Assembly (NCBI RefSeq): GCF_014189855.1
Contig: NZ_BJFN01000003.1
Span: 310,001-374,000 of the forward strand
DNA from: Buttiauxella sp. A111
Lineage (GTDB): Bacteria > Pseudomonadota > Gammaproteobacteria > Enterobacterales > Enterobacteriaceae
Length of the DNA stretch: 64,000 nt
Reading direction: 5' to 3'
Of the stretch, positions 1-64,000 are shown piece after piece (position 1 is the stretch's first letter; every line of letters begins with the position of its first letter). The notes beneath the pieces were generated by a model. It saw only the letters and a list, made by a program, of their open reading frames with translations. It was not told the origin of the DNA and made no database searches. The position numbers and the translations under genes are program-made.

Positions 1-695
1 TGTTTTTGCCGCGCTTTATTCAAATGGGTGCGGCGATGGCATCACGCCCTGAATGCGAAACCCTTAAAAATTTGCGCCCCATCGGCATCGAATGTGAAGC
101 CGCTATGTTCCGCGCAACGGCTGGCGTAAACACGCACAAAGGCAGCATTTTTTCACTCGGATTACTGTGTGCCGCAATAGGGCGTTTACATCAGCAACAG
201 CGTGCCACAACGCCTGTGGCGATTTGTGAAACCGTTGCGGCCTTTTGCCATGGGATAACCCGACGAGAGCTTCAGCAAAACAACCTTCAAGAGACCGCCG
301 GACAACGGCTTTTCCGACAATCCGGGCTAACCGGGGCTCGCGGGGAAGCCGAAGCAGGTTATCCGTTGGTGTTAACTCGTGCGCTGCCGCATTACCACTC
401 GAAACTGGCCCAGGGAACCACTCCTGAACTGGCCTTGCTCGACACGCTACTGGTGTTGATGGCGCACAACGGCGATACCAACGTTGCTTCACGCGGAGGC
501 AGCGCTGGCCTGAGCTGGCTGCAACAGCGTGCCCACATGCTGCTACGCAACGGCGGTATCCAGCAGCCTGAAGACCTGGATCATTTGTACGATTTCGACG
601 CCGCCTGCATAACGCGCAATTTAAGTCCTGGAGGCAGCGCCGACCTGCTGATCATTACCTGGTTTTTAGCCCAAATCTCGCCCTACACACCTTAA
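1..695 (+). CDS. citG: Triphosphoribosyl-dephospho-CoA synthase, 3' part (CitG)
   Basis: CitG makes the precursor of the phosphoribosyl-dephospho-CoA prosthetic group of citrate lyase from ATP and dephospho-CoA. The reading frame is already open at base 3, so the gene starts outside the window; about 230 residues of a family of roughly 290 are present. Family motifs are clear: [13 protein letters not shown], the [10 protein letters not shown] loop and SPGGSADLL near the C-terminus. It ends 37 bases before citT on the same strand, the order of the E. coli citCDEFXGT operon, so co-transcription with citT is likely. The fragment itself is intact and in frame. Whether citCDEFX lie upstream cannot be seen. 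Confidence 0.93.
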
Positions 696-732
696 TTATC
701 AATCATAAAAATGTCTTACTGGAGAATCAGTT

Positions 733-2196
733 ATGTCTGTTTCAAAAGATAAAATATGGAAATTGCTGGCCCCGTTGCTGGTGATGGCAGTGATGCTGCT
801 CATCCCAGTCCCTGACGGCATGCCACCGCAGGCATGGCACTATTTTGCGGTATTTGTCGCGATGATCGTCGGGATGATCCTCGAGCCCATTCCAGCCACC
901 GCCATCAGTTTTATCGCGGTGACCATCTGCGTTATCGGCAGTGATTATCTGCTGTTCGATGCAAAAGAGTTAGCCGACCCGGCTTTCGACTCAGGAAAAC
1001 AAGCCCTGAAATGGGGGCTTGCGGGCTTCTCCAGCACCACCGTTTGGCTAGTGTTCGGCGCGTTTATCTTTGCACTGGGATATGAAGTCACCGGGCTTGG
1101 CCGCCGTATCGCGTTATTCATGGTGAAATTCATGGGTAAACGCACGCTGACGCTGGGTTACGCGATTGTCATCATTGATATTCTGCTCGCCCCGTTTACG
1201 CCGTCAAATACCGCGCGTACCGGCGGCACCGTGTTCCCGGTAATCAAAAACCTGCCGCCGCTGTTCCAGTCTTTCCCTAACGATCCTTCGTCCAAGCGTA
1301 TCGGCGGTTACCTGATGTGGATGATGGTGATAAGTACCAGCCTCAGCTCGTCGATGTTTATCACCGGTGCCGCGCCCAACGTATTGGGGCTGGAGTTTGT
1401 CAACAAAATTGCTGGCATTCAGATTAGCTGGATGCAATGGTTCCTGAGCTTCCTGCCGGTCGGGATTATTTTGCTTATAGTGGCTCCGTGGCTCTCTTAT
1501 GTCCTCTACAAACCAGAGGTCACGCACAGTGAAGAAGTTTCAGGCTGGGCGAAAGATGCGCTGCAAGAGATGGGCAGCCTCACGCGCAAAGAGATAACGC
1601 TGATTTGCCTGGTACTGCTGAGTCTTGGGCTGTGGGTTTTTGGCGGTGAAATGATTGATGCGACTGCGGTTGGTCTGCTGGCGGTCTCCCTGATGCTGGC
1701 GCTGCACGTCGTGCCCTGGAAAGACATCACCAAATACAACAGCGCATGGAACACATTAGTTAATCTCGCCACTCTGGTTGTAATGGCAAGCGGTCTTACC
1801 CGCTCCGGTTTTATCGACTGGTTTGCCAATACCATGAGCTCCCACCTGGAAGGTTTTTCGCCGAACACCACGGTTATCGTGCTGGTACTGGTGTTCTACT
1901 TCGCGCACTACCTGTTTGCCAGCCTGTCCGCGCACACCGCCACCATGCTTCCCGTCATCCTGGCCGTGGGGAAAGGTATTCCGGGCGTGCCCATGGAACA
2001 CCTGTGCATTCTGCTGGTTCTTTCTATCGGTATCATGGGCTGCCTGACACCTTACGCAACGGGTCCTGGGGTCATTATTTATGGCTGCGGCTACGTAAAA
2101 TCGAAAGACTACTGGCGCCTGGGTGCAATTTTCGGCGTGATTTTTATCACCATGCTGCTGTGCGTTGGCTGGCCGATTCTGGCGCTGTGGAGTTGA
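733..2196 (+). CDS. citT: Citrate:succinate antiporter CitT
   Basis: Inner-membrane exchanger of the DASS/SLC13-related family that imports citrate and exports succinate during anaerobic citrate fermentation. The 487-residue length equals E. coli CitT. The protein is almost entirely hydrophobic, with about 12-14 predicted membrane segments. It has the duplicated family signatures FTPSNTARTGGTVFPV (about residue 156) and the SAHTATMLP / TPYATGPGVI region near the C-terminus. The start ATG follows an ACTGGAG Shine-Dalgarno sequence. It lies directly after citG and before a strong terminator, so it is the last gene of the cit operon. Confidence 0.96.
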   Translation: MSVSKDKIWKLLAPLLVMAVMLLIPVPDGMPPQAWHYFAVFVAMIVGMILEPIPATAISFIAVTICVIGSDYLLFDAKELADPAFDSGKQALKWGLAGFSSTTVWLVFGAFIFALGYEVTGLGRRIALFMVKFMGKRTLTLGYAIVIIDILLAPFTPSNTARTGGTVFPVIKNLPPLFQSFPNDPSSKRIGGYLMWMMVISTSLSSSMFITGAAPNVLGLEFVNKIAGIQISWMQWFLSFLPVGIILLIVAPWLSYVLYKPEVTHSEEVSGWAKDALQEMGSLTRKEITLICLVLLSLGLWVFGGEMIDATAVGLLAVSLMLALHVVPWKDITKYNSAWNTLVNLATLVVMASGLTRSGFIDWFANTMSSHLEGFSPNTTVIVLVLVFYFAHYLFASLSAHTATMLPVILAVGKGIPGVPMEHLCILLVLSIGIMGCLTPYATGPGVIIYGCGYVKSKDYWRLGAIFGVIFITMLLCVGWPILALWS

Positions 2197-2216
2197 TGGA
2201 TAGAAATGCTGAATAC

Positions 2217-2241
2217 AAGCGCCTCGCGAGGCGCTTTTTTT
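2217..2241 (+). terminator. Terminator of the cit operon
   Basis: A palindrome AAGCGCCTCGCGAGGCGCTT is followed by a run of T, 20 bases after the citT stop. This is a canonical intrinsic terminator. Confidence 0.92.
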
Positions 2242-2283
2242 ATGTTTAAATAAGGAATCATCATCTAACAGAATGAGTAAGGC

Positions 2284-3087
2284 ATGAAATTTATCTGCCA
2301 AACCACGCTACTTACCCTCGCGTGCGCCGCCAGTTTCCACTCCATGGCTGAAGATCTGCAACCTAAACAATATGGCGATTTCGATCGTTATGTATTGGCG
2401 CTTTCATGGCAAACCGGCTTTTGCCAGAGCATGCATGAGCGCAATCGTGACGAACCAACTGAATGCAAAATCCAGCAGGAACAAAATGATAAACGCGCAT
2501 TTTTGACAGTGCATGGGCTGTGGCCGGGATTGCCAAAATCCGTCGCATCACGCGGTGTGGATGAAAAACGCTGGATGCGTTACGGCTGCTCAACCCGCCC
2601 AGTGCCAAACATGGCGGAAGTTCGCGGTTCACAAAAGTGCCAGGCACCAGCACCTGAATTATCCCCCGACATCGCCAGTAAACTCGCCGGCGTCATGCCT
2701 GGAGCAGGCGGGAAATCGTGTCTGGATCGTTATGAATTTGCCAAGCATGGTGCCTGTTTCGGCTTTAACCCCAATGCGTATTTCGGCACTATGGTGCGCC
2801 TGAATAGTGAATTCAAGCAAAGCGCTTTCGGAACCTTCCTCGCAGAAAACTACGGCAACGTCGTGACGCGAAAAGCGTTCAATAAGGCGCTGGAGAAAAG
2901 CTGGGGGACAGAGGCGGTGAAGGCAGTAAAACTGACCTGTAACGGCAATCCGGCCTATCTGACAGAGATGCAAATCTCGCTTGATGCCGGGAAAATTAAC
3001 GGCCCACTGAACGAAAGCGCATTTGCGGCACAAAAAAATCCTGGCAACTGCGCGAAGCAATTCCGTCTGGATGCTGTCGGGTACTAA
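2284..3087 (+). CDS. rna: Ribonuclease I, periplasmic (RNase T2 family)
   Basis: Periplasmic endoribonuclease that degrades RNA non-specifically to 2',3'-cyclic nucleotides. It has 267 residues against 268 in E. coli. The first about 22 residues form a Sec signal peptide (MKF..., hydrophobic core, SMA-E cleavage site). The two RNase T2 catalytic segments are present: CAS1 LTVHGLWPGLP (about residue 80) and CAS2 EFAKHGACFG (about 155), each with its histidine. Several cysteines suit disulfides in an exported enzyme. It sits after citT as in E. coli, but rnk, its usual neighbour, is 3 kb further on. Confidence 0.96.
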   Translation: MKFICQTTLLTLACAASFHSMAEDLQPKQYGDFDRYVLALSWQTGFCQSMHERNRDEPTECKIQQEQNDKRAFLTVHGLWPGLPKSVASRGVDEKRWMRYGCSTRPVPNMAEVRGSQKCQAPAPELSPDIASKLAGVMPGAGGKSCLDRYEFAKHGACFGFNPNAYFGTMVRLNSEFKQSAFGTFLAENYGNVVTRKAFNKALEKSWGTEAVKAVKLTCNGNPAYLTEMQISLDAGKINGPLNESAFAAQKNPGNCAKQFRLDAVGY

Positions 3088-3096
3088 CTCCCGCTT

Positions 3097-3143
3097 AAAT
3101 ACGGAAGTCAAAAAACAATCAGTTCACTATTAGTTCCGTATTT
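3097..3143. repeat. 10-bp perfect inverted repeat downstream of rna
   Basis: AAATACGGAA (3097-3106) and its complement TTCCGTATTT (3134-3143) are separated by 27 bases. The loop is long and no T tract follows, so this may be a protein-binding or RNA-structure element rather than a terminator. It lies between the rna stop and a small ORF. Confidence 0.4.
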
Positions 3144-3149
3144 CTGGTC

Positions 3150-3164
3150 ATATGCTTTGCATAT
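3150..3164 (+). promoter_or_regulatory. Short hairpin in front of the small ORF's ribosome-binding site
   Basis: ATATGC-TTT-GCATAT is a perfect 6-bp stem with a 3-base loop, ending 8 bases before the CGGAGG Shine-Dalgarno sequence of the small ORF at 3179. It could influence translation of that ORF; this is inference from position only. Confidence 0.3.
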
Positions 3165-3178
3165 CTAGTGCGGAGGTA

Positions 3179-3331
3179 ATGATGAATACGACAAAAAGCT
3201 TTTTAAAACAGTTGAAAACTCAGTTTGAACGCGAAGGCCAGGCGCACAAATTATTAGGTTTGATTTGGCTTTCACCGCAACAGCGCTACGAAATCTTAAA
3301 AGAGATTATGTTACCGGTTGCCGGAAATTGA
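3179..3331 (+). CDS. Small hypothetical protein, 50 codons
   Basis: An ATGATG start follows a strong CGGAGG ribosome-binding site (3171-3176), and the frame runs 50 codons to TGA. The product is basic at the N-terminus (MNTTKSFLKQLKTQF), probably helical and soluble, with a QQRYEILKEIM segment, and has no membrane segment or signal peptide. I do not recognise the family. The good ribosome-binding site, the hairpins on both sides and the intrinsic terminator just after the stop argue for a real short gene. The second ATG at 3182 is an equally possible start. Expression and conservation are unknown. Confidence 0.55.
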   Translation: MMNTTKSFLKQLKTQFEREGQAHKLLGLIWLSPQQRYEILKEIMLPVAGN

Positions 3332-3338
3332 AGACGTT

Positions 3339-3368
3339 AAAAGGCGGGTGATACGTCGCTCACCCGCC
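3339..3368. terminator. Bidirectional terminator between small ORF and hydrolase
   Basis: GGCGGGTGA (3343-3351) pairs with TCACCCGCC (3360-3368). Read on the minus strand, the stem is followed by TTTT, which fits termination of the hydrolase gene; it also closes the small plus-strand ORF. Confidence 0.75.
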
Positions 3369-3374
3369 AGGACG

Positions 3375-4205
3375 TTATCCTTTCAAGAACTCCAGTAAAT
3401 CCGCATTTACCCGGTCTTTCTCGGTGGTACAAATGCCGTGCGATCCACCTTCATACACTTTGAATATCGAGTCCGGCAATGTCGCCGCCGTGACTTTCCC
3501 GCAGGTTTCAAACGGTACAATCTGATCATCATCGCCATGAATAACCAGCGTTGGGATGGTCATTTTCTTCAGGTCTTCGCGCAAGTCAGTTTCAGAAAAC
3601 GCTTTAATACAATCGTATAGCGCTTTGATCCCTCCCTGCATACCCTGCTCGACAAAACTCTCCCTTACGCCTTCCGAGATTGTCGCCCCCGGACGGTTAT
3701 AGCCATAAAATGCCAGGGTTAGCTCTTTGAAAAAGTCAGCCCGATTGGCACGCACACCTTCACGAATCCCATCAAACACATCAATGGGAACACCGTCAGG
3801 ATTGAAATCAGTTTTCACCATGATCGGCGGTACAGCACTGATTAACACGGCTTTTGCCACGCGATGAGTACCATGGCGCCCAATGTATCGCGCCACTTCT
3901 CCACCGCCAGTGGAATGACCCACATGGATAGCCTCTTTCAGATTCAAATGCGCGGTCAACTCTGCCAGATCGTCAGCATATTGATCCATATGATTTCCTT
4001 CCCAGGATTGCGATGAGCGACCATGCCCACGCCTGTCGTGAGCAATCACGCGGAATCCTTTCTGGCCCAGGAAAAACATCTGATCTTCAAACGCATCTGC
4101 TGTTAACGGCCAGCCGTGGCTGAAAACGACCGGTTGCCCTTCTCCCCAATCCTTAAAATAAAGAGAACTGCCGTCCTTTAACGTGAGTTTGTCGTAATGG
4201 CTCAT
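3375..4205 (-). CDS. Alpha/beta hydrolase, non-heme chloroperoxidase/arylesterase type
   Basis: Soluble alpha/beta-fold hydrolase of 276 residues, close to the non-heme haloperoxidase/arylesterase group. The catalytic triad can be placed: Ser98 in GHSTGG, an Asp at about 225-227 in HGDDDQIVP, and His256 in GGSHGI. The oxyanion-side motif SHGWPL is near residue 29. Natural substrates of this group are mostly unknown esters; haloperoxidase activity is usually a side reaction. The gene stands alone on the minus strand between rna and the gluconate permease, where E. coli has neither gene, and no signal peptide is seen. The substrate cannot be inferred from the neighbours. Confidence 0.85.
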
Positions 4206-4239
4206 GATATCTCCTCTTCAGGTGATTACTGCACAAGGC

Positions 4240-4350
4240 GCATAAGTGATACGTGCATAAACCCAACAGATTTCAAGAGACAGGTAAGCGGTGAACGAGT
4301 GTGCCGCTAACGCACCTGCGACTTGAAAGATGAGGGGTATATAGAGGGTA
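4240..4350. repeat. Shortened, degenerate copy of the MITE-like palindromic repeat
   Basis: The segment containing GTGAACGAGT...CGCTAACGCACCTGC...CTTGAAAGATGAGGGGTATA aligns by eye with the right half of the repeats at 7641-7757 and 46293-46484. Its ends are inverted (TTTCAAG...CTTGAAA), but the central hairpin is missing. Boundaries are approximate. Confidence 0.5.
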
Positions 4351-4429
4351 ATGCAATTTTTTCATCAGGCAGGTTGATTTGGAGTCATCAATTCGTCAGC
4401 GAGTGTTAATGAGGGTTTATTTTGATAGT

Positions 4430-4457
4430 TTGACCTTGCTCCCAAAACGCCAATAAA
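4430..4457 (+). promoter_or_regulatory. Possible promoter of the gluconate permease gene
   Basis: TTGACC (4430-4435) and AATAAA (4452-4457) are 16 bases apart and lie just upstream of the overlapping GntR-type operators. That arrangement suits a repressed sigma-70 promoter. The -10 box is weak. Confidence 0.4.
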
Positions 4458-4485
4458 CAGGGTTCAGGCCATTCCCGAGTGGCCG

Positions 4486-4515
4486 ATGTTACCAGTATCA
4501 TGTTACCGGTATCAG
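4486..4515 (+). promoter_or_regulatory. Two overlapping GntR-type operators
   Basis: ATGTTACCAGTATCAT (4486-4501) and ATGTTACCGGTATCAG (4500-4515) both match the known enteric GntR/IdnR operator, of the form ATGTTACC-N-GTAACAT. They overlap by two bases, about 60 bases before the permease start. Repression by GntR with induction by gluconate is therefore likely; gntR itself is not in the window. Confidence 0.75.
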
Positions 4516-4576
4516 AAATGTAGTGAATAATGCAAATGCTTTATTCACCTATAAATTCGGCGTAGAGGAAAAACAA

Positions 4577-5953
4577 ATGACCGAAATAACAGCACATCTT
4601 GGCGCAGGGACCCTTCTAGGGATTGCAGCCTGTGCAGTTGTACTCCTACTTATCCTTATCATGCGTTTCAAAGTGCATGCTTTTTTGGCTTTAACCCTTG
4701 TGAGTGTCGTCGTCGCCCTGGTGACAGGCGTGCCGTTCGATAAAATTGTCCCAACTATTTTGGGCGGTTTTGGGAGCACACTGGCAGGCGTTGCGCTGCT
4801 GGTTGGTCTTGGCGCAATGATTGGCCGCTTGCTTGAAATTTCTGGCGGGGCAAAAGTACTTGCCGACACGCTAATCGGAACGTTTGGCTCGCATCGTGCT
4901 CCACTGGCGCTCGGTGTGGCATCGTTGCTGTTCGGCTTCCCAATCTTCTTTGATGCGGGCCTGGTCGTCATGCTGCCGATTATCTTCAGTGTGGCAAAAC
5001 AATTCGGCGGTTCTACGCTGAAGTACGCATTGCCTGCTGCGGGTGCATTTGCAGTCATGCACGCCCTGCTGCCACCGCATCCAGGCCCGGTTGCTGCCAG
5101 TGAACTGCTGGGTGCAAATATCGGTCTGCTGGTGATTGTTGGCCTGATTATCGCGCTTCCGACCTGGTATCTCGGCGCGTATCTGTTTGGCCTGTACGCC
5201 GGTAAAAAATTCGACGTTAAATTGCCTTCTTCTTTCCTGGGAAGCATGGAAGTCGATGCAAACCATAAGCCACCAGCATTTGGCACCGTATTAGCGATTC
5301 TGCTGCTGCCACTGGTACTGATTTTCCTCGATACTGGCCTGAATACAGCGACCGTGCTCGGTTGGGTCAGCGGTGATAATACCGTGGTTCAGTTACTGCG
5401 GATGTTGGGCAAAACGCCTATCGCACTGCTGATTACCGTCTTCTTCGCGCTTGCCGTCTTTAGTGGTCGCCACAGCCGCCAGCATCTGGAAAAAGTGTGT
5501 GATGGCGCACTCGGTCCAATCTGCGGCATCATTTTGGTGACTGGCGCGGGTGGTATGTTTGGTGGCGTTCTGCGTGCAAGTGGCATTGGTGATGCTCTGG
5601 CGGGTGTGTTATCCGATACCGGTATGCCAGTCATTGTTGCCGCGTTCGTTATCTCTACCGCACTGCGTGTCGCGCAAGGTTCTGCAACGGTCGCTCTGAC
5701 TACCACTGCCGCGTTGATTTCTCCAATGGTTGCCGTGACACCGGGTTTGAGCCAGTTCGACCTGTGCTTCATCGTGGTGGCCATTGCGGGTGGTGCGACT
5801 GTTCTGTCTCACGTGAACGACTCAGGCTTCTGGTTGGTTGGCCGTTTCCTCGAAATGGACGAGAAAACCACCCTGAAAACCTGGACCGTGATGGAAACAT
5901 TGATCGGGTCTATCGCCTTCCTGTTCGCGCTGGTAGGTAGCATAATCCTGTAA
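4577..5953 (+). CDS. Gluconate:H+ symporter, GntP family
   Basis: Inner-membrane sugar-acid permease of the GntP family (relatives GntT, GntP, GntU, IdnT, DsdX), with about 458 residues and 12-14 hydrophobic segments. Family signatures are the GFPIFFDAGLVVMLPI motif and the HALLPPHPGPVAA motif. The start chosen is ATG 4577, with GAGG 8 bases upstream (4565-4568). An in-frame ATG at 4523 would add 18 non-hydrophobic residues and overlap the operator region. The tandem GntR-type operators support gluconate, or an aldonate regulated with it, as substrate. The gene is monocistronic, followed by a terminator, and is not at this position in E. coli, so it looks like an insertion between rna and rnk. 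Confidence 0.88.
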   Translation: MTEITAHLGAGTLLGIAACAVVLLLILIMRFKVHAFLALTLVSVVVALVTGVPFDKIVPTILGGFGSTLAGVALLVGLGAMIGRLLEISGGAKVLADTLIGTFGSHRAPLALGVASLLFGFPIFFDAGLVVMLPIIFSVAKQFGGSTLKYALPAAGAFAVMHALLPPHPGPVAASELLGANIGLLVIVGLIIALPTWYLGAYLFGLYAGKKFDVKLPSSFLGSMEVDANHKPPAFGTVLAILLLPLVLIFLDTGLNTATVLGWVSGDNTVVQLLRMLGKTPIALLITVFFALAVFSGRHSRQHLEKVCDGALGPICGIILVTGAGGMFGGVLRASGIGDALAGVLSDTGMPVIVAAFVISTALRVAQGSATVALTTTAALISPMVAVTPGLSQFDLCFIVVAIAGGATVLSHVNDSGFWLVGRFLEMDEKTTLKTWTVMETLIGSIAFLFALVGSIIL

Positions 5954-6027
5954 ACTGTGCTGTTATTAAAATGTGACTGAAGTCGCTTTAAACTAAGCGT
6001 TAAGCTCAGTATCATCAACACAGACCA

Positions 6028-6055
6028 AACCCTCGCTCATTGAGTGAGGGTTTTC
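6028..6055 (+). terminator. Terminator of the gluconate permease gene
   Basis: AACCCTCGCTCA-TTGAGTGAGGGTT forms a strong stem followed by TTCTTTT. Confidence 0.9.
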
Positions 6056-6113
6056 TTTTGTAAGGTCCGCCATCAGACACAAGAGTGCCTGTTTTTTTTA
6101 CATGGAGAGAATT

Positions 6114-6524
6114 ATGTCCAGACCAGCCATTATCATTAATGAACTTGATGCCGAGCGTATCGACCGACTGCTGGAGCAACCACAATTTGCCAACCAGCCA
6201 GTCGCTCAGGCACTGAATATAGAACTGGACAGAGCAGAAATGCGTAAGCCTGAAGATATTCCGGCAGACGTCGTGACCATGAACAGCCGCGTGAAATTCC
6301 GCGATCTGGCCTCAAAAGAGGAGCATGTTCGCACGCTGGTTTACCCGGTAAACCTGACCGATAGTGACAACCAACTTTCTGTGATGGCACCCGTTGGTGC
6401 GGCACTGCTGGGTTTGCGTGTCGGTGCAACAATCAACTGGACGTTACCGAACGGTAACCAGACGCATCTGGAAGTGCTGGAGCTGCAATACCAGCCAGAA
6501 GCTGCGGGCGAATACCACCGTTAA
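6114..6524 (+). CDS. rnk: Regulator of nucleoside diphosphate kinase Rnk
   Basis: Rnk is a small GreA/GreB-like protein that binds RNA polymerase; in E. coli it affects nucleoside diphosphate kinase levels and, through RNA polymerase, transcription. The 136-residue length equals E. coli Rnk. It has a short N-terminal coiled coil (residues 1-50, [15 protein letters not shown]) and a C-terminal FKBP-like domain with [15 protein letters not shown]. The start is ATG 6114 (GGAGAG 7 bases upstream) rather than ATG 6102. In E. coli rnk is next to rna; here 3 kb of other genes separate them. It is convergent with the following repressor gene. Confidence 0.95.
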
Positions 6525-6530
6525 TGATTG

Positions 6531-6551
6531 CCCCCTTCATAGCGAAGGGGG
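6531..6551. terminator. Bidirectional terminator between rnk and the MalI-like gene
   Basis: CCCCCTTC-ATAGC-GAAGGGGG lies between two convergent stop codons. The stem is strong but lacks a clear T run. Confidence 0.65.
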
Positions 6552-6554
6552 ACG

Positions 6555-7571
6555 TTATGCAGATTCCCGCAACACCAACTCTCCAGAAATAATAATCTTC
6601 TGTGACGGCAAAGCCGGCGTTTTTATCTTATTCACAATCAGCGTTGCGGCTTGTCGCCCGGCTTCTTCGCTGGATGCTGAAACATAGGTAAACCGGGGGG
6701 ACGTGAGATTAATGTGCATCATATCTTCGAATCCAATCAGTGAAACTTGTTGGGTCAAAAACACATCTTTACCGACGGTTCGTCCAACCTGCTGAATCCC
6801 ATTCAGGCAGCCAATAATGGCTGATGGGGAATGGCAAAGCATGGCGGTAATTTTGCTATTTTTTTCCAGTAATTGCCGGGTTAAACGGGCCGCAGCCTCG
6901 GTGTTATTTTCGCAAACGGGCGCCCACTCTTCGCGAAACGGCAGATCGTATTGCGCGAGTGCATTGCGATAACCGAGTAAACGCTCTTCGCGTATCAGGT
7001 TGGTCGCCGTGCCGCCCAAATAGGCGATATTTCGATGACCACGGTCAATCAGATAACGCGTCGCCTGGTGTCCCGCCTGGCGATTATCACGCCCAATCAC
7101 ATCCCGCCCACTGGTTACTGTCGATTCTGCAATGATCACGGTCGGCAGTGGACATTCAGCAATCAGGTCCGGTATGGAAGCTAATCGGTGATTGGCATCA
7201 AGATAAATAACCCCCGCCACGCCTTGCTGACTGAACGAGGTTAAACATTGTTGTAACTGCTCGACATCGTTTTGTGGGTGCCCAAGAAAAACCATATAAC
7301 CTTGTTTTTCCAGATAATTAACCACACTCGCCATGACGTTAACGCAAAAGGAATCATTGAAATCCCTGATAATCAGGCCAATGAGATTTGAAGTGCTGGA
7401 ACGCAGATTAGCCGCTGCCACATTATGAACGTAGCCAAGCTGTTTAATCGCAGCATTGACCTTGTCGATGGTCGCATCAGAGATCTTTCCTTTTTGACGC
7501 AGCACCAGTGAAACCGTGGAGACAGAAACGCCTGCCAGTTGTGCTACATCAATAATATTGACCTTTTTCAT
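6555..7571 (-). CDS. LacI-family repressor, MalI-like
   Basis: Transcription repressor of 338 residues: a LacI-type helix-turn-helix at residues 3-25 (NIIDVAQLAGVSVSTVSLVL), the hinge helix, then a periplasmic-binding-protein-like effector domain. The VSLVL and GLIIRD wording resembles E. coli MalI, which represses a PTS EIICB (MalX). The EIICB gene is directly upstream on the same strand (190 bases), so the two may be co-transcribed, unlike the divergent malI-malXY of E. coli. The tandem palindromes at 9325-9349 share the AACGTT core of the known MalI operator and are the likely target. The inducer is unknown. Confidence 0.85.
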   Translation of the reverse strand: MKKVNIIDVAQLAGVSVSTVSLVLRQKGKISDATIDKVNAAIKQLGYVHNVAAANLRSSTSNLIGLIIRDFNDSFCVNVMASVVNYLEKQGYMVFLGHPQNDVEQLQQCLTSFSQQGVAGVIYLDANHRLASIPDLIAECPLPTVIIAESTVTSGRDVIGRDNRQAGHQATRYLIDRGHRNIAYLGGTATNLIREERLLGYRNALAQYDLPFREEWAPVCENNTEAAARLTRQLLEKNSKITAMLCHSPSAIIGCLNGIQQVGRTVGKDVFLTQQVSLIGFEDMMHINLTSPRFTYVSASSEEAGRQAATLIVNKIKTPALPSQKIIISGELVLRESA

Positions 7572-7640
7572 CCCGTTCCTGTCACCGATAATCCATAAAA
7601 TTCAGCCCCCTGAAACATACAGCTCTTTGCCTGGCTCCGC

Positions 7641-7757
7641 TATAGCATTCGAGTTGCAGAAAGGCGGCAAGAGAACTTAGCCCCAGGAGCTTACTTGTGT
7701 AAGTGACTGGGGTAAGTGAACGCTGCCAACGCATCTGCAGCTTGAATGATGACGCGG
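7641..7757. repeat. MITE-like palindromic repeat, second copy
   Basis: About 117 bp between the EIICB and MalI-like genes. It starts near ATTCGAGTTGCAGAAAGG and ends with CATCTGCAGCTTGAATGATG, so the ends are roughly inverted. A central hairpin pairs CCCCAG...CTTAC with GTAAG...CTGGGG (7681-7712). It is clearly related to 46293-46484. Confidence 0.75.
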
Positions 7758-7761
7758 AGAG

Positions 7762-9261
7762 TTACTTTCCTATCATCGTCGACATAGTCTGAGCAATAAA
7801 CTGAGCGCGAGCACCGAATATCACCTGAATGCCTGAATCGCCGACAAACACCACGCCGCGTGCACCGAGGCTGTTAAGGCCATCTTTATCAACCTGATCG
7901 CTCTTCTCCACTTCCAGGCGCAAACGCGTAATACATGAACCGACAGAGTTGATGTTCTCAGCGCCGCCCAGCAAACCAATGATATCGCCAGCCAGTTCGG
8001 TGTCTGTTTTGTCATTCGCATTTGCGGAAACGTCTGCACGGCCCGGCGTTTTTACATCAAAACGGCGAATCACATAACGGAAGGTGAAGTAGTAAATCAG
8101 CGCCATCGGTATACCGACGATAACCGCCGACAGGAAGTTGGTCTGGTAACCGTTGAACGACGGCAAGATACCAAAGGAAATGTAGTCAATCATCCCCGCC
8201 GAGAACGATTTGGCGATATGTGCGTGCAGTAAATACATACACATATAAGACAGGCCAGCCATAATCGCGTTAAAGACATACAGGATTGGTGCGACGAAAA
8301 TAAAGGTAAATTCAACCGGTTCGGTAATGCCCGTCAGGAAGCAGGTCAGTGCCGCAGAGAACAAAATACCGGAGGCAATCTTCTTATTTTTGGTGTTGGC
8401 TTCGTGATACATCGCCAGACACGCCGCAGGCAGTGCAAACAGCATCAGCGGGAACTCGCCCTGCATGAATTTACCGGCGTTGTGGTAACTGTCACTGCTG
8501 AATGATTTCACGCCCTCTTCGAGCATTTTGAACCAGATAGTTTGGTCACCGTGAATCACCTGCCCGGCATTCGTGGTGTATTCACCAAATGAATACCAGA
8601 ACGAGGGATACCAGATATGGTGCAAGCCAAGCGGTATCAGCGCGCGTTCCACCAATCCGAAGATAAAGGTTGAAAGCGCCTGGTTATCACCGTTCACAAT
8701 CACCGACAGCGAATCAATACCGGACTGAATGTAAGACCAGATCCACGGCAACACCATGCCCAGCAGGAAGGATAAGAATGCCGTGGCGATAGCAACAAAA
8801 CGCTTGCCGGAGAAGAAACCGAGGAATTCAGGCAGCTGCATGGTATGGAATTTGTTATAGCACCAGGCCGCGAGAATACCGGAAATCAGGCCGCCAAATA
8901 CGCCCATCTGCAAGGTCGGAATGCCCACCACCATGGCAAACTTCCCGCCTGACGCCGCCATTTCTGGCGTGATATGCATCACCGTGCCAATCGTCATATT
9001 AATAATAAACACCGATACCGCCGCCGACAGCGCAGCAATACCCGATTCTGCCGCAAGCCCTACCGCCGAACCGATGGCAAACAGCATTGGCAGGTTGTCG
9101 AAAATCACCCCGCCCGCGTTCATCATCAGTGGTAAATGGAATTTATCGCCAAAGGCCAGTAACAGACCCGCAGCAGGAAGTAGCGAGATCGGCAGCATTA
9201 AAGCACGCCCTATCATCGACAACTTAGATAACGATTTCGTAACGCTCGAAAGCAAACTCAT
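7762..9261 (-). CDS. PTS sugar permease EIICB, glucose/maltose superfamily
   Basis: Phosphotransferase-system permease of 499 residues that imports and phosphorylates a sugar. The N-terminal about 400 residues form the membrane EIIC domain (RALMLPISLLPAAGLLLAFG; GITEPVEFTFIFVAP). A linker leads to a C-terminal EIIB domain with the phosphorylated cysteine in SCITRLRLEV. No EIIA is fused, so EIIA-Glc or another EIIA must serve it. The start is ATG 9261 with AGGGGA 7 bases upstream; a TTG two codons earlier is less likely. The gene stands behind two palindromic operators and ahead of a MalI-like repressor. Substrate unknown; a glucoside, maltose or related sugar is the best guess. Confidence 0.88.
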   Translation of the reverse strand: MSLLSSVTKSLSKLSMIGRALMLPISLLPAAGLLLAFGDKFHLPLMMNAGGVIFDNLPMLFAIGSAVGLAAESGIAALSAAVSVFIINMTIGTVMHITPEMAASGGKFAMVVGIPTLQMGVFGGLISGILAAWCYNKFHTMQLPEFLGFFSGKRFVAIATAFLSFLLGMVLPWIWSYIQSGIDSLSVIVNGDNQALSTFIFGLVERALIPLGLHHIWYPSFWYSFGEYTTNAGQVIHGDQTIWFKMLEEGVKSFSSDSYHNAGKFMQGEFPLMLFALPAACLAMYHEANTKNKKIASGILFSAALTCFLTGITEPVEFTFIFVAPILYVFNAIMAGLSYMCMYLLHAHIAKSFSAGMIDYISFGILPSFNGYQTNFLSAVIVGIPMALIYYFTFRYVIRRFDVKTPGRADVSANANDKTDTELAGDIIGLLGGAENINSVGSCITRLRLEVEKSDQVDKDGLNSLGARGVVFVGDSGIQVIFGARAQFIAQTMSTMIGK

Positions 9262-9324
9262 AGACAATCCCCTGGTGTTGACGCCGCCATCGCGTTTTAT
9301 TGATTTACGCGTTTTTATGCTAGG

Positions 9325-9349
9325 TAGAACGTTCTAGTAGAACGTTCTA
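9325..9349 (-). promoter_or_regulatory. Tandem palindromic operators for the MalI-like repressor
   Basis: The 12-bp palindrome TAGAACGTTCTA occurs twice, at 9325-9336 and 9338-9349, 13 bases apart centre to centre, within a larger symmetric block (9322-9352). It lies about 65-90 bases upstream of the EIICB start. LacI-family repressors, including MalI, bind palindromes with an AACGTT-type core. Confidence 0.75.
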
Positions 9350-9546
9350 CCTATACTGACGAAACGAATTTTGCCCGGCAACAAAAATCTGAGTTGTAGC
9401 CATACTGTTATCGAATATTTGAAGTCGCGCAGGTTTTAACCTGTTTTTTATAGGGGATTAAAAACCTAACCTGGAGGGATTCAGACGGTCACTTGCCGGG
9501 TAGACAAGCGTCAATCGGCATTCGATGAAAGCACCGTAAACAGGCG

Positions 9547-9583
9547 CACCATCCCCCTCCGCGTATCAGAGAGGGGGATGGTG
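9547..9583. terminator. Strong hairpin after the GH42 gene
   Basis: CACCATCCCCCTC (9547-9559) pairs with GAGGGGGATGGTG (9571-9583), a 13-bp perfect stem just beyond the GH42 stop codon (minus strand). No T run follows, so it may act as an mRNA-end stabiliser or a weak terminator. Confidence 0.6.
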
Positions 9584-9588
9584 TTCGC

Positions 9589-11646
9589 TTAGGATTGGGC
9601 TAAAAAGACTTCCACGCCGAAAGCTGAAAGGGAATATTGGTGCCCGTTAATCCCCTCGCTATTCAACAACGGTTCCAGCAAACGGTTTTCTTCTGCCAAC
9701 TCAAGAGTCAGCGCCTGGTCGCTAAAGTTTTGGACAAAAAGATAGTCGTGCCCGTCGCCCTGCCTTGCGGTCGCCACAGCGCCCACAGGGAGTGACATCG
9801 ACGTACAGGCATTCACCCCGTGTTGGCTTGCAATATGCTGGTAAAAATCATGCAGGAAATCCCCGTCGGTTCTTGCCGCGACATACCAGGCTTGCCCTTT
9901 TCCGTACTGGTTACGGGTGATTGCTGGCCTGCCCTGGTAGAAATCATGTTGATAAACCCCCAGCACTTCCGCCGTTTCTGCATGAATCAAATCGCACAGT
10001 TCTACACATTTGTATTCGCGAACCTGGCTATTCCACCCCGATGTGGTGATACCGATTTGATTCGTTTCACCGTCATACAGGCTGTCAATTTCTTCTGACC
10101 AGATGCCTAAAACTTCGCGCAACGGTCCAGGGAAACCATTGGTGTAGCAGAGATCGTCAGCATTAACGATCCCCGACCAGTAAGTCGCAATAAACACGCC
10201 GCCAGCCGCAACGAACGTATTCACTCGTTTTGCAAAGTCTTCATTGACCATGTAAAGCATCGGCGCAACCAGCACCCGGTAGCGGCTGATATCAGACTGC
10301 TGAGAAACAATATCGACCGGAATGTTTTGCCGCCACAACGCCTGATAGTGCTGTTGCACGGTTTCTTCAAACTTGATGCCACAGTTTCGCGGGCCTGCGG
10401 AATCGTTCACTGCCCAACGGTTATCCCAGTCGTAAACCATGGCCACATCAGCTTGATAGCCAGTTCCTGCCGCTCCCGCCAGTTTCTCCAGCGCAACGCC
10501 TACCTGCTTCACATCCCGCCCGACACGCGTATTAACATGCCCAACGTGATCGACCACCGCACCGTGGAATTTTTCAATAGAACCACGGCTCTTCCGCCAC
10601 TGGAAATATTGAACAGAATCAGAACCATGAGCCACAGCTTGTAGCGCCGAAAGCTGATGCATCCCTGGCTTTTTTAACTTACTGACGGCTTGCCAACTGG
10701 TTGTGCCAGGCGTGGACTCCATCAGTAAGAACGGCAGCCCAGGTTTAAGGCTTCTCATCAGGTCAAAAGTGAAAGCCGTGCTGGAGGCGAGATCCTGCTG
10801 ATCGCGCGTCTGATGCCATTCGGGATAGCTGTCCCAGGAGATAAAATCGACTTCCTCCGCCAGACGCCAATAATCATAATCGTAAAACACGCCGTGGAAA
10901 TTCGTGGTCGCGGGCAACGACGGATTAAAAGGCTTAACGGCCTGAATCTCATGACGACAGAACAGGGCAACCTGTTCGCTTACAAAGCGCCGCCAGTCAA
11001 TATTCAGCGCATGAACCGACTGCTCACCCAGCGGCCCTGGCGAATGAATCTGGTTCCAGTTTGAATATTCATGGCTCCAGAATGAACTCCACCAGCGCTG
11101 GTTTAAGTTATCCAGCGTCTGATACTTATTCTTCAACCAGTCACGGAAACTCTGCTGGCAAATCTCGCAATGGCAATCCCCGCCATATTCATTGGAGATA
11201 TGCCAGGCCAGCACGGCCGGATGGTGCGAATAACGTCTTGCGAGCTGTTCGTTAATATTCTTTGTCAAACGCAAATATGCAGGTGACGAATAACAATGGT
11301 TGTGCCGCTCGCCATGCAAGTTTTTAGTCAGATCTTTATTGGTCCGCAAAACTTCTGGATATTTTTCACTGACCCACGCGGGCCTGGCACCGCTCGGGGT
11401 TGCCAGAAAAACAGAGATCCCGTTGGCATACAGTTTATCCAATATATTATCCAGCCAGGTGAACTGGTAATTCCCTTCTTCGGGCTCAAGTTTTGACCAA
11501 CTAAATATCCCTACCGACATCACGTTGCATTTCGTTTCTTTCATCATCGCGATATCTTTTTCTAAAATATCAGGCTGATTCAGCCACTGGTCGGGATTGT
11601 AATCTGCACCGTGTAAAAAATTCAGTTTCGGAAATAACTTACTCAT
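9589..11646 (-). CDS. Beta-galactosidase, glycoside hydrolase family 42
   Basis: Cytoplasmic retaining beta-galactosidase of 685 residues with no signal peptide. The (beta/alpha)8 domain carries the acid/base Glu153 in HISNEYGG and the nucleophile Glu310 in LLMESTPG. The four zinc-site cysteines typical of GH42 are present at 118, 158, 160 and 163 (HNHC, CHCEIC). Trimerisation and C-terminal beta domains follow, so the full family length is there. GGAGG precedes the ATG by 5 bases. It is 11 bases downstream of a LacY-type permease gene, so uptake and hydrolysis of lactose or galacto-oligosaccharides is the likely role, under the divergent LacI-type regulator. Confidence 0.92.
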   Translation of the reverse strand: MSKLFPKLNFLHGADYNPDQWLNQPDILEKDIAMMKETKCNVMSVGIFSWSKLEPEEGNYQFTWLDNILDKLYANGISVFLATPSGARPAWVSEKYPEVLRTNKDLTKNLHGERHNHCYSSPAYLRLTKNINEQLARRYSHHPAVLAWHISNEYGGDCHCEICQQSFRDWLKNKYQTLDNLNQRWWSSFWSHEYSNWNQIHSPGPLGEQSVHALNIDWRRFVSEQVALFCRHEIQAVKPFNPSLPATTNFHGVFYDYDYWRLAEEVDFISWDSYPEWHQTRDQQDLASSTAFTFDLMRSLKPGLPFLLMESTPGTTSWQAVSKLKKPGMHQLSALQAVAHGSDSVQYFQWRKSRGSIEKFHGAVVDHVGHVNTRVGRDVKQVGVALEKLAGAAGTGYQADVAMVYDWDNRWAVNDSAGPRNCGIKFEETVQQHYQALWRQNIPVDIVSQQSDISRYRVLVAPMLYMVNEDFAKRVNTFVAAGGVFIATYWSGIVNADDLCYTNGFPGPLREVLGIWSEEIDSLYDGETNQIGITTSGWNSQVREYKCVELCDLIHAETAEVLGVYQHDFYQGRPAITRNQYGKGQAWYVAARTDGDFLHDFYQHIASQHGVNACTSMSLPVGAVATARQGDGHDYLFVQNFSDQALTLELAEENRLLEPLLNSEGINGHQYSLSAFGVEVFLAQS

Positions 11647-11657
11647 GACTGCCTCCG

Positions 11658-12890
11658 TTATGCTAACGACTCTCTCTCCTGAGAAAGGGTAATGACCGGG
11701 TCTTTTCTATTGCGTAGAGAGAACACTGAGAACAGCGTAAAGAGCCCTGAAATAATGCCAAGAATGATATATGCGTTAGCAAAACCAATGGTGTCGTACA
11801 AATAGCCGACAACAGGTGAATAAACCGTGGTTGCAATGGATGCAGCAAACAACACGAGCAAATAGATGGTGGATGATAATTTATGGTCGAAGTTCTGCGA
11901 GATAAATTTAAATACCGAAATTAAAATCAGTGGTTTTTCAATCGCGTGCATCATTTTAACAGCAGCAATCCACACCGGACCAAGCGGTACCGCAGAACCC
12001 AGAATGCGCACTGACATTATCGTCCCAGCAATCACTAGCGCCCATTTTGCCCCGACGCGATTGACGAACCATGGCATCAGACCGAGGAATAACGTTTCGA
12101 AACAGACCTGAACCGAGGCCAGCGTGCCATACCATTTATTCCCCTCATCAACACTTGAGAACTGTAAGGAGAAATACTGGGCAAATTGCTGATCATAGGT
12201 GTCATAAATTTGCGTAACGAACAGCGTAAATATGATAAGCATCCAGAACTGTTTGTTTTTTGCCAGTTCAAAAACGTGTACCGCTTTTAATGACGAAGTC
12301 ATTTTCTCTTCTTCAAGCGTGACTTCAATTTTGGTCATCATGAAACACACAGCAGCTAATACAATCGCAATACTCGCCAACCAGAATGAGAGATTTGGGT
12401 TATCATTAATATTGCGCCCCACAATATACGCTGCGGCAGCCCAACCTAAAGATCCCCACATTCTCACCCGTCCATATTCGAATGAATAACGACGGGAAAT
12501 TTTATCGATATAAGAGTCAATCACGCCGCAGCCAGAGTTAAAAATAATCCCCAGATAGATGCCACCTAATACAGCACCTAACCAGAAAGAACTCACCAGA
12601 AGCGGCGCATAAACATAAATAAAGAACGGCCCAATCGGCAGCAGCAACGCGATGATCAGGAAGATTAACGATTTTTTAGTACCGAACTTGTCTGAGATAA
12701 AGCCAAAAAACGGCTGCATCGTCAGTGCGATAAAGGCGTTAATCGCATACAACCAGCCCGTTTTGGTGGCACTGATCCCCAGGTGCTGTGTCGTCCAGAT
12801 AACAAAAAAGGCCATCGTCGACGACCAGGCAAACAAGTAAAGAAAATCGAAAATGCTTAAAAGAATGTAGTTCCTTTTGCCGGTAACCAT
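11658..12890 (-). CDS. Oligosaccharide:H+ symporter, LacY/RafB type (MFS)
   Basis: Inner-membrane major-facilitator permease with 12 hydrophobic segments, of the oligosaccharide:H+ symporter group (LacY, RafB, CscB). About 410 residues result from the start chosen at ATG 12890, which has AGGAAG six bases upstream. Two earlier in-frame ATGs (12938, 12905) lack a ribosome-binding site and would add a charged leader. Signatures are FGFISDKFGTKK after segment 2 and GRVRMWGSLGWA in segment 5, the latter close to LacY's RARMFGCVGWA. Paired with GH42 it probably imports lactose or short galactosides. Confidence 0.88.
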   Translation of the reverse strand: MVTGKRNYILLSIFDFLYLFAWSSTMAFFVIWTTQHLGISATKTGWLYAINAFIALTMQPFFGFISDKFGTKKSLIFLIIALLLPIGPFFIYVYAPLLVSSFWLGAVLGGIYLGIIFNSGCGVIDSYIDKISRRYSFEYGRVRMWGSLGWAAAAYIVGRNINDNPNLSFWLASIAIVLAAVCFMMTKIEVTLEEEKMTSSLKAVHVFELAKNKQFWMLIIFTLFVTQIYDTYDQQFAQYFSLQFSSVDEGNKWYGTLASVQVCFETLFLGLMPWFVNRVGAKWALVIAGTIMSVRILGSAVPLGPVWIAAVKMMHAIEKPLILISVFKFISQNFDHKLSSTIYLLVLFAASIATTVYSPVVGYLYDTIGFANAYIILGIISGLFTLFSVFSLRNRKDPVITLSQERESLA

Positions 12891-12981
12891 CTTTTTCTTC
12901 CTCATGAAGGAACAGAGTCGGTGCTTCACTGAATACACAGTGAATAGCGTTCTTTTTTAGGGTTTAGTTTACGCTGCTGTG

Positions 12982-13004
12982 TTGGGTTAATGTGGTTAAC
13001 CCAA
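12982..13004. promoter_or_regulatory. Palindromic operator between permease and LacI-type gene
   Basis: TTGGGTTAA (12982-12990) and TTAACCCAA (12996-13004) form a perfect 9-bp inverted repeat with a 5-base spacer in the 346-base divergent intergenic region. It is the obvious candidate operator for the adjacent LacI-type regulator. I could not fix promoter boxes with confidence. A half-CRP-like TGTGAACGTATGACA lies at about 13148. Confidence 0.6.
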
Positions 13005-13236
13005 AAATGTACGACGTTCACATCAGTGAGTTACATAAAATACCTGGCAAATCGTTCAAACAACCATCAGAGATGTAAACTGCAATCAACATCACATAAC
13101 AAAATTTTAAACATGGCAAAAGGTGAAGCAGATCTCAAAATTCGGCCATGTGAACGTATGACATTTTGATATAGTGGAGATTCCGGGCAGGAAGAAACGG
13201 ACCCGATTAGGCCGGATGATAACGTAAGGATTGAGG

Positions 13237-14241
13237 GTGAATAAAAATAGAAATGCAACGCTGGAAGATGTTGCCCGCCATGCCGGTGTCTCCTACCAGA
13301 CGGTTTCTCGGGTGCTCAACAAATCTGTGAATGTCGCCGAGAAAACGCGTATTCGCGTTGAGCAAGCCATCGAAGAATTGCGCTATGTGCCTAACCGTTT
13401 GGCGCAACAGTTAGTCGGTAAGCGCACGCTAACGTTAGGGCTTATCACCACGTCCCTGGCCCTGCACGCACCTTCACAAATCGCCGCCTCCGTTAAAATG
13501 CACGCCCGTGAAGCGGGTTATCAGGTGCTGATTTCGATGATTGATGAGAACGACGAGACGGCGATTCAGCAATCCATCAATGACTTCAAATCTCAATTTG
13601 TCGAAAAAATCGTTATCAACGTTCCACTTGAAACCCCACTCGCCAGAGCGATTGCCCGGCAGAATAAAGATGTCACCTGCCTGTTTCTCGACGTAGCTCC
13701 AGACAGCGGCGTGTTTCACGTTATCTTCGACCCGGCGAATGGCACTCAGGAAAGTGTTAAGCGCTTAAGCGAACTCGGCCACAAAAACATCGCGCTGCTG
13801 CCTGGCCCGCAATACTCGATTTCTGCACAGTTGCGTCTGGCGAGCTGGTTAAAAAGCCTCAAGGAATTCGGCTTAACGCCCTCGGCTGTCATTTTCGGCA
13901 CATGGGATGCACAAAGCGGGTATGCCGGCGCACAGCAACTGATCAACGATAAGGTTGAATTCAGTGCCCTGCTGGCAGGAAACGATCAGATGGCACTGGG
14001 CGTGCTGAGCGCGCTACATAAGGCTCAGATAGCGGTGCCGCAGAAGGTTTCTGTCATTGGTTACGATGATAGCTACGAAAGCGCATTCTTCACCCCTTCA
14101 CTCACCACGGTGCGGCTGGATTTAGATACTCAGGGAAAAGAAGCTGTTGCCAGAGTGTTGGCGGCCACGCAGGGAAAGACGCCTGGCAATTGCATTCTGC
14201 CAGCAGAATTTGTATTGCGTGATTCGATTACAGGACGATAA
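13237..14241 (+). CDS. LacI-family repressor of the beta-galactoside locus
   Basis: About 334-residue repressor. The helix-turn-helix (ATLEDVARHAGVSYQTVSRVLN) is close to LacI/RafR, whose YQTVSRV recognition helix it shares. Then follow the LAQQLVGKRTLTLGLI hinge region and a sugar-binding domain with the family GYDDSYESAFFTPSLTTVRLD stretch. The start is GTG 13237, with TAAGGA 6 bases upstream; a TTG at 13231 directly abuts that site and is unlikely. It is divergent from the LacY-type permease and GH42 genes and very probably controls them through the palindrome at 12982-13004. The inducer is probably a galactoside. Confidence 0.88.
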   Translation: MNKNRNATLEDVARHAGVSYQTVSRVLNKSVNVAEKTRIRVEQAIEELRYVPNRLAQQLVGKRTLTLGLITTSLALHAPSQIAASVKMHAREAGYQVLISMIDENDETAIQQSINDFKSQFVEKIVINVPLETPLARAIARQNKDVTCLFLDVAPDSGVFHVIFDPANGTQESVKRLSELGHKNIALLPGPQYSISAQLRLASWLKSLKEFGLTPSAVIFGTWDAQSGYAGAQQLINDKVEFSALLAGNDQMALGVLSALHKAQIAVPQKVSVIGYDDSYESAFFTPSLTTVRLDLDTQGKEAVARVLAATQGKTPGNCILPAEFVLRDSITGR

Positions 14242-14251
14242 CGCAGAAGGA

Positions 14252-14277
14252 AAACCCTCGCCCAAAAGCGAGGGTTT
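14252..14277. terminator. Bidirectional terminator
   Basis: AAACCCTCGC-CCAAAA-GCGAGGGTTT lies between two convergent genes (LacI-type regulator and ybcJ). Confidence 0.85.
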
Positions 14278-14288
14278 AGGTGGGAAGC

Positions 14289-14501
14289 TTACGCTTGAAC
14301 GGTAATGCTCAGGCTTTCGAAGCTCACCGTCTGACCTGCAACAATTTTGCAGCGTTTGCGAGTTTCGACTTCGCCATCTACCTTCACCAGCCCTTCGGCA
14401 ATCACCGCTTTCGCCTGTGCGCCGCTTTCACACCAGCCTTCCAGCTTCAGCAGATCGCATAATTCAACGTGTGGGTGTTTACCTAATGAGAAGGTCGCCA
14501 T
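14289..14501 (-). CDS. ybcJ: S4-like RNA-binding protein YbcJ
   Basis: A 70-residue protein nearly identical in layout to E. coli YbcJ, an S4-domain-like RNA-binding protein of unknown partner. It opens MATFSLGKHPHVELCDLLK and carries the S4 signature G-x-AKxxIAEGLVKVDGEVETRKRCK. The start is ATG 14501, with GGAGAG just upstream; an ORF extension to 14522 reaches into folD and is not supported. It lies immediately downstream of folD (one base between the folD stop and this start), so the two form an operon as in E. coli. Confidence 0.93.
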   Translation of the reverse strand: MATFSLGKHPHVELCDLLKLEGWCESGAQAKAVIAEGLVKVDGEVETRKRCKIVAGQTVSFESLSITVQA

Positions 14502-14502
14502 T

Positions 14503-15369
14503 TTACTCTCCATCGACATCATGATATTCCTCGCAAGCCTGCAAGGTATTCTGGATAAGAGTGGCGACGGTCATTGGGCCAACGCCACCCGGAACCGGCG
14601 TAATATACGAGGCTTTGGCTGCGGCTTCATCATAATTTACGTCGCCGACCACTTTGCCGCTCTCCAGACGGTTAATCCCCACGTCCACCACAATCGCCCC
14701 TTCCTTGATCCACTCGCCTGGAATAAAACCAGGTTTGCCGACTGCGACAATCACCAGATCGGCGTTCTCGACGTGTTGGCGCAAGTTTTTGGTGAAGCGA
14801 TGGGTCACGGTAGTGGTGCAGCCCGCCAGCAGTAATTCCATACTCATTGGGCGGCCAACAATGTTAGATGCGCCAATCACCACGGCGTTCAGGCCATAGG
14901 TATCAATGCCATAACGCTCAAGCAGCGTGACGATACCGCGCGGTGTGCAAGGACGCAGACGCGGCGCACGCTGGCACAGGCGGCCAACGTTGTAAGGATG
15001 GAAACCATCCACATCTTTATCCGGATCGATACGCTCCAGAACTTTTACGTTATCGATGCCCGCAGGCAGTGGCAACTGCACCAAAATACCGTCGATTTCG
15101 TTATCTGCGTTGAGCGTATCAATCAGCTCCAGCAGTTCTGCTTCAGAGGTGGTGTCAGGCAAATCGTAGGAGCGAGAAATAAAGCCGACTTCTTCACAGG
15201 CTTTACGTTTGCTACCGACATAAATCTGCGAAGCAGGGTTCTCTCCCACCAGCACAACTGCCAGTCCAGGAGCACGTTTTCCAGCGGCAATTCGGGCTTT
15301 CACTTTTTCAGCAACTTCAAGCCGTACCTGCTGCGCAATCGTTTTACCGTCAATAATCTTTGCTGCCAT
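14503..15369 (-). CDS. folD: Methylenetetrahydrofolate dehydrogenase/cyclohydrolase FolD
   Basis: Bifunctional cytoplasmic enzyme that oxidises 5,10-methylene-THF to 5,10-methenyl-THF with NADP+ and hydrolyses it to 10-formyl-THF, feeding purine and formyl-methionine synthesis. The 288-residue length is the E. coli length. Hallmarks are the catalytic Lys in [13 protein letters not shown] (about residue 54), [10 protein letters not shown], the nucleotide-binding [10 protein letters not shown], and the signature [14 protein letters not shown]. It is co-transcribed with ybcJ. It sits next to argU as in E. coli, where the sfm fimbrial genes lie between the two. Confidence 0.97.
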
Positions 15370-15495
15370 CAGTCAGATGATTCCGTCTGTAATCAAAAAG
15401 GGAGGGGATTGTTTCTATTTTGTCAGAAGCGCGGCTCGCTGTCAGGCATTGTTAAGCGTTTATGCTCAATAGTCGCGCAGGCAGTTGAAAAGCCA

Positions 15496-15523
15496 TTGAC
15501 TAGAAAGGTACTGACCGTATAAT
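15496..15523 (+). promoter_or_regulatory. argU promoter
   Basis: TTGACT (15496-15501), a 16-base spacer and a perfect TATAAT (15518-15523) are followed by a GC-rich CCGAGCG discriminator, which is typical of stringently controlled stable-RNA promoters. Confidence 0.85.
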
Positions 15524-15567
15524 CCGAGCGTTCCAAACGTAGTACGATACAAAACTGCACTTTCAGT

Positions 15568-15644
15568 GCGCCCTTAGCTCAGTTGGATAGAGCAACGGCC
15601 TTCTAAGCCGTAGGTCACAGGTTCGAGCCCTGTAGGGCGTACCA
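15568..15644 (+). tRNA. argU: tRNA-Arg (anticodon TCT)
   Basis: A 77-base cloverleaf: acceptor GCGCCCT pairs with AGGGCGT, the D arm is AGCTCAGTTGGATAGAGC, the anticodon loop CTTCTAA holds TCT (reads AGA), the T arm is GGTTCGAGCC, and the 3' CCA is encoded. It is close to E. coli argU, the rare-arginine tRNA used by prophage DLP12 and other elements as an attachment site. No second copy of its 3' end was seen in the window. Confidence 0.97.
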
Positions 15645-15683
15645 TTTAAAACAATGCGTTACGACAAAACCCATCGCTACACA

Positions 15684-16028
15684 TTAATTTCCCGCTATCA
15701 TTTCCGCTGTCATTTGTGAATTTGCTATCTCTCCATGCTTCATCGGTTGACATTGACCTCCCAAAAACCCGCCATCTTTTGTTTTATGCGGTTTGGGAAA
15801 GGTGCCATCCTTCGCTCACATCTTCCATAACGTTTTATAGCTCTTGCCTGTCAGGCTTTCGACTTCCTTAAATTTCATGTAGCGCGTTGGCAGCTGCGAA
15901 CCATCCAGTTTGCTCAATGGTGTATGTTTTGGTTGCTCGCATATTGGTGAGCCGTCGTGGAAAATACCGAGAGTAATACGCGGTAATTCAAAATTGGAGC
16001 GCGGAATGCTAATCGTGTAATACCGCAT
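15684..16028 (-). pseudogene. AlpA-like regulator remnant with in-frame stop
   Basis: From ATG 16028 the minus-strand frame encodes MRYYTISIPRSNFELPRI... and later RYMKFKEVESLTGKSYKTLWKM, which resembles the helix-turn-helix of AlpA-type excisionase/activators of phages and integrative elements. A TGA at 15816-15818 interrupts it, but the same frame continues with AKDGTFPKPHKTKDGGFLG, the FPKP-type tail of that family, to TAA at 15684. One point mutation (for example TGG to TGA) would explain the break. It overlaps the AraC gene's 3' end by about 20 bases and lies 40 bases from argU, so it is probably a scar of a tRNA-targeting element. The family call is by eye. Confidence 0.5.
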
Positions 16029-16845
16029 CCGGCGGTGGTGGTGCGACTTCATAACGTGAAGGCGATACGCCAAATAATTGGCGGAATGCATAGGTGTAAG
16101 CAGACGTGCTGCCATAACCCAGCATCAATGCAATTTCAGTCACGCTTCGCGACTGGCGCAATAAAATAATCGAATGCAGCAAACGGTGCCTCTGTTTCCA
16201 GTTGCTGAATGTGATGCCCGTTTCTTTAATAAAATGCCGTGAAAAAGTCCGTGGTGACATACCCACACGCTCAGACCACTCTTCCATTAAATGAGGTAAA
16301 TCCGGTGATTCACTGATTTGCTGGCACATTTCCAGCAGCGCCGGAGCCGTTGGCCAGGTAATTGCAAAACCCGCAGCCGGAAGGTCATTGAGCACATCGA
16401 GCAAGGTTGAAACTAACCGCCCTTCTTTGCCATCGGCATCATAGTACTCAGGAATAGTTTGCGTGGCATGGTGGATAAAACTGCGCGCAAAGTCAGATAC
16501 CGTCACCAGCTTCAATTCAGATTTCCCGCATTTCGACTCATAATATTCTGGATCGATATCCAGGTTTTCCAGCATCACTTCACTGGCGGTGTGCACTAAA
16601 TGAGGGGTGAATGCTGGGATCCACAATCCATAGCAAGCGGGAATAATGTACGAATTATTCTCCACGGAAACGTATAAGGAGCCTTCACGAGCGTAGTGAA
16701 ACTGGACAAACGGATGAGAATGGAGTTCAGACTGCACATTTTCTGCCAGCGTGAACGATCTAAAAAAAACGGGGCGAGCAAGCCTGGCCCCTTCTGCATC
16801 CTTCTCTGAGCGGAACGAGTAGAGCATCTTTTTCGGTTTAGCCAT
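16009..16845 (-). CDS. AraC-family transcription regulator
   Basis: A 278-residue regulator with an N-terminal cupin-like effector domain (HSHPFVQFHYAREGSLYV, residues 42-59) and two C-terminal helix-turn-helix motifs (VGMSPRTFSRHFIKETG; SVTEIALMLGYGSTSAYTYAFRQLFGVSPSRYE). The layout matches the cupin-AraC group that senses small molecules. It is divergent from the cfa-metK pair across 421 AT-rich bases and is the natural candidate to control it. Its last codons overlap the AlpA-like pseudogene. Base composition looks more AT-rich than folD. The effector is unknown. Confidence 0.85.
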   Translation of the reverse strand: MAKPKKMLYSFRSEKDAEGARLARPVFFRSFTLAENVQSELHSHPFVQFHYAREGSLYVSVENNSYIIPACYGLWIPAFTPHLVHTASEVMLENLDIDPEYYESKCGKSELKLVTVSDFARSFIHHATQTIPEYYDADGKEGRLVSTLLDVLNDLPAAGFAITWPTAPALLEMCQQISESPDLPHLMEEWSERVGMSPRTFSRHFIKETGITFSNWKQRHRLLHSIILLRQSRSVTEIALMLGYGSTSAYTYAFRQLFGVSPSRYEVAPPPPDAVLHD

Positions 16846-17266
16846 CTATCCCACTTAAATTGACGCTTGATCGACACAACTTGGCATCCCTTCATGATAC
16901 ACAAACCTTGTAAGCTGCGATAATTAATTCATAACTTCAGTCAATGAATAACCAAAGATCAATAAAGTTGTAACATATGCTTATTTTAATTTGACGACGT
17001 AATAAACCTTCTCTTTAAAACGCGAATAACCTTAATGACACCAAACTCGTTAATATTAAAAATGAGCGAAACAACCCTCTCCAAAATAAGATAGCAACGT
17101 GAGTCACCTATGATCTTTTTAATGATTGATTGTGAATTAATAGCAAACCTGGAAATACGTTGATGTTGTGGAAAACGTTGAACGCCAGGCTAGCCTTTTG
17201 ACGAAATATAAACAAGTTCTGATAGTCGAGTAGAAAACTGACATAAGCTTTTACTGAGGATGAGAT
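16846..17266. promoter_or_regulatory. AT-rich divergent promoter region (AraC regulator / cfa)
   Basis: 421 bases, strongly AT-rich, between divergent genes. It must hold both promoters and the presumed AraC-type binding sites. I see no convincing paired direct repeats and cannot place the boxes. The composition would suit H-NS binding, which is inference. Confidence 0.4.
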
Positions 17267-18415
17267 ATGAGTGTTGAAGTTGAAAGTGCACCCGTCCCAC
17301 GCAAAGACAACTGGTATCGGATTGCAGAAGATCTTTTAAACCAGGCTGATATCCGCTTTAACGGAAGCCGTCGCTGGGATATTCAGGTACACAATCCTGA
17401 CTTTTATAAACGTGTTTTGCAGGAAGGTTCTATTGGCCTCGGCGAATCCTACATGGAAGGTTGGTGGGATTGCGCGGCACTGGATGTTTTCTTTGAGAAA
17501 ATCCTTCGCGCAAAACTCGATGAGAAAATGCCAAAAAACTTCAGGGACTTAATCCGTGTCGCAGGTATGCGTTTGTTCAATTTACAGACGCGTAAACGCG
17601 CGTGGATTGTTGGCAAAGAGCATTACGATATCGGCAATGATTTGTTCGCCAAAATGCTCGATCCTTATATGCAGTATTCCTGCGGCTACTGGAAAAAAGC
17701 GACCAGTTTGCCACAGGCTCAAGAAGCCAAATTGAAAATGCTGTGTGAAAAATTGCAGCTGCAACCCGGTATGAGATTGCTGGATATTGGCTGTGGCTGG
17801 GGCGGTTTGGCGCAGTACGCCGCCGAACATTACAATGTTCATGTTACTGGCGTGACCATTTCAGAAGAGCAACAGAAAATGGCTCAGGATCGTTGCACCT
17901 GGCTGGATGTCTCTATCAAGCTGATGGATTATCGCGACCTCGACACCACGTTTGACCGCATTGTTTCAGTCGGTATGTTTGAACATGTCGGCCCAAAAAA
18001 CTACGACACCTATTTTGAAGTGGTGAACCGTTGCCTTAAACCGGGCGGAATGTTCCTGCTTCATACTATCGGTGCAAATAAATCTGATAACAATGTCGAT
18101 GCCTGGATTAATAAATATATTTTCCCCAACGGTTGTCTACCTTCTGTGAAACAAATCGCGAGCGCGTCAGAACCGCATTTTGTCGTCGAAGACTGGCATA
18201 ACTTCGGCGCTGATTATGACCTGACATTAATGGAGTGGCATCAGCGTTTTAATCGTTTCTGGCCGGAGATTCAAAATAATTATACCGAGTCATTTAAACG
18301 CATGTTCAATTATTACCTGATGTCTTGTGCGGGAGCTTTCCGCGCGCGTGATATTCAGCTCTGGCAAGTGTTATTTAGCCGTGGTGTCGAAGGCGGGATG
18401 TACGTTTATCGCTAG
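17267..18415 (+). CDS. Cyclopropane-fatty-acyl-phospholipid synthase (Cfa), island copy
   Basis: Transfers a methylene group from S-adenosylmethionine to the double bond of unsaturated phospholipid acyl chains, giving cyclopropane lipids that protect membranes against acid and solvent. Its 382 residues span the whole E. coli Cfa sequence and resemble it throughout. The SAM-binding loop LDIGCGWGG is at 172-180. Residues known to bind the catalytic bicarbonate in E. coli fall at the same numbers: Cys139 (YSCGYW), Glu239 (MFEHVG) and His266 (LLHTIG). The usual chromosomal cfa lies between ydhC and ribC, which are absent here. The gene is followed 54 bases later by metK and faces an AraC regulator, so it is probably a second, regulated copy. 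Confidence 0.93.
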   Translation: MSVEVESAPVPRKDNWYRIAEDLLNQADIRFNGSRRWDIQVHNPDFYKRVLQEGSIGLGESYMEGWWDCAALDVFFEKILRAKLDEKMPKNFRDLIRVAGMRLFNLQTRKRAWIVGKEHYDIGNDLFAKMLDPYMQYSCGYWKKATSLPQAQEAKLKMLCEKLQLQPGMRLLDIGCGWGGLAQYAAEHYNVHVTGVTISEEQQKMAQDRCTWLDVSIKLMDYRDLDTTFDRIVSVGMFEHVGPKNYDTYFEVVNRCLKPGGMFLLHTIGANKSDNNVDAWINKYIFPNGCLPSVKQIASASEPHFVVEDWHNFGADYDLTLMEWHQRFNRFWPEIQNNYTESFKRMFNYYLMSCAGAFRARDIQLWQVLFSRGVEGGMYVYR

Positions 18416-18468
18416 TATCTTCTGTTACGACGACTCAATATGTCAGTTATTAATTTAAGGATTTTCGT

Positions 18469-19614
18469 ATGTCACAACAATTATTCACCTCAGAATCCGT
18501 TTCTGAAGGGCACCCAGACAAAATAGCCGATCAAATTTCTGATGCCATTCTTGATGCTATTATTGAGCAAGACCCAAAAGCACGTGTCGCTTGTGAAACT
18601 CTGGTCAAAACGGGCATGGTTTTAGTGGGGGGAGAAATTACTACCGACACCTGGGTGGATATTGAAGAAATTGTGCGCCGCACCATCCATGATATTGGAT
18701 ATAACAGCTCAGAAATGGGTTTTGACGCGAATACCTGTGCGGTATTAAGTGCGATTGGTAAACAGTCTCCTGATATTAATCGTGGCGTTGATCGAGAGGA
18801 CCAGGCGAATCAAGGTGCGGGTGATCAAGGGATTATGTTTGGCTATGCCTCGAATGAAACCGACGCGTTAATGCCCGCACCTATCACCTTTGCTCACCGC
18901 TTAATGGCTCGCCAGGCACAAGTGCGAAAAAACGGTTTATTGCCATGGTTAAGGCCTGATGCAAAAAGCCAGGTCACGCTTGCTTATGAGAACGGTAAAA
19001 TTACCGGTATCGATACTGTTGTTATATCTACACAACATAGTGAAACCGTGACTCAGCAAATTTTGCGCGAAGGCGTCATGGAAGAGATAATTAAACCTGT
19101 TTTGCCACAAGAGTGGCTAACGCGTGAGACCAAATACTTTATTAATCCGACTGGCCGGTTCGTTATTGGCGGCCCAATGGGTGACTGCGGGCTAACAGGC
19201 CGAAAAATCATTGTTGATACTTACGGCGGTATGGCGCGTCATGGTGGTGGTGCATTTTCAGGCAAAGATCCTTCAAAAGTAGATCGTTCAGCAGCTTATG
19301 TTGCACGCTATGTTGCAAAAAATATTGTCGCAGCTGGGTTAGCTGAGCGTTGTGAAATTCAAATTTCTTATGCCATTGGAGTTGCAGAGCCCACGTCAAT
19401 TATGGTGGAAACATTTGGAACGGGAAAACTTAAGAATGAAACTCTAATTATGCTTATTCGCGAATTTTTTGACCTTCGTCCACATGGATTAATTCACTCG
19501 CTTAATTTATTGCAACCTATTTATCAGCAAACAGCGGCCTATGGTCATTTTGGACGTGATATATTTAGCTGGGAACAGACAGATAAAGCTGACCTTCTAC
19601 GTTGTTTCCTTTAA
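18469..19614 (+). CDS. S-adenosylmethionine synthetase (MetK), island copy
   Basis: Makes S-adenosylmethionine from methionine and ATP. At 381 residues it is three short of E. coli MetK and differs mainly at the C-terminus (ends DLLRCFL). Catalytic segments are intact: [15 protein letters not shown] (ATP and Mg2+), [13 protein letters not shown] (flexible loop and signature) and [19 protein letters not shown] (phosphate loop). The chromosomal metK normally sits near speA and galP, not here, so this is probably a paralogue. It shares strand and a 54-base gap with cfa, suggesting an operon that supplies SAM for lipid cyclopropanation. Codon use is AT-rich (many TTA, ATT, AAA) compared with flanking genes. 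No clear terminator follows. Confidence 0.93.
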
Positions 19615-19792
19615 CATTTTCTCTACCAGGCATGACTGATGAATCAATCATATATCAACACAGGCACGCTGCCGTTGAGTAGCACATGATGTATCTATTT
19701 TATCGATGGAATCTAACTTTAATATATCAGTTTAACCGATAAAAATAGCGACCTGACCATGCCCATTCTGGCTTGCAACGAGGTTTCAGGTT

Positions 19793-20254
19793 ATGCAGCA
19801 CAACGATATTCAACGCAGGAAACTGTCGGAACGCATCTTCCACGCCGTCTGTTTCGAGGGTATTGCCACGGCGATCCTCGCTCCGACGACCGCCTGGCTA
19901 ATGCAGCGCCCGGTGCTGGAGATGGGGGGATTAACCATTATCCTCGCCACCACAGCGATGATCTGGAACATCATCTATAACGCCGGTTTCGACAGGTTGT
20001 GGCCGAGGCATAAAGTGATCCGCACCGCCAAAGTCCGCGCCCTGCACGCCCTCGGCTTTGAAGTCGGGTTTATTTTTATCGGCGTCGGCATTGTGTCGAT
20101 GGTGCTGGGGGTAAGTCTGCTTCAGGCATTCACCCTGGAAATAGGCTTCTTTATTTTCTTCCTGCCGTACACCATGCTTTATAACTGGGCGTACGACACT
20201 CTGCGCGATCGTTTGATGACGCGACGCCAGCAGCAGCGAGCTATCACAGACTAA
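19793..20254 (+). CDS. PACE-family multidrug efflux transporter (AceI-like)
   Basis: A 153-residue inner-membrane protein with four membrane segments arranged as two bacterial-transmembrane-pair domains: SERIFHAVCFEGIATAIL..., then RALHALGFEVGFIFIGVG... . This is the PACE (proteobacterial antimicrobial compound efflux) family, whose founder AceI exports chlorhexidine in a proton-driven way. The conserved first-helix Glu is present in CFEGIA. A ribosome-binding AGG lies 6-8 bases before ATG 19793. It is monocistronic with a terminator directly after. Higher GC than cfa-metK suggests the island ends before it. Confidence 0.88.
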   Translation: MQHNDIQRRKLSERIFHAVCFEGIATAILAPTTAWLMQRPVLEMGGLTIILATTAMIWNIIYNAGFDRLWPRHKVIRTAKVRALHALGFEVGFIFIGVGIVSMVLGVSLLQAFTLEIGFFIFFLPYTMLYNWAYDTLRDRLMTRRQQQRAITD

Positions 20255-20262
20255 CCCTCCCC

Positions 20263-20290
20263 GGCCGGAAATGCTTTCCGGCCTTCTTTC
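20263..20290 (+). terminator. Terminator of the PACE gene
   Basis: GGCCGGAAA-TGC-TTTCCGGCC is followed by TTCTTT, nine bases after the stop codon. Confidence 0.88.
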
Positions 20291-20373
20291 CCTGGCATCA
20301 ACTGCGACCACAACGCGCCAATATGGTAAAATAACCTTTGTTTCGTTGGTTTTATAGTTGATACATTTATCTC

Positions 20374-21603
20374 ATGTTGAAAATCTGGTCTAAAGAAGAA
20401 ACCCTCTGGAGCTTTGCCCTGTACGGCACTGCCGTGGGCGCAGGAACCTTGTTTCTACCCATTCAATTGGGTTCTGCAGGTGCTATCGTTCTGCTCATCA
20501 CCGCCCTCGTGGCATATCCACTCACCTACTGGCCGCACAGAGCCTTATGTCAGTTCATTCTCTCTGCCAGGACAAAAGGCAATGAAGGGATCACCGGTGC
20601 GGTCACCCATTACTATGGCAAGACAATCGGTAATCTGATCACCACGCTCTATTTTGTCGCGTTTTTTGTGGTGGTATTAATTTATGCCGTGGCAATTACC
20701 AATTCGCTCACCGAACAGCTGGCAAAACGTATGACGGTAGATTTGACCGTGCGAGTGCTGGTCAGCCTGGGCGTGGTGCTGGCGTTAAATCTGATCTTTC
20801 TGATGGGGCGTCAGGCTACCATCCGGGTGATGGGTTTTCTGGTCTTCCCGCTGATCGCTTACTTCCTGTTGGTATCGTTGTATCTCACCGGCAGCTGGCA
20901 GCCCTCGCTGCTCACCAGCCAGGTGAACCTCGATCGGCACACATTACACCAGGTGTGGATCTCCATTCCGGTGATGGTGTTCGCCTTTAGTCATACCCCG
21001 ATTATTTCGACTTTTGCCGTCGACCGCCGTGAGAAGTATGGCGAAGCTGCAATGGGCAAATGTACCCGCATCATGAAGGTGACGTATCTGATTATCTGCC
21101 TGAGCGTGCTGTTCTTTGTCTTTAGTTGCCTGCTGTCGATCCCACCGTCGTACATCATCGCTGCAAAAGAAGAAGGGGTCACCATTCTTTCTGCACTCTC
21201 CATGATGCCCTCCTCCCCTGCCTGGCTTGGGATTTCCGGTATCGTGGTGGCAATTGTCGCGATGTCGAAGTCCTTTCTCGGCACCTATTTTGGTGTGATT
21301 GAGGGGGCAACAGAGATAGTGAAATCATCTTTAAATCAGATAGGTGTGAAGAAGAGCCGCGCCTTTAACCGGGCAGTGTCGATTATCGGGGTATCCGTGA
21401 TCACCTTTGTGGTGTGCTGCATTAATCCAAACGCCATCTCGATGATTTATGCCATCAGCGGACCTCTGATCGCCATCATCCTGTTCATTATGCCAACCTT
21501 ATCGACGTATCTGATCCCGGCTCTGAAGCCTTACCGCTCGATCGGCAGTTTGCTGACGCTGATTGTCGGTGTGCTGTGCGTGTCGGTAATGTTTATCGCC
21601 TAA
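20374..21603 (+). CDS. yqeG: HAAAP-family amino-acid permease YqeG
   Basis: Inner-membrane amino-acid:proton symporter of the hydroxy/aromatic amino acid permease family (relatives TdcC, SdaC, YhaO). At 409 residues it has the E. coli YqeG length and close similarity throughout, for example WSKEETLWSFALYGTAVGAGTLFLP at the start and PTLSTYLIPALKP near the end. About 11 membrane segments are visible. YqeG has been linked to serine transport in E. coli; that is literature knowledge, not visible here. The start ATG has no strong Shine-Dalgarno sequence. It stands alone, followed by a hairpin. Confidence 0.9.
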   Translation: MLKIWSKEETLWSFALYGTAVGAGTLFLPIQLGSAGAIVLLITALVAYPLTYWPHRALCQFILSARTKGNEGITGAVTHYYGKTIGNLITTLYFVAFFVVVLIYAVAITNSLTEQLAKRMTVDLTVRVLVSLGVVLALNLIFLMGRQATIRVMGFLVFPLIAYFLLVSLYLTGSWQPSLLTSQVNLDRHTLHQVWISIPVMVFAFSHTPIISTFAVDRREKYGEAAMGKCTRIMKVTYLIICLSVLFFVFSCLLSIPPSYIIAAKEEGVTILSALSMMPSSPAWLGISGIVVAIVAMSKSFLGTYFGVIEGATEIVKSSLNQIGVKKSRAFNRAVSIIGVSVITFVVCCINPNAISMIYAISGPLIAIILFIMPTLSTYLIPALKPYRSIGSLLTLIVGVLCVSVMFIA

Positions 21604-21613
21604 CCATAAATAT

Positions 21614-21643
21614 GCAGCACGCGCGTTAAAAACGGCGTGCTGC
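21614..21643 (+). terminator. Hairpin after yqeG
   Basis: GCAGCACGC (21614-21622) pairs with GCGTGCTGC (21635-21643). There is no T run, so it may be a weak or Rho-assisted terminator. Confidence 0.5.
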
Positions 21644-22093
21644 AACCTCCTCTTCTCCCTGTGTCTCTAACCCCAGCCACTCCTCGCCTTACTGTTCCTG
21701 TTTCCACTCACTTTTCCGTTCTCTTTATTTATTAATTCATTGATTAATAATATTTTTTATTGTTGACTCGAATACTGCAACCCATGCTGGTGCGCTGCCC
21801 TGCGGGGGCTTGTGCATTAACACCCAATGAGAATAAGTGTAACCATTTGACATCAATTCATATTTTGCATCGGTGTATAAAAAAAATGAAAATAAATGAA
21901 ACAAGATGTTTATTCGCAATGAAAAATATCTTATTGTTCGCCATACATGCAGCGTGCCGTGCCGTATAGCCCGCCAGCGGAAGCGTGAAATGATCTTTTT
22001 AGGTTAATTTCACGCTAAGTTTGTAAATTTAATGTAATAAACAAATATTCCTTTTCAGAAAGCGCCATTTATTCAAGTAATCGGGGGTTTCGT
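21644..22093. other. AT-rich intergenic region upstream of ftnB
   Basis: About 450 bases with no supportable gene. Short open frames exist on both strands (for example plus 21760-21969) but lack ribosome-binding sites and start with rare codons. It must hold the ftnB promoter; in other enterics ftnB responds to CpxR or PhoP, and I could not identify such boxes here. Confidence 0.4.
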
Positions 22094-22597
22094 ATGGTGA
22101 TGTCAGGCATGGTTCAAAATCTTAATACGCAGATGAATCTGGAGTTTTCTGCGTCTAATCTTTACCTACACTTAAGCGACTGGTGTTCAGAAAACAAACT
22201 GATTGGAGCTGCAAATTTTTTACGGGCACAGGCGCAGATTAATGTAACACACGTCATTCAATTGTTTGATTTTATAAAAAAATCAGGTGATCACCCAATA
22301 GTGAGTGGCACACAGTTTGGTGATGAACGCTGCTCAACCCTTGAAGATTTGTTTCAGAAAATTCTGGGAGAACACCAGAAACTCTCTGCAACTCTTGTTG
22401 AATTTACCAAAGTAGCCAAGTCTCTGAACGACGACAGCACCGCACACTTTCTTTTCATCATGAAAAAAGAACACCAACAGAATGGTCTGCTGCTGCAAAA
22501 CCTCCTGGATGAAGTACGAATTTCACACAAAGCGGGGTTATGCATGCAACAAACCGATCGGCGTCTGATGAACATGGTCAACAAGCAACTCCATTAA
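22094..22597 (+). CDS. ftnB: Ferritin-like protein FtnB
   Basis: A ferritin of the FtnB branch, with 167 residues like E. coli FtnB and the same ending (NKQLH against SHQLH). It is a four-helix bundle with ferritin motifs LNTQMNLEFSASNLYLHLSDWCSENKL at the N-terminus and LLLQNLLDEVR near residue 138. In Salmonella FtnB donates iron for iron-sulfur cluster repair and virulence; here the role is inferred from family. GGGGG lies about 8 bases before the ATG. Monocistronic. Confidence 0.9.
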   Translation: MVMSGMVQNLNTQMNLEFSASNLYLHLSDWCSENKLIGAANFLRAQAQINVTHVIQLFDFIKKSGDHPIVSGTQFGDERCSTLEDLFQKILGEHQKLSATLVEFTKVAKSLNDDSTAHFLFIMKKEHQQNGLLLQNLLDEVRISHKAGLCMQQTDRRLMNMVNKQLH

Positions 22598-22857
22598 GAA
22601 CCCCTCCCAAAAGAAGAGTTAATGATCCGCCACAAAATTAGCGTAGGTGGAACTATTGCTGCTGTTTACCGGATCACTCAGCCAGAACCGGTAAATAAAC
22701 AGTCGTGAAGTGTGCGGGTGGTTGGCAAATGACTGCGATTGAATGGCGGCGTTCCCTTTCAGGATGAAAGGGTGCGTATATTCTCTATCTAAAACACAGC
22801 GTTACTCATAAGCAGTTATATCGTGCAATAAATTTCGGAAAATACAGGATCTCTACG

Positions 22858-23124
22858 TTGAAAAAGTATTTTGGGAAACTTTTTGGAGTGCTGAAACCTT
22901 TTACATGGCTGCTTATTCGTTCGTTTATAATGTCTGTTTTTATCCTTCCCATACTTAGCCTGATACTTTTCATTATCATAGCGGTGCTAAACTGGACGGG
23001 GTTTCACGAAATAAGAACCGCAATGACAAGTTATATACTCGAGGTGTGTTGGGCTGGAATAATCATTTATCTATTTTTGTGGCGACTGCTCGAATATATA
23101 AAAGAACAGCACCACCAGGATTAA
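22858..23124 (+). CDS. Small two-helix membrane protein, unknown function
   Basis: An 88-codon frame with a TTG start behind CAGGAT. The product has a basic N-terminus (MKKYFGKLFG), two hydrophobic helices (about residues 18-47 and 60-78) and a charged tail ending KEQHHQD. I do not recognise the family. It lies on the plus strand before a convergent LacI-type gene. The hydrophobic pattern and lack of overlap with other genes support it, but the rare start codon keeps confidence moderate. Confidence 0.5.
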   Translation: MKKYFGKLFGVLKPFTWLLIRSFIMSVFILPILSLILFIIIAVLNWTGFHEIRTAMTSYILEVCWAGIIIYLFLWRLLEYIKEQHHQD

Positions 23125-23168
23125 TTATATAATAACGGCAGATCTAACAGATGATACTGTATTTAAAA

Positions 23169-24143
23169 TCATGCACTTGACCGAATAATAAGTTTAACGG
23201 GTAACAGCTCATTCTCACCTTCTGACAGTGCCACCAGCATTTCGACAGCTCGTTTCCCAAGGGTTGCTCTGTCAATAGCAAGCGTTGTGAGTGCCGGTGT
23301 GACATGCCTGGCGAGTTCAATATCATCAAAACCGACGATACCCAAATCTTCCGGTACCCGAATCCCTTTTGACTGACAGTAGTTCAGCGCCACAATTGCC
23401 GCAGAGTCGTTGTAACAAAACAGTGCATCGGGTGGCTCAGGAAGTGCCATAAGCTCATCGAGTGCATATTCCAAAGACTGGGTTAGCTCGGTGAGCGATG
23501 GAGCCGTCACTTCGTACTGCGGAGACATCAGCATACCCGCTTCAAATAACGCCTGCCGGTAGCCGCGTTCCCGCTGCCTGATGCTGTAGTGCGCAAGGCT
23601 GCTCGCCAGAAAAGCAATCCGCTGGTAACCCCGTTCAATGAGGTGTTTTGTGAGCAACATGCTGCCCTGGTAATTATCCGGGTTAATGCTTTGCATACCT
23701 GGGATTGCATGATCGACCAGGACAAGGGGCAAAGGCATTTGTCTTATCTCTGCCAATATCTCTGGTTCAATAAAACCAACGCACAGCAGCGCATCAGGGG
23801 CGTGCTGTAACACTTGCTGCGAGATGTTATCGGTCGGCCCAATGACGAGAAAACTCAGTGCTATGCTACGTTCGCTGCAGGCGTTTTCGACAGAGAGCAG
23901 GAGCGGAGAATAAAAACTCATCGCATTCGCCGTGTTGTGCTGCCGGTGGAGAATGAAAAGAATTTTTTTAATCTTGCTGTCCTGGAGTCGGGTAAAATCA
24001 TAGCCGAGCTCTTTTGCCGTTTGTATCACGCGTTGCCTGGTTTCATCGCTCAGACCAGGACGGTTATTCAGCGCGCGTGAAACAGCCCCAGCCGATACAC
24101 CTGACTTTTGAGCAATGTCCCTGACTCTCACAGCCTTCAGCAT
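23169..24143 (-). CDS. LacI-family repressor of the beta-glucoside PTS locus
   Basis: A 324-residue repressor with helix-turn-helix VRVRDIAQKSGVSAGAVSRALNNRPG (residues 5-30) and a sugar-binding domain (GIVGFDDIELARHVTPALTTL). The start is ATG 24143, which has AGGAG 4 bases upstream; an upstream ATG at 24170 adds a basic leader without a site. It lies 49 bases downstream of a ROK kinase gene on the same strand, so the two are probably co-transcribed, divergent from GH1-EIIC-EIIB. The palindrome at 25165-25185 in the divergent region is its likely operator. Confidence 0.85.
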   Translation of the reverse strand: MLKAVRVRDIAQKSGVSAGAVSRALNNRPGLSDETRQRVIQTAKELGYDFTRLQDSKIKKILFILHRQHNTANAMSFYSPLLLSVENACSERSIALSFLVIGPTDNISQQVLQHAPDALLCVGFIEPEILAEIRQMPLPLVLVDHAIPGMQSINPDNYQGSMLLTKHLIERGYQRIAFLASSLAHYSIRQRERGYRQALFEAGMLMSPQYEVTAPSLTELTQSLEYALDELMALPEPPDALFCYNDSAAIVALNYCQSKGIRVPEDLGIVGFDDIELARHVTPALTTLAIDRATLGKRAVEMLVALSEGENELLPVKLIIRSSA

Positions 24144-24192
24144 GCTTCTCCTGCCCTTCTTAATATTCAAAAATAAACGGTAATGTCACATT

Positions 24193-25113
24193 TTAACCCA
24201 GTCTGCGGGCCGCATCACGTCCTAACCAGGCCGCCCCCCGCACACCGCTGCTGTCCCCGTGCATCGCAGGAACAATGGGTGTTGAACAGGATGTATTGAA
24301 TATATACCTGCCCACGTCCTCTGTCAGATGGCTGAACAGAGCCGGGTAGCGTGATACTCCCCCGCCGATAACAATAATATTCGGATCACAAATGTTTATG
24401 ACCGAGGCCAGCGCCCGGGCGAGTTGGTCCCGGAAAGTCTGGTAAAGCGCAACGGCCGTCTTGTTTTCCTGTTCGATAAGCGCGAAAACACCTTTTGCAT
24501 CGATTGCTTCCCGCTGAATCAACTCATACTGACGCGCCAGCCCCGTTCCCGAAATAAATGACTCAGTGCAATTAAATTTACCGCAATAGCACTGAACTGC
24601 CGGTCCATCATCACGCTCGTTGTAAAGCGGGAGCGGGTTATGCCCCCATTCTCCGGCATTACTGTTGTGGCCACGCCAGAGAACCTTATCCATAGAGAGC
24701 CCACCGCCGCACCCTGTCCCTAAGATTGCGCCAAATACGCTCCTCGCTTCTGCCCCCGCTCCATCGGTGGCTTCAGACAACGTGAAACAATTCGCGTCAT
24801 TATCCCAGGCTACCGGTTGTTCCAGTAAACGCTCAAGATCATGGATCAGCGGATTCTGGTTGAGGACCACAATGTTTGAATTTTTGATGAGCTTTGTTCC
24901 GGCATCTTCGGTCCCGGGCAGGCAAATACCAATGCTGACAGGCTCCGCGACTGATTTGCGCATCTCCTGAATAAAGCTTACCAGCGACGTCAAAAATCCT
25001 GTGTAGCACGTCTTAACGGTAGGGATTCGCTTCGTCACCAGTGCGCTCCCGAGAGAGTCCAGAATGACCGCTTCCGTTTTCGTCCCACCAATATCCAGCC
25101 CCATGCTTAGCAC
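24193..25113 (-). CDS. ROK-family sugar kinase
   Basis: A 306-residue ATP-dependent hexokinase of the ROK family. It has the N-terminal phosphate loop LDIGGTKTEA (residues 6-15), the catalytic Asp in WDNDANC, and the ROK zinc site formed by GHNPLP plus CYCGKFNCTESFISGTG. The start is GTG 25113, with GGAGG 6 bases upstream. GH1 6-phospho-beta-glucosidases release one free sugar and one sugar-6-phosphate, so this kinase would phosphorylate the free glucose; that fits its place beside the GH1-PTS operon. Fructokinase, as for the related Mak, remains possible. Confidence 0.87.
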   Translation of the reverse strand: MLSMGLDIGGTKTEAVILDSLGSALVTKRIPTVKTCYTGFLTSLVSFIQEMRKSVAEPVSIGICLPGTEDAGTKLIKNSNIVVLNQNPLIHDLERLLEQPVAWDNDANCFTLSEATDGAGAEARSVFGAILGTGCGGGLSMDKVLWRGHNSNAGEWGHNPLPLYNERDDGPAVQCYCGKFNCTESFISGTGLARQYELIQREAIDAKGVFALIEQENKTAVALYQTFRDQLARALASVINICDPNIIVIGGGVSRYPALFSHLTEDVGRYIFNTSCSTPIVPAMHGDSSGVRGAAWLGRDAARRLG

Positions 25114-25164
25114 GCAATACCTCCACTATTCCATTGAGTAAACAGCCGTTTCTGCTCGCTATCC

Positions 25165-25185
25165 TAATCGTAAACGTTGCGATTA
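25165..25185. promoter_or_regulatory. Palindromic operator in the GH1/ROK divergent region
   Basis: Arms TAATCG (25165-25170) and CGATTA (25180-25185) flank TAAACGTTG, giving a near-symmetric site with an AACGTT-type core as bound by LacI-family repressors. It is about 50 bases upstream of the ROK kinase start and 180 bases upstream of GH1. Confidence 0.6.
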
Positions 25186-25368
25186 AAACCGGAACATTTG
25201 TTGATAGTGACAGTAATCACATAAACAAAATAACTAAATACAACTCGTTTACTAAACAAAAACAAAAGCCATATGATTGGCTGCGTTACTGGAATTCACA
25301 ATGCTCCTCAAAGAGATAGGCACTGAACCTATCGAAACTTATAAACAACGAAGCAACAGGGAAGCCGC

Positions 25369-26802
25369 ATGAAACTCAAAACTGAATTTTTATCCTTTCC
25401 GGAAGATTTCTGGTGGGGAAGTGCATGGTCTGCCGAGCAGGCTGAAGGCAGGGGCAATACGGGTAAAGGGCGTACTCAGTGGGATATGTCCTGGGATGCG
25501 CACCCAAATCGCTTCTATCATGGCGTGAATACCGACGTGACGACTGATTTTTTCAATCGCTATGTCGATGATATTCAGTTGATGAAGCAAACCGGTCATA
25601 ACTCATTCCGCTTATCTATCTCCTGGGCTCGTCTGTTCCCTCAGGGCGCTGGCGAAGTTTGCGCTGAAGCCGTGACGTTCTACCGGGCCATGCTGAGTGA
25701 AATGGTGGCAGCAGGCATCAAGCCCTTTGCGAACCTGTACCATTTCGATATGCCAGAAGAGATGATGAAGATTGGCGGATGGGAAAACCGAGCCGTTGTC
25801 GATGCTTACGTCAATTTCTGCGCCACCTGCTTCCGTGAATTTGGCGATCTGGTCTTCCATTGGTTTACGTTTAACGAACCACTGGGGCCGGTGCTGGGCG
25901 GGTACATGGAAGATTTCCATTATCCAAACGTTATCGACTTCAAACGCGGCGTGCAGGTAGGTTTCAACACGATTCTCGCCAGTGCCCTGGCAATCAAAGC
26001 GTTCAAAGAACATCAGAATATTCATCCGGATCGCAGCAGCAAAATCGGCATCATTCTTAATCTGAGTCCGACCTACCCACGCTCCGAAAATCCACTTGAT
26101 GTTGAGGCCGCGGTATATGCGGATCTGTTCTACAACCGCAGTTTCCTCGATCCGTCAGTTAAAGGGACTTTCCCAGCCAAACTGGTTGAAACCCTGCGTT
26201 TGCATGACCTGATTCCTTCTCACACCGAAAAAGATCTCTGCGATATTCGCGAAAATACGGTCCAGATCTTAGGTCTCAACTACTACGAACCACGCCGGGT
26301 GAAAGCGCGTTCTCACGCCGTCAATCCTCAGTCCCCATTTATGCCGGAATGGTACTTTGAAAGCTATGTCATGCCTGGCCGTAAATTTAACCCCCATCGC
26401 GGATGGGAGATATACGAACAAGGGATTTACGATCTGTGCATCGATATCCGGGACAACTACGGCAACATCGAATCCTTTATATCTGAAAGCGGAATGGGCG
26501 TGTCAAACGAAGAACGCTTCATGCGCGACGGCCAGGTACAGGACGACTACCGCATCGGTTTTATCCAGAACCATCTGGCCTACCTTCATCAGGCTATTAC
26601 CGACGGATGCAATATTAAAGGCTATCACCTGTGGACATTTATTGACTGCTGGTCATGGATTAACGCCTACAAAAACCGCTATGGATTAGTCAGCCTTGAT
26701 CTGGCCACGCAGCAACGCACCATCAAGAAAAGCGGCGAGTTTTATCAGGCATTGAGCCGGGATAATGGTTTTTCTTTCAACGGGCTGTATGTTGATTTTT
26801 GA
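25369..26802 (+). CDS. Glycoside hydrolase family 1, probable 6-phospho-beta-glucosidase
   Basis: A 477-residue cytoplasmic GH1 enzyme. Acid/base Glu170 is in TFNEP and nucleophile Glu373 in FISESGMG, which deviates from the usual TENG wording but keeps the Glu. The phosphate-binding loop is unusual: at WSWINAYKNRYGL (428-440), Ile431 and Asn436 stand where canonical 6-phospho-enzymes have Ser and Lys, while Tyr438 is kept. Even so, location directly before EIIC and EIIB genes (12 bases, AGGGAAG before ATG) implies a phosphorylated beta-glycoside substrate. An alternative is a GH1 acting on an aryl or disaccharide phosphate held differently. Confidence 0.88.
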   Translation: MKLKTEFLSFPEDFWWGSAWSAEQAEGRGNTGKGRTQWDMSWDAHPNRFYHGVNTDVTTDFFNRYVDDIQLMKQTGHNSFRLSISWARLFPQGAGEVCAEAVTFYRAMLSEMVAAGIKPFANLYHFDMPEEMMKIGGWENRAVVDAYVNFCATCFREFGDLVFHWFTFNEPLGPVLGGYMEDFHYPNVIDFKRGVQVGFNTILASALAIKAFKEHQNIHPDRSSKIGIILNLSPTYPRSENPLDVEAAVYADLFYNRSFLDPSVKGTFPAKLVETLRLHDLIPSHTEKDLCDIRENTVQILGLNYYEPRRVKARSHAVNPQSPFMPEWYFESYVMPGRKFNPHRGWEIYEQGIYDLCIDIRDNYGNIESFISESGMGVSNEERFMRDGQVQDDYRIGFIQNHLAYLHQAITDGCNIKGYHLWTFIDCWSWINAYKNRYGLVSLDLATQQRTIKKSGEFYQALSRDNGFSFNGLYVDF

Positions 26803-26814
26803 GGCGAATACGCA

Positions 26815-28131
26815 ATGAAATTACTTGATCAAGCGGTTAACGTCGCCCAGCGCATCGGCGGGCAGGTCCATTTGCGCTCATTGCGCGATGCATTTGCCAC
26901 CTTAATGCCATTCTTTGTACTGGCAGGCCTGATGGTGCTTCTCAACAACACCCTGATTAAACCAGAAGGGATCCTCTCCGGCTTTATCAGCAACGCGACG
27001 CTCACCCATTGGCAACAGGTGGGGAATTCCATCGTTAATGGCTCGCTTAACTTTATTTCGGTGCTGATTGCTGGGGCGATTGCCTATCACCTTTGCCAGA
27101 ACAAAGGGTATGCGGACCCTATTGCACCGGTATTGCTGTCCATTGCGACTGTCGTCATTTTCATGCCGGAAAGCATTCATTTGACCGACGTACTGACGCA
27201 GAAAAGCGTGACCGTGACGGGCGGGATTTCATTCGCTTCGACGGGATCGGCCGGGATGTTTGTCGGGATCCTGACGGGTCTTGTGGTCACATCGCTTTTC
27301 ATCCGCTTAGCGAATGCAAAACGATTGCAGGTCAATATCAGCGGCGGGGCTATTCCCCCCGCCGTTGTGCGTTCATTCAATACGCTCATCCCCATTATGC
27401 TGACGATGATTGTCTTTGCCCTGTTCTCCTTTGCGGTGCAAAGTCTCAGCGGAATGGACGTCAACACGCTCATCGCAACGTTGATACAGCAACCCTTAAA
27501 ATCCGTAACGACCAGCCTGCCGGGATTCTTGCTGATTACCACTGTGGCTAACCTCTTCTTCTCAGTGGGCATTCATCAGGGCGTTATCTCTGGCGCATTG
27601 CTGGATCCATTCTTGCTAAACAACATGCAGGAAAACACCCTCGCGTTTGCTCAACACCAGGATATTCCCAACATCATCTGTATGGCGTTTAAAGACACCT
27701 TTGGGGTGATGGGCGGATCGGGGAATACCATTGCGCTGCTTATTGCCATTTACCTGTTCAGCCGGAAAGCGGATTACCGTGACATTGCGAAGCTCTCCAC
27801 TGCCCCCTGTCTTTTTAATATCAGTGAGCCGATTATTTTTGGGCTGCCGATAGTCTTTAACCCGGTGCTTATCATCCCGTTCGTCCTGGCTCCCGTCATA
27901 AGCTTAACGACAGCTTATTACGCGACGGCCTGGGGCTGGATTAACCATGTGACGGTTCAGATCCCCTGGACTACGCCACCGATTATCTCCGGATTTCTGG
28001 CAACAGGTGGTGACTGGCGGGCGTCTGTCCTACAGGCTTTGCTGATTGCAATCACCGTTTGCTTCTATCTCCCGTTCCTCAAATTTGCTGAGCGCGTCGC
28101 GATGGCGCAGGCTGCATCATCCCAAGGATAA
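26815..28131 (+). CDS. PTS EIIC, lactose/cellobiose family
   Basis: Membrane permease domain of a cellobiose-type phosphotransferase system, 438 residues with about 10 membrane segments. Family wording includes LRDAFATLMPFFVLAGLMVLLNN near the N-terminus and CLFNISEPIIFGLPIVFNPVLIIPF, the conserved EIIC-Lac/Cel motif, near residue 330. It lies between GH1 and EIIB, 12 and 4 bases apart, in one operon. It should import a beta-glucoside such as cellobiose or an aryl-glucoside. No gene for the matching EIIA is present in the cluster. Confidence 0.92.
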   Translation: MKLLDQAVNVAQRIGGQVHLRSLRDAFATLMPFFVLAGLMVLLNNTLIKPEGILSGFISNATLTHWQQVGNSIVNGSLNFISVLIAGAIAYHLCQNKGYADPIAPVLLSIATVVIFMPESIHLTDVLTQKSVTVTGGISFASTGSAGMFVGILTGLVVTSLFIRLANAKRLQVNISGGAIPPAVVRSFNTLIPIMLTMIVFALFSFAVQSLSGMDVNTLIATLIQQPLKSVTTSLPGFLLITTVANLFFSVGIHQGVISGALLDPFLLNNMQENTLAFAQHQDIPNIICMAFKDTFGVMGGSGNTIALLIAIYLFSRKADYRDIAKLSTAPCLFNISEPIIFGLPIVFNPVLIIPFVLAPVISLTTAYYATAWGWINHVTVQIPWTTPPIISGFLATGGDWRASVLQALLIAITVCFYLPFLKFAERVAMAQAASSQG

Positions 28132-28135
28132 GAAA

Positions 28136-28438
28136 ATGATTAAAATAATGCTCGTTTGTAACGCCGGTATGTCCACCAGCATGCTGATGAATAAAATGGT
28201 TGAGGCGGCTAAGCAACAAGATATTGAAGCTGATATCTGGGCCATTCCTGACGCTAAGCTCAATGAGGAGTGGAAAAAAGCTGACGTTATCCTGCTGGGA
28301 CCGCAGGTGAGTTATCTTAAATCGCGCGTTGAGACGATCACGGCGGGTAGCGTTCCTGTGGAGGCGATTCCTATGCTGGATTATGGCCGTATGAACGGGC
28401 CGGGCGTGCTTGCTATGGCCATCAAGATGAAAAAATAA
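28136..28438 (+). CDS. PTS EIIB, lactose/cellobiose family
   Basis: A 100-residue cytoplasmic phosphotransfer protein. The phosphorylated Cys8 is in the loop LVCNAGMSTS, followed by the Rossmann-like EIIB-cellobiose fold (DVILLGPQVSY at about residue 57). It accepts phosphate from an EIIA-Cel and passes it to the sugar carried by EIIC. The start ATG is 5 bases after the EIIC stop region with AAGGATAAGA in between. It is the last gene of the GH1-EIIC-EIIB operon; a weak stem AGGGAG/CTCCCT follows at 28451-28468. Confidence 0.92.
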   Translation: MIKIMLVCNAGMSTSMLMNKMVEAAKQQDIEADIWAIPDAKLNEEWKKADVILLGPQVSYLKSRVETITAGSVPVEAIPMLDYGRMNGPGVLAMAIKMKK

Positions 28439-28710
28439 CGACTGATTTTCAGGGAGTTTCGGCTCCCTTCCCCACCCTCTCCTTCCCCCCTTATCTCGTC
28501 TTTCAGATATCCAACATTGCTTCCAATTCTCCGATATAAAATCTGTAAAAGTAGACATTCGACGTTTTTTCGTCTAAAAGTTCTGCGGTTGGCACTAGAC
28601 AAAACCAGCTATCTCATAATAATTGCTGAATGTTAAAGAGCGGCAAGTCAGATAACCGCCGGGCATTTCGCGACTCATAAAAACAACGACACACCTTCTT
28701 TGGAGAATTT

Positions 28711-30264
28711 ATGCAATCCTCGGTTAACAAAAACGAGAGCCGAACCTTCTTCGGCCATCCTTATCCTCTAGGCTCACTATTCTTCACTGAGATGTGGGAG
28801 CGGTTCTCATTTTATGGGATCCGTCCCTTACTCATTCTGTTCATGGCTGCGACGGTTTACGACGGCGGCCTGGGCCTTGCGCGGGAAAACGCATCGGCAA
28901 TCGTCGGTATCTTTGCGGGCTGTATGTATCTGGCCGCACTGCCTGGTGGTTGGCTGGCGGATAACTGGCTTGGGCAGCAGAAAGCCGTCTGGTACGGTTC
29001 GATTCTCATTGCCATCGGACACCTGTCGATAGCGTTGTCCGCCGTGTTTGGCAACAACCTGTTCTTTATCGGCCTGATGTTTATTGTTCTTGGCTCTGGC
29101 CTGTTCAAGACGTGCATCTCGGTCATGGTGGGAACGCTATATAAGAAAGGTGATGCGCGCCGTGACGGCGGTTTCTCACTGTTCTATATGGGCATCAATA
29201 TTGGTTCGTTTATCGCGCCGCTGGTTTCCGGCTGGCTGATAAAAACCCACGGTTGGCATTGGGGCTTTGGTATCGGTGGTATCGGTATGCTGGTGGCGCT
29301 GATCATCTTCCGCGTCTATGCCGTTCCGGCGATGAAACGTTACGACAGCGAAGTTGGCCTGGATTCCACCTGGAACAATCCAGTTTCGAAGAAAAACGGT
29401 GTAGGTGCCTGGTTGCTGGTACTGGCGGCCGGTGTGGCGATTGTCGTTACGCTGATATCGCAAGGTGTGATCGTCATTAACCCCGTCGCGGTTGCCAGCG
29501 TACTGGTGTACGTAATTGCGGCCTCCGTTGCCTGCTATTTTATCTACCTGTTTATGTTCGCAGGCCTTAACCGTAAAGAGCGCGCCAGACTGCTGGTTTG
29601 CTTCATTCTGTTAGTTTCTGCGGCCTTCTTCTGGTCCGCATTTGAGCAGAAACCGACCTCATTCAACCTCTTTGCTAACGACTATACCGACCGCATGATC
29701 GGCGATTTTGAGATCCCGGCAGTGTGGTTCCAGTCTATCAATGCGCTGTTTATCATTTTACTGGCGCCAGTATTTAGCTGGGCATGGCCTTCGCTGGCGC
29801 GGAAAAACATCCGCCCAAGCAGCATCACCAAGTTTATCATCGGCATTCTGTGCGCGGCTGCGGGCTTTGGTCTGATGATGATGGCGGCACAAAATGTTCT
29901 GAACAGCGGCGGAGCTGGCGTATCGCCATTCTGGCTGGTGGGAAGCATTCTGATGCTGACACTCGGCGAGCTGTGCCTGAGCCCAATTGGTCTGGCGACC
30001 ATGACGCTGCTGGCTCCGGAAAGAATGCGTGGCCAGATGATGGGGCTATGGTTCTGCGCCAGTGCGCTGGGCAACCTGGCGGCAGGTCTGATTGGCGGTC
30101 ACGTGAAAGCCGATCAGCTGGATATGCTGCCTAACCTCTTCGCGCGTTGTTCCATTGCGCTGCTGATCTGTGCTGCGGTACTGTTCGTGCTGATTATTCC
30201 AGTACGTAAAATGCTGGAAAATACCCAGGTGAAGACGGAAAACAAACCGGTAACCGAGGCTTAA
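28711..30264 (+). CDS. POT-family peptide:H+ symporter
   Basis: Inner-membrane proton-coupled di/tripeptide importer of 517 residues with 12-14 membrane segments. It has the POT proton-coupling motif EMWERFSFYG (ExxERFxxYG) at about residue 29, GGWLADNWLG after segment 2, and the second signature KKGDARRDGGFSLFYMGINIGSF. Within the family it is not one I can tie with certainty to DtpA, B, C or D; it belongs to a type often labelled DtpT. GGAG lies before the ATG. It is monocistronic, closed by a strong terminator. A second POT gene (dtpC) is 3.5 kb downstream. Confidence 0.9.
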   Translation: MQSSVNKNESRTFFGHPYPLGSLFFTEMWERFSFYGIRPLLILFMAATVYDGGLGLARENASAIVGIFAGCMYLAALPGGWLADNWLGQQKAVWYGSILIAIGHLSIALSAVFGNNLFFIGLMFIVLGSGLFKTCISVMVGTLYKKGDARRDGGFSLFYMGINIGSFIAPLVSGWLIKTHGWHWGFGIGGIGMLVALIIFRVYAVPAMKRYDSEVGLDSTWNNPVSKKNGVGAWLLVLAAGVAIVVTLISQGVIVINPVAVASVLVYVIAASVACYFIYLFMFAGLNRKERARLLVCFILLVSAAFFWSAFEQKPTSFNLFANDYTDRMIGDFEIPAVWFQSINALFIILLAPVFSWAWPSLARKNIRPSSITKFIIGILCAAAGFGLMMMAAQNVLNSGGAGVSPFWLVGSILMLTLGELCLSPIGLATMTLLAPERMRGQMMGLWFCASALGNLAAGLIGGHVKADQLDMLPNLFARCSIALLICAAVLFVLIIPVRKMLENTQVKTENKPVTEA

Positions 30265-30270
30265 GCAGTA

Positions 30271-30301
30271 ATGAGGCCGATCGAGAGATCGGCCTCATTT
30301 T
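30271..30301. terminator. Terminator of the POT gene, shared with DUF1294
   Basis: ATGAGGCCGATC-GAGA-GATCGGCCTCAT is followed by TTTTA; it lies between convergent genes. Confidence 0.92.
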
Positions 30302-30656
30302 ATAAAGAGTAATGAGTCACATCGAGCGTGACAAAACGAGATAGCACCACCAATACCACGATATTCAACACCACACTGATAATGAAGTAAGTTTTGAATG
30401 GCTGCTTTTGCGTTTTATGGCGAAAGATTTGCTGACCCAAAATGGCGCAAGGCCACCCACCGACAAAACCAAACATCAACAATGTAGACTCCGGCACGCG
30501 GCGCCAAGCTTTTCGTGCAGCCATTTTATCCGCACCGTAAATCACCAAAGTCAGGATGTTGGCAAGCAAGAACCACATAACATAAGGGTGAGGCAAGAAT
30601 GCGCTCCCTATCGCCGCGAAGGCCAGAAGCAAATAACAGAAACGATTGAGGTTCAT
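30300..30656 (-). CDS. DUF1294 membrane protein
   Basis: About 118 residues with four hydrophobic segments and the DUF1294 signature: YGADKMAARKAWRRVPE, then FGFVGGWPCAILGQQIFRHKTQK and F-K-x-YF. The function of the family is unknown; members in other bacteria may be fused to a cold-shock domain, which is absent here. The start is either ATG 30656 (taken) or GTG 30668; neither has a strong ribosome-binding site. It is monocistronic and convergent with the peptide transporter. Confidence 0.85.
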   Translation of the reverse strand: MNLNRFCYLLLAFAAIGSAFLPHPYVMWFLLANILTLVIYGADKMAARKAWRRVPESTLLMFGFVGGWPCAILGQQIFRHKTQKQPFKTYFIISVVLNIVVLVVLSRFVTLDVTHYSL

Positions 30657-30859
30657 ACCGTTAACCACAGGGTTCTCAGCTAAAAAAGATGCGCGATTAT
30701 ACCCGATTAAGAAAGCGCTGAGTCATCTCCCTGCATTGACATCCGCCTGGTCAAACGCTTCACTATTCCGTTGTCGTTAATAAAACCTGCCCGGCGTTTC
30801 AGCAGGCGGGTTCGCGTTTGAATAATCAGAACAACATGACGTTATTAAAGGGATGAATC

Positions 30860-31930
30860 ATGAATAAATGGAAAGACAGACGGAAAGTTTTCAATAAGCG
30901 CAGCCCTGGGCTTTTTATTGCAGGCCTGTTATTAGCCGTATCACAAGGCGCAGTTGCAGCACCTTCGCCGGAATCATTAAGTTTCACGCATAAAGACTGG
31001 GATCTGGTTTGTGATAACACCCTAACCTGCCGTGCAGTTGGCTACTCAGCAGATGATGTTGATCCTGCGGTAACGGTCCTGATTACGCGAACCGCGGGGC
31101 CATCGACGCCGGTGACCAACCTGGTAATGCCTGGAGATTATGACGGCGAAGCGGCGACCAAAACGGCCGGAGCGCCACAACTGCTGATAGATAAGCACTC
31201 TCTTGGCAAGCTTTTAGCGGTCGATGGCGATGCCTGGAAAATGAGTGAAACGCAATTCACCGCCTTTAAGCAGGCACTGCGCCGCGACAGCAAAATCAGC
31301 TTTAAAAACAATCTGCATGAATACCCTTTCTCCGGCGCGGGCTCCAGCGCGGTATTGCTGAAAATGGATGATGTTCAGGGCCGCGTGGGCACGACGGGTG
31401 CGCTGATAAAGCAAGGGAGCAACAGCGAATCTGATGTCAAAATGGCTGTTCCGCAGCCGGTTATAGTGAAAGCCCCGGTGCGCGACAAAAAAAGCCGTGA
31501 CATGACGCCTCAGGAAACCGCACTGATTAAACCGGCGTTGCTCGATCTTGTCGGTAAAAATAGTGACTGCGATGACCAGCGACTCAATGAAACATGGCAA
31601 ATCGCGAGCCTCAATGAAAAGCAATCACTGGTCATTGCGCCTTGCTGGATGGCGGCATACAACTTTGGCGATGAGTATTTTGTGATCAACAATGATATGT
31701 CGAGCCCTCCTGTGCTGGTGACAGACAGCGCAACCTCCTATGAGGATGGCATTGTTGGATTTTTCATGAAAGGCCGGGGATTGGGTGACTGCCTGAGCCT
31801 GCAAGAATGGGCATGGGATGGCGAACGTTTCGTACCCAGTGCGGCACAGGATACCGGACGTTGTCGGCTGATCCGACCGGGTGGCGCATGGGAGTTACCG
31901 ACACTGACCACCAGAGTCGTCACACGCTGA
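30860..31930 (+). CDS. DUF1176 exported protein
   Basis: A 356-residue protein with a probable signal peptide: a basic start (MNKWKDRRKVFNKR), the hydrophobic stretch GLFIAGLLLAVSQGAVAA, and cleavage before APSPES. The mature part fits DUF1176 (SFTHKDWDLVCDNTLTCRAVGY at its start, GLGDCLSLQEWAWDG near the end) and has several cysteines expected to form disulfides in the periplasm. The function is unknown. It sits alone, convergent with lysU, and shares a terminator with it. Confidence 0.85.
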   Translation: MNKWKDRRKVFNKRSPGLFIAGLLLAVSQGAVAAPSPESLSFTHKDWDLVCDNTLTCRAVGYSADDVDPAVTVLITRTAGPSTPVTNLVMPGDYDGEAATKTAGAPQLLIDKHSLGKLLAVDGDAWKMSETQFTAFKQALRRDSKISFKNNLHEYPFSGAGSSAVLLKMDDVQGRVGTTGALIKQGSNSESDVKMAVPQPVIVKAPVRDKKSRDMTPQETALIKPALLDLVGKNSDCDDQRLNETWQIASLNEKQSLVIAPCWMAAYNFGDEYFVINNDMSSPPVLVTDSATSYEDGIVGFFMKGRGLGDCLSLQEWAWDGERFVPSAAQDTGRCRLIRPGGAWELPTLTTRVVTR

Positions 31931-31938
31931 GTCATAAA

Positions 31939-31972
31939 AAAGCCCCCTGGCTTTCAAGAGCGAGGGGGCTTT
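31939..31972. terminator. Bidirectional terminator, DUF1176 / lysU
   Basis: AAAGCCCCCT (31939-31948) pairs with AGGGGGCTTT (31963-31972), with A and T runs outside on each side. Confidence 0.9.
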
Positions 31973-31987
31973 TGTCTTTACTGAGAC

Positions 31988-33505
31988 TTACTTCTGCGGA
32001 CGCATCGCCGGGAACAGGATAACGTCGCGAATAGTGTGGCTGTTGGTAAACAGCATCACCATACGGTCGATACCGATACCCAGACCCGCCGTTGGCGGCA
32101 GGCCATATTCCAGCGCAGTCACGTAGTCTTCGTCATAGAACATCGCTTCATCGTCACCAATCGCTTTCGCGTTCACCTGCTCGAGGAAACGCTCAGCCTG
32201 ATCTTCGGCATCGTTGAGCTCGCTAAAGCCATTACCGATTTCACGTCCACCGATGAAGAACTCAAAGCGGTCAGTGACTTCCGGGTTCACGTCATTACGG
32301 CGCGCCAGTGGAGACACCTCAGCCGGATACTCGGTGATAAAGGTCGGCTGAATCAGGTGCGCTTCAGCGACTTCGTCAAAGATTTCAGTGACGATGCGGC
32401 CCAGGCCCCAGCTCTTCTCAACGTGAATACCGATGGATTCGGCGATGGCTTTCGCCGCATCGAAGTTATCCAGATCCGCCATGTCAGTTTCCGGGCGGTA
32501 TTTCTTGATAGCTTCGCGCATGGTCATTTTTTCAAACGGCTTACCGAAATCGAAGGTCCGATCGCCATAAGGCACTTCTGTTTTACCCAACACAGTCAGC
32601 GCCAGGGTACGGAACAACGATTCAGTCAGTTCGATCAGATCTTTGTAGTCCGCATACGCCATATAGAGTTCCATCATGGTGAACTCTGGGTTGTGACGTA
32701 CGGAGATCCCTTCATTACGGAAGTTACGGTTGATCTCGAATACACGCTCGAAGCCGCCCACCACCAGACGTTTCAGATACAGTTCCGGCGCGATGCGCAG
32801 ATACATATCCATATCCAGCGCGTTGTGATGGGTGATGAACGGACGTGCAGATGCGCCGCCTGGGATCACCTGCATCATTGGGGTTTCGACTTCCATAAAG
32901 CCGCGTTCCACCATGAACTGGCGCATCGTGGCGAGGATTTTCGAACGCACTTTAAACGTGTGACGCGATTCGTCGTTGGAGATCAAATCCAGATAACGCT
33001 GACGGTAACGCGCTTCTTGATCCTGCAAACCGTGGAATTTATCCGGCAACGGGCGCAGCGATTTCGTCAGCAGACGCAACTCGGTGCAATGAATAGAAAG
33101 CTCACCAGTTTGGGTTTTGAACAGCGTACCGCGCGCGGCAATAATGTCGCCAAGGTCCCATTTTTTAAACTGTTCGTTGTAGAGCCCCTCCGGCAGAGAA
33201 TCACGGGCGACATACAGCTGAATACGGCCCCCCATATCCTGCAAGGTAACGAAAGAAGCTTTCCCCATGATGCGACGGGTCATCATACGACCAGCAACAG
33301 AGACTTCAACGTTCAGGGAGACGAGTTCTTCGTTATCCTTGCCATCGAATTCAGTGTGCAATTGGTCAGAGGTATGGTCACGACGAAAATCATTCGGGAA
33401 TGGGATACCCTGCTCACGAAGTTGAGCCAGCTTTTCACGGCGGGTTTTCAGTTCATTATTAAGGTCAATTGCCTCATCGGCACGTTGTGCTTGTTGTTCA
33501 GACAT
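31988..33505 (-). CDS. lysU: Lysyl-tRNA synthetase, inducible form (LysU)
   Basis: Class II lysyl-tRNA synthetase of 505 residues that charges tRNA-Lys with lysine and can make diadenosine polyphosphates. It has an N-terminal OB-fold anticodon domain, then class II motif 2 ([20 protein letters not shown]) and motif 3 ([12 protein letters not shown]). The call LysU rather than LysS rests on context: prfB, the partner of lysS, is absent, and dtpC-cadA-cadB-cadC follow exactly as beside E. coli lysU. LysU is heat- and acid-inducible and Lrp-regulated in E. coli. A lysS relocation cannot be excluded from one window. Confidence 0.93.
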
Positions 33506-33772
33506 GTTGGTTCCTCATAACCCTGCTTTCATACTTGTTTCGATAAAGTGAACCTGGCCACTATCCTGAGTACAATCGCTCTCAGGCATCATCGTCAAAT
33601 ATCGAGCGATAGAATGTTACTTAACCAGGTCTAATTTCAGTCTGATATCACTCAGACACAAACAAACTAAAGTTATTTCATCGACTTTCTACACTATTAC
33701 CAGAATATCCTCCTCCTAACTATGACGCAGTGCAAGGAGCAGGCTTACACCTGCTCTCTGTATGGGTAAAAA

Positions 33773-35242
33773 TTAATCGCCTCGGGATTCATGCAAACAT
33801 GGGACCGGCGGGGAAAACAGCAGCCGGCCTGCGATAACCAACAGCACAATCACCGCCACGCAGCCAATCGTCCACTCGCCCATTTGCGAGAAAAAGTGCT
33901 GGTAAGCGGCAATCGCCGTTTCACTGATATGTGACTCGGTAGTCTGTTGCGCTACCAGGCCCGCCAGCCAGTTCGCGACGGCTCCGGTCGCCAGCATATA
34001 AATTCCGGTCAACATGCCGGTCACGCCCGGCATATTCAGACGGGTGATCTGCGCCATGGCCACTGGGTCAATAAACAGTTCGGCAAAGCCCATCAGCGCC
34101 AGTCCGCCCACCATCAGCCCCATTGAAGCGTGACCATCGACGGTGCCATGACGGGCATTGAGCGCCAGCAGCATAAATCCACAGCCCATCATCAGCAGGC
34201 CAAAGGCAAATTTCAGCCACACGCGAAGCACGGAACGGGTCTTTCCTTCTGGGCGAATCAGCCACGCCAGCACTACGCCACCCGCCATGACGGCAACAGC
34301 GTTAACCGACTGGAACAGCGCCGTCGGCACTTCAATATTGAGCAAGCGGCGGCTAACAAAGTTGTCGATAAACAGGCTGATAGAGCTTCCGCCCTGCTGG
34401 GCCAGAACCCAGAACAGTGTGCCCGTCAGCATCAGCAGAACGATTTGCCACAGCGCACGACGGTGCTGCGGCGATGACACCATGATCCGCGCCACCATCT
34501 GGGCCGCAAAGAGACACACGATCGCCAGCAGATAACCGGCCCCGTTATTTTCGAGGAGCAGCGTGAAAAACACCGGTGCCACACACAGCATCACCACCAA
34601 CCAACCCCAGGTTGGCAGCACAAACTTCACGGCGCACAGCGCCTGTTTGTCGATGCCACGGGTGTGGCTGAAATGGCGATGTCCGCTTAAAAAAATCAGC
34701 AGGCCGATAAACATGCCGATCCCCGCCAGTGCAAAACCGATATGCCAGCCATACCACTGCGCCGTCAGTCCACAGGCGATCGGGGCGGCAATCGATCCTA
34801 CGTTCCCCGCCGCGTAAAGCAGCGAAAAACCGCCGTCGCGACGATGGTCGTCAGCGGCGTACAGTTCGCCGAGCAGGCAACTGATATTGGATTTGAACAG
34901 ACCATAGCCACAAATAATGATCGCCAGCGCGAGGTACAAGCTCCAGATTGAATCAGATTCAAAGCCCAGCACCACATGGCCGAGCGTCATCAACAGCGCA
35001 CCGGCAATGACCGCCGTGCGATTGCCGAGCAGGCGGTCGGCAAGCCAGCCGCCAAGAATAGGTGTTACGTAAACCAGAGAAGCGTAAGCGCTGAAAAGAC
35101 TGATGGCGTGGCTGTCATCAAAGCCAAGCTGATGGGTGAGATAAAGGATGAGTAAGGCACGCATGCCGTAAAAGCTGAAGTATTCCCAGATTTGAATCGC
35201 GACGATGTAATAGATCGCGCGCGGCTGTGAGGGTGTTTTCAT
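33773..35242 (-). CDS. dtpC: Dipeptide/tripeptide permease C
   Basis: POT-family proton:peptide symporter of about 489 residues (E. coli DtpC, formerly YjdL, has 485). It opens MKTPSQPRAIYYIVAIQIWEYFSFYGMRALL; the coupling motif reads EYFSFYG, the DtpC variant of ExxERFxxYG. E. coli DtpC prefers dipeptides with a lysine, which fits its position next to lysine decarboxylase. The start is ATG 35242 with AAGGAG upstream; an in-frame ATG at 35284 is too far from any site. It follows cadA by 59 bases on the same strand and may be partly co-transcribed with cadBA. Confidence 0.95.
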   Translation of the reverse strand: MKTPSQPRAIYYIVAIQIWEYFSFYGMRALLILYLTHQLGFDDSHAISLFSAYASLVYVTPILGGWLADRLLGNRTAVIAGALLMTLGHVVLGFESDSIWSLYLALAIIICGYGLFKSNISCLLGELYAADDHRRDGGFSLLYAAGNVGSIAAPIACGLTAQWYGWHIGFALAGIGMFIGLLIFLSGHRHFSHTRGIDKQALCAVKFVLPTWGWLVVMLCVAPVFFTLLLENNGAGYLLAIVCLFAAQMVARIMVSSPQHRRALWQIVLLMLTGTLFWVLAQQGGSSISLFIDNFVSRRLLNIEVPTALFQSVNAVAVMAGGVVLAWLIRPEGKTRSVLRVWLKFAFGLLMMGCGFMLLALNARHGTVDGHASMGLMVGGLALMGFAELFIDPVAMAQITRLNMPGVTGMLTGIYMLATGAVANWLAGLVAQQTTESHISETAIAAYQHFFSQMGEWTIGCVAVIVLLVIAGRLLFSPPVPCLHESRGD

Positions 35243-35301
35243 GAGGTCTCCTTGCTGCGTGAAAAAAGGGAAGTGGCAAGCCACTTCCCCTGGAGCTTCA
35301 A

Positions 35302-37449
35302 TTACTTGTTGTTTTCTTCTTTCAGCACTTTAACGGTATAACGACCATCCGCCTGGCGATATGCGCCATGGATATCGGTTTCGAAGCCCGGATAATGAGC
35401 GCCGATTTCGCACAGCATCTGCAAGAATTCCAGCACCGGACGACTCTCTTCGGTGATCATTTCACCTGGCATTACCAGTGGAACACCTGGAGGATACGGA
35501 AGGATCATGTTGGCATTAACGCGACCGACCATCTCATCGAGATACACTTCTTCGGTTTGGCCATGCAACTCTTTCTGGAAAGCAACGAACGGAGTCACCA
35601 TCATGCTTGGCAGCACTTCGAAGGCGCGGAACATCAGATCCGGCAGGTTGTGATGCGCAATCAGTTTGTGAATGTTCTGCGCCAGTTCCTGAATACGCAT
35701 GTTTTCATAGAATTCAGGATCTTCACGGTACAGAGATGGCAGCATGTTTTTCACACGCAGGTTCAGGTCGAACGAACGTTTGAAATCGGTCAGCGCACGC
35801 AGCAGGCTCAGTGCTTTAGTTTTGTCGATACCGATGCTGAACAGGAACAGCAGATTGTATGGACCGGTTTTCTCAACAATGATGCCGTGTTCGTCGAGGT
35901 ATTTCGACACAATGCTTGCCGGAATACCGAACTCATCCATGGTGCCGTCTTTCTTCATGCCCGGAGTCAACATAGTGACTTTGATCGGGTCAAGATACAT
36001 GTGTTCGTTATCGATGTTTTTGAAACCGTGCCATGCGCTGTCAGAGCGCAGCGGCCAGCATTCCGCACCATCGATATGCTCTGGCTGCCAGACGTCGAAG
36101 AACCAGCCTTCAGATTCCCCTTTCAGGCGTTTGATCTCTTTACGGAACTTGATAGAACGTTCAATAGAGCCATCAATCAGACGCTTACCGGAATTGCCTT
36201 TCATCATCGCAGCGGCAGTTTCGGTAGAAGCAACAACACCGTAATGTGGAGAAGTGGTGGTGTGCATCATGTAGGCTTCGTTGAAGGTTTCTTCGTTGAT
36301 ATCGCCTTTCACGTGGATCATTGAAGCCTGAGAGAACGCCGCCAGCAGTTTGTGCGTAGACTGGGTTTCATAAATCACCTTCCCTTCCACACGGCCACCG
36401 CTCATCCCGCATTTACCGGCATAGATTGGTGAGAAGTTGGTGTATGGCACCCACGCGGAGTCAAAGTGGATAGATTTAACATCCAGGGTTTTCTTGATGA
36501 AATCAGTGTTATACAGCAGACCATCATAGGTGGAGTTGGTGATAACTGCGTGCACCGGCCAGGTCGCATTCGGCGTCTCTTTAACGCGTTTTGCGATAGT
36601 TGCGCGCTGGAATTCGCTCTGTGGAATACCACCGAGGATCCCGTAAGCGTTACGGGTTGGACGGAAGTAAATCGGCGTAATGTTGCTCATCATCATCAGG
36701 TGAGTCAGAGACTTATGGCAGTTACGGTCAATCAGTACGGTGCTGCCCGCAGGTGCAGAATACATACCGACGATTTTGTTCGCGGTTGAAGTCCCGTTGG
36801 TCACCATATAGCTGCGTTCAGCGTTAAAGACGCGAGCGATGTACTCTTCTGCTTCTTTGTGCGGGCCGCTGTGATCCAGCAGTGAACCCAATTCAGAAAC
36901 CGAAATAGAGATATCTGATTTCATGGTGTTTGAACCAAAGAAATCATAGAAGATGCTGCCTACCGGGCTTTTCTGGAATGCAGTACCGCCCATATGTCCT
37001 GGAGTACAGAAAGTGTATTTACCTTCGCGGACATATTTGAACAGCGCTTTGGTCAGTGGCGGCAGAATCGTGTCGATGTACTCATCGGTGTTCTGTTTGA
37101 TTTTGTTTGCGATGTCTTCCGCAGCACCCAGCGCATATTCGAAGAAGCGAACCTGTAAACGCAGGTCGTTCAGGCTAACGTCCAGTGTGGAGTAGGTATT
37201 CGCGAATGCGTACAGCGGCATGTATTCGTTGCATTTGCTGATCTCTTCGCACAATTCCAGATTGTATTTATCCCAGTCGAAGATCACGCCGCACAAACGG
37301 GCGTTGTTTTCGATAAGCTTCAACAAATCTTCGCGGTCGTTTGGATAAACAATGCGGAAGTCCAGGCGTTCAAGGGCGCGATGCAGTTCACGGATAGGCT
37401 CTTCTTTAAAGTAGACGCCCATGTGATTCATGATTGCGATAACGTTCAT
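35302..37449 (-). CDS. cadA: Lysine decarboxylase, inducible (CadA)
   Basis: PLP-dependent decarboxylase that converts lysine to cadaverine and CO2 while consuming a proton, raising internal pH in acid. The 715-residue length is that of E. coli CadA. It has an N-terminal response-regulator-like wing domain (residues 1 to about 130), the fold-type I core with the PLP lysine in ETQSTHKLLAAFSQ at about residue 367, and the C-terminal domain. The AGGAG-like TCTGGAG precedes the ATG. It is second gene of the cadBA operon, 82 bases after cadB. Confidence 0.97.
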   Translation of the reverse strand: MNVIAIMNHMGVYFKEEPIRELHRALERLDFRIVYPNDREDLLKLIENNARLCGVIFDWDKYNLELCEEISKCNEYMPLYAFANTYSTLDVSLNDLRLQVRFFEYALGAAEDIANKIKQNTDEYIDTILPPLTKALFKYVREGKYTFCTPGHMGGTAFQKSPVGSIFYDFFGSNTMKSDISISVSELGSLLDHSGPHKEAEEYIARVFNAERSYMVTNGTSTANKIVGMYSAPAGSTVLIDRNCHKSLTHLMMMSNITPIYFRPTRNAYGILGGIPQSEFQRATIAKRVKETPNATWPVHAVITNSTYDGLLYNTDFIKKTLDVKSIHFDSAWVPYTNFSPIYAGKCGMSGGRVEGKVIYETQSTHKLLAAFSQASMIHVKGDINEETFNEAYMMHTTTSPHYGVVASTETAAAMMKGNSGKRLIDGSIERSIKFRKEIKRLKGESEGWFFDVWQPEHIDGAECWPLRSDSAWHGFKNIDNEHMYLDPIKVTMLTPGMKKDGTMDEFGIPASIVSKYLDEHGIIVEKTGPYNLLFLFSIGIDKTKALSLLRALTDFKRSFDLNLRVKNMLPSLYREDPEFYENMRIQELAQNIHKLIAHHNLPDLMFRAFEVLPSMMVTPFVAFQKELHGQTEEVYLDEMVGRVNANMILPYPPGVPLVMPGEMITEESRPVLEFLQMLCEIGAHYPGFETDIHGAYRQADGRYTVKVLKEENNK

Positions 37450-37531
37450 AGTAGAATCTCCAGATATGGGGAGCCCCTCCCATCACGGTGTGACAGGTTC
37501 AGGAAGGCGCTCCAGGAAAAGGGGTTAGTGA

Positions 37532-38869
37532 TTAATGCGCGTCAGCGGTTGAGCTGTCGGTGGCGTCATTAGCGTGTTGACGCTGGTGCATTTTGCGACC
37601 GTAGAACATCAGGATGATCAGGCTGACGATAAAGGTCCCGGCCAGTTCGAAGGAACTTGCACCCATCAGGGCGATGAAGCAGAACGCGCAACCCAGTACA
37701 GAACAAATCAGGCTCACGAAGTTGCGAATGTTGAAACCTTCGAAGCGAATCAGGTCAACGCAAGAGTAGAAGTAAGGCAGCATGGTCAGCAGTACCGCGA
37801 TACCGGTCAGTTCACCGAACAGGTCAGAAGCTTTACCGCCGCTGGAGTTCATCAGCGTGATCAGTACCATCAGCGCCGTCATTTTCACCGCAGCCAGCAG
37901 CAGACCTTTCTTCGGAATACCGTTGTTATCCACTTCGCCGTAAATTTTCGGGAAGTTACCGTCGCTTGCAGCACGGACACCCGCCTGGCCTACCAGCATC
38001 ATCCAGGAACCCAGAGAAGTCAGACATGCAAAGGCAGTGAATGCGGAAACCATCGGAGCTGCCCAGCCGCCAAGGATAGTTGACGCACTGATAGCGAACG
38101 GAGCACCTGATGCCGCCATCTGAGCCGCAGGATACATACCGGCAATAACTTGAGTTGCAGCAATGTAAACGATACCCGCCATCGCCGTTCCCAGCATGGT
38201 TGCCAGCGGAACGGTACGTTTTGGATTTTTCACCATACCGGTACTCACGGCTGCGGATTCAACACCCACGAAGGCCCACAAGCAAAGCAGGATACTTTTA
38301 ATCACCGCATGGCTGTCAGTGGTATTGGAGGTGTTCCAGTTTGCCTGATAGGTTGCCGCGTCAAACCAGTGCCAACCCACAATCGCGGTAATCAGCACCG
38401 GAATTAATACCAGTACCAGACCAATGGTTGTCAGACGACTGACCCAGGTACCGCCGAGCATATTTACAAAGGTAAATATCCATACGATAGCAATACACGC
38501 CAGACCGGCAGGAATTGGGTCATTCAGAACCGGGAAGAAAGTAGAGAGATAAGAAACAGCGGTAATACCGATTGCCAGGTTACCAATCCAGTTTGCGTGA
38601 TAATAAAGCACGCCGGTCTGGAAGCCGAATGCTGGAGATATTTCCCCGGCATAGGCAATTGGGCCACCTTGTTGTGGATTCTTGGTTGCCAGTCGGGCAT
38701 ATACATAAGCCAGAGACATCGCACCAATAATTGAAATAACCCAACCCCAAATAGCAATACCACCAATACCTGCGAGGTTAGCAGGTAATAATGCGATACC
38801 GCTCCCCATCATATTACCGGCGACAACGCCGGTACATGCAAATAGCCCGATCTTCTTGGCAGAACCCAT
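37532..38869 (-). CDS. cadB: Cadaverine/lysine antiporter (CadB)
   Basis: Inner-membrane APC-family exchanger, 445 residues with 12 membrane segments, that exports cadaverine and imports lysine. APC hallmarks are GVVAGNMMGSGIALLPANLAG at the N-terminus and WAFVGVESAAVSTGMVKNP. The ATG follows a TAGGAGAT site. It is the first gene of cadBA, with the 365-base promoter region upstream. Together with CadA it forms the lysine-dependent acid-resistance cycle controlled by CadC. Confidence 0.97.
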   Translation of the reverse strand: MGSAKKIGLFACTGVVAGNMMGSGIALLPANLAGIGGIAIWGWVISIIGAMSLAYVYARLATKNPQQGGPIAYAGEISPAFGFQTGVLYYHANWIGNLAIGITAVSYLSTFFPVLNDPIPAGLACIAIVWIFTFVNMLGGTWVSRLTTIGLVLVLIPVLITAIVGWHWFDAATYQANWNTSNTTDSHAVIKSILLCLWAFVGVESAAVSTGMVKNPKRTVPLATMLGTAMAGIVYIAATQVIAGMYPAAQMAASGAPFAISASTILGGWAAPMVSAFTAFACLTSLGSWMMLVGQAGVRAASDGNFPKIYGEVDNNGIPKKGLLLAAVKMTALMVLITLMNSSGGKASDLFGELTGIAVLLTMLPYFYSCVDLIRFEGFNIRNFVSLICSVLGCAFCFIALMGASSFELAGTFIVSLIILMFYGRKMHQRQHANDATDSSTADAH

Positions 38870-39234
38870 GTTTGCTTATCTCCTAAGTTTATTTGGGCGG
38901 TACAGGCAATCCTGGTGAAACATGTATTGGCCCGACCCACTGCCGATAAGGTTACTGATTCAGAAAAAATAAGTCCTAAAGATAAAGTGAAATATCACCA
39001 AACATCAGACAAATGATAAGTTGAGCTTTTTCAATTAACATATAAGGATGACATGCTGATATCAAAAAAACATAAACAACGTTTATTTACAGTAACTTAC
39101 AACACACTTACCGAGTTAAGATTGTGTTATGTTATTGCCATAATAAGATAAACATAGATAACAATTGGGTTGCTCATGAGAAACATAAGTTTAACCTCAT
39201 CATGCCCAATATCCTGAACATGATGAGGGTTTAC
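38870..39234 (-). promoter_or_regulatory. cadBA promoter region
   Basis: 365 AT-rich bases between cadC and cadB. In E. coli this gap holds Pcad with two upstream CadC sites and is silenced by H-NS; similar function is inferred from the same gene order. I could not place -35 and -10 boxes or CadC sites with confidence. Confidence 0.6.
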
Positions 39235-40764
39235 TTATTCTGAAGCGAGGAAGTTGTCGAGATAAGGAACAACGTTGGTAACGGAGGTCTGGAATACAGC
39301 GTTTTGAATCCAGTAAAAGGTATTATCACCCGGACGTAAATTGAAAGCCGTCAGATAAGCATCTGCCGCTTCACGGTTCTGGCCTTTCATCTCGTAGACT
39401 TTACCTAGCAGCACGTAATTCATCCACGACATTTCCATCTCGATGCTGGTATTAATGGCACTGTATGCCTCATCGATTTTCCCCTGACCTAACAGATAGA
39501 CCGTTTTAATTTGATAATAAACCGCCAGATCTTTAATTCCCGGCATCTCCCCTAGCTGTTTTATTTCGGCATACAGCGTATTGAGTTGTTCTTTATCCAG
39601 CGTTTGTTGCGAATGGCGTAATACATCCACCAACATTTTCTCCGCAAAAGCGTATGAAAAGTCAGGAGAGTCTTTAATCACATCATCAAGCACCTGGCTG
39701 GCTTTATATAATGAATCCACATCACCATTCATTAATAGCTGATGCGCCTGGTAAAAATGCGTTATTGCCGAGCTATCTGACGGCTGATAAAGCTTGAGCA
39801 TGGCCTGCATGCGTTCTGGCCACGGCTGTTTCAGGGCTACCGACAGGCTACTCATCAGGTCGCTTTGGATCGTCAATTGGTTGTCGCTGGTGATGAAATA
39901 ACGCTTGTCCATCATCGTGGAACCGTCGGCGTTATCCACCAGTTGCACGGACATAAAGCACTGCTGTGCGCGATAGTGCCGCTGGTTAACGAACTCAATG
40001 GTCAGCGTTTTACCTGAGCTGCTTGGCTCATTGGTGTTGTAGTTGGTTTTATCATGCACCATAAAGGTGGAGAACGTGTTCAGCGAGGTCGTCATCAGGC
40101 TACCCAGCCCGACCGCCCAGGCCTCCTGCGATGCCCAGTTGGTACAAGTACCGCCCTTGACCAGATGGATATCAATATCTCGCGGATTCAAAAGCAAACG
40201 GGCTTTATTGCGCGGTTTTGGCGAGTCTATCGTCGACAGCGCAACCAGCGCGACACACGTTCCTAACGCCAGCAGAAACAGCAGCCAGACCCAAAATGCC
40301 GAGGCACGCTTAGGCTTCTGCGGTTTCGCGGATGGCGGCAAGCCTTGCGGTATTTCTGCGGCAGACGCGGGGTCCGAAAGATCCGCAACCGCGGCAGACG
40401 CCGATTGCGCAATAACAGGCGCGGGTACTTCACCCTCTTCCGTACACCAGACAACCGGCACCGTCAGCTTATAACCTCGCTTCGGCACCGTCGCGATGTA
40501 TTCCAGGCTACAGTCTCCGCCATCTTTCAATGACTTGCGTAGCTCGGAAATACTCTGCGTGACGACGTGGCTAGTGACCACGTTTCGCGTCCAGACGTTA
40601 TCGATAAGCTCATCCCTGCTGAGCACCTCATCAGGGTGGCGGGCAAAGAAAACCAGAAGATCGATTAAACGCGGTTCAAGAGTAAGCTGACGTCCCTTCC
40701 GGCTGATTTGATTATCAGAAGGTGTTACCAGCCACTCCCCCACACGAACTACAGGTTGTTGCAT
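39235..40764 (-). CDS. cadC: Acid- and lysine-sensing membrane regulator CadC
   Basis: ToxR-like one-component activator of cadBA, 509 residues. The cytoplasmic winged helix is at residues 1-105 (LTVPSD... QISRKGRQLTLEPRLIDLL, VVTQSISELRKSLKD), a linker follows, one membrane helix lies at 157-178 (FWVWLLFLLALGTCVALVALS), and the rest is a periplasmic pH and cadaverine sensor. The periplasmic cysteines 207 (GGTCTNW) and 269 (AQQCFMS) match the E. coli disulfide pair 208/272. The start is ATG 40764, giving MQQPVVRVGEW as in E. coli; a longer frame from 40836 is not supported. In E. coli LysP binds and inhibits CadC. Confidence 0.96.
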   Translation of the reverse strand: MQQPVVRVGEWLVTPSDNQISRKGRQLTLEPRLIDLLVFFARHPDEVLSRDELIDNVWTRNVVTSHVVTQSISELRKSLKDGGDCSLEYIATVPKRGYKLTVPVVWCTEEGEVPAPVIAQSASAAVADLSDPASAAEIPQGLPPSAKPQKPKRASAFWVWLLFLLALGTCVALVALSTIDSPKPRNKARLLLNPRDIDIHLVKGGTCTNWASQEAWAVGLGSLMTTSLNTFSTFMVHDKTNYNTNEPSSSGKTLTIEFVNQRHYRAQQCFMSVQLVDNADGSTMMDKRYFITSDNQLTIQSDLMSSLSVALKQPWPERMQAMLKLYQPSDSSAITHFYQAHQLLMNGDVDSLYKASQVLDDVIKDSPDFSYAFAEKMLVDVLRHSQQTLDKEQLNTLYAEIKQLGEMPGIKDLAVYYQIKTVYLLGQGKIDEAYSAINTSIEMEMSWMNYVLLGKVYEMKGQNREAADAYLTAFNLRPGDNTFYWIQNAVFQTSVTNVVPYLDNFLASE

Positions 40765-40940
40765 AAAAAAGGGCCCAACGAGAAAAGGCCGGATGATAAC
40801 ACAATTCCACCCCCTATTTTTGATAGGGGTCATCACCTTAACGCATTACATATCACTATGTTTATTAAAAATAAACGTTTTTTATATCTAAAAATGATAA
40901 AAAACGCCGCATTAACAACCGCTAAAATTCTTAGAGCATT

Positions 40941-42029
40941 TCACCCTTCCGCGAGCCGCTCTCCCGTCTGCGCATCAAACAGATGAACCGCTTCACTGTT
41001 GGCTTCCAGATACAAAGTCTGGTCGCGACTGGCACGAATACGCCCCGCGAACTGAACATGCAGTGGGAAACCGCTCCAGTCGATGTGCAGCAAACTGCTC
41101 TCACCGGTGACTTCCAGTAAGCGCAACGTTGCTGCAGGCAACTCACTTTGCGCGACGGGTTTCAAATCGTGCGGACGCAGTCCAAGCGTCACGGGTTCGC
41201 CTTCATGGCTGTTTGCCTTGCGCGCCCATTTCTCCGGAAGCCGGAACCACAACTGATTGCAGGCCACGCCCGGTTTTCCGTCGATATTCTGGAATACGCC
41301 TTTAAGCAAATTCATTGGCGGCGAACCGATAAACCGGGCCACAAAAGTGTTCGCCGGCCTGTCGTAAATCGACAATGGGTCGCCCTGCTGCACGATAAAA
41401 CCGTCTTTCATCACCACGATGTTATCGGCAAGCGTCATCGCCTCGATCTGATCGTGCGTCACGTACACCGTGGTGGTACGAAACTGCTGATGCAGCGATT
41501 TAATTTCCGCCCGCAGTTCCATGCGCAGTTGCGCATCAAGGTTTGACAGCGGCTCATCGAACAGAAAGACTTTTGGGTTACGCACCAGCGCACGCCCCAT
41601 CGCCACACGCTGGCGCTGGCCGCCGGATAAATCTTTCGGCAAGCGTTTTAGCAGATTGCCAATGCCCAGCACGGTCGCCGCCTGCTGCACTTTCGCCTCT
41701 TGTTCGGCTTTGGGCACTTTCTTCACCTGCATGTGGAAGGCCATATTCTCGGCAACCGTCAGGTGCGGATAGAGCGCATAACTTTGAAACACCATCGCGA
41801 TATCACGGTCGGCAGGGTCGAAATCATTGATTTGCTGCTTATCGAGCAAAATATCACCGTCGGTCAGTGACTCCAGCCCGGCCAGCAAGCGCAGCAACGT
41901 CGATTTTCCACACCCTGACGGGCCGACCAGCACGGTGAAGCTGCCGTCCGGAATGGTGAGATTCAGGGGTTTTAGCACCTGCACTTTGCCGTAATTCTTG
42001 GCGACATTTACCAGTTCAACCAGAGCCAT
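40941..42029 (-). CDS. ABC transporter ATP-binding protein, MalK/UgpC type
   Basis: ATPase of the carbohydrate uptake-1 ABC family, 362 residues. It has Walker A GPSGCGKST (about 37-45), Q-loop VFQSYALYPHLTV, signature LSGGQRQRVAMGRAL, Walker B VFLFDEPLSNLDA and the switch histidine in YVTHDQIEAM. A C-terminal regulatory TOBE/OB domain (about 240-362) is typical of MalK and UgpC. It begins directly after the kinase stop (TGAATG). It is the last gene of a five-gene operon: binding protein, two permeases, PfkB kinase, ATPase. Confidence 0.93.
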   Translation of the reverse strand: MALVELVNVAKNYGKVQVLKPLNLTIPDGSFTVLVGPSGCGKSTLLRLLAGLESLTDGDILLDKQQINDFDPADRDIAMVFQSYALYPHLTVAENMAFHMQVKKVPKAEQEAKVQQAATVLGIGNLLKRLPKDLSGGQRQRVAMGRALVRNPKVFLFDEPLSNLDAQLRMELRAEIKSLHQQFRTTTVYVTHDQIEAMTLADNIVVMKDGFIVQQGDPLSIYDRPANTFVARFIGSPPMNLLKGVFQNIDGKPGVACNQLWFRLPEKWARKANSHEGEPVTLGLRPHDLKPVAQSELPAATLRLLEVTGESSLLHIDWSGFPLHVQFAGRIRASRDQTLYLEANSEAVHLFDAQTGERLAEG

Positions 42030-42980
42030 TCAGGTCTTCTCCACGAGGCCAAAAAGTGATTGCCAGTCAGGATAACGGCGCGGGGAACTGCTGATCGCAC
42101 ACCCCGCCACGCGCACACCCCATTTCAGCGCCGTGGCGAGGGGTAGCCCATAGATCAACGCGGATAAAAAACCGGCATTGAAGCTGTCCCCGGCACCAAT
42201 GGTGTCGACCACCTCAACCGGCTGCCCAGGCTGATGCAGTGCAAGATTCGCCGCCCATAAACGCGCCCCATCCGGCCCACACTTCACAACGCAAAATGCA
42301 TTATTTGACATTTTTGCCAGCAAGCGGCGCGCGGCCTCATCAAGCTGAGAAGTATCAGCCAGTCCCAGGGTTTCGACTTCATTGAGCAGCAGTGCATCAC
42401 AAAACGGCAGCCATGTTGCGGTTTGCTCACGCAGGGCATTGCTCCAGTCCTGCGGTGGCCAGCCGCTGTCGACGGCAACGAAATATCCGCGATCTTTTAG
42501 TGCTGCCAACAATTGTGGGTATTCGGCATACAGCGCAGTACACAGCCAGGTTCCGCACAGTAACACCCAGTCGCCAGGCTGTGCGGTTTCAGGGATCTGC
42601 GCCAGAACATCCTGCATAGAAAGACGGACAATGTGTCCCTGGTTACTGAAAAAGGTGCGCTCGTGGTCGGGATGCGTCACGCCAAACGTCAGCGACGTTT
42701 CGCACTCATAGGTTGGCCAGTGTGGTGCACTTTCAGGAAACAGGCTCGCCAGCCAAAAGGTGAACTGATCGTTACCTTGATTGGCGACTAAACGGTAAGG
42801 CGAGTCCAGTGCCGCCAGCGCCAGTGCGCAATTTCCAGCGGACCCCCCCGGGCGCAGAGAACTGCTTTCAAGCATCGCTTCGGTGCCTTTTTTCGGCCAT
42901 TCACGCAGCGTACTCATGATTAAATCCACATTAATATTGCCCACCACGTACAGGGTGGCGCGGGTTTCTGGTTTCTTCAT
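42030..42980 (-). CDS. PfkB-family sugar kinase
   Basis: Ribokinase/PfkB-type kinase of 316 residues. The N-terminal substrate region is YVVGNINVDLIMST and RPGGSAGNCALALAALD, and the C-terminal anion-hole and catalytic-base motif is DTIGAGDSFNAGF. Lying inside an ABC sugar importer operon, it probably phosphorylates the incoming sugar or its amine or alditol derivative. Relatives act on ribose, fructose, 2-keto-3-deoxygluconate or nucleosides, and the substrate cannot be told from sequence. No dedicated hydrolase or aldolase accompanies it, so downstream steps must be encoded elsewhere. Confidence 0.87.
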   Translation of the reverse strand: MKKPETRATLYVVGNINVDLIMSTLREWPKKGTEAMLESSSLRPGGSAGNCALALAALDSPYRLVANQGNDQFTFWLASLFPESAPHWPTYECETSLTFGVTHPDHERTFFSNQGHIVRLSMQDVLAQIPETAQPGDWVLLCGTWLCTALYAEYPQLLAALKDRGYFVAVDSGWPPQDWSNALREQTATWLPFCDALLLNEVETLGLADTSQLDEAARRLLAKMSNNAFCVVKCGPDGARLWAANLALHQPGQPVEVVDTIGAGDSFNAGFLSALIYGLPLATALKWGVRVAGCAISSSPRRYPDWQSLFGLVEKT

Positions 42981-43008
42981 TATTTTGCATTTCCCATGAT
43001 GCTGGCAT

Positions 43009-43848
43009 TCATCCTTTACTGCCGCCGGCGGTGAGCCCGCTCACCAGCGTTTTTTGCAGCCAAAGAGCAATAAACAGCGGCGGAATAGCCGCAAGAATAC
43101 CGACGGCGGCAATCAGGCCGTCATCGGTGGCACGCCCGGCGGTGAAACCCGCAATCGTGACCGGTAATGTCTGGGCGTTAATATTGTTAGTAAATAGCAG
43201 CGCGTAGAAAAACTCATCCCAGGCCAGCAACCAGCCGAACATGGCCGAAGCGCCGAGTGCGGGTTTTGCCAACGGCAAAGTTATCCTCAGTAAAACCTGC
43301 CAGTAGCGCAACCCGTCAAGACGCGCAGCCTGCTCAATATCAATGGGCAGAGCATCAAACTGGTTTTTCAGCATCCAGGTCAGGAACGGAATGATCATCG
43401 AGCAATACACCAGAATCAGCCCAATGTGCGTGTTGAGCAGCGCCAGCTTTTCCAGAATAAAGTACAGCGGCAGCACGAACGCCACCGGAGGCACCATGTA
43501 AATCGCAAGTCCACCAAACAGCCAGATATCGCGCCCAGGATAGCGTGAAAAACTGTACGCCGCAGGTATAGCCAGCAGCAACGAAATCAGCGTGGCACCG
43601 CAGGCCACCAGCAAGCTGTTGCCAAGGGCATGCAGGAACAAAGCCCCCGGTTGCCCCGCTTCCAGGGTCAACAGACTGGCATAGCGACTGAAATCCCACT
43701 GGCGCGGCAGCCACTCCAGCGGAACGCGGGTCAAATCCTCCGCTGAACTGACGCTCATCAGAAACATCCAGAACAACGGCGCCAGAATAGACACGGCAAG
43801 AAGTGCTGCGGCAACATAGCGCAGAATAAGCCGGATTCTCTGTTTCAT
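43009..43848 (-). CDS. Sugar ABC transporter permease, MalG type
   Basis: Inner-membrane permease of about 279 residues with six membrane segments and the EAA loop QAARLDGLRYWQVLLRITLPLAKPALG, which contacts the ATPase. The start is ATG 43848, overlapping the previous permease's stop as ATGA; a longer frame reaching 43914 runs inside that gene and is not supported. Translational coupling with the upstream permease is likely. It forms a heterodimer with the MalF-type partner. Confidence 0.92.
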   Translation of the reverse strand: MKQRIRLILRYVAAALLAVSILAPLFWMFLMSVSSAEDLTRVPLEWLPRQWDFSRYASLLTLEAGQPGALFLHALGNSLLVACGATLISLLLAIPAAYSFSRYPGRDIWLFGGLAIYMVPPVAFVLPLYFILEKLALLNTHIGLILVYCSMIIPFLTWMLKNQFDALPIDIEQAARLDGLRYWQVLLRITLPLAKPALGASAMFGWLLAWDEFFYALLFTNNINAQTLPVTIAGFTAGRATDDGLIAAVGILAAIPPLFIALWLQKTLVSGLTAGGSKG

Positions 43849-44747
43849 TCGATGCCCCCCGAACGACGCTGGCGTAACAACATCACCATATAAATCAGAA
43901 TCAGTACGGCACAAATCAGCGTCATGAGTATCGCGTAAGCGGCCCCGCTTCCGGCGCGCAGATAGCTGAAAGATTCCTGGTAGACAAAGAAACTCACCGT
44001 TTTGGTACTGTCCAGCGGCCCACCACGGGTCATCACGTAGATGATGTCGAAAACTTTAAACGCGTCGATAGTGCGTAAAATCAGCGCAACAGCCAGCGGG
44101 GCGGCAATCGCCGGGAAGGTGATTTTGCGAAAACGACGGAAGGCCGATGCCCCGTCCAGGCGTGCAGCCTCATATAAATCGTCCGGGATGGTCTGTAACG
44201 CGGCCAGGACCAGCAGTGTGACCAGCGGATAGTTCTTCCAGATATCAGCGAACATCACCGCATTAATGGCGGACGACGGGTCGCCAAGCCAACTGCGATA
44301 GTTATCAATCACCCCTGACTGAGTTAACAAGGCATTGATGCTGCCGTAATCCGGGTTGAAATTCAGCCGCCACATGGTGGCATTGACGATAGTCGGCAGC
44401 GCCCAGGGTAAAATAACCAGCACTCGCAGCACGCTACGTCCCCAAAACTGCTGGTTGAGCAACAGCGCCGTCAGCACGCCAATAATGCCTTCGAAAATCA
44501 CCGAAACCGCGGTGAAGTACAGCGTTCGCCAGAGTGCCTCGCGAAAGTCGGGGTCCGTCAGCGCATAGAGAAAGTTTTCGCTCCCCACCCAGCCTGGTGC
44601 TGTGCCATCGCCAATCAAACCCGCATCGGTAAAACTGAGCCACAGCGTGCGCACGAGCGGCCAGGCGGTCAGCAAAAACATCATGATCAGCATGGGTGCG
44701 AGTAGCAGCCAGGCTTGACGTTTCTCTCGTTGGCGTAAAGTCAGCAT
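43845..44747 (-). CDS. Sugar ABC transporter permease, MalF type
   Basis: About 300-residue inner-membrane permease with six hydrophobic segments and the EAA loop YEAARLDGASAFRRFRKITFPAIAAPL. The start is ATG 44747 (AGGGAA six bases upstream), giving MLTLRQREKRQAWLLLAPML; an in-frame start at 44774 lies too near the binding-protein stop for a site. It is downstream of the solute-binding protein gene by 57 bases and overlaps the MalG-type gene by four bases. Confidence 0.92.
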   Translation of the reverse strand: MLTLRQREKRQAWLLLAPMLIMMFLLTAWPLVRTLWLSFTDAGLIGDGTAPGWVGSENFLYALTDPDFREALWRTLYFTAVSVIFEGIIGVLTALLLNQQFWGRSVLRVLVILPWALPTIVNATMWRLNFNPDYGSINALLTQSGVIDNYRSWLGDPSSAINAVMFADIWKNYPLVTLLVLAALQTIPDDLYEAARLDGASAFRRFRKITFPAIAAPLAVALILRTIDAFKVFDIIYVMTRGGPLDSTKTVSFFVYQESFSYLRAGSGAAYAILMTLICAVLILIYMVMLLRQRRSGGIE

Positions 44748-44804
44748 ATAAATTCCCTGCCCGTCATCGTTCACCCATGACGGGCGTGTTGGCTTTTAAA
44801 AAAC

Positions 44805-46055
44805 CTAGCGCAAACGATCGGCGGCGGCTGTGGCTGTGGCCATCCCCTCTTTCGCCGGGGTTTTCCCCTGCAAAACGGCCTGGATGTTTTGCTGCAATAT
44901 ATTCGACAAACGGGAGTAATCCGCCGTCACCGGGCGAGAGAGCATCACGTTCAACGAGGTTTTCGCAGCGGCAATCAGCGGCTCCTGACCTTTCTGTACG
45001 GCCGGATCGTCATAGGACGATTTCCAGATGGGCAGGCTCAGTTTGGCGTATTTATCCTGAACCGGCTGTGAGGTCATGTAGCTGATGTATTCCCACGCCT
45101 GATCCGGGTGCGCGCTGGCTTTAGCGATGCCCAGGCCCATCGAACCGTTCACACCAGACGCACCGCCTGCGGTTTCACTCGGGGCTGGGATCACGCCAAC
45201 ATCACCCGCGACTTTGCTCTGTTTCGGGTCGTTCGCCATGTTGTACATGTACGTCCAGTTCAGCGCGAAAGCCGCATCACCGTTGGAGAAGGACTTGCGC
45301 ACGTCCTCTTCCAGATATTCGCGGGAGTTCGGGTTGGTCAGCCCTTTATCCAGCGTCTGTTTCATGTAATCGATAGCTTTCATTGAACCCGCATTGGTGA
45401 AGTTCAGCTTACCGTCTTGATAGAACTCACCTTTAAACGCCGACACCAGCGTCGTGTAGTCGCACAACAACGCTTCAGACTGCGACCAACTCCAGACCAG
45501 CGGGTATTTCACAATGCCTTTTTCTTTCAGGATCGCTGACTGCTTCTCAACATCAGCCCAGGTGGCGGGTGGCGTGGTGATCCCCGCTTTTGCCAGCATC
45601 GCTTTGTTGTAATACAGATATTTGGTATCGAGGATCCACGGCATCCCCCAACGTTTGTCTTTGTAGGTCACGGTGGAGATCGCACCGTCAAAAATTTTGC
45701 TGCTCACGTCAGCAGGGATACGGGTCGTCACGTCCTGCAACAGGCCAAACTTGTTAAATTCCGCAGGCCAAATGGCGTCAAAAAGCACCACGTCATAACC
45801 TTTGTCCCCCGCCCCTCGCGCCGCGACAATTTTGTCGTGCAGGGCTTCGTATGGGACAAACTCCAGATTCACTTTGATATCCGGATGCTGTTTGGTGAAG
45901 TCGGCGGTCATCGCGCGGATATCCGCTTCGCTGTATGCGGCCTGAGTCATAAACAGCGCACTGAGCGTAGTTTCAGCAAGCGCGCTGGCGGTGTATCCCA
46001 TCGTGAGTACAGAGAGGGCGCACAAGGTGGCCGCAGGGGTAAATCGTAGGCTCAT
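44805..46055 (-). CDS. Sugar ABC transporter periplasmic binding protein
   Basis: Family 1 extracellular solute-binding protein of about 416 residues. A Sec signal peptide covers residues 1 to about 28 (MSLRFTPAATLCALSVLTMGYTASALAE). The mature part has the two-lobe layout of maltose-type binding proteins (KVNLEFVPYEALHDKI; YDVVLFDAIWPAEF). The start is ATG 46055, because GGAG lies 7 bases before it, whereas the ATG at 46061 directly abuts that site. It is first gene of the ABC-kinase operon. A 17-bp operator-like sequence shared with the ROK gene lies 32-48 bases upstream. Confidence 0.92.
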   Translation of the reverse strand: MSLRFTPAATLCALSVLTMGYTASALAETTLSALFMTQAAYSEADIRAMTADFTKQHPDIKVNLEFVPYEALHDKIVAARGAGDKGYDVVLFDAIWPAEFNKFGLLQDVTTRIPADVSSKIFDGAISTVTYKDKRWGMPWILDTKYLYYNKAMLAKAGITTPPATWADVEKQSAILKEKGIVKYPLVWSWSQSEALLCDYTTLVSAFKGEFYQDGKLNFTNAGSMKAIDYMKQTLDKGLTNPNSREYLEEDVRKSFSNGDAAFALNWTYMYNMANDPKQSKVAGDVGVIPAPSETAGGASGVNGSMGLGIAKASAHPDQAWEYISYMTSQPVQDKYAKLSLPIWKSSYDDPAVQKGQEPLIAAAKTSLNVMLSRPVTADYSRLSNILQQNIQAVLQGKTPAKEGMATATAAADRLR

Positions 46056-46086
46056 CGTCATTCTCCGAAACAGGGTTAAGTTGATT

Positions 46087-46103
46087 AAATCAATTTGATT
46101 GCT
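46087..46103 (-). promoter_or_regulatory. Operator-like site before the ABC operon
   Basis: AAATCAATTTGATTGCT contains the near-palindrome AATCAATTTGATT. The same 17 bases recur exactly at 46489-46505 before the divergent ROK regulator gene. This is a likely ROK repressor binding site. Confidence 0.72.
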
Positions 46104-46292
46104 TTAATTGACTAAAAAAAATGGCCCGGCCTTGAAGCCAGCCCTGCGTCCCTGCCGAATGATGTATTGCTACTGGAGTGGTAAAAGCAAAACCGAAAAG
46201 CTTCATAATGAATAGTAACTGGCGAACATCATTAACATGGCAATAACATTCAAAGCTGTGATGCCACCGTCAAATTCAATTCATTGTATTTC

Positions 46293-46484
46293 TACCCTAA
46301 ATAATTCGAGTTGCAGGACTAAAACGCCAGTGCGTTTTTGAACAGCGCTTGCGCTGGCCCCGAAGGGGCGAGGCCACAGGCCGAGTAACGCGGCCAGGGA
46401 GCAAATCCCCGGGAGCTTACTTAAGTAAGTGACTGGGGTTTGTGAGTGCAGCCAACACCCCTGCAGCTCGAAGTATTTAGGGTA
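46293..46484. repeat. MITE-like palindromic repeat, longest copy
   Basis: 192 bp with imperfect terminal inverted repeats of about 24 bases: the left end TACCCTAAATAATTCGAG (46293-46310) mirrors the right end CTCGAAGTATTTAGGGTA (46467-46484). The interior has a hairpin CCCC(gg)GAGCTTAC/GTAAGTGACTGGGG. Both ends carry TA, as in elements with TA target sites. There is no coding capacity. It separates the two ROK operator copies. Confidence 0.85.
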
Positions 46485-46488
46485 TATA

Positions 46489-46505
46489 AAATCAATTTGA
46501 TTGCT
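46489..46505 (+). promoter_or_regulatory. Operator-like site before the ROK regulator gene
   Basis: Exact copy of AAATCAATTTGATTGCT, 31 bases upstream of ATG 46537. It suggests autoregulation of the ROK repressor and co-control of the ABC operon. Confidence 0.72.
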
Positions 46506-46536
46506 ATATTACTGACATGGTTTCGCCACTGGATAC

Positions 46537-47718
46537 ATGGCCATGATAACCACTTCTGGCACCAATCTTGAACACGCCCGCGCCCACAATCGTCGGGTCG
46601 TCATTGAAGCTATCCGCCTCAACGGGGAACTCACCCGCGCTGAAATCGCCCGACTCACGTCACTCACGCCCCAAACGGTGTCCAACATCGCGACCGAACT
46701 CGAACAGTCAGGCATTTTGTCCTCACACCTGCCGCGTCGTGAGGGCGGGCGTGGCCAACCCGCAACGCCACTGACACTCAATCCTGATAGCGCCTATTCC
46801 ATCGGCATCCATCTTGATCACCAATCGCTGCTGGTTGTGCTGGTCGATCTCACCGGGCAGGTCCGCTTTCGCAAACTTGTCCATGTGCAGAAACCTCAGC
46901 CAGAACCCACGCTTGCCCTTATCGATCACATACAGCAAGAAATGCGCCAACAGGTGAAAATCGACTGGCGAAAAATATTAGGCATCGGTGTCGTCATGCC
47001 CGGCCCCTTTGGGGTTGAAGGTATCTCCTCGCAAGGGCCAACCACGCTCCACGGCTGGGATAATGTCGATATCGAAGCGCGTTTAAGTGCGTTAACCGGG
47101 TGGCCGGTGACGCTGGAAAATGACGCCACGGTCGCCGCCATTGGCGAACGTTTTCACGGTGTCGCCAGGCAATTATCCTCATTCGTTTATCTGTATATCG
47201 GCACGGGCCTGGGGGCGGGGATCTTTACCGATGGGCGGATTTACACCGGGCATGCACACAATGCGGGCGAAATCGGCCATATGGTGGTGCAACCGGGCGG
47301 CCGTGACTGCTATTGCGGAAATAAAGGCTGCCTGGAACGCTATGTGTCGTTACAGGCGGCGTACGAAGCCTGTGATCTCGACCCGATGACGGCCATGCCT
47401 GAAGATTTATTGAATGTCGATGAAACGCAAATCGAGAGTTGGCTGGATACCGCCGTCGAACCCGCATGCCAGGCGATTAATATTATGGAGTGTGTGTTCG
47501 ATGCGCAGTGCGTGATTATCGGGGGGATGATGCCGCAACCGCTGGTTGAAAAGCTGATTAACCGCCTGACACCGCTGTATAATTCCGTGCGCAGCCGGTA
47601 TCCGAAAGCGGCCAGAATTCGCATTGGCATGTCCGGCAGCGATACGCCCGCATTAGGTGCCGCCGCTTTACCGATATTCGATGAATTTAACCCGCAATAT
47701 GAAGTCCTGCTGAAATAG
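46537..47718 (+). CDS. ROK-family transcriptional repressor
   Basis: A 393-residue regulator of the NagC/Mlc/XylR type: an N-terminal winged helix (HNRRVVIEAIRLNGELTRAEIARLTSLTPQTVSNIATELEQSG, 17-60) followed by a ROK sugar-binding domain with GTGLGAGIF and the zinc site GEIGHMVVQPGGRDCYCGNKGCLERY. It is divergent from the ABC-kinase operon. Two identical 17-bp sites flank the intergenic region, strongly suggesting that it represses both itself and the operon. The inducer is probably the transported sugar or its phosphate. The ribosome-binding site is weak. Confidence 0.9.
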   Translation: MAMITTSGTNLEHARAHNRRVVIEAIRLNGELTRAEIARLTSLTPQTVSNIATELEQSGILSSHLPRREGGRGQPATPLTLNPDSAYSIGIHLDHQSLLVVLVDLTGQVRFRKLVHVQKPQPEPTLALIDHIQQEMRQQVKIDWRKILGIGVVMPGPFGVEGISSQGPTTLHGWDNVDIEARLSALTGWPVTLENDATVAAIGERFHGVARQLSSFVYLYIGTGLGAGIFTDGRIYTGHAHNAGEIGHMVVQPGGRDCYCGNKGCLERYVSLQAAYEACDLDPMTAMPEDLLNVDETQIESWLDTAVEPACQAINIMECVFDAQCVIIGGMMPQPLVEKLINRLTPLYNSVRSRYPKAARIRIGMSGSDTPALGAAALPIFDEFNPQYEVLLK

Positions 47719-47794
47719 CGGCGCGGAATAGCAGGATATATAAATATGCGGGGAGCAGTGGCAGTCCGCCCGCCCCCTGCACCGTTTCTGTCTA

Positions 47795-48259
47795 TCAACC
47801 CTCTGGCATAGCCGAAGAATGGTGCGTAGAGATTTTCCACTCTTTGCCATCCCACGCGTAGGTGAAGGTATAACGCGCTGAAACAGTAGACTTATCGGCG
47901 AAAGTAAACGTGTAGGTGCCGGTATCTATAGCCTTATTACAGCCCAGGCGAATGGTACGGGTGTCTATTTTCCCGGTCGGTTTCTTCGCGAGGAAGTGCT
48001 CAAAATAATCAATGCGTTCCGCGTCAGTTAAACGCGCCTGGTTAGAGACAGTTGGCAGCAAAACCGCATCGCTGAGGTAGTTCTCAGAAACCGTCTTCGC
48101 ATTCCCGGTTTTCAGAGACTCGTTCCACTTATCAAACAAACCTTCTATTTGAGCTTTATCGACCTTCACACATTCGGGCGCAGGTGTGGATGCAGGTGCA
48201 GCAAAGACAGAACCGGAAAGTAGCGTGAGCGAAACGGCAAAACCAATGAGTTTATTCAT
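47795..48259 (-). CDS. Exported NTF2-like protein (SgcJ/DUF4440 type)
   Basis: A 154-residue protein with a Sec signal peptide (MNKLIGFAVSLTLLSGSVFA, cleavage before APAS) and a single NTF2-like domain: VDKAQIEGLFDKWNESLKTGNAKTVSENY and, near the end, YTFTYAWDGKEWKISTHHSS. Families of this fold (SgcJ/EcaC, DUF4440, CaMKII association-like) are poorly characterised. The periplasmic location follows from the signal peptide. GGAAAG precedes the ATG. It appears monocistronic. No partner is evident. Confidence 0.82.
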   Translation of the reverse strand: MNKLIGFAVSLTLLSGSVFAAPASTPAPECVKVDKAQIEGLFDKWNESLKTGNAKTVSENYLSDAVLLPTVSNQARLTDAERIDYFEHFLAKKPTGKIDTRTIRLGCNKAIDTGTYTFTFADKSTVSARYTFTYAWDGKEWKISTHHSSAMPEG

Positions 48260-48481
48260 TTTAATCTTTCCACTATGAATTTACCTAAAATAGGTATGTC
48301 ATTAAAAACGTTAATGAAAAAAGCAAATTAAATATAATTAGCTGCATGCACTTAATGTGATAATTGGAGAAACCAAGAAGGGAAAAAAATATTTAATACG
48401 ATGAAATAATTATGAAATCTAGAAAAACCGCCACGCGAACAGCGAACTCATATCTTCTTTATTGTAGCTCATCATTTTATT

Positions 48482-48520
48482 TGAAGCCTCGACGAAGAGG
48501 GTTTCTTCATCGAGGCTTCA
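48482..48520 (-). terminator. Terminator of the export operon
   Basis: TGAAGCCTCGACGAAGA and TCTTCATCGAGGCTTCA form a long stem with one mismatch. It lies after the last (minus-strand) gene of the operon. The T tract is weak. Confidence 0.75.
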
Positions 48521-48542
48521 ATAACAAGCTTCGCCCATTGAG

Positions 48543-48968
48543 TTACTTAAACTGCCCGATTTGCTTGCGGATATGATGCTGCAACACCGCCAGCATACTG
48601 GCACCAGACAGACCAATCATCAGCGCGCCATTCACCGCTTCCAGCGGGCCCAGCAGTTTCCACTGAGGACTCATGACGATATCCCCATAACCCAGCGTGG
48701 CGAAGTTAACGCCTGAGTGGTAAACGGCTTCTTTCAGCGTGGAGAATTCCCCCAGCCACAGGAACAACATTCCCCAAAGCAAAATCTGTAGCAAGTTCCC
48801 CATCAGAACGATAATGATGATACCAAACAGCGCCAATACCCCCGCGAACATCCCTTCTCGTTGGTGAAAGCGTTTGATGTAAAAACGAATACAGCCGATA
48901 GACACCCACGACTGCAACAGCATATTTAGCAGGATGACCGGCATCCCCGTCAGTAAAACCAGCAACAT
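48543..48968 (-). CDS. Two-pore-segment potassium-channel-like protein
   Basis: A 141-residue membrane protein with about four hydrophobic stretches. It contains the K+-channel selectivity filter in VNFATLGYGDIVMSP (compare TVGYGD), with a pore helix and a following membrane segment, as in the Ion_trans_2 family. The start is ATG 48968 with AGGAGAG five bases upstream; it abuts the DUF2955 stop (48970). It is the last gene of an export operon, an unusual place for a channel. It may conduct K+ or simply use the fold. Confidence 0.82.
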   Translation of the reverse strand: MLLVLLTGMPVILLNMLLQSWVSIGCIRFYIKRFHQREGMFAGVLALFGIIIIVLMGNLLQILLWGMLFLWLGEFSTLKEAVYHSGVNFATLGYGDIVMSPQWKLLGPLEAVNGALMIGLSGASMLAVLQHHIRKQIGQFK

Positions 48969-48969
48969 A

Positions 48970-49992
48970 TTACTCTCCTGGGGTGGCTTCCACCGCGGGC
49001 TGGCCACTCGGGTGCCAGCGTTCAATAATCACAACACATGCCCAACCATAGAGGGCAACCGCAACATATAAAGAGCAACGCATGGCGGATGCCAACCAGA
49101 CGTCTTTACCCGCAGCGCTATCCTGAATCGCCGGGCCAAACAAGATGAGACAAGTGACCCAGGCATTACTCCAGAAAGAAGGTGTGAACCGGTTCGCCAC
49201 TAGCCGCACCATGCGTCGGGCAACCCACAAACTGACCAGTGCCAGCCACAGCACCAGCATCAGTAGCGACGGCCAGATACTCAGCCCGAACCACATCACC
49301 ACCGCCAGCACCGCCCCCATCAGCGTCGAAAATACCAGCTCTCGCCCCACCTGCTTTGCAGCCAGCGTGTTGGTTTGCTGCGCCAGCATCACGGTCTTCA
49401 TCACCGCCGGGATATAGAAAGCGGGGTTGCTCAAGGCCAGAAGCCAGACCGGCAACACAATCAGTACCGCGCGTAAGGCCAGTTGATGTGGAGAGTCAGG
49501 TGGAAGCGACACTTTCGTCGCCGCAGCCGGTGTGGGATGCGGAGGAAAGAGCGCCAGCGCAAATCGGTTAACCACCGTGCCGATAATAATGCCGAGGCCC
49601 ATCATCTGAGCGATCCCAATAGCGAGTGACTGTTCAATAAGACCCGCAATCGGAATAATGGTGACAGCCGTTATCAGCAGCATCGCCTGAGTGCCTTTTC
49701 CCGCCAGCCCCATCAACATCAGCAGATAAAGCAGCAAGCCGGTGAACAGTAGTGCAGGCAGCGGATAATGCGTCAGTAAGGGCACCATCAACACCCCGCC
49801 AATCATGGTCGCCATCAGCACGATGCCAACCACGATCCCTTTTTTGATCGGTAACGGTTTGCCCTGACACAGCACAATCCAGGCCATGATGCACCCCAGA
49901 TGGGGCATCGGTAGCGCAAGTCCAAAACAGACCAACGCCGCAATGGCTGTTCCGAAGCCTATCCTCAGTACCGCGCGATCTCCGTTATGCAT
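48970..49992 (-). CDS. DUF2955/FUSC-like membrane protein
   Basis: A 340-residue inner-membrane protein with two blocks of hydrophobic helices (residues 10-150 and 180-325) separated by a short PHPTPAAATKVSLPPDS linker. This matches the DUF2955/FUSC-like layout, related to AaeB-type aromatic acid exporters. Such proteins pair with HlyD-type adaptors, and one lies 11 bases upstream here. The export substrate is unknown; hydroxybenzoic acids or other small aromatics are a guess from AaeAB. Start at ATG 49992 with AAGGTG. Confidence 0.82.
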   Translation of the reverse strand: MHNGDRAVLRIGFGTAIAALVCFGLALPMPHLGCIMAWIVLCQGKPLPIKKGIVVGIVLMATMIGGVLMVPLLTHYPLPALLFTGLLLYLLMLMGLAGKGTQAMLLITAVTIIPIAGLIEQSLAIGIAQMMGLGIIIGTVVNRFALALFPPHPTPAAATKVSLPPDSPHQLALRAVLIVLPVWLLALSNPAFYIPAVMKTVMLAQQTNTLAAKQVGRELVFSTLMGAVLAVVMWFGLSIWPSLLMLVLWLALVSLWVARRMVRLVANRFTPSFWSNAWVTCLILFGPAIQDSAAGKDVWLASAMRCSLYVAVALYGWACVVIIERWHPSGQPAVEATPGE

Positions 49993-50003
49993 GGTGCAGC
50001 ACC

Positions 50004-51098
50004 TTAGTAGATATACGAGAACAGGCTCATCAACCGGATGTAGATGCTACCTAAAAAGCTCATCAGGCCACTGCCGTTCGCGTACACCAGCACATCGGCT
50101 TGCCCGCCCACCCGTAAACCTTCGGCTGGGGGGAAGTCATCTTTTGAAAACGCAATCTTCACCGGGAAACGCTGTGCCTGACGCAACCAATCGCGGTTAT
50201 TGTCGACCGTTGGCAGCACGCCCGCTGGCTGGCTTTGGGAGGCACTGATGCCATAACCGATACTGCGCACCTGCCCTGTGAAGATATGGCCGGGCATGCT
50301 GTCGAGCAGAATGGCCACTTCAGCACCAGGCTTCACGTTGCCAATGTTGTTCTCGGTCATGTCTGCGCTAATCCAGACATCGTTAATCGCCACCAGCGTC
50401 ATCACCGGTGCGCCAGCCCCGAGGAACTGACCAATATCAGTGCGCAAATCCGTCACCAGGCCACGATTGGTGGCAACGACGACGGTATTTTTCCTGTCCA
50501 ACTCGGCTTTATGTACCGCTGAACGCGCACTCAGAAGCTGGGAGTTGTTTTCACCCGCAAGGCCTGCCGCTTCAGTGGCACGGCGTACATCAGCCGCTGC
50601 GGCGGCCATCGAGCTACGCGCGGTTTCACGTGTGGCTTGCGCGACTTCAAGACGACGAACTGAAATCGTACCGGGGTCTTCCCGATACAGACGCTCCTGG
50701 CGTTCAGCATCTTTGGCCGCATTCTGATAAGCGGCTGTCGCCGCCTGCAAACCGGCTTTGGCGGCAACAATCGTTTCAGAGTTTGCCTTGACCGAGCTCA
50801 GAACCGTTTCATAATCCGAGCGCGCTTTTGACAGTGCGATGTCGTAAGGCTCCGGATCAAGTTCGAACAGCCGATCGCCAGGTTCCACCCGTTGATTGTC
50901 CTTCACATACACTTTCTGGATCTGGCCTGAGACTTCTGCGGATATTGGGATCACAAATGCCTGAATTCTGGCCTGTGAGGTATAGGGCGTGAGCCTGTCG
51001 GCCGCTAAATACCAGCAGAGCAGTAAAACGATCACGGCGAGGAGCGTTAATACGCCGCGACGACTGGCTTTTCCCGCCGGGGATGAGGGTTCGGTCAT
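50004..51098 (-). CDS. HlyD/EmrA-type membrane-fusion adaptor
   Basis: A periplasmic adaptor of 364 residues. It has one N-terminal membrane anchor (GVLTLLAVIVLLLCWYLAA, 14-32), a biotinyl-lipoyl domain split around a coiled coil (VSGQIQKVYVKDNQRVEPGDRLFELDPEPY; later TVVVATNRGLVTDLRTDIGQFLGAG) and a beta-barrel domain (DVWISADMTENNIGNVKPGAEVAI). It links an inner-membrane pump to the outer-membrane channel encoded by the preceding gene, with which it overlaps by four bases (ATGA). The neighbouring DUF2955 protein is the likely pump. Confidence 0.92.
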   Translation of the reverse strand: MTEPSSPAGKASRRGVLTLLAVIVLLLCWYLAADRLTPYTSQARIQAFVIPISAEVSGQIQKVYVKDNQRVEPGDRLFELDPEPYDIALSKARSDYETVLSSVKANSETIVAAKAGLQAATAAYQNAAKDAERQERLYREDPGTISVRRLEVAQATRETARSSMAAAAADVRRATEAAGLAGENNSQLLSARSAVHKAELDRKNTVVVATNRGLVTDLRTDIGQFLGAGAPVMTLVAINDVWISADMTENNIGNVKPGAEVAILLDSMPGHIFTGQVRSIGYGISASQSQPAGVLPTVDNNRDWLRQAQRFPVKIAFSKDDFPPAEGLRVGGQADVLVYANGSGLMSFLGSIYIRLMSLFSYIY

Positions 51099-52618
51099 TG
51101 CTGTTTACCTTCTTTAAGATCGGTTGCTGCTGGCAGAGGAGCATCAAGCAACGGGATCCAGTCATCCCGCTCACGTAAATGGGCATCGGTTTCTTTGTCT
51201 ACCAACGGACGCTGACGCCCTTTCTCCCAGCCACCACCCAGTGCTTTGTAGAGCGTAATCAGATCGCGCATCAGTGCGCCCCGGCTGTTCACCAGACGTT
51301 CTTGTTGATTGAACAACGCTCTTTGCGAATCCAGTACGCGCTGGAAGTCAGCCATCCCCTCGCGATATTGCGTATTGGCAATATCCAGAGAACGGTTAGC
51401 CGCCTCCCCAGTTTGGGTCAGCAACTCGATTTCATCTTTGCCATTGGCGTAAGCGGTGGCCGCATCGTCGACTTCACGCGCGGCCTGGAACACGGCATCC
51501 CGATAGCGTTCATGCAGTTGCAGGAATCGAGCGTCTTGTACCAGCACCTGATTACCGAGCCGCCCTTGATCGAGCAGATTCCAACTGAAGGTCGGCCCTG
51601 CAGCCCAGGATAACGAGTTGCTGCCGCCATTGCGTCCGCTGATCCCGACGCTGCCGATAAGCGAAATTGAAGGATAGAGTTCGGCTTCTGCGACACCAAT
51701 AAGTGCCGACTGAGCAGCCAGCTGGCGTTCGGCGACGCGCACATCAGGTCGACGACGTAACAAGTCGGCGGGCAGCTCTGACACCAACGACAAATTGCCT
51801 TGCGGAAGCTCGCCTGTATTCGTCGCCATTTCTGGCAGCGGCCCTGGTTTTCGTGCCAGCAGCACGCTCAACGCGTTTTGACTCTGGCGAAGACTGGTTT
51901 CAAGCTGAGGGATACTGGAGAGCGTCGACAAGTATTGGGTTTTCGCTTGTTGCACATCCAGTTCGGCACTGTTGCCGCTCAGGAACAATTTCTCGGTAAT
52001 CTCGAGGCTTCGCCGCTGAATTTTGGCGTTGCTGCGCGTAATGTCCAGGCGCGCTTCTAGCGTGCGGATACTCACATAAATCTGCGCCACCTGTGCAGCC
52101 ATCAGCACTTGAATATCATCGTACTGAGCAAGCGTTGCGAAGTAACTCGCATCGGCCGATTCAACACCGCGCTGGAATTTGCCCCAAAAATCAATTTCCC
52201 AGCCCAGATTGAAGCCTGCGCCATAGTTGGTGCTTGAAATGTAACGGTTGTCACGGTGCTGGCCGCCAGTAATCACCTCACCACTTCCGATGGTTGCCTG
52301 CGGGCCAAGTAAGCTTTCAGCAATCCCCAGTTGGGCGCGTGATTCCAACAGACGCAGCCCCGCAATCTTCACGTCAGGGTTTTTGCGTAAAGCTTCATTG
52401 ATAAGCGCCGTCAGCGTTGGATCGTTGAGTTGAATCCACCACTGATCGTAGTTTTGCGAGGATGTCCGGGAAGAGATACCCTGGGTTGATGGCTGCCACT
52501 GGGTCATTTCCGGAACTTTTGGGGCCTTATAATCAGGCCCCAGAACAGTACATGCGGACAACACCAGGCAGGCGCCCCCTGTAAACAGGAAGCGCCCAAA
52601 AAAGCTGTCATTGAGCAT
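51095..52618 (-). CDS. Outer-membrane efflux channel lipoprotein (TolC/OprM type)
   Basis: About 507-residue outer-membrane factor of the NodT/OprM group. A lipoprotein signal peptide ends in LSAC (SPII site at about residue 23). Two OEP domains with long alpha-helical hairpins follow (IKGLRLLESRAQLGIAESLLGPQ; VAERQLAAQSALIGVAEAELYPSI). Two in-frame starts are possible: ATG 52618 (taken, overlapping the upstream stop) and ATG 52642. It provides the outer-membrane duct for the HlyD/DUF2955 exporter. Confidence 0.92.
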   Translation of the reverse strand: MLNDSFFGRFLFTGGACLVLSACTVLGPDYKAPKVPEMTQWQPSTQGISSRTSSQNYDQWWIQLNDPTLTALINEALRKNPDVKIAGLRLLESRAQLGIAESLLGPQATIGSGEVITGGQHRDNRYISSTNYGAGFNLGWEIDFWGKFQRGVESADASYFATLAQYDDIQVLMAAQVAQIYVSIRTLEARLDITRSNAKIQRRSLEITEKLFLSGNSAELDVQQAKTQYLSTLSSIPQLETSLRQSQNALSVLLARKPGPLPEMATNTGELPQGNLSLVSELPADLLRRRPDVRVAERQLAAQSALIGVAEAELYPSISLIGSVGISGRNGGSNSLSWAAGPTFSWNLLDQGRLGNQVLVQDARFLQLHERYRDAVFQAAREVDDAATAYANGKDEIELLTQTGEAANRSLDIANTQYREGMADFQRVLDSQRALFNQQERLVNSRGALMRDLITLYKALGGGWEKGRQRPLVDKETDAHLRERDDWIPLLDAPLPAATDLKEGKQQ

Positions 52619-53723
52619 CTTTTCCGCTCGCCGCCAGGCCATCTGGACCCTGGTTGACCCAGGCCATGAAGATACGATAACCGATGGAAAGCAACGTCGC
52701 CCCGACGAACATACCCAGAATACCGCTGGCTGCCATACCGCCCAGAGCGCCTAACAGCACCACAGGCATCGGCGCATCTACACCGCGTCCCAGCAGCAAA
52801 GGTTTAAGCACGTTATCGGCCATACCCGCAATCAGCAGCAGCACGGTAAAGACGATATTCATCACCATTCCGTGATCGCCCGTCATCCACATAATGGCAA
52901 TAGCCGGAGCCGTGACCAGGATAACCGGCACCTGAGCGATACCCAAAATCAGCGCCAGAACAAAGAAGATGCCCACAGCAGGAATGCCCGCTACGGCCAT
53001 GACAATACCCGCCAACAGTGCCTGAATGAAGGCGACCCCGATAACCCCCATCGCAACGGCACGAATGGTGCCGGTACACAGTTTGGTCAACGCCAGGCCT
53101 CTTTGTGTATCGGTGATGCGTATGGCGATGCGATCGGCGCTCAGTGCACCAGCCGCTCCCCAGGCCATCATGATCCCGGCCACGATGAAGGAGAAGACAA
53201 AACCGAGCAATCCACCGCCCATACTCGCCAGCACACCAACGACCTGTTTAGCGATGTCCCCCAGCTGTGGACGATAGCTGCTGATAAGACCTGGTAAATC
53301 AGTCGAAGCCTTGAGCCACAAAACGTACACTTTCCCACCCACTACCGGAATCGAGGCAATGTGAGCAGAAGGTGCCGGGATAACCAGGCTATCGCTGCTG
53401 ACCCTTTCCACAAGGTGGCTTACGCTATCACCCAGTGAAGAGAGCATGGCGATAGTTGGCAACACGATTAATACGATGCCGAGCAGCACCAGTACCGTGG
53501 CAGCCAAACCTTGTTTGCCACCCATTCGAGATGCAAAACGCTGATGCAAAGGATACAAAGTGACCGCCAAAATAAGCGCCCACAGCAACATATTCATGAA
53601 AGGTGAAAGGACGGTAAAACAGAAAGACCCTAGTCCCAGGATAAGAACAAGCTTGATGAACATATCCAGAAATCTGGCAACCAGTCTTTTCTCGACGACG
53701 GTGGATAGTTCGTTATTTTCCAT
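52608..53723 (-). CDS. AI-2E/UPF0118-family transporter
   Basis: A 371-residue inner-membrane protein with about eight membrane segments and the AI-2E family pattern: an N-terminal pair of helices, then a C-terminal block with ADNVLKPLLLGRGVDAPMPVVLLGALGGM. Members include E. coli TqsA (AI-2 export) and other small-solute exporters. The start is ATG 53723 (MENNELSTVVEKR); an in-frame ATG at 53774 lies in a region without gene-like features. It is the first gene of the export operon, overlapping the channel gene by 11 bases. Whether it works with the tripartite system or only shares regulation is unknown. Confidence 0.85.
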   Translation of the reverse strand: MENNELSTVVEKRLVARFLDMFIKLVLILGLGSFCFTVLSPFMNMLLWALILAVTLYPLHQRFASRMGGKQGLAATVLVLLGIVLIVLPTIAMLSSLGDSVSHLVERVSSDSLVIPAPSAHIASIPVVGGKVYVLWLKASTDLPGLISSYRPQLGDIAKQVVGVLASMGGGLLGFVFSFIVAGIMMAWGAAGALSADRIAIRITDTQRGLALTKLCTGTIRAVAMGVIGVAFIQALLAGIVMAVAGIPAVGIFFVLALILGIAQVPVILVTAPAIAIMWMTGDHGMVMNIVFTVLLLIAGMADNVLKPLLLGRGVDAPMPVVLLGALGGMAASGILGMFVGATLLSIGYRIFMAWVNQGPDGLAASGKDAQ

Positions 53724-54652
53724 GATGAGGTTATTCCAATTAATAGTGACCACGTAGTTATCCTGACCTGGCACAATAAAGGCAGGCCAGCGGATAGCTG
53801 GTATTGCATTAAAATAGGCGAGCGATTATTTCAGTGATAGGAATGAACTCAATACTCATTGAATTCATTCCACTATTTCCATGATAGAACAAACAGGCAC
53901 ACTTGCAAAGAATGGGTAGTACGGAAGGAGTGAATAGTTTAATACCTAAAAACAAACACAAAAAACCATTCAATATAATCGTGATTTTGTTTTTACATAG
54001 TATTTATAACTGCACTAAAGGTAATTAATCAGAATTAAAATCTACAAACAGCCATTTTTTATTAGCATGTGTTATGTAAGCAGTTGTAATGCTTTCGAAC
54101 CGGAAAAAATACCACTAAATAATGAGAGAGATAGCATTTACAGCCCAGCACACGCCTGCGTTATATGCTTTACAACCCCTGATGACTTCGCTCTACGGGA
54201 GTAGAAAATTGGTCAACTCATACAAAGCCAAACGATAGAAACACTTACGTTATTCCGTTAGCACGGTAATTAAAAATCACCACTGAAGTGTAAAAAAACA
54301 CAATGTGTTTCTTATTTTTAAATAAACATTAATTATCTGGAATAAAATTAATTTATTACTCGGGCTTTACGCCCGGCAATGACAATAAAAACTGTCAAAC
54401 TGATTTATTCTTGATGAGGGATGCCCCTCACGCAAATCCACCCTACAACAGTTTTCCTTTGACTGGTTAGCGTCCCGCTCACAAAGTCATTAGAAACTAG
54501 CTTATCGACGCTTAACGACTTAAACGGCATTGAGAAATGTCTATTTGTTTATTTTTAAACAATAAAAAACTGGCAAAACTCAAAAACTGGACCATAGTCA
54601 ATAGCGTAGGGATCGCATTGTATTTTCCACAACCAATAAAATGAGGTTTGTC
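53724..54652. other. Long AT-rich intergenic region
   Basis: About 930 bases, mostly AT-rich, between divergent genes, with no supportable protein gene on either strand. Two small hairpins stand out: CGGGC-TTTAC-GCCCG (54361-54375) and TGAGGG-ATGC-CCCTCA (54415-54430). They could belong to an untranslated leader or a small RNA, but neither has a T run. Promoters of the export operon and of the BhsA-like gene must lie here. Confidence 0.4.
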
Positions 54653-54931
54653 ATGAAAATAGCGCAAGTCATTATTGCAACATTTGCTTTGGGCGCGGTG
54701 TCTTTTGGCGCCATCTCAGCTGAGTTGCTGACGAAGGAAGCGTATAACAGCCATAAAGATGAGTATGTGAAAATCGGCACTATCACCACCAGCGGTGAAA
54801 CGGCACCTAGTGATGCCAAAGCTGAGCTATCCAAAAAAGCTGATGAGTTGGGTGGCAAGTTTTACGTTGTGACGTCTGCTGATACCGAGAATAAAATTCA
54901 CGGCACAGCCGATGTGTACAACAAGAAGTAA
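54653..54931 (+). CDS. BhsA/McbA-family exported stress protein (DUF1471)
   Basis: A 92-residue protein with a Sec signal peptide (MKIAQVIIATFALGAVSFGAISA, cleavage near residue 23) and one DUF1471 domain (YVKIGTITTSGETAPSDAKAELSKKADELGGKFYVVTSA), ending HGTADVYNKK. E. coli has many paralogues (BhsA, McbA, YhcN, YahO, YdgH), mostly stress-induced periplasmic or outer-surface proteins affecting biofilm. The start is ATG 54653, with GAGG 6-9 bases upstream. It is monocistronic with a terminator. I cannot assign the exact paralogue. Confidence 0.87.
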   Translation: MKIAQVIIATFALGAVSFGAISAELLTKEAYNSHKDEYVKIGTITTSGETAPSDAKAELSKKADELGGKFYVVTSADTENKIHGTADVYNKK

Positions 54932-54952
54932 GCGCCGAACTGATTAACTGAA

Positions 54953-54990
54953 AATGGGCAACTTATGCGTTGCCCATTAGTCTATTTTCC
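54953..54990 (+). terminator. Terminator of the BhsA-like gene
   Basis: AATGGGCAAC-TTATGC-GTTGCCCATT is a 10-bp perfect stem followed by AGTCTATTTT. Confidence 0.8.
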
Positions 54991-55094
54991 CGAATCCTGC
55001 CATAACAGACCACTTTCCCCACCCAAGTACCCTATACTTTGCCATCCGTACTTGATTGAAATACCTGAATAACGCAGGTATCTGGGTTTATCTG

Positions 55095-56555
55095 ATGTAT
55101 ATATCAACCCGTTTTAGAATCGTGATTCACCTCTGCGCTTTTTTAGTGGTGCTCTACAGCCTGACCATGATCCCCCCCATGGTGCTGGCATTAATTGAGA
55201 AAGATCGCAGCCTGTTTGGTTTTTTTTATACGTTTATCATCACCTTTTCCCTTGGCGGGATAGGCTGGGCGGTTACCGGGCGCACAAACATTCAGCTTGA
55301 AACGCGCGATGGATTTATCATCATCGTTTTGTTTTGGCTGCTCTTTTCGCTTATCAGTGCGATGCCGCTCTGGCTTGACGACAGCTACAATGTGTCACTT
55401 GCCGATGCCATATTTGAAGGCGTTTCGGGCATTACGACCACCGGAGCCTCGGTTTTTAACGACGTATCAGGCCTGCCAAAGTCGATTCTCTATTACCGCG
55501 CACAGCTGAATTTTGTTGGCGGGTTAGGCGTTATCGTGCTCGCCGTCGCGGTGCTCCCTCTGCTTGGCATTGGGGGGATGAAACTGTATCAATCTGAAAT
55601 GCCGGGGCCATTTAAAGAAGAGCGCCTCACCCCACGCCTTGCCGATACCGCGAAAAGCCTGTGGCTGACTTACTTGCTACTGGGTGCCGCCTGTACGTTT
55701 GCGTTCTGGCTGGCGGGCATGCCTTTCTTTGATTCGATTTGCCACGGCCTTTCTACCGTTTCACTTGGTGGGTTTTCGACCCGTACAGAGAGCATTGGCT
55801 TTTACGACAGCTACGCGATTGAACTGGTGGCTGGAGGGTTTTCGTTACTCTCGGCGATCAACTTCACGCTCTATTTTGTGGCTCTGTCACGCCGCAGTTT
55901 TAAACCGTTTCTCAAGAGTGCAGAACTGCGATTCTTCCTGTTGGTCGCAAGCATAGTCATTCTGATTATCACCCTCGAAGTCTGGCGCGCAGGAATGTAC
56001 TCCCTGCCCGCGTCGTTTGTGCATGCCTTTTTCCTCACCAGTTCGATGATCACCGACAATGGCCTGGCGACGGCTGATTACGCCTCCTGGCCGGTACACA
56101 CCATCGTTTTGCTGTTATCGGCCAGTTTTTTTGGCGGCTGCGTGGGGTCAACCTGCGGGGGTATTAAAGCGCTCCGTTTCCTGGTGTTATTTAAGCAAAG
56201 CCGCCATGAAGTGCATCAACTGGCGCATCCGCGCGCCATTATGAGTATTCGTGTTGGCAACTCGCCGGTTAACGACCGGGTATTGCGCTCGGTGTGGAGC
56301 TTCTTCTTCCTCTATGTCGTTTGCACCTGCTTTTTTATCTGGATGCTCAACCTGCAGGGATATGACCTCTTAACCTCTTTCGCCACCGTCGCGGCATGTA
56401 TCAACAATATGGGGCTGGGATTTGGAGAAACGGCCGCAGGATTTGGCACTCTGAGCGATAGCGCAAAATACTTGATGTGCGCCGCCATGCTATTGGGGCG
56501 ACTGGAGATTTATCCGGTGTTGATTCTGTTATCAAGAACGTTCTGGCGCAGTTAA
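55095..56555 (+). CDS. trkG: Trk-system potassium transporter TrkG
   Basis: Inner-membrane K+ translocating subunit of the Trk system, about 486 residues, built from four K+-channel-like repeats with filter regions SGITTTGAS, STVSLGGFST, TDNGLAT and NNMGLGFG. It is closer in wording to E. coli TrkG (485 residues) than to TrkH. The start is ATG 55095; an earlier in-frame ATG at 55056 overlaps a small inverted repeat (ATACCTG/CAGGTAT, 55061-55081). It needs TrkA and, as for E. coli TrkG, possibly not SapD/TrkE. E. coli TrkG is on the Rac prophage; no phage genes surround it here. Confidence 0.9.
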   Translation: MYISTRFRIVIHLCAFLVVLYSLTMIPPMVLALIEKDRSLFGFFYTFIITFSLGGIGWAVTGRTNIQLETRDGFIIIVLFWLLFSLISAMPLWLDDSYNVSLADAIFEGVSGITTTGASVFNDVSGLPKSILYYRAQLNFVGGLGVIVLAVAVLPLLGIGGMKLYQSEMPGPFKEERLTPRLADTAKSLWLTYLLLGAACTFAFWLAGMPFFDSICHGLSTVSLGGFSTRTESIGFYDSYAIELVAGGFSLLSAINFTLYFVALSRRSFKPFLKSAELRFFLLVASIVILIITLEVWRAGMYSLPASFVHAFFLTSSMITDNGLATADYASWPVHTIVLLLSASFFGGCVGSTCGGIKALRFLVLFKQSRHEVHQLAHPRAIMSIRVGNSPVNDRVLRSVWSFFFLYVVCTCFFIWMLNLQGYDLLTSFATVAACINNMGLGFGETAAGFGTLSDSAKYLMCAAMLLGRLEIYPVLILLSRTFWRS

Positions 56556-56565
56556 CTGCCTGACG

Positions 56566-56595
56566 AAAATCCTGCCCTTTTTACCGGGCAGGATG
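56566..56595. terminator. Terminator between trkG and yahJ
   Basis: ATCCTGCCC (56570-56578) pairs with GGGCAGGAT (56587-56595). On the minus strand it is followed by TTTTCG, and it lies between convergent genes. Confidence 0.8.
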
Positions 56596-56602
56596 CTTCC
56601 CT

Positions 56603-57991
56603 TTACACGCTAAGTTCACCCCAAACCAAATTGCCTTTATGGAAAGTGGCAGTACGTGGTGAGATACGCGCGACAGCTTCGGCAGAACACGATGCGTCTA
56701 CCAGCACAAAGCTCGCTTCATCTTGCGCTTTTGGCCACACGCGTTCGCCCTTGTCGTTAAGCGGCAGCACATTACCGGTGGCAATCGCCAGCGATCGGGA
56801 AAGATTCTCTTCACTCACACGCATATAGAGCTGCGCATACAGGTTAGCTTTCTCCAACATGTCGCCCAAACCATACGGCGACCAGTGGTCGATAACGCTG
56901 TCGGTGCCTGTCATCACAAACACGCCTTTTTCTTGCAACTGCTTGAGTGGCATATGCATGGTGCCAATCGGCACAGTGGATGCGATGGTGATTTGTTGCG
57001 CGGCCATACGCGTGGCAATAGCGTCCACTTCTTTTTCGTTCATCATTGCCAGCGCAAAAGCGTGGCTGATGGTCAGCTTGCCTTTCAGCTCCGGGGTTTT
57101 CTCAACGGTTTCAACCATATAATTCACCGCCGCGATGCCCGCAGGGCTGGTTTCATGCAGGTGAATATCCACGCCTTTTTTGTAGTCGATAGCAATCTGG
57201 AACATCGTATCTAACGATTTTTCCATCGCGCCGTCGACGTTAGTCGGGTCAAGCCCGCCGACGTAGTGCGCGCCCGCTTGCATCGCGTCACGCATCAACG
57301 CCACCGAGTTTGAATGCAGCAAACCATGTTGTGGGAACGCCACAATTTCACAGCTAAAACCGGCTTTGCGGCGTTCTAACACGGCTTGCAGGTTTTCCAG
57401 ATTTTTCAGCCCGGAAACCGGCTCAACGTTGCAATGGCTGCGGGCAATGGTCGAGCCTTTCGACTGAATCAAATCAATCAGTTTTTCTGCGCGTTCCTGG
57501 GTAACCGGTTGCAGTTCCGGCAACAGTTTTTGCTCAAGGGCAATCATATCCAGGATGGTGGTGCCTGCCGGACGCGAATGCACACGCCACGGCCCACCGT
57601 AAAATGTTTTATCCAGATGGATGTGCATGTCACGCATCGCGGGGAGCAGCAGTTTGCCCGACACGTCATAGTGCGGCAGCGTGGCGTCTGGATGCTGTTT
57701 ATTTGCGAGCAATGCCGCAATAACGCCGTCTTTAATTTCGAGCGTTTTCAGTTCGGTTTCCGTTCCCACGACATTCTGCCCGTCGCGCACAAACCCTGCT
57801 TCCAGCAGAACGTTGTCGAGGTAATAATGCGATTCTTTAATGGCACTCATGCGGTTATCGGTCTCACAAACGGTGGCTGCGGGTTTTGCAGCATACGCCA
57901 TTGAACCGGTGGCACCAAAAAGTGCGCAGGCCGCAGCCACTTTTGTCCCACCGCTTAAAAACTCGCGACGGCTTTTTTCTGCATTATTCAT
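56603..57991 (-). CDS. yahJ: Tat-exported amidohydrolase YahJ
   Basis: A 462-residue amidohydrolase of the cytosine-deaminase-like group; E. coli YahJ has 460 residues and the same layout. A twin-arginine signal (SRREFLSGG at residues 7-15, then a hydrophobic stretch to AYA) marks export of a folded enzyme, unusual for a deaminase. Metal-site motifs are DMHIHLDKTFYGG (about 119), SHCNVEPVSG, HLHETSPAG and GTDSVIDHW. The substrate is unknown; a cyclic amide, pyrimidine or ureide is likely. It is the last gene of the yah cluster, 15 bases after the carbamate kinase. Confidence 0.9.
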   Translation of the reverse strand: MNNAEKSRREFLSGGTKVAAACALFGATGSMAYAAKPAATVCETDNRMSAIKESHYYLDNVLLEAGFVRDGQNVVGTETELKTLEIKDGVIAALLANKQHPDATLPHYDVSGKLLLPAMRDMHIHLDKTFYGGPWRVHSRPAGTTILDMIALEQKLLPELQPVTQERAEKLIDLIQSKGSTIARSHCNVEPVSGLKNLENLQAVLERRKAGFSCEIVAFPQHGLLHSNSVALMRDAMQAGAHYVGGLDPTNVDGAMEKSLDTMFQIAIDYKKGVDIHLHETSPAGIAAVNYMVETVEKTPELKGKLTISHAFALAMMNEKEVDAIATRMAAQQITIASTVPIGTMHMPLKQLQEKGVFVMTGTDSVIDHWSPYGLGDMLEKANLYAQLYMRVSEENLSRSLAIATGNVLPLNDKGERVWPKAQDEASFVLVDASCSAEAVARISPRTATFHKGNLVWGELSV

Positions 57992-58006
57992 CGATTTCTC
58001 CCGCTA

Positions 58007-58957
58007 TTAAGCATTAACAATATGAGTCCCGGTTTCGCCACGCAGTGCGGCGGGTAATTTTTCCGGTGTAGTGATAATGACGCGCTTGCCGCCATTACGC
58101 AGGAACGCAAGGCTGGCAGTGATTTTCGGCAGCATGCTTCCCGGCGGGAAATGCCCCTGCGCACTAAATTCTGCCATTTGCTCGACCGTCACTTCGTCGA
58201 GGGCTCGCTGTTCTGGCTTGCCAAAGTGAATACACACTTTCTCAACGCCGGTGGTGATAACCAAAATGTCCGCCTTCACTTCGCGGGCCAGCAGCGCGGT
58301 CGAGAGATCTTTATCGATAACCGCATCCACGCTCTGGTAGTCGCCCTCCACGGTGCGAATCACGGGAATGCCTCCGCCGCCTGCGCCAATCACCACAAAA
58401 CCTTGTTTGATAAGCGCCCCAATGGCATCGGCTTCAACAATGCGTTGAGGTTCCGGTGAGGCCACCACCCGGCGATACCCGCGCCCGGAGTCTTCGACAA
58501 ACTGCCAGTCAGGGTGCACGGCTTTCAGCGCTTCACACTGCTGTTCGCTAAAGAACGCGCCTATCGGTTTAGTGGGATGGGCAAAGTTCGGATCGTTGGG
58601 GTCCACTTCCACTTGCGTAATCACGGTGACCGCTTTTTTATCGCCCTGTTTCCCCAGGCGATTATTGAGCGCTTGTTGAATCAAATAACCGATGCCACCC
58701 TGGGTATCCGCCACGCAGTTTGCCAGCGGTGTGAGTGGCAGCCCTTCTTTTTCATGGGCGATTTCCGCACGACGCAAATCCAGCCCTACTTGCGGGCCAT
58801 TGCCGTGTGTCAGCACGATGTCGTAATCCGATGAGAGCATTTCCAGCACCGTCTGAGCGACTTCTTTTACTGCCACTTGTTGATGTTCAACCGACTGGCT
58901 GGCGTTGTCTTTGATGATGCTATTGCCACCGATGGCGACGACTACGAGTTGTTTCAT
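58007..58957 (-). CDS. yahI: Carbamate kinase YahI
   Basis: Converts carbamoyl phosphate plus ADP to carbamate and ATP, the energy-yielding end of carbamoyl-releasing pathways. At 316 residues it matches E. coli YahI. Amino-acid-kinase motifs are VAIGGNSI (about 6-13), LTHGNGPQVG and GAGGGGIPV; the Lys and Asp of VIDKDLS bind nucleotide. It lies 127 bases from the permease gene and next to yahJ. In this cluster it would use carbamoyl phosphate made by the YahE/F/G carbamoyltransferase. Confidence 0.92.
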   Translation of the reverse strand: MKQLVVVAIGGNSIIKDNASQSVEHQQVAVKEVAQTVLEMLSSDYDIVLTHGNGPQVGLDLRRAEIAHEKEGLPLTPLANCVADTQGGIGYLIQQALNNRLGKQGDKKAVTVITQVEVDPNDPNFAHPTKPIGAFFSEQQCEALKAVHPDWQFVEDSGRGYRRVVASPEPQRIVEADAIGALIKQGFVVIGAGGGGIPVIRTVEGDYQSVDAVIDKDLSTALLAREVKADILVITTGVEKVCIHFGKPEQRALDEVTVEQMAEFSAQGHFPPGSMLPKITASLAFLRNGGKRVIITTPEKLPAALRGETGTHIVNA

Positions 58958-58981
58958 GTGTTTTCCTTGTAGGGTTGGTCG

Positions 58982-59079
58982 CCCTCACCCCGGCCCTCTC
59001 CCCCAGGAGAGGGGGAAACCTGGTGAAGGAGAAAACCGGACAGTTCCCTCTCCCTGGGGGAGAGGGTTAGGGTGAGGGG
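58982..59079. repeat. Large inverted repeat of GC-rich REP/BIME-like type
   Basis: CCCTCACCCCGGCCCTCTCC (58982 on) and GGAGAGGGTTAGGGTGAGGG (ending 59078) form a near-perfect inverted pair enclosing about 35 bases. Such CCCTCACCC/CCCTCTCCC elements are common between genes in enteric and related bacteria. It lies between the NCS2-like permease gene and yahI and may stabilise or punctuate the transcript. Confidence 0.85.
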
Positions 59080-59084
59080 AAAAT

Positions 59085-60632
59085 TTAGCTATCTGAAACC
59101 GCAGTCACCGCAGTCGCCGCCGCTTCACGTCGGTCCAACACATGCTTCACCACAAACATTGCGCCCATCATCAAATACGCAGTGACGAACATCAGCGAAC
59201 TGCCCTGCGCAATGCCAACCATCGGTGCGTGAATCACGCCAAACAGGGCCAGCAACGCACCGACTGCCGCCGCAATCGCGCCGCGTAACGGTTTGTTGAT
59301 GATGGCGAAGATAGCCACGCAGCCCCACAACATACTGGCCAGCGGCGCGCCGTTACCCAAATGCACCAACCCTTGATAAAACACGCCTTTGTGAGCCAGT
59401 GCTTCCGGGCCGATTTTCGCCGCCGACGTTCCTGCGGCTGCCATCACGCTATTCACCATGGTCAATGCCCAGTTGGCTATCCACGGGAACAGGCAGATAA
59501 AGATAACCGGCACCTCAATTTTCGGCGTTTCGCGCACCACCTGGTTGGCGGTGACCACACCGATAAACACCAGAATCGGCACAATCGCAGTCATCGGAAT
59601 AATGGCGAGCATAAACGCCCCCAGCCCGAACAACGGCACGATAAACATAGTCACACCTGACGCCAGCGTATAACCGATACTTGCGCCCATCGCTTTCCAA
59701 CCTGCGTGACCGACATACACCGTGACCGGGAACGGGTTCCCCATCAGGCAACCGAGCGTTGACGCCAGCCCGTTGGTCAGCATGACTTTACGCGTGTTGT
59801 ATTCATCCCCTGCGGCGTGAGCACTTTCGATGTTTTCCAGGTCGAAAATGTAGTTCGCCAGGCCCAACGGCACCGCGGATGCGAGGTAAGGCAGCGCATG
59901 TGGCAGTCCTTGCAGGAAGCTATCAACATGAATCGATGGCGGGTTAAACCCGAACGATGACATTGACGCTTTGATGGCTTCCGGACTTTGCAGACCTGAA
60001 ATCCAGGCCAGCGCAGTACCGGCAACCAGCAGCAGCAAACCGGTCGGAATGCGGGCAAAAATAGGCTTTTTGCCAAACCAGTTAATGAAGATAAGCAACA
60101 GCACGATGAATGAAACCGTTGGTGCTTCGAAAGCCTGTAACATCGGGTTCATGGCCAGCAACAGCAGCCCTAAACCAGACAGACACGACAGCAACACGGT
60201 GCGGGGGATCATCTTGCGGATGGTTTCGCCAAGGAACGAACCGCCCACCAGAATCATCGCTTCAACAAAGCACCACACCAGGCCAATTTGAATCGCAAAC
60301 TCGGCATCACCCGTTTGCTGATAAACCGGCATCAGCACCAAAAATGTCACGGTAAAAATCGAAGGCGCGCTGGGTCCGGATGGCAGCGCGGTAACGTCTT
60401 TTCGCCCTGTCTCCTTTGCCAGTTGCAAACCAAACCATGCGTAGCACACGCTTGCGACCAGTACCGCCAGCCCGAAGGCTGGCGCAATACGTCCATAAAC
60501 AATTTCGGTCGGAATACCCACAACGAAAATGAGCAATCCCATCATGGTCAGCAAGTTGGTCAGGTTATTAGTCATTAACCCGAAATACGCTGCCCAGTCA
60601 CCACGTTTCCACTCCAGCTTGATGCTATTCAT
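59085..60632 (-). CDS. NCS2/AzgA-like nucleobase permease
   Basis: Inner-membrane permease of 515 residues with about 12 membrane segments. It resembles the COG2252-type xanthine/uracil permeases: DVTALPSGPSAPSIFTVTF near the N-terminus, GNPFPVTVYVGHAGWKAMGA in the middle. It starts 12 bases after yahG (GAGGGAAA before the ATG), so it is in the yah operon. It is the likely importer of the compound handled by the cluster, probably a purine, pyrimidine or related ring. As far as I recall, E. coli yahG and yahI have no permease between them. Confidence 0.87.
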   Translation of the reverse strand: MNSIKLEWKRGDWAAYFGLMTNNLTNLLTMMGLLIFVVGIPTEIVYGRIAPAFGLAVLVASVCYAWFGLQLAKETGRKDVTALPSGPSAPSIFTVTFLVLMPVYQQTGDAEFAIQIGLVWCFVEAMILVGGSFLGETIRKMIPRTVLLSCLSGLGLLLLAMNPMLQAFEAPTVSFIVLLLIFINWFGKKPIFARIPTGLLLLVAGTALAWISGLQSPEAIKASMSSFGFNPPSIHVDSFLQGLPHALPYLASAVPLGLANYIFDLENIESAHAAGDEYNTRKVMLTNGLASTLGCLMGNPFPVTVYVGHAGWKAMGASIGYTLASGVTMFIVPLFGLGAFMLAIIPMTAIVPILVFIGVVTANQVVRETPKIEVPVIFICLFPWIANWALTMVNSVMAAAGTSAAKIGPEALAHKGVFYQGLVHLGNGAPLASMLWGCVAIFAIINKPLRGAIAAAVGALLALFGVIHAPMVGIAQGSSLMFVTAYLMMGAMFVVKHVLDRREAAATAVTAVSDS

Positions 60633-60643
60633 TGCTGTTTCCC

Positions 60644-62056
60644 TCAGAAAGAGTAACGCCCGCTAAAGGCGAGCAGAGCCTTCTCAAAACATTCAAACGG
60701 CGGATGCACAATCCCGGCTCCAATCATGCCAATACCCGCATCTTTGTGGGCAATGGCCGTGTTGATCACCGGCAAAATGCCGCTGTCGCCCACGCGCGTA
60801 ATATCAATGGCAGTCGGGACTCCCATAAACGACAGCAGTGGAATGGTGATATTTGGGTTTTCGCCGAGGGTTATCTCGCGCATCTGGCGCGAAAAATCAA
60901 TGGCTTCGTCCACAGTGCCGCCCACCAGTGCAACAATCGCCGGGGCCGTCGCCATGGCAAAACCACCAATGCCGTAGGTTTCGGTTATCGCGCTGTCGCC
61001 AATATCCAGGCCGGAATCTTCGGGCTTGTAACCAGCAAACATTGGGCCGATCACCTGCTGCGCTGGGCCGGTAAACCAGTGACCAGGTAGCCCGCTTACG
61101 CGCAGGCCAAACTCCACACCGTTACGCGCCATGGTGGTGACGACGGTGCTGTACTCGATGCCGTGCGCCGCGTCCATCGCCGCTTTACACATTGCCATCC
61201 ACGTCGGGCCTGAGAAGTAGTCGCTGCTGGCGACAAAATCGAACACCTCTTTTTGCTGCGCCACGGTGAAGTCGGTCTGAATAATCCACGGCGTCAGCGC
61301 CTGAATCAGCAGCGTCGTACCTGCGTTGTTGCGGTTATGACACTCATCACCCATATGCAGCGCTTGCGCCAGCATCAGACGTAAATCGATTTCACCTGCG
61401 AGCTTCATCGCATCGCGCAGCATTGGGCCCAGCACATCGCGCATCCAGATAAGACGGTCGATCACGCTCTGGTCATTGGCACCCATGCGCAGGATCTTCG
61501 CCATCTGCTCGCTAAGGTTGGTGTAAGCGCGGTTGCCGTAGGTTTTGTTCTCGACGATATGCATAAACATCGAAGCGGAAGTCACGCCCGCCATCGAGCC
61601 TACGCAGTCGTGTTCGTGGCAAGGCGAGAAGATGATTTCGCCCGATGCGGCAAGCTCTGCGGCGTCTTCCAGGTTTGCGGCTAGCCCTTCAAAGACTAAC
61701 GCGCCGGTAACCGCGCCTTTCATCGCGCCGCACATTTTTTCCCAGACAACCGGAGGCCCGGCGTGCAGAATCGTATTGCGGGTCATGCCCGGCACCACGT
61801 TGATCGCCTGGTCATAGCCGATCAGCACAGGATGGGACTGGATGATACGTTCAACGGCAAGCTTGTTGGCCGTCGCCACTTTTTCCGCAAGTGCAGGTCC
61901 GGCAATGGCATCCAATGACTTAACCACGTCTAAATTGCCCTGCCCCGGCGGCGTCCAGTCCAACTGAGTCACGGGGATATTTTGCTTTTTCAAATCGTCG
62001 CTAAACATCGCAATACCGACGTTAATCACGTTCAGCGGTTGGTTGAACAAACTCAT
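60644..62056 (-). CDS. yahG: DUF1116 carbamoyltransferase subunit YahG
   Basis: A 470-residue DUF1116 protein (E. coli YahG 472; paralogue YlbE, now AllG). In the allantoin pathway, AllF, AllG and AllH together form an oxamate carbamoyltransferase; YahG is the AllG counterpart. Conserved stretches include HEHDCVGSMAGVTSASMFMHI (about 132) and GDECHNRNNAGT (about 230). It overlaps yahF by four bases (ATGA), indicating translational coupling and a stable complex. The specific carbamoyl donor here is unknown. Confidence 0.9.
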   Translation of the reverse strand: MSLFNQPLNVINVGIAMFSDDLKKQNIPVTQLDWTPPGQGNLDVVKSLDAIAGPALAEKVATANKLAVERIIQSHPVLIGYDQAINVVPGMTRNTILHAGPPVVWEKMCGAMKGAVTGALVFEGLAANLEDAAELAASGEIIFSPCHEHDCVGSMAGVTSASMFMHIVENKTYGNRAYTNLSEQMAKILRMGANDQSVIDRLIWMRDVLGPMLRDAMKLAGEIDLRLMLAQALHMGDECHNRNNAGTTLLIQALTPWIIQTDFTVAQQKEVFDFVASSDYFSGPTWMAMCKAAMDAAHGIEYSTVVTTMARNGVEFGLRVSGLPGHWFTGPAQQVIGPMFAGYKPEDSGLDIGDSAITETYGIGGFAMATAPAIVALVGGTVDEAIDFSRQMREITLGENPNITIPLLSFMGVPTAIDITRVGDSGILPVINTAIAHKDAGIGMIGAGIVHPPFECFEKALLAFSGRYSF

Positions 62057-63603
62057 TGTGCATTCTCCTTGCAGACAAACTCACGCGCCAGCAGACCGGT
62101 GTTGGTGCTGCTGCTTGCCCAAATCACGCCAGCATCCGTCAGCATCTGGCACTGCTGGGCAAGCGAAGGGGTGTCCAAATCTGTGCCCAGGACGTAACCC
62201 AAAATCTCCAGATGACGCCCATCGCGGGCAGCAATAGCTTTCGCTTCTTTGATGGCATCAAGCATCACGCCGACAGGATCTTCATGCGAGCCGTAACCCA
62301 GCACGAAATCCATCGCAATCACGCCAACTTCCGGGTCACGCGCTTCTTGCAGCAAGCGGCTGATGCGGTTGGTTGGGTCAATCATCGGGTGCGGTTTGCC
62401 GTTGGTGAAATCATCGTCACCAAAATCCAGGAAAGTGTGGGCAATGCTGACGTTGACGTCTTTGAGGCGATATTCCGGGTTTGGCTGGATATTGCTGTAA
62501 ACGTCCGGGTATTTTTCCAGTGCGGCAAACATCGCTTCGTCGCACAGCGTACCGCCGCAGAACAGCGCACGAATGTACTTCTGTTCAGGCTTCAGACGGG
62601 CACGAACTTCTTCAATAAGCGGCCAGTTGAGCGGGTGGAGATCCAGCGATTCCTTTTTAATGCCTGTGAGCAACACGGCTTTTAGCGCGGCTTCTTTAGT
62701 GGCACGGGCAAACTGTAAGCCCGGTTCATCTGCGCGAGTCTCTTTTGTCCCGAGGAAGCAGACAACAACTGGCTTGCGGCAATCCTGCGCACGTTGCAGC
62801 ACTTTACGCGCGACGCTTTCAGCAGGCGGTTTTGAGACCAGCACAATCACTTCGGTTTGCGCGTCATCTTCCAGCATCTGAATCGCATCCAGCATCATGA
62901 TGCCGCCGATTTTCTCGCTTAAATCACGTCCGCCTGTGCCGATGAGCTGAGAAACACCCCCGCCAAACTCATGAATACGCACGCTGAGTTCCTGGCTGCC
63001 GGTTCCCGACGCGCCCACGATACCGATAGATCCGCGACGCACCGCATTGCCAAAGCACAACGCCGCACCATTGATAATCGCGGTGCCGCAATCAGGCCCC
63101 ATCATCAGCAAGCCTTTGCTGTGCGCGAGTTGTTTAAGTGCCAGTTCATCTTCAAGGGAGACGTTGTCGGAAAACAGCATCACGTTGAGATCATTTTCCA
63201 GCGCCTGGCGCGCTTCGCGGGCAGCAAATGCGCCGTTAACAGAAATCACTGCGAGGTTGCTTTCAGGCACGTTGTTGCTTGCGCTGGTCAGTGTTGCGTA
63301 TCGAGCTTCGTGGCGCGAACCACCGTTGTCTTTTCGTGTGAACAACCCTTCGATAGCCTCAAGTGTGGCCTCGTTTGCCGCGTCGCTGGCACCTTTGATA
63401 ACGATCATCAGGTCGCCATTGTTCGCCTGTTCGAGCTCATCGTTTAACAAGCCGAGGTTTTTCAGCACGCCTTTGTTCATCTCGGTGGCCATTGCCACAA
63501 ACGCCTGATCAACCCCTTCCAGCTGGTTAGCTTTGGTTGAGATGGACATCAGTGAGACAGAATCAAAATAGGTATTCTTTTTAATCACAATCCTGGTTGA
63601 CAT
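62053..63603 (-). CDS. yahF: FdrA-type carbamoyltransferase subunit YahF
   Basis: About 516 residues (E. coli YahF 515), FdrA family, with a succinyl-CoA-synthetase-like fold: an N-terminal Rossmann domain, then GIVGASGTGSQELSVRIHEFG and RALFCGGTLCDEAMFA. The start is ATG 63603, with GGAGG six bases upstream. FdrA (AllF) is the central subunit of the oxamate carbamoyltransferase; YahF is its paralogue. It overlaps both neighbours (DUF2877 gene by 23 bases, yahG by four), the order expected of a three-subunit complex. Confidence 0.9.
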   Translation of the reverse strand: MSTRIVIKKNTYFDSVSLMSISTKANQLEGVDQAFVAMATEMNKGVLKNLGLLNDELEQANNGDLMIVIKGASDAANEATLEAIEGLFTRKDNGGSRHEARYATLTSASNNVPESNLAVISVNGAFAAREARQALENDLNVMLFSDNVSLEDELALKQLAHSKGLLMMGPDCGTAIINGAALCFGNAVRRGSIGIVGASGTGSQELSVRIHEFGGGVSQLIGTGGRDLSEKIGGIMMLDAIQMLEDDAQTEVIVLVSKPPAESVARKVLQRAQDCRKPVVVCFLGTKETRADEPGLQFARATKEAALKAVLLTGIKKESLDLHPLNWPLIEEVRARLKPEQKYIRALFCGGTLCDEAMFAALEKYPDVYSNIQPNPEYRLKDVNVSIAHTFLDFGDDDFTNGKPHPMIDPTNRISRLLQEARDPEVGVIAMDFVLGYGSHEDPVGVMLDAIKEAKAIAARDGRHLEILGYVLGTDLDTPSLAQQCQMLTDAGVIWASSSTNTGLLAREFVCKENAQ

Positions 63604-64000
63604 GATTTCCTCCGTCATATCGGGTCAACGCGAAGGCATCTGCCATGCCGCAAAGCATGTCACAACCTGAACTTGACCCTATTTTTTTAATTTCATTAAT
63701 AAACTGCTGAATATTTTGTTGTTCGCCGTTCAGTGCGTGATAAATAAAATCATGGATACTTTCACGAAAGCGTTGTTCAATAGCTTCCCGCAGCGTAATG
63801 GCACTGAGAAGCGTGGTTTGATTCCTGGCGCGCGCTAATACAGAAATAAATAACGAGCGATATTTATTGGCCGGATGCCCATTAATAAATAATACTGCAC
63901 TTAATCCTGAAAGATAATCATCGCCCGTAGGTGTCAGCCCAATGCCTAATCCCAACAACGCGGTCATTTCATTTTCAATAGCAAAATAATTATCTTCCCG
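63581..64000 (-). CDS. yahE: DUF2877 subunit YahE, 3' part
   Basis: The frame is open to the window edge (codons read ...NEMTALLGLGIGLTPTGDDYLSG), so the gene starts beyond base 64000; 139 codons of a protein of about 285 residues are seen. GLGIGLTPTGDDYL is the DUF2877 signature. YahE is the counterpart of YlbF/AllH, the third subunit of the oxamate carbamoyltransferase. Its stop lies 23 bases inside the yahF gene, which suggests coupled translation. Confidence 0.87.
   Translation of the reverse strand, partial: REDNYFAIENEMTALLGLGIGLTPTGDDYLSGLSAVLFINGHPANKYRSLFISVLARARNQTTLLSAITLREAIEQRFRESIHDFIYHALNGEQQNIQQFINEIKKIGSSSGCDMLCGMADAFALTRYDGGNHVNQDCD

Follow-up and report, generated by a model that had tools for sequence, protein, structure and literature searches.

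Three genes lie side by side in the window, which is the whole 64,000-nucleotide stretch of Buttiauxella sp. A111 DNA that was analyzed: an araC-type regulator, a second cyclopropane fatty acid synthase gene (cfa2), and a second S-adenosylmethionine (SAM) synthetase gene (metK2). All three are intact in the open reading frame list (Table 1). The initial annotation had described a complete cfa followed by a complete metK on the same strand, which holds, with a gap of 54 bases, which measures 53; the divergent AraC-type regulator that it placed facing the pair was found. Its observation that both genes are more AT-rich than their neighbors is borne out by GC contents of 46.2% (cfa2) and 44.2% (metK2), compared with 53.1% for folD and 51.5% for the yqeG-like transporter gene. 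A gene for a PACE-family efflux transporter is found at 19793-20254, just 3′ of metK2.

Table 1. Positions of the genes and other features of the araC-cfa2-metK2 locus in the window
Feature	Position	Strand	Description
tRNA-Arg (anticodon tct)	15568..15644	+	adjoins folD; the cassette lies near here in the window species
araC-type regulator	16009..16845	-	278 aa, AraC_binding-like at the N-terminal end and HTH_18 at the C-terminal end; transcribed divergently from cfa2
araC-cfa2 intergenic region	16846..17266		421 bp, 34.7% GC; presumed site of divergent promoters
AaeB/FUSC-like pump gene, 3′ remnant	17166..17233	+	~22 codons and stop; identified by alignment with the intact gene (L129 10906-12879, -)
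cfa2, second cyclopropane-fatty-acyl-phospholipid synthase	17267..18415	+	382 aa, complete ORF
cfa2-metK2 gap	18416..18468	+	53 bp; terminator-like sites absent, met-box matches at chance level
metK2, second SAM synthetase (methionine adenosyltransferase)	18469..19614	+	381 aa, complete ORF

Both proteins pass the cut-offs of curated NCBIfam equivalog models, and their predicted activities are cyclopropane-fatty-acyl-phospholipid synthase for Cfa2 (PRK11705, 662 bits with a cut-off of 400) and methionine adenosyltransferase for MetK2 (TIGR01034, 651 bits with a cut-off of 309). The bicarbonate-site residues Cys139, Glu239, and His266, which had been reported as kept in Cfa2, are present in the alignment at exactly those positions. 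MetK2 carries all three domains PF00438, PF02772, and PF02773, and the window protein, the one MetK2 checked in this respect, keeps the residues that we take to be catalytic or ligand-binding. A role of cfa2 as a defense gene was set aside, the gene having matched only part of one methyltransferase-type defense model (mad2).

Resident copies and phylogeny

The window genome (G000, 4.89 Mb) has residents of both genes, cfa at C1:324762 and metK at C2:377948, whose proteins are 70% and 80% identical to Cfa2 and MetK2, respectively, so the standard copies whose presence elsewhere in the genome had been presumed do exist. The resident metK sits between speA and galP, as anticipated. The anticipated position of the resident cfa, near ydhC/ribC, stood in part: in E. 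coli, cfa sits between punC and ribE, and punC (ydhC) adjoins the Buttiauxella resident cfa, but neither E. coli ribE nor mdtK has a match within its 1.5-kb flanks. Resident MetK proteins of Buttiauxella and E. coli share 95% identity; the window MetK2 is approximately 80% identical to both.

Trees of both proteins, which the initial annotation had called for, place the cassette Cfa and MetK proteins in clades of their own. All seven cassette Cfa proteins are found on one side of a branch with 100/99 support, and all six cassette MetK proteins on one side of a branch with 100/100 support, in each case apart from the Buttiauxella residents. With residents elsewhere in the genome and the trees separating the cassette proteins from them, vertical orthology of cfa2 or metK2 was ruled out. 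MetK2 branches outside the other Enterobacteriaceae MetK proteins with modest support (92/85) in a midpoint-rooted tree where the cassette stem is long (0.4), a position that would fit either a foreign origin or an old, fast-evolving paralogy. The third-position GC content of metK2 is 0.35 in the window (18469-19614) and 0.53 in G006 (L132 4947-6092); the five residents measured range from 0.52 to 0.55.

Occurrence and sites in Buttiauxella

The araC-cfa2 pair is present in six of the 12 Buttiauxella genomes searched, in seven copies, two of which are in G007 (G007a and G007b). An araC homolog adjoins cfa2 in every copy; in six of the seven, cfa2 is followed by metK2 in the same orientation after a gap of 52 to 100 bases. 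The remaining copy is that of G009, from the same species as the window, where araC and an intact cfa2 are found and metK2 stops after four codons, its remainder gone. That the pair travels together in other genomes, which the initial annotation had asked to have tested, is supported by these counts and by the different sites that the block occupies from species to species. At least four contexts are represented: near folD and tRNA-Arg (G000 and G009); between a malic-enzyme gene and a LysR-like gene (G004, where the malic-enzyme gene is broken, and G007a); next to a rhodanese gene, with a malic-enzyme gene (G001) or a RIO-like gene (G006) on the other side; and among transposase-like ORFs (G007b). 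Malic-enzyme and rhodanese genes were assigned by profiles, and the LysR, RIO, and transposase genes by eye.

The site of the G006 copy, where 3.5 kb of araC-cfa2-metK2 lies between the RIO-like and rhodanese genes, was examined in nine further genomes. In cassette-free G010 the same two genes are approximately 0.25 kb apart, which represents a near-empty site. Their spacing is approximately 0.75 kb in G005 and 0.9 kb in G002; in G004, G000, G009, and G003 they are separated by 2.7 to 8.3 kb of other sequence; and the RIO match is absent from the stretch examined in G007 and G008. Close to the G006 cassette (L132 10997-15484) there is a small ORF whose product has a double-glycine-like leader, followed by what appear by eye to be an HlyD-like gene and a peptidase-containing ABC exporter-like gene.

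Between G004 and G007, dS is 0.08 to 0.09 for the resident cfa and metK genes but 0.30 to 0.50 for the cassette genes, which occupy the same site in both genomes. This would suggest that the block has been exchanged between strains. No transposase or integrase gene was found between araC and metK2 in the ORF lists of six copies, there being no recombinase gene inside the block, and no common end sequence was apparent when the copies were compared by eye. The 3′ part of the tRNA-Arg gene is repeated in G009 around an 8.4-kb insertion (L127 2846-11478), not around the cassette; the window, which lacks that insertion, has a single copy of this 3′ part.

The initial annotation overlooked a third gene, an AaeB-like pump gene that formerly stood between araC and cfa2. 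In G007b (L129/L007) it is intact at this position, encoding a 657-aa FUSC-family protein that matches the FUSC domain PF04632 and scores 771 bits, below the AaeB equivalog cut-off of 870. Remnants are found in the window, in G004 and G007a, where a shorter 3′ part has a junction unlike that of the window, and in G001, where both ends are kept and the middle is gone; none was seen in the G006 copy. Given the intact gene and the remnants, the ancestral order was probably araC divergent from pump-cfa2-metK2, and comparison of the copies indicates that the pump was probably lost or broken more than once.

The idea of an acquired cassette is well supported. The two events on which it was to be abandoned, that these are the sole cfa and metK copies or that they are vertical orthologues, did not come true, since the genes are extra copies and not vertical orthologues, the pair travels with araC, and the sites differ between species.

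Relatives beyond Buttiauxella

Of 392 family genomes sampled, 35 have relatives of the AraC protein (E at most 1e-60): four are Buttiauxella and the other 31 belong to 15 genera. Outside Buttiauxella, a cfa gene adjoins araC in 20 of 26 short loci and in 14 of 20 loci with wide flanks, the latter from 10 genera, and 11 of the 13 searched genomes with these loci have two cfa genes. Neither metK nor the pump gene was found in any of the 20 wide-flank loci. Several of the araC-cfa loci are accompanied by lrgAB-like and lutB-like genes, assigned by family tests in one locus (L188 5490-11888, from another genus) and by eye in the others, which hints at a lactate/pyruvate link.

At 93% identity or above, relatives of metK2 turned up in Buttiauxella alone (four of 392 family genomes sampled), and the next closest reaches 82%. 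A search for a donor under strict cut-offs, covering samples of 392 genomes from the family, 394 from the order, and 369 from the class, returned nothing above 82% outside Buttiauxella. In 5,426 E. coli genomes, no locus covers 80% of the araC-cfa-metK segment. Carriage on plasmids was rejected, a near match to the cassette being absent from the plasmid collection, where the best metK2 identity is 81%; in a distant plasmid search with the pump-bearing copy no record covers 80%, and 10 of 154 records have short pieces at 80 to 95% identity. Among phages, 99 records matched and none covers 80%, and among viral contigs, none of the best 80 of at least 597 MetK2 relatives has cfa, araC, or the pump gene beside metK.

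Some plasmid records contain related genes. On a Klebsiella plasmid typed as conjugative (L254 3446-5110), a partial AraC homolog adjoins a cfa gene placed by the tree among the araC-linked cfa genes of genus g23. A Lelliottia plasmid record (L253 4001-5126) has metK near yqgB, split over frames, and may be chromosomal. A third metK lineage, 63 to 64% identical to metK2, is represented in G007 (L133 9878-11080), G003 (L134 8747-9988), and a Rahnella plasmid (L250 2989-4134), in glycyl-radical/BMC-type loci as judged by eye in the two genomes and by annotation on the plasmid.

Proposed role and comparison with known systems

The regions upstream of the metK genes were scanned for the met box, here a tandem AGACGTCT consensus, a match being a motif match only and marking a putative MetJ site; the E. 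coli resident metK (L248) was left out. All 12 Buttiauxella resident metK genes have a met-box-like tandem motif 154 to 155 bases upstream, with a match of 16 to 17 of 24 that is reached by at most three of 300 shuffles, although the 12 residents are related and not independent. None of the six metK2 upstream regions exceeds the shuffles, nor does the sequence preceding the window cfa2. Between 16700 and 19900 of the window, promoter-like matches are no more frequent than expected by chance (8 found, 6.5 expected), as are terminator-like matches (3 found, 3.1 expected), none of which lies after metK2.

We consider it rather probable that the block is an operon, araC-(pump)-cfa-metK, which is mobile and would supply cyclopropanation with SAM from a source not under MetJ control. 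On some signal, the AraC protein would switch on the rightward genes, presumably as one transcript. Free of the kind of MetJ control that is suggested for the resident metK, MetK2 would make SAM from methionine and ATP. Cfa2 would then spend one SAM per acyl chain in cyclopropanating the membrane. Such a dedicated source could allow a burst of lipid modification that spares the housekeeping SAM pool. A more specific version, which we put forward tentatively as having slightly less than an even chance, is that of an AraC-controlled membrane-hardening operon, mobile and still changing in gene content, whose own MetJ-free SAM synthetase would supply dedicated SAM for a protective cyclopropanation under stress. 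Counted against the cyclopropanation reading are the metK2 loss in G009, the araC-cfa pairs lacking metK, the chance-level promoters, the lack of a terminator-like site after metK2, the modest placement of MetK2, and the failure to find a donor.

Some of this evidence bears directly on metK2. The initial annotation had viewed the pair as self-sufficient; against a strict form of this view stand G009 and the 14 of 20 wide-flank loci where araC-cfa occurs without metK, and the natural loss in G009 suggests that metK2 enhances cfa2 at most and is not required for it. The same two observations would be expected if metK2 were a general SAM booster or spare housekeeping enzyme hitched to araC-cfa2, serving all methylation in a functionally meaningless neighborhood, and the diffusion of SAM would make a dedicated hand-off unneeded. 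That explanation does not account for the same order, strand, and close spacing in six of seven copies at different sites, or for the absence of a met-box-like motif, and we regard it as unlikely.

Loss of genes from the block also raises the question of whether it is a neutral or decaying remnant of a genomic island, with genes that entered by recombination and are now disappearing: only one of the seven copies has an intact pump gene, metK2 is gone in G009, and half of the 12 Buttiauxella genomes lack the block. However, dN/dS values (Nei-Gojobori) are 0.03 to 0.12 for cfa2 (21 pairs), 0.02 to 0.05 for metK2 (15 pairs), and 0.02 to 0.07 for the cassette araC (18 of 21 pairs, dS being saturated in three), and by this measure the three remaining genes are under purifying selection, at interspecies dS values from approximately 0.3 to above 1. 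Both cfa2 and araC are free of internal stops in all seven copies, and we regard decay as very improbable. The residents have dN/dS values of 0.008 to 0.015 (metK) and 0.03 to 0.06 (cfa; 10 pairs each), which indicates that metK2 is constrained, but less so than the housekeeping metK. AaeB-type pumps export aromatic acids, and the intact pump of G007b and the remnants of four other copies could point to detoxification by pump and membrane change under aromatic or weak-acid stress as the main job, metK2 serving a SAM-dependent step other than Cfa2. Against this, cfa2 and metK2 persist in copies that have lost the pump, the block showed no further methyltransferase gene, and the pump scores below the AaeB cut-off; we regard this explanation, too, as very improbable.

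Where metK is single and essential, it is difficult to test whether the supply of SAM limits cyclopropane lipid formation in stationary-phase or acid-stressed cells. Buttiauxella offers a ready-made comparison, having naturally an additional metK next to an additional cfa and, in the same species, a strain that has lost metK2 (G009).

Cfa2 is a full-length homolog of E. coli Cfa (PDB 6bqc), with the same PRK11705 family and the same Cys139, Glu239, and His266; in contrast to E. coli cfa, cfa2 is a second copy in its own clade, with a divergent AraC regulator and metK downstream. MetK2 aligns ungapped over residues 1-378 with E. coli MetK (PDB 7ll3 and 1fug) and shares the residues taken to be catalytic, and it differs from the E. 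coli and resident enzymes in being approximately 80% identical, in its own clade, and without a met-box-like motif. The araC-cfa pairs of other Enterobacterales genera have the same arrangement of an AraC homolog (44 to 52% identity) divergent to a second cfa (65 to 75%), but lack metK and the pump in the 20 wide loci. Among the open-access matches listed for a cfa-metK operon, an AraC-linked second cfa, a link between AaeB and cyclopropane, Buttiauxella cyclopropane work, or a second metK, none showed this arrangement. What appears to be the closest printed parallel found for a SAM-consuming system that has a SAM synthetase to itself comes from passages of two reports that place metK within GRM3 glycyl-radical microcompartment loci (PMC4207490, PMC6384099). 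There too, according to those passages, an accessory SAM synthetase gene lies beside a SAM-using system, although the metK lineage and the SAM user are different; the metK of G003, G007, and the Rahnella plasmid mentioned above belongs to this GRM3-type kind. The Buttiauxella cassette would extend this pattern, as far as it can be drawn from those passages, of a SAM-using system given its own MetK.
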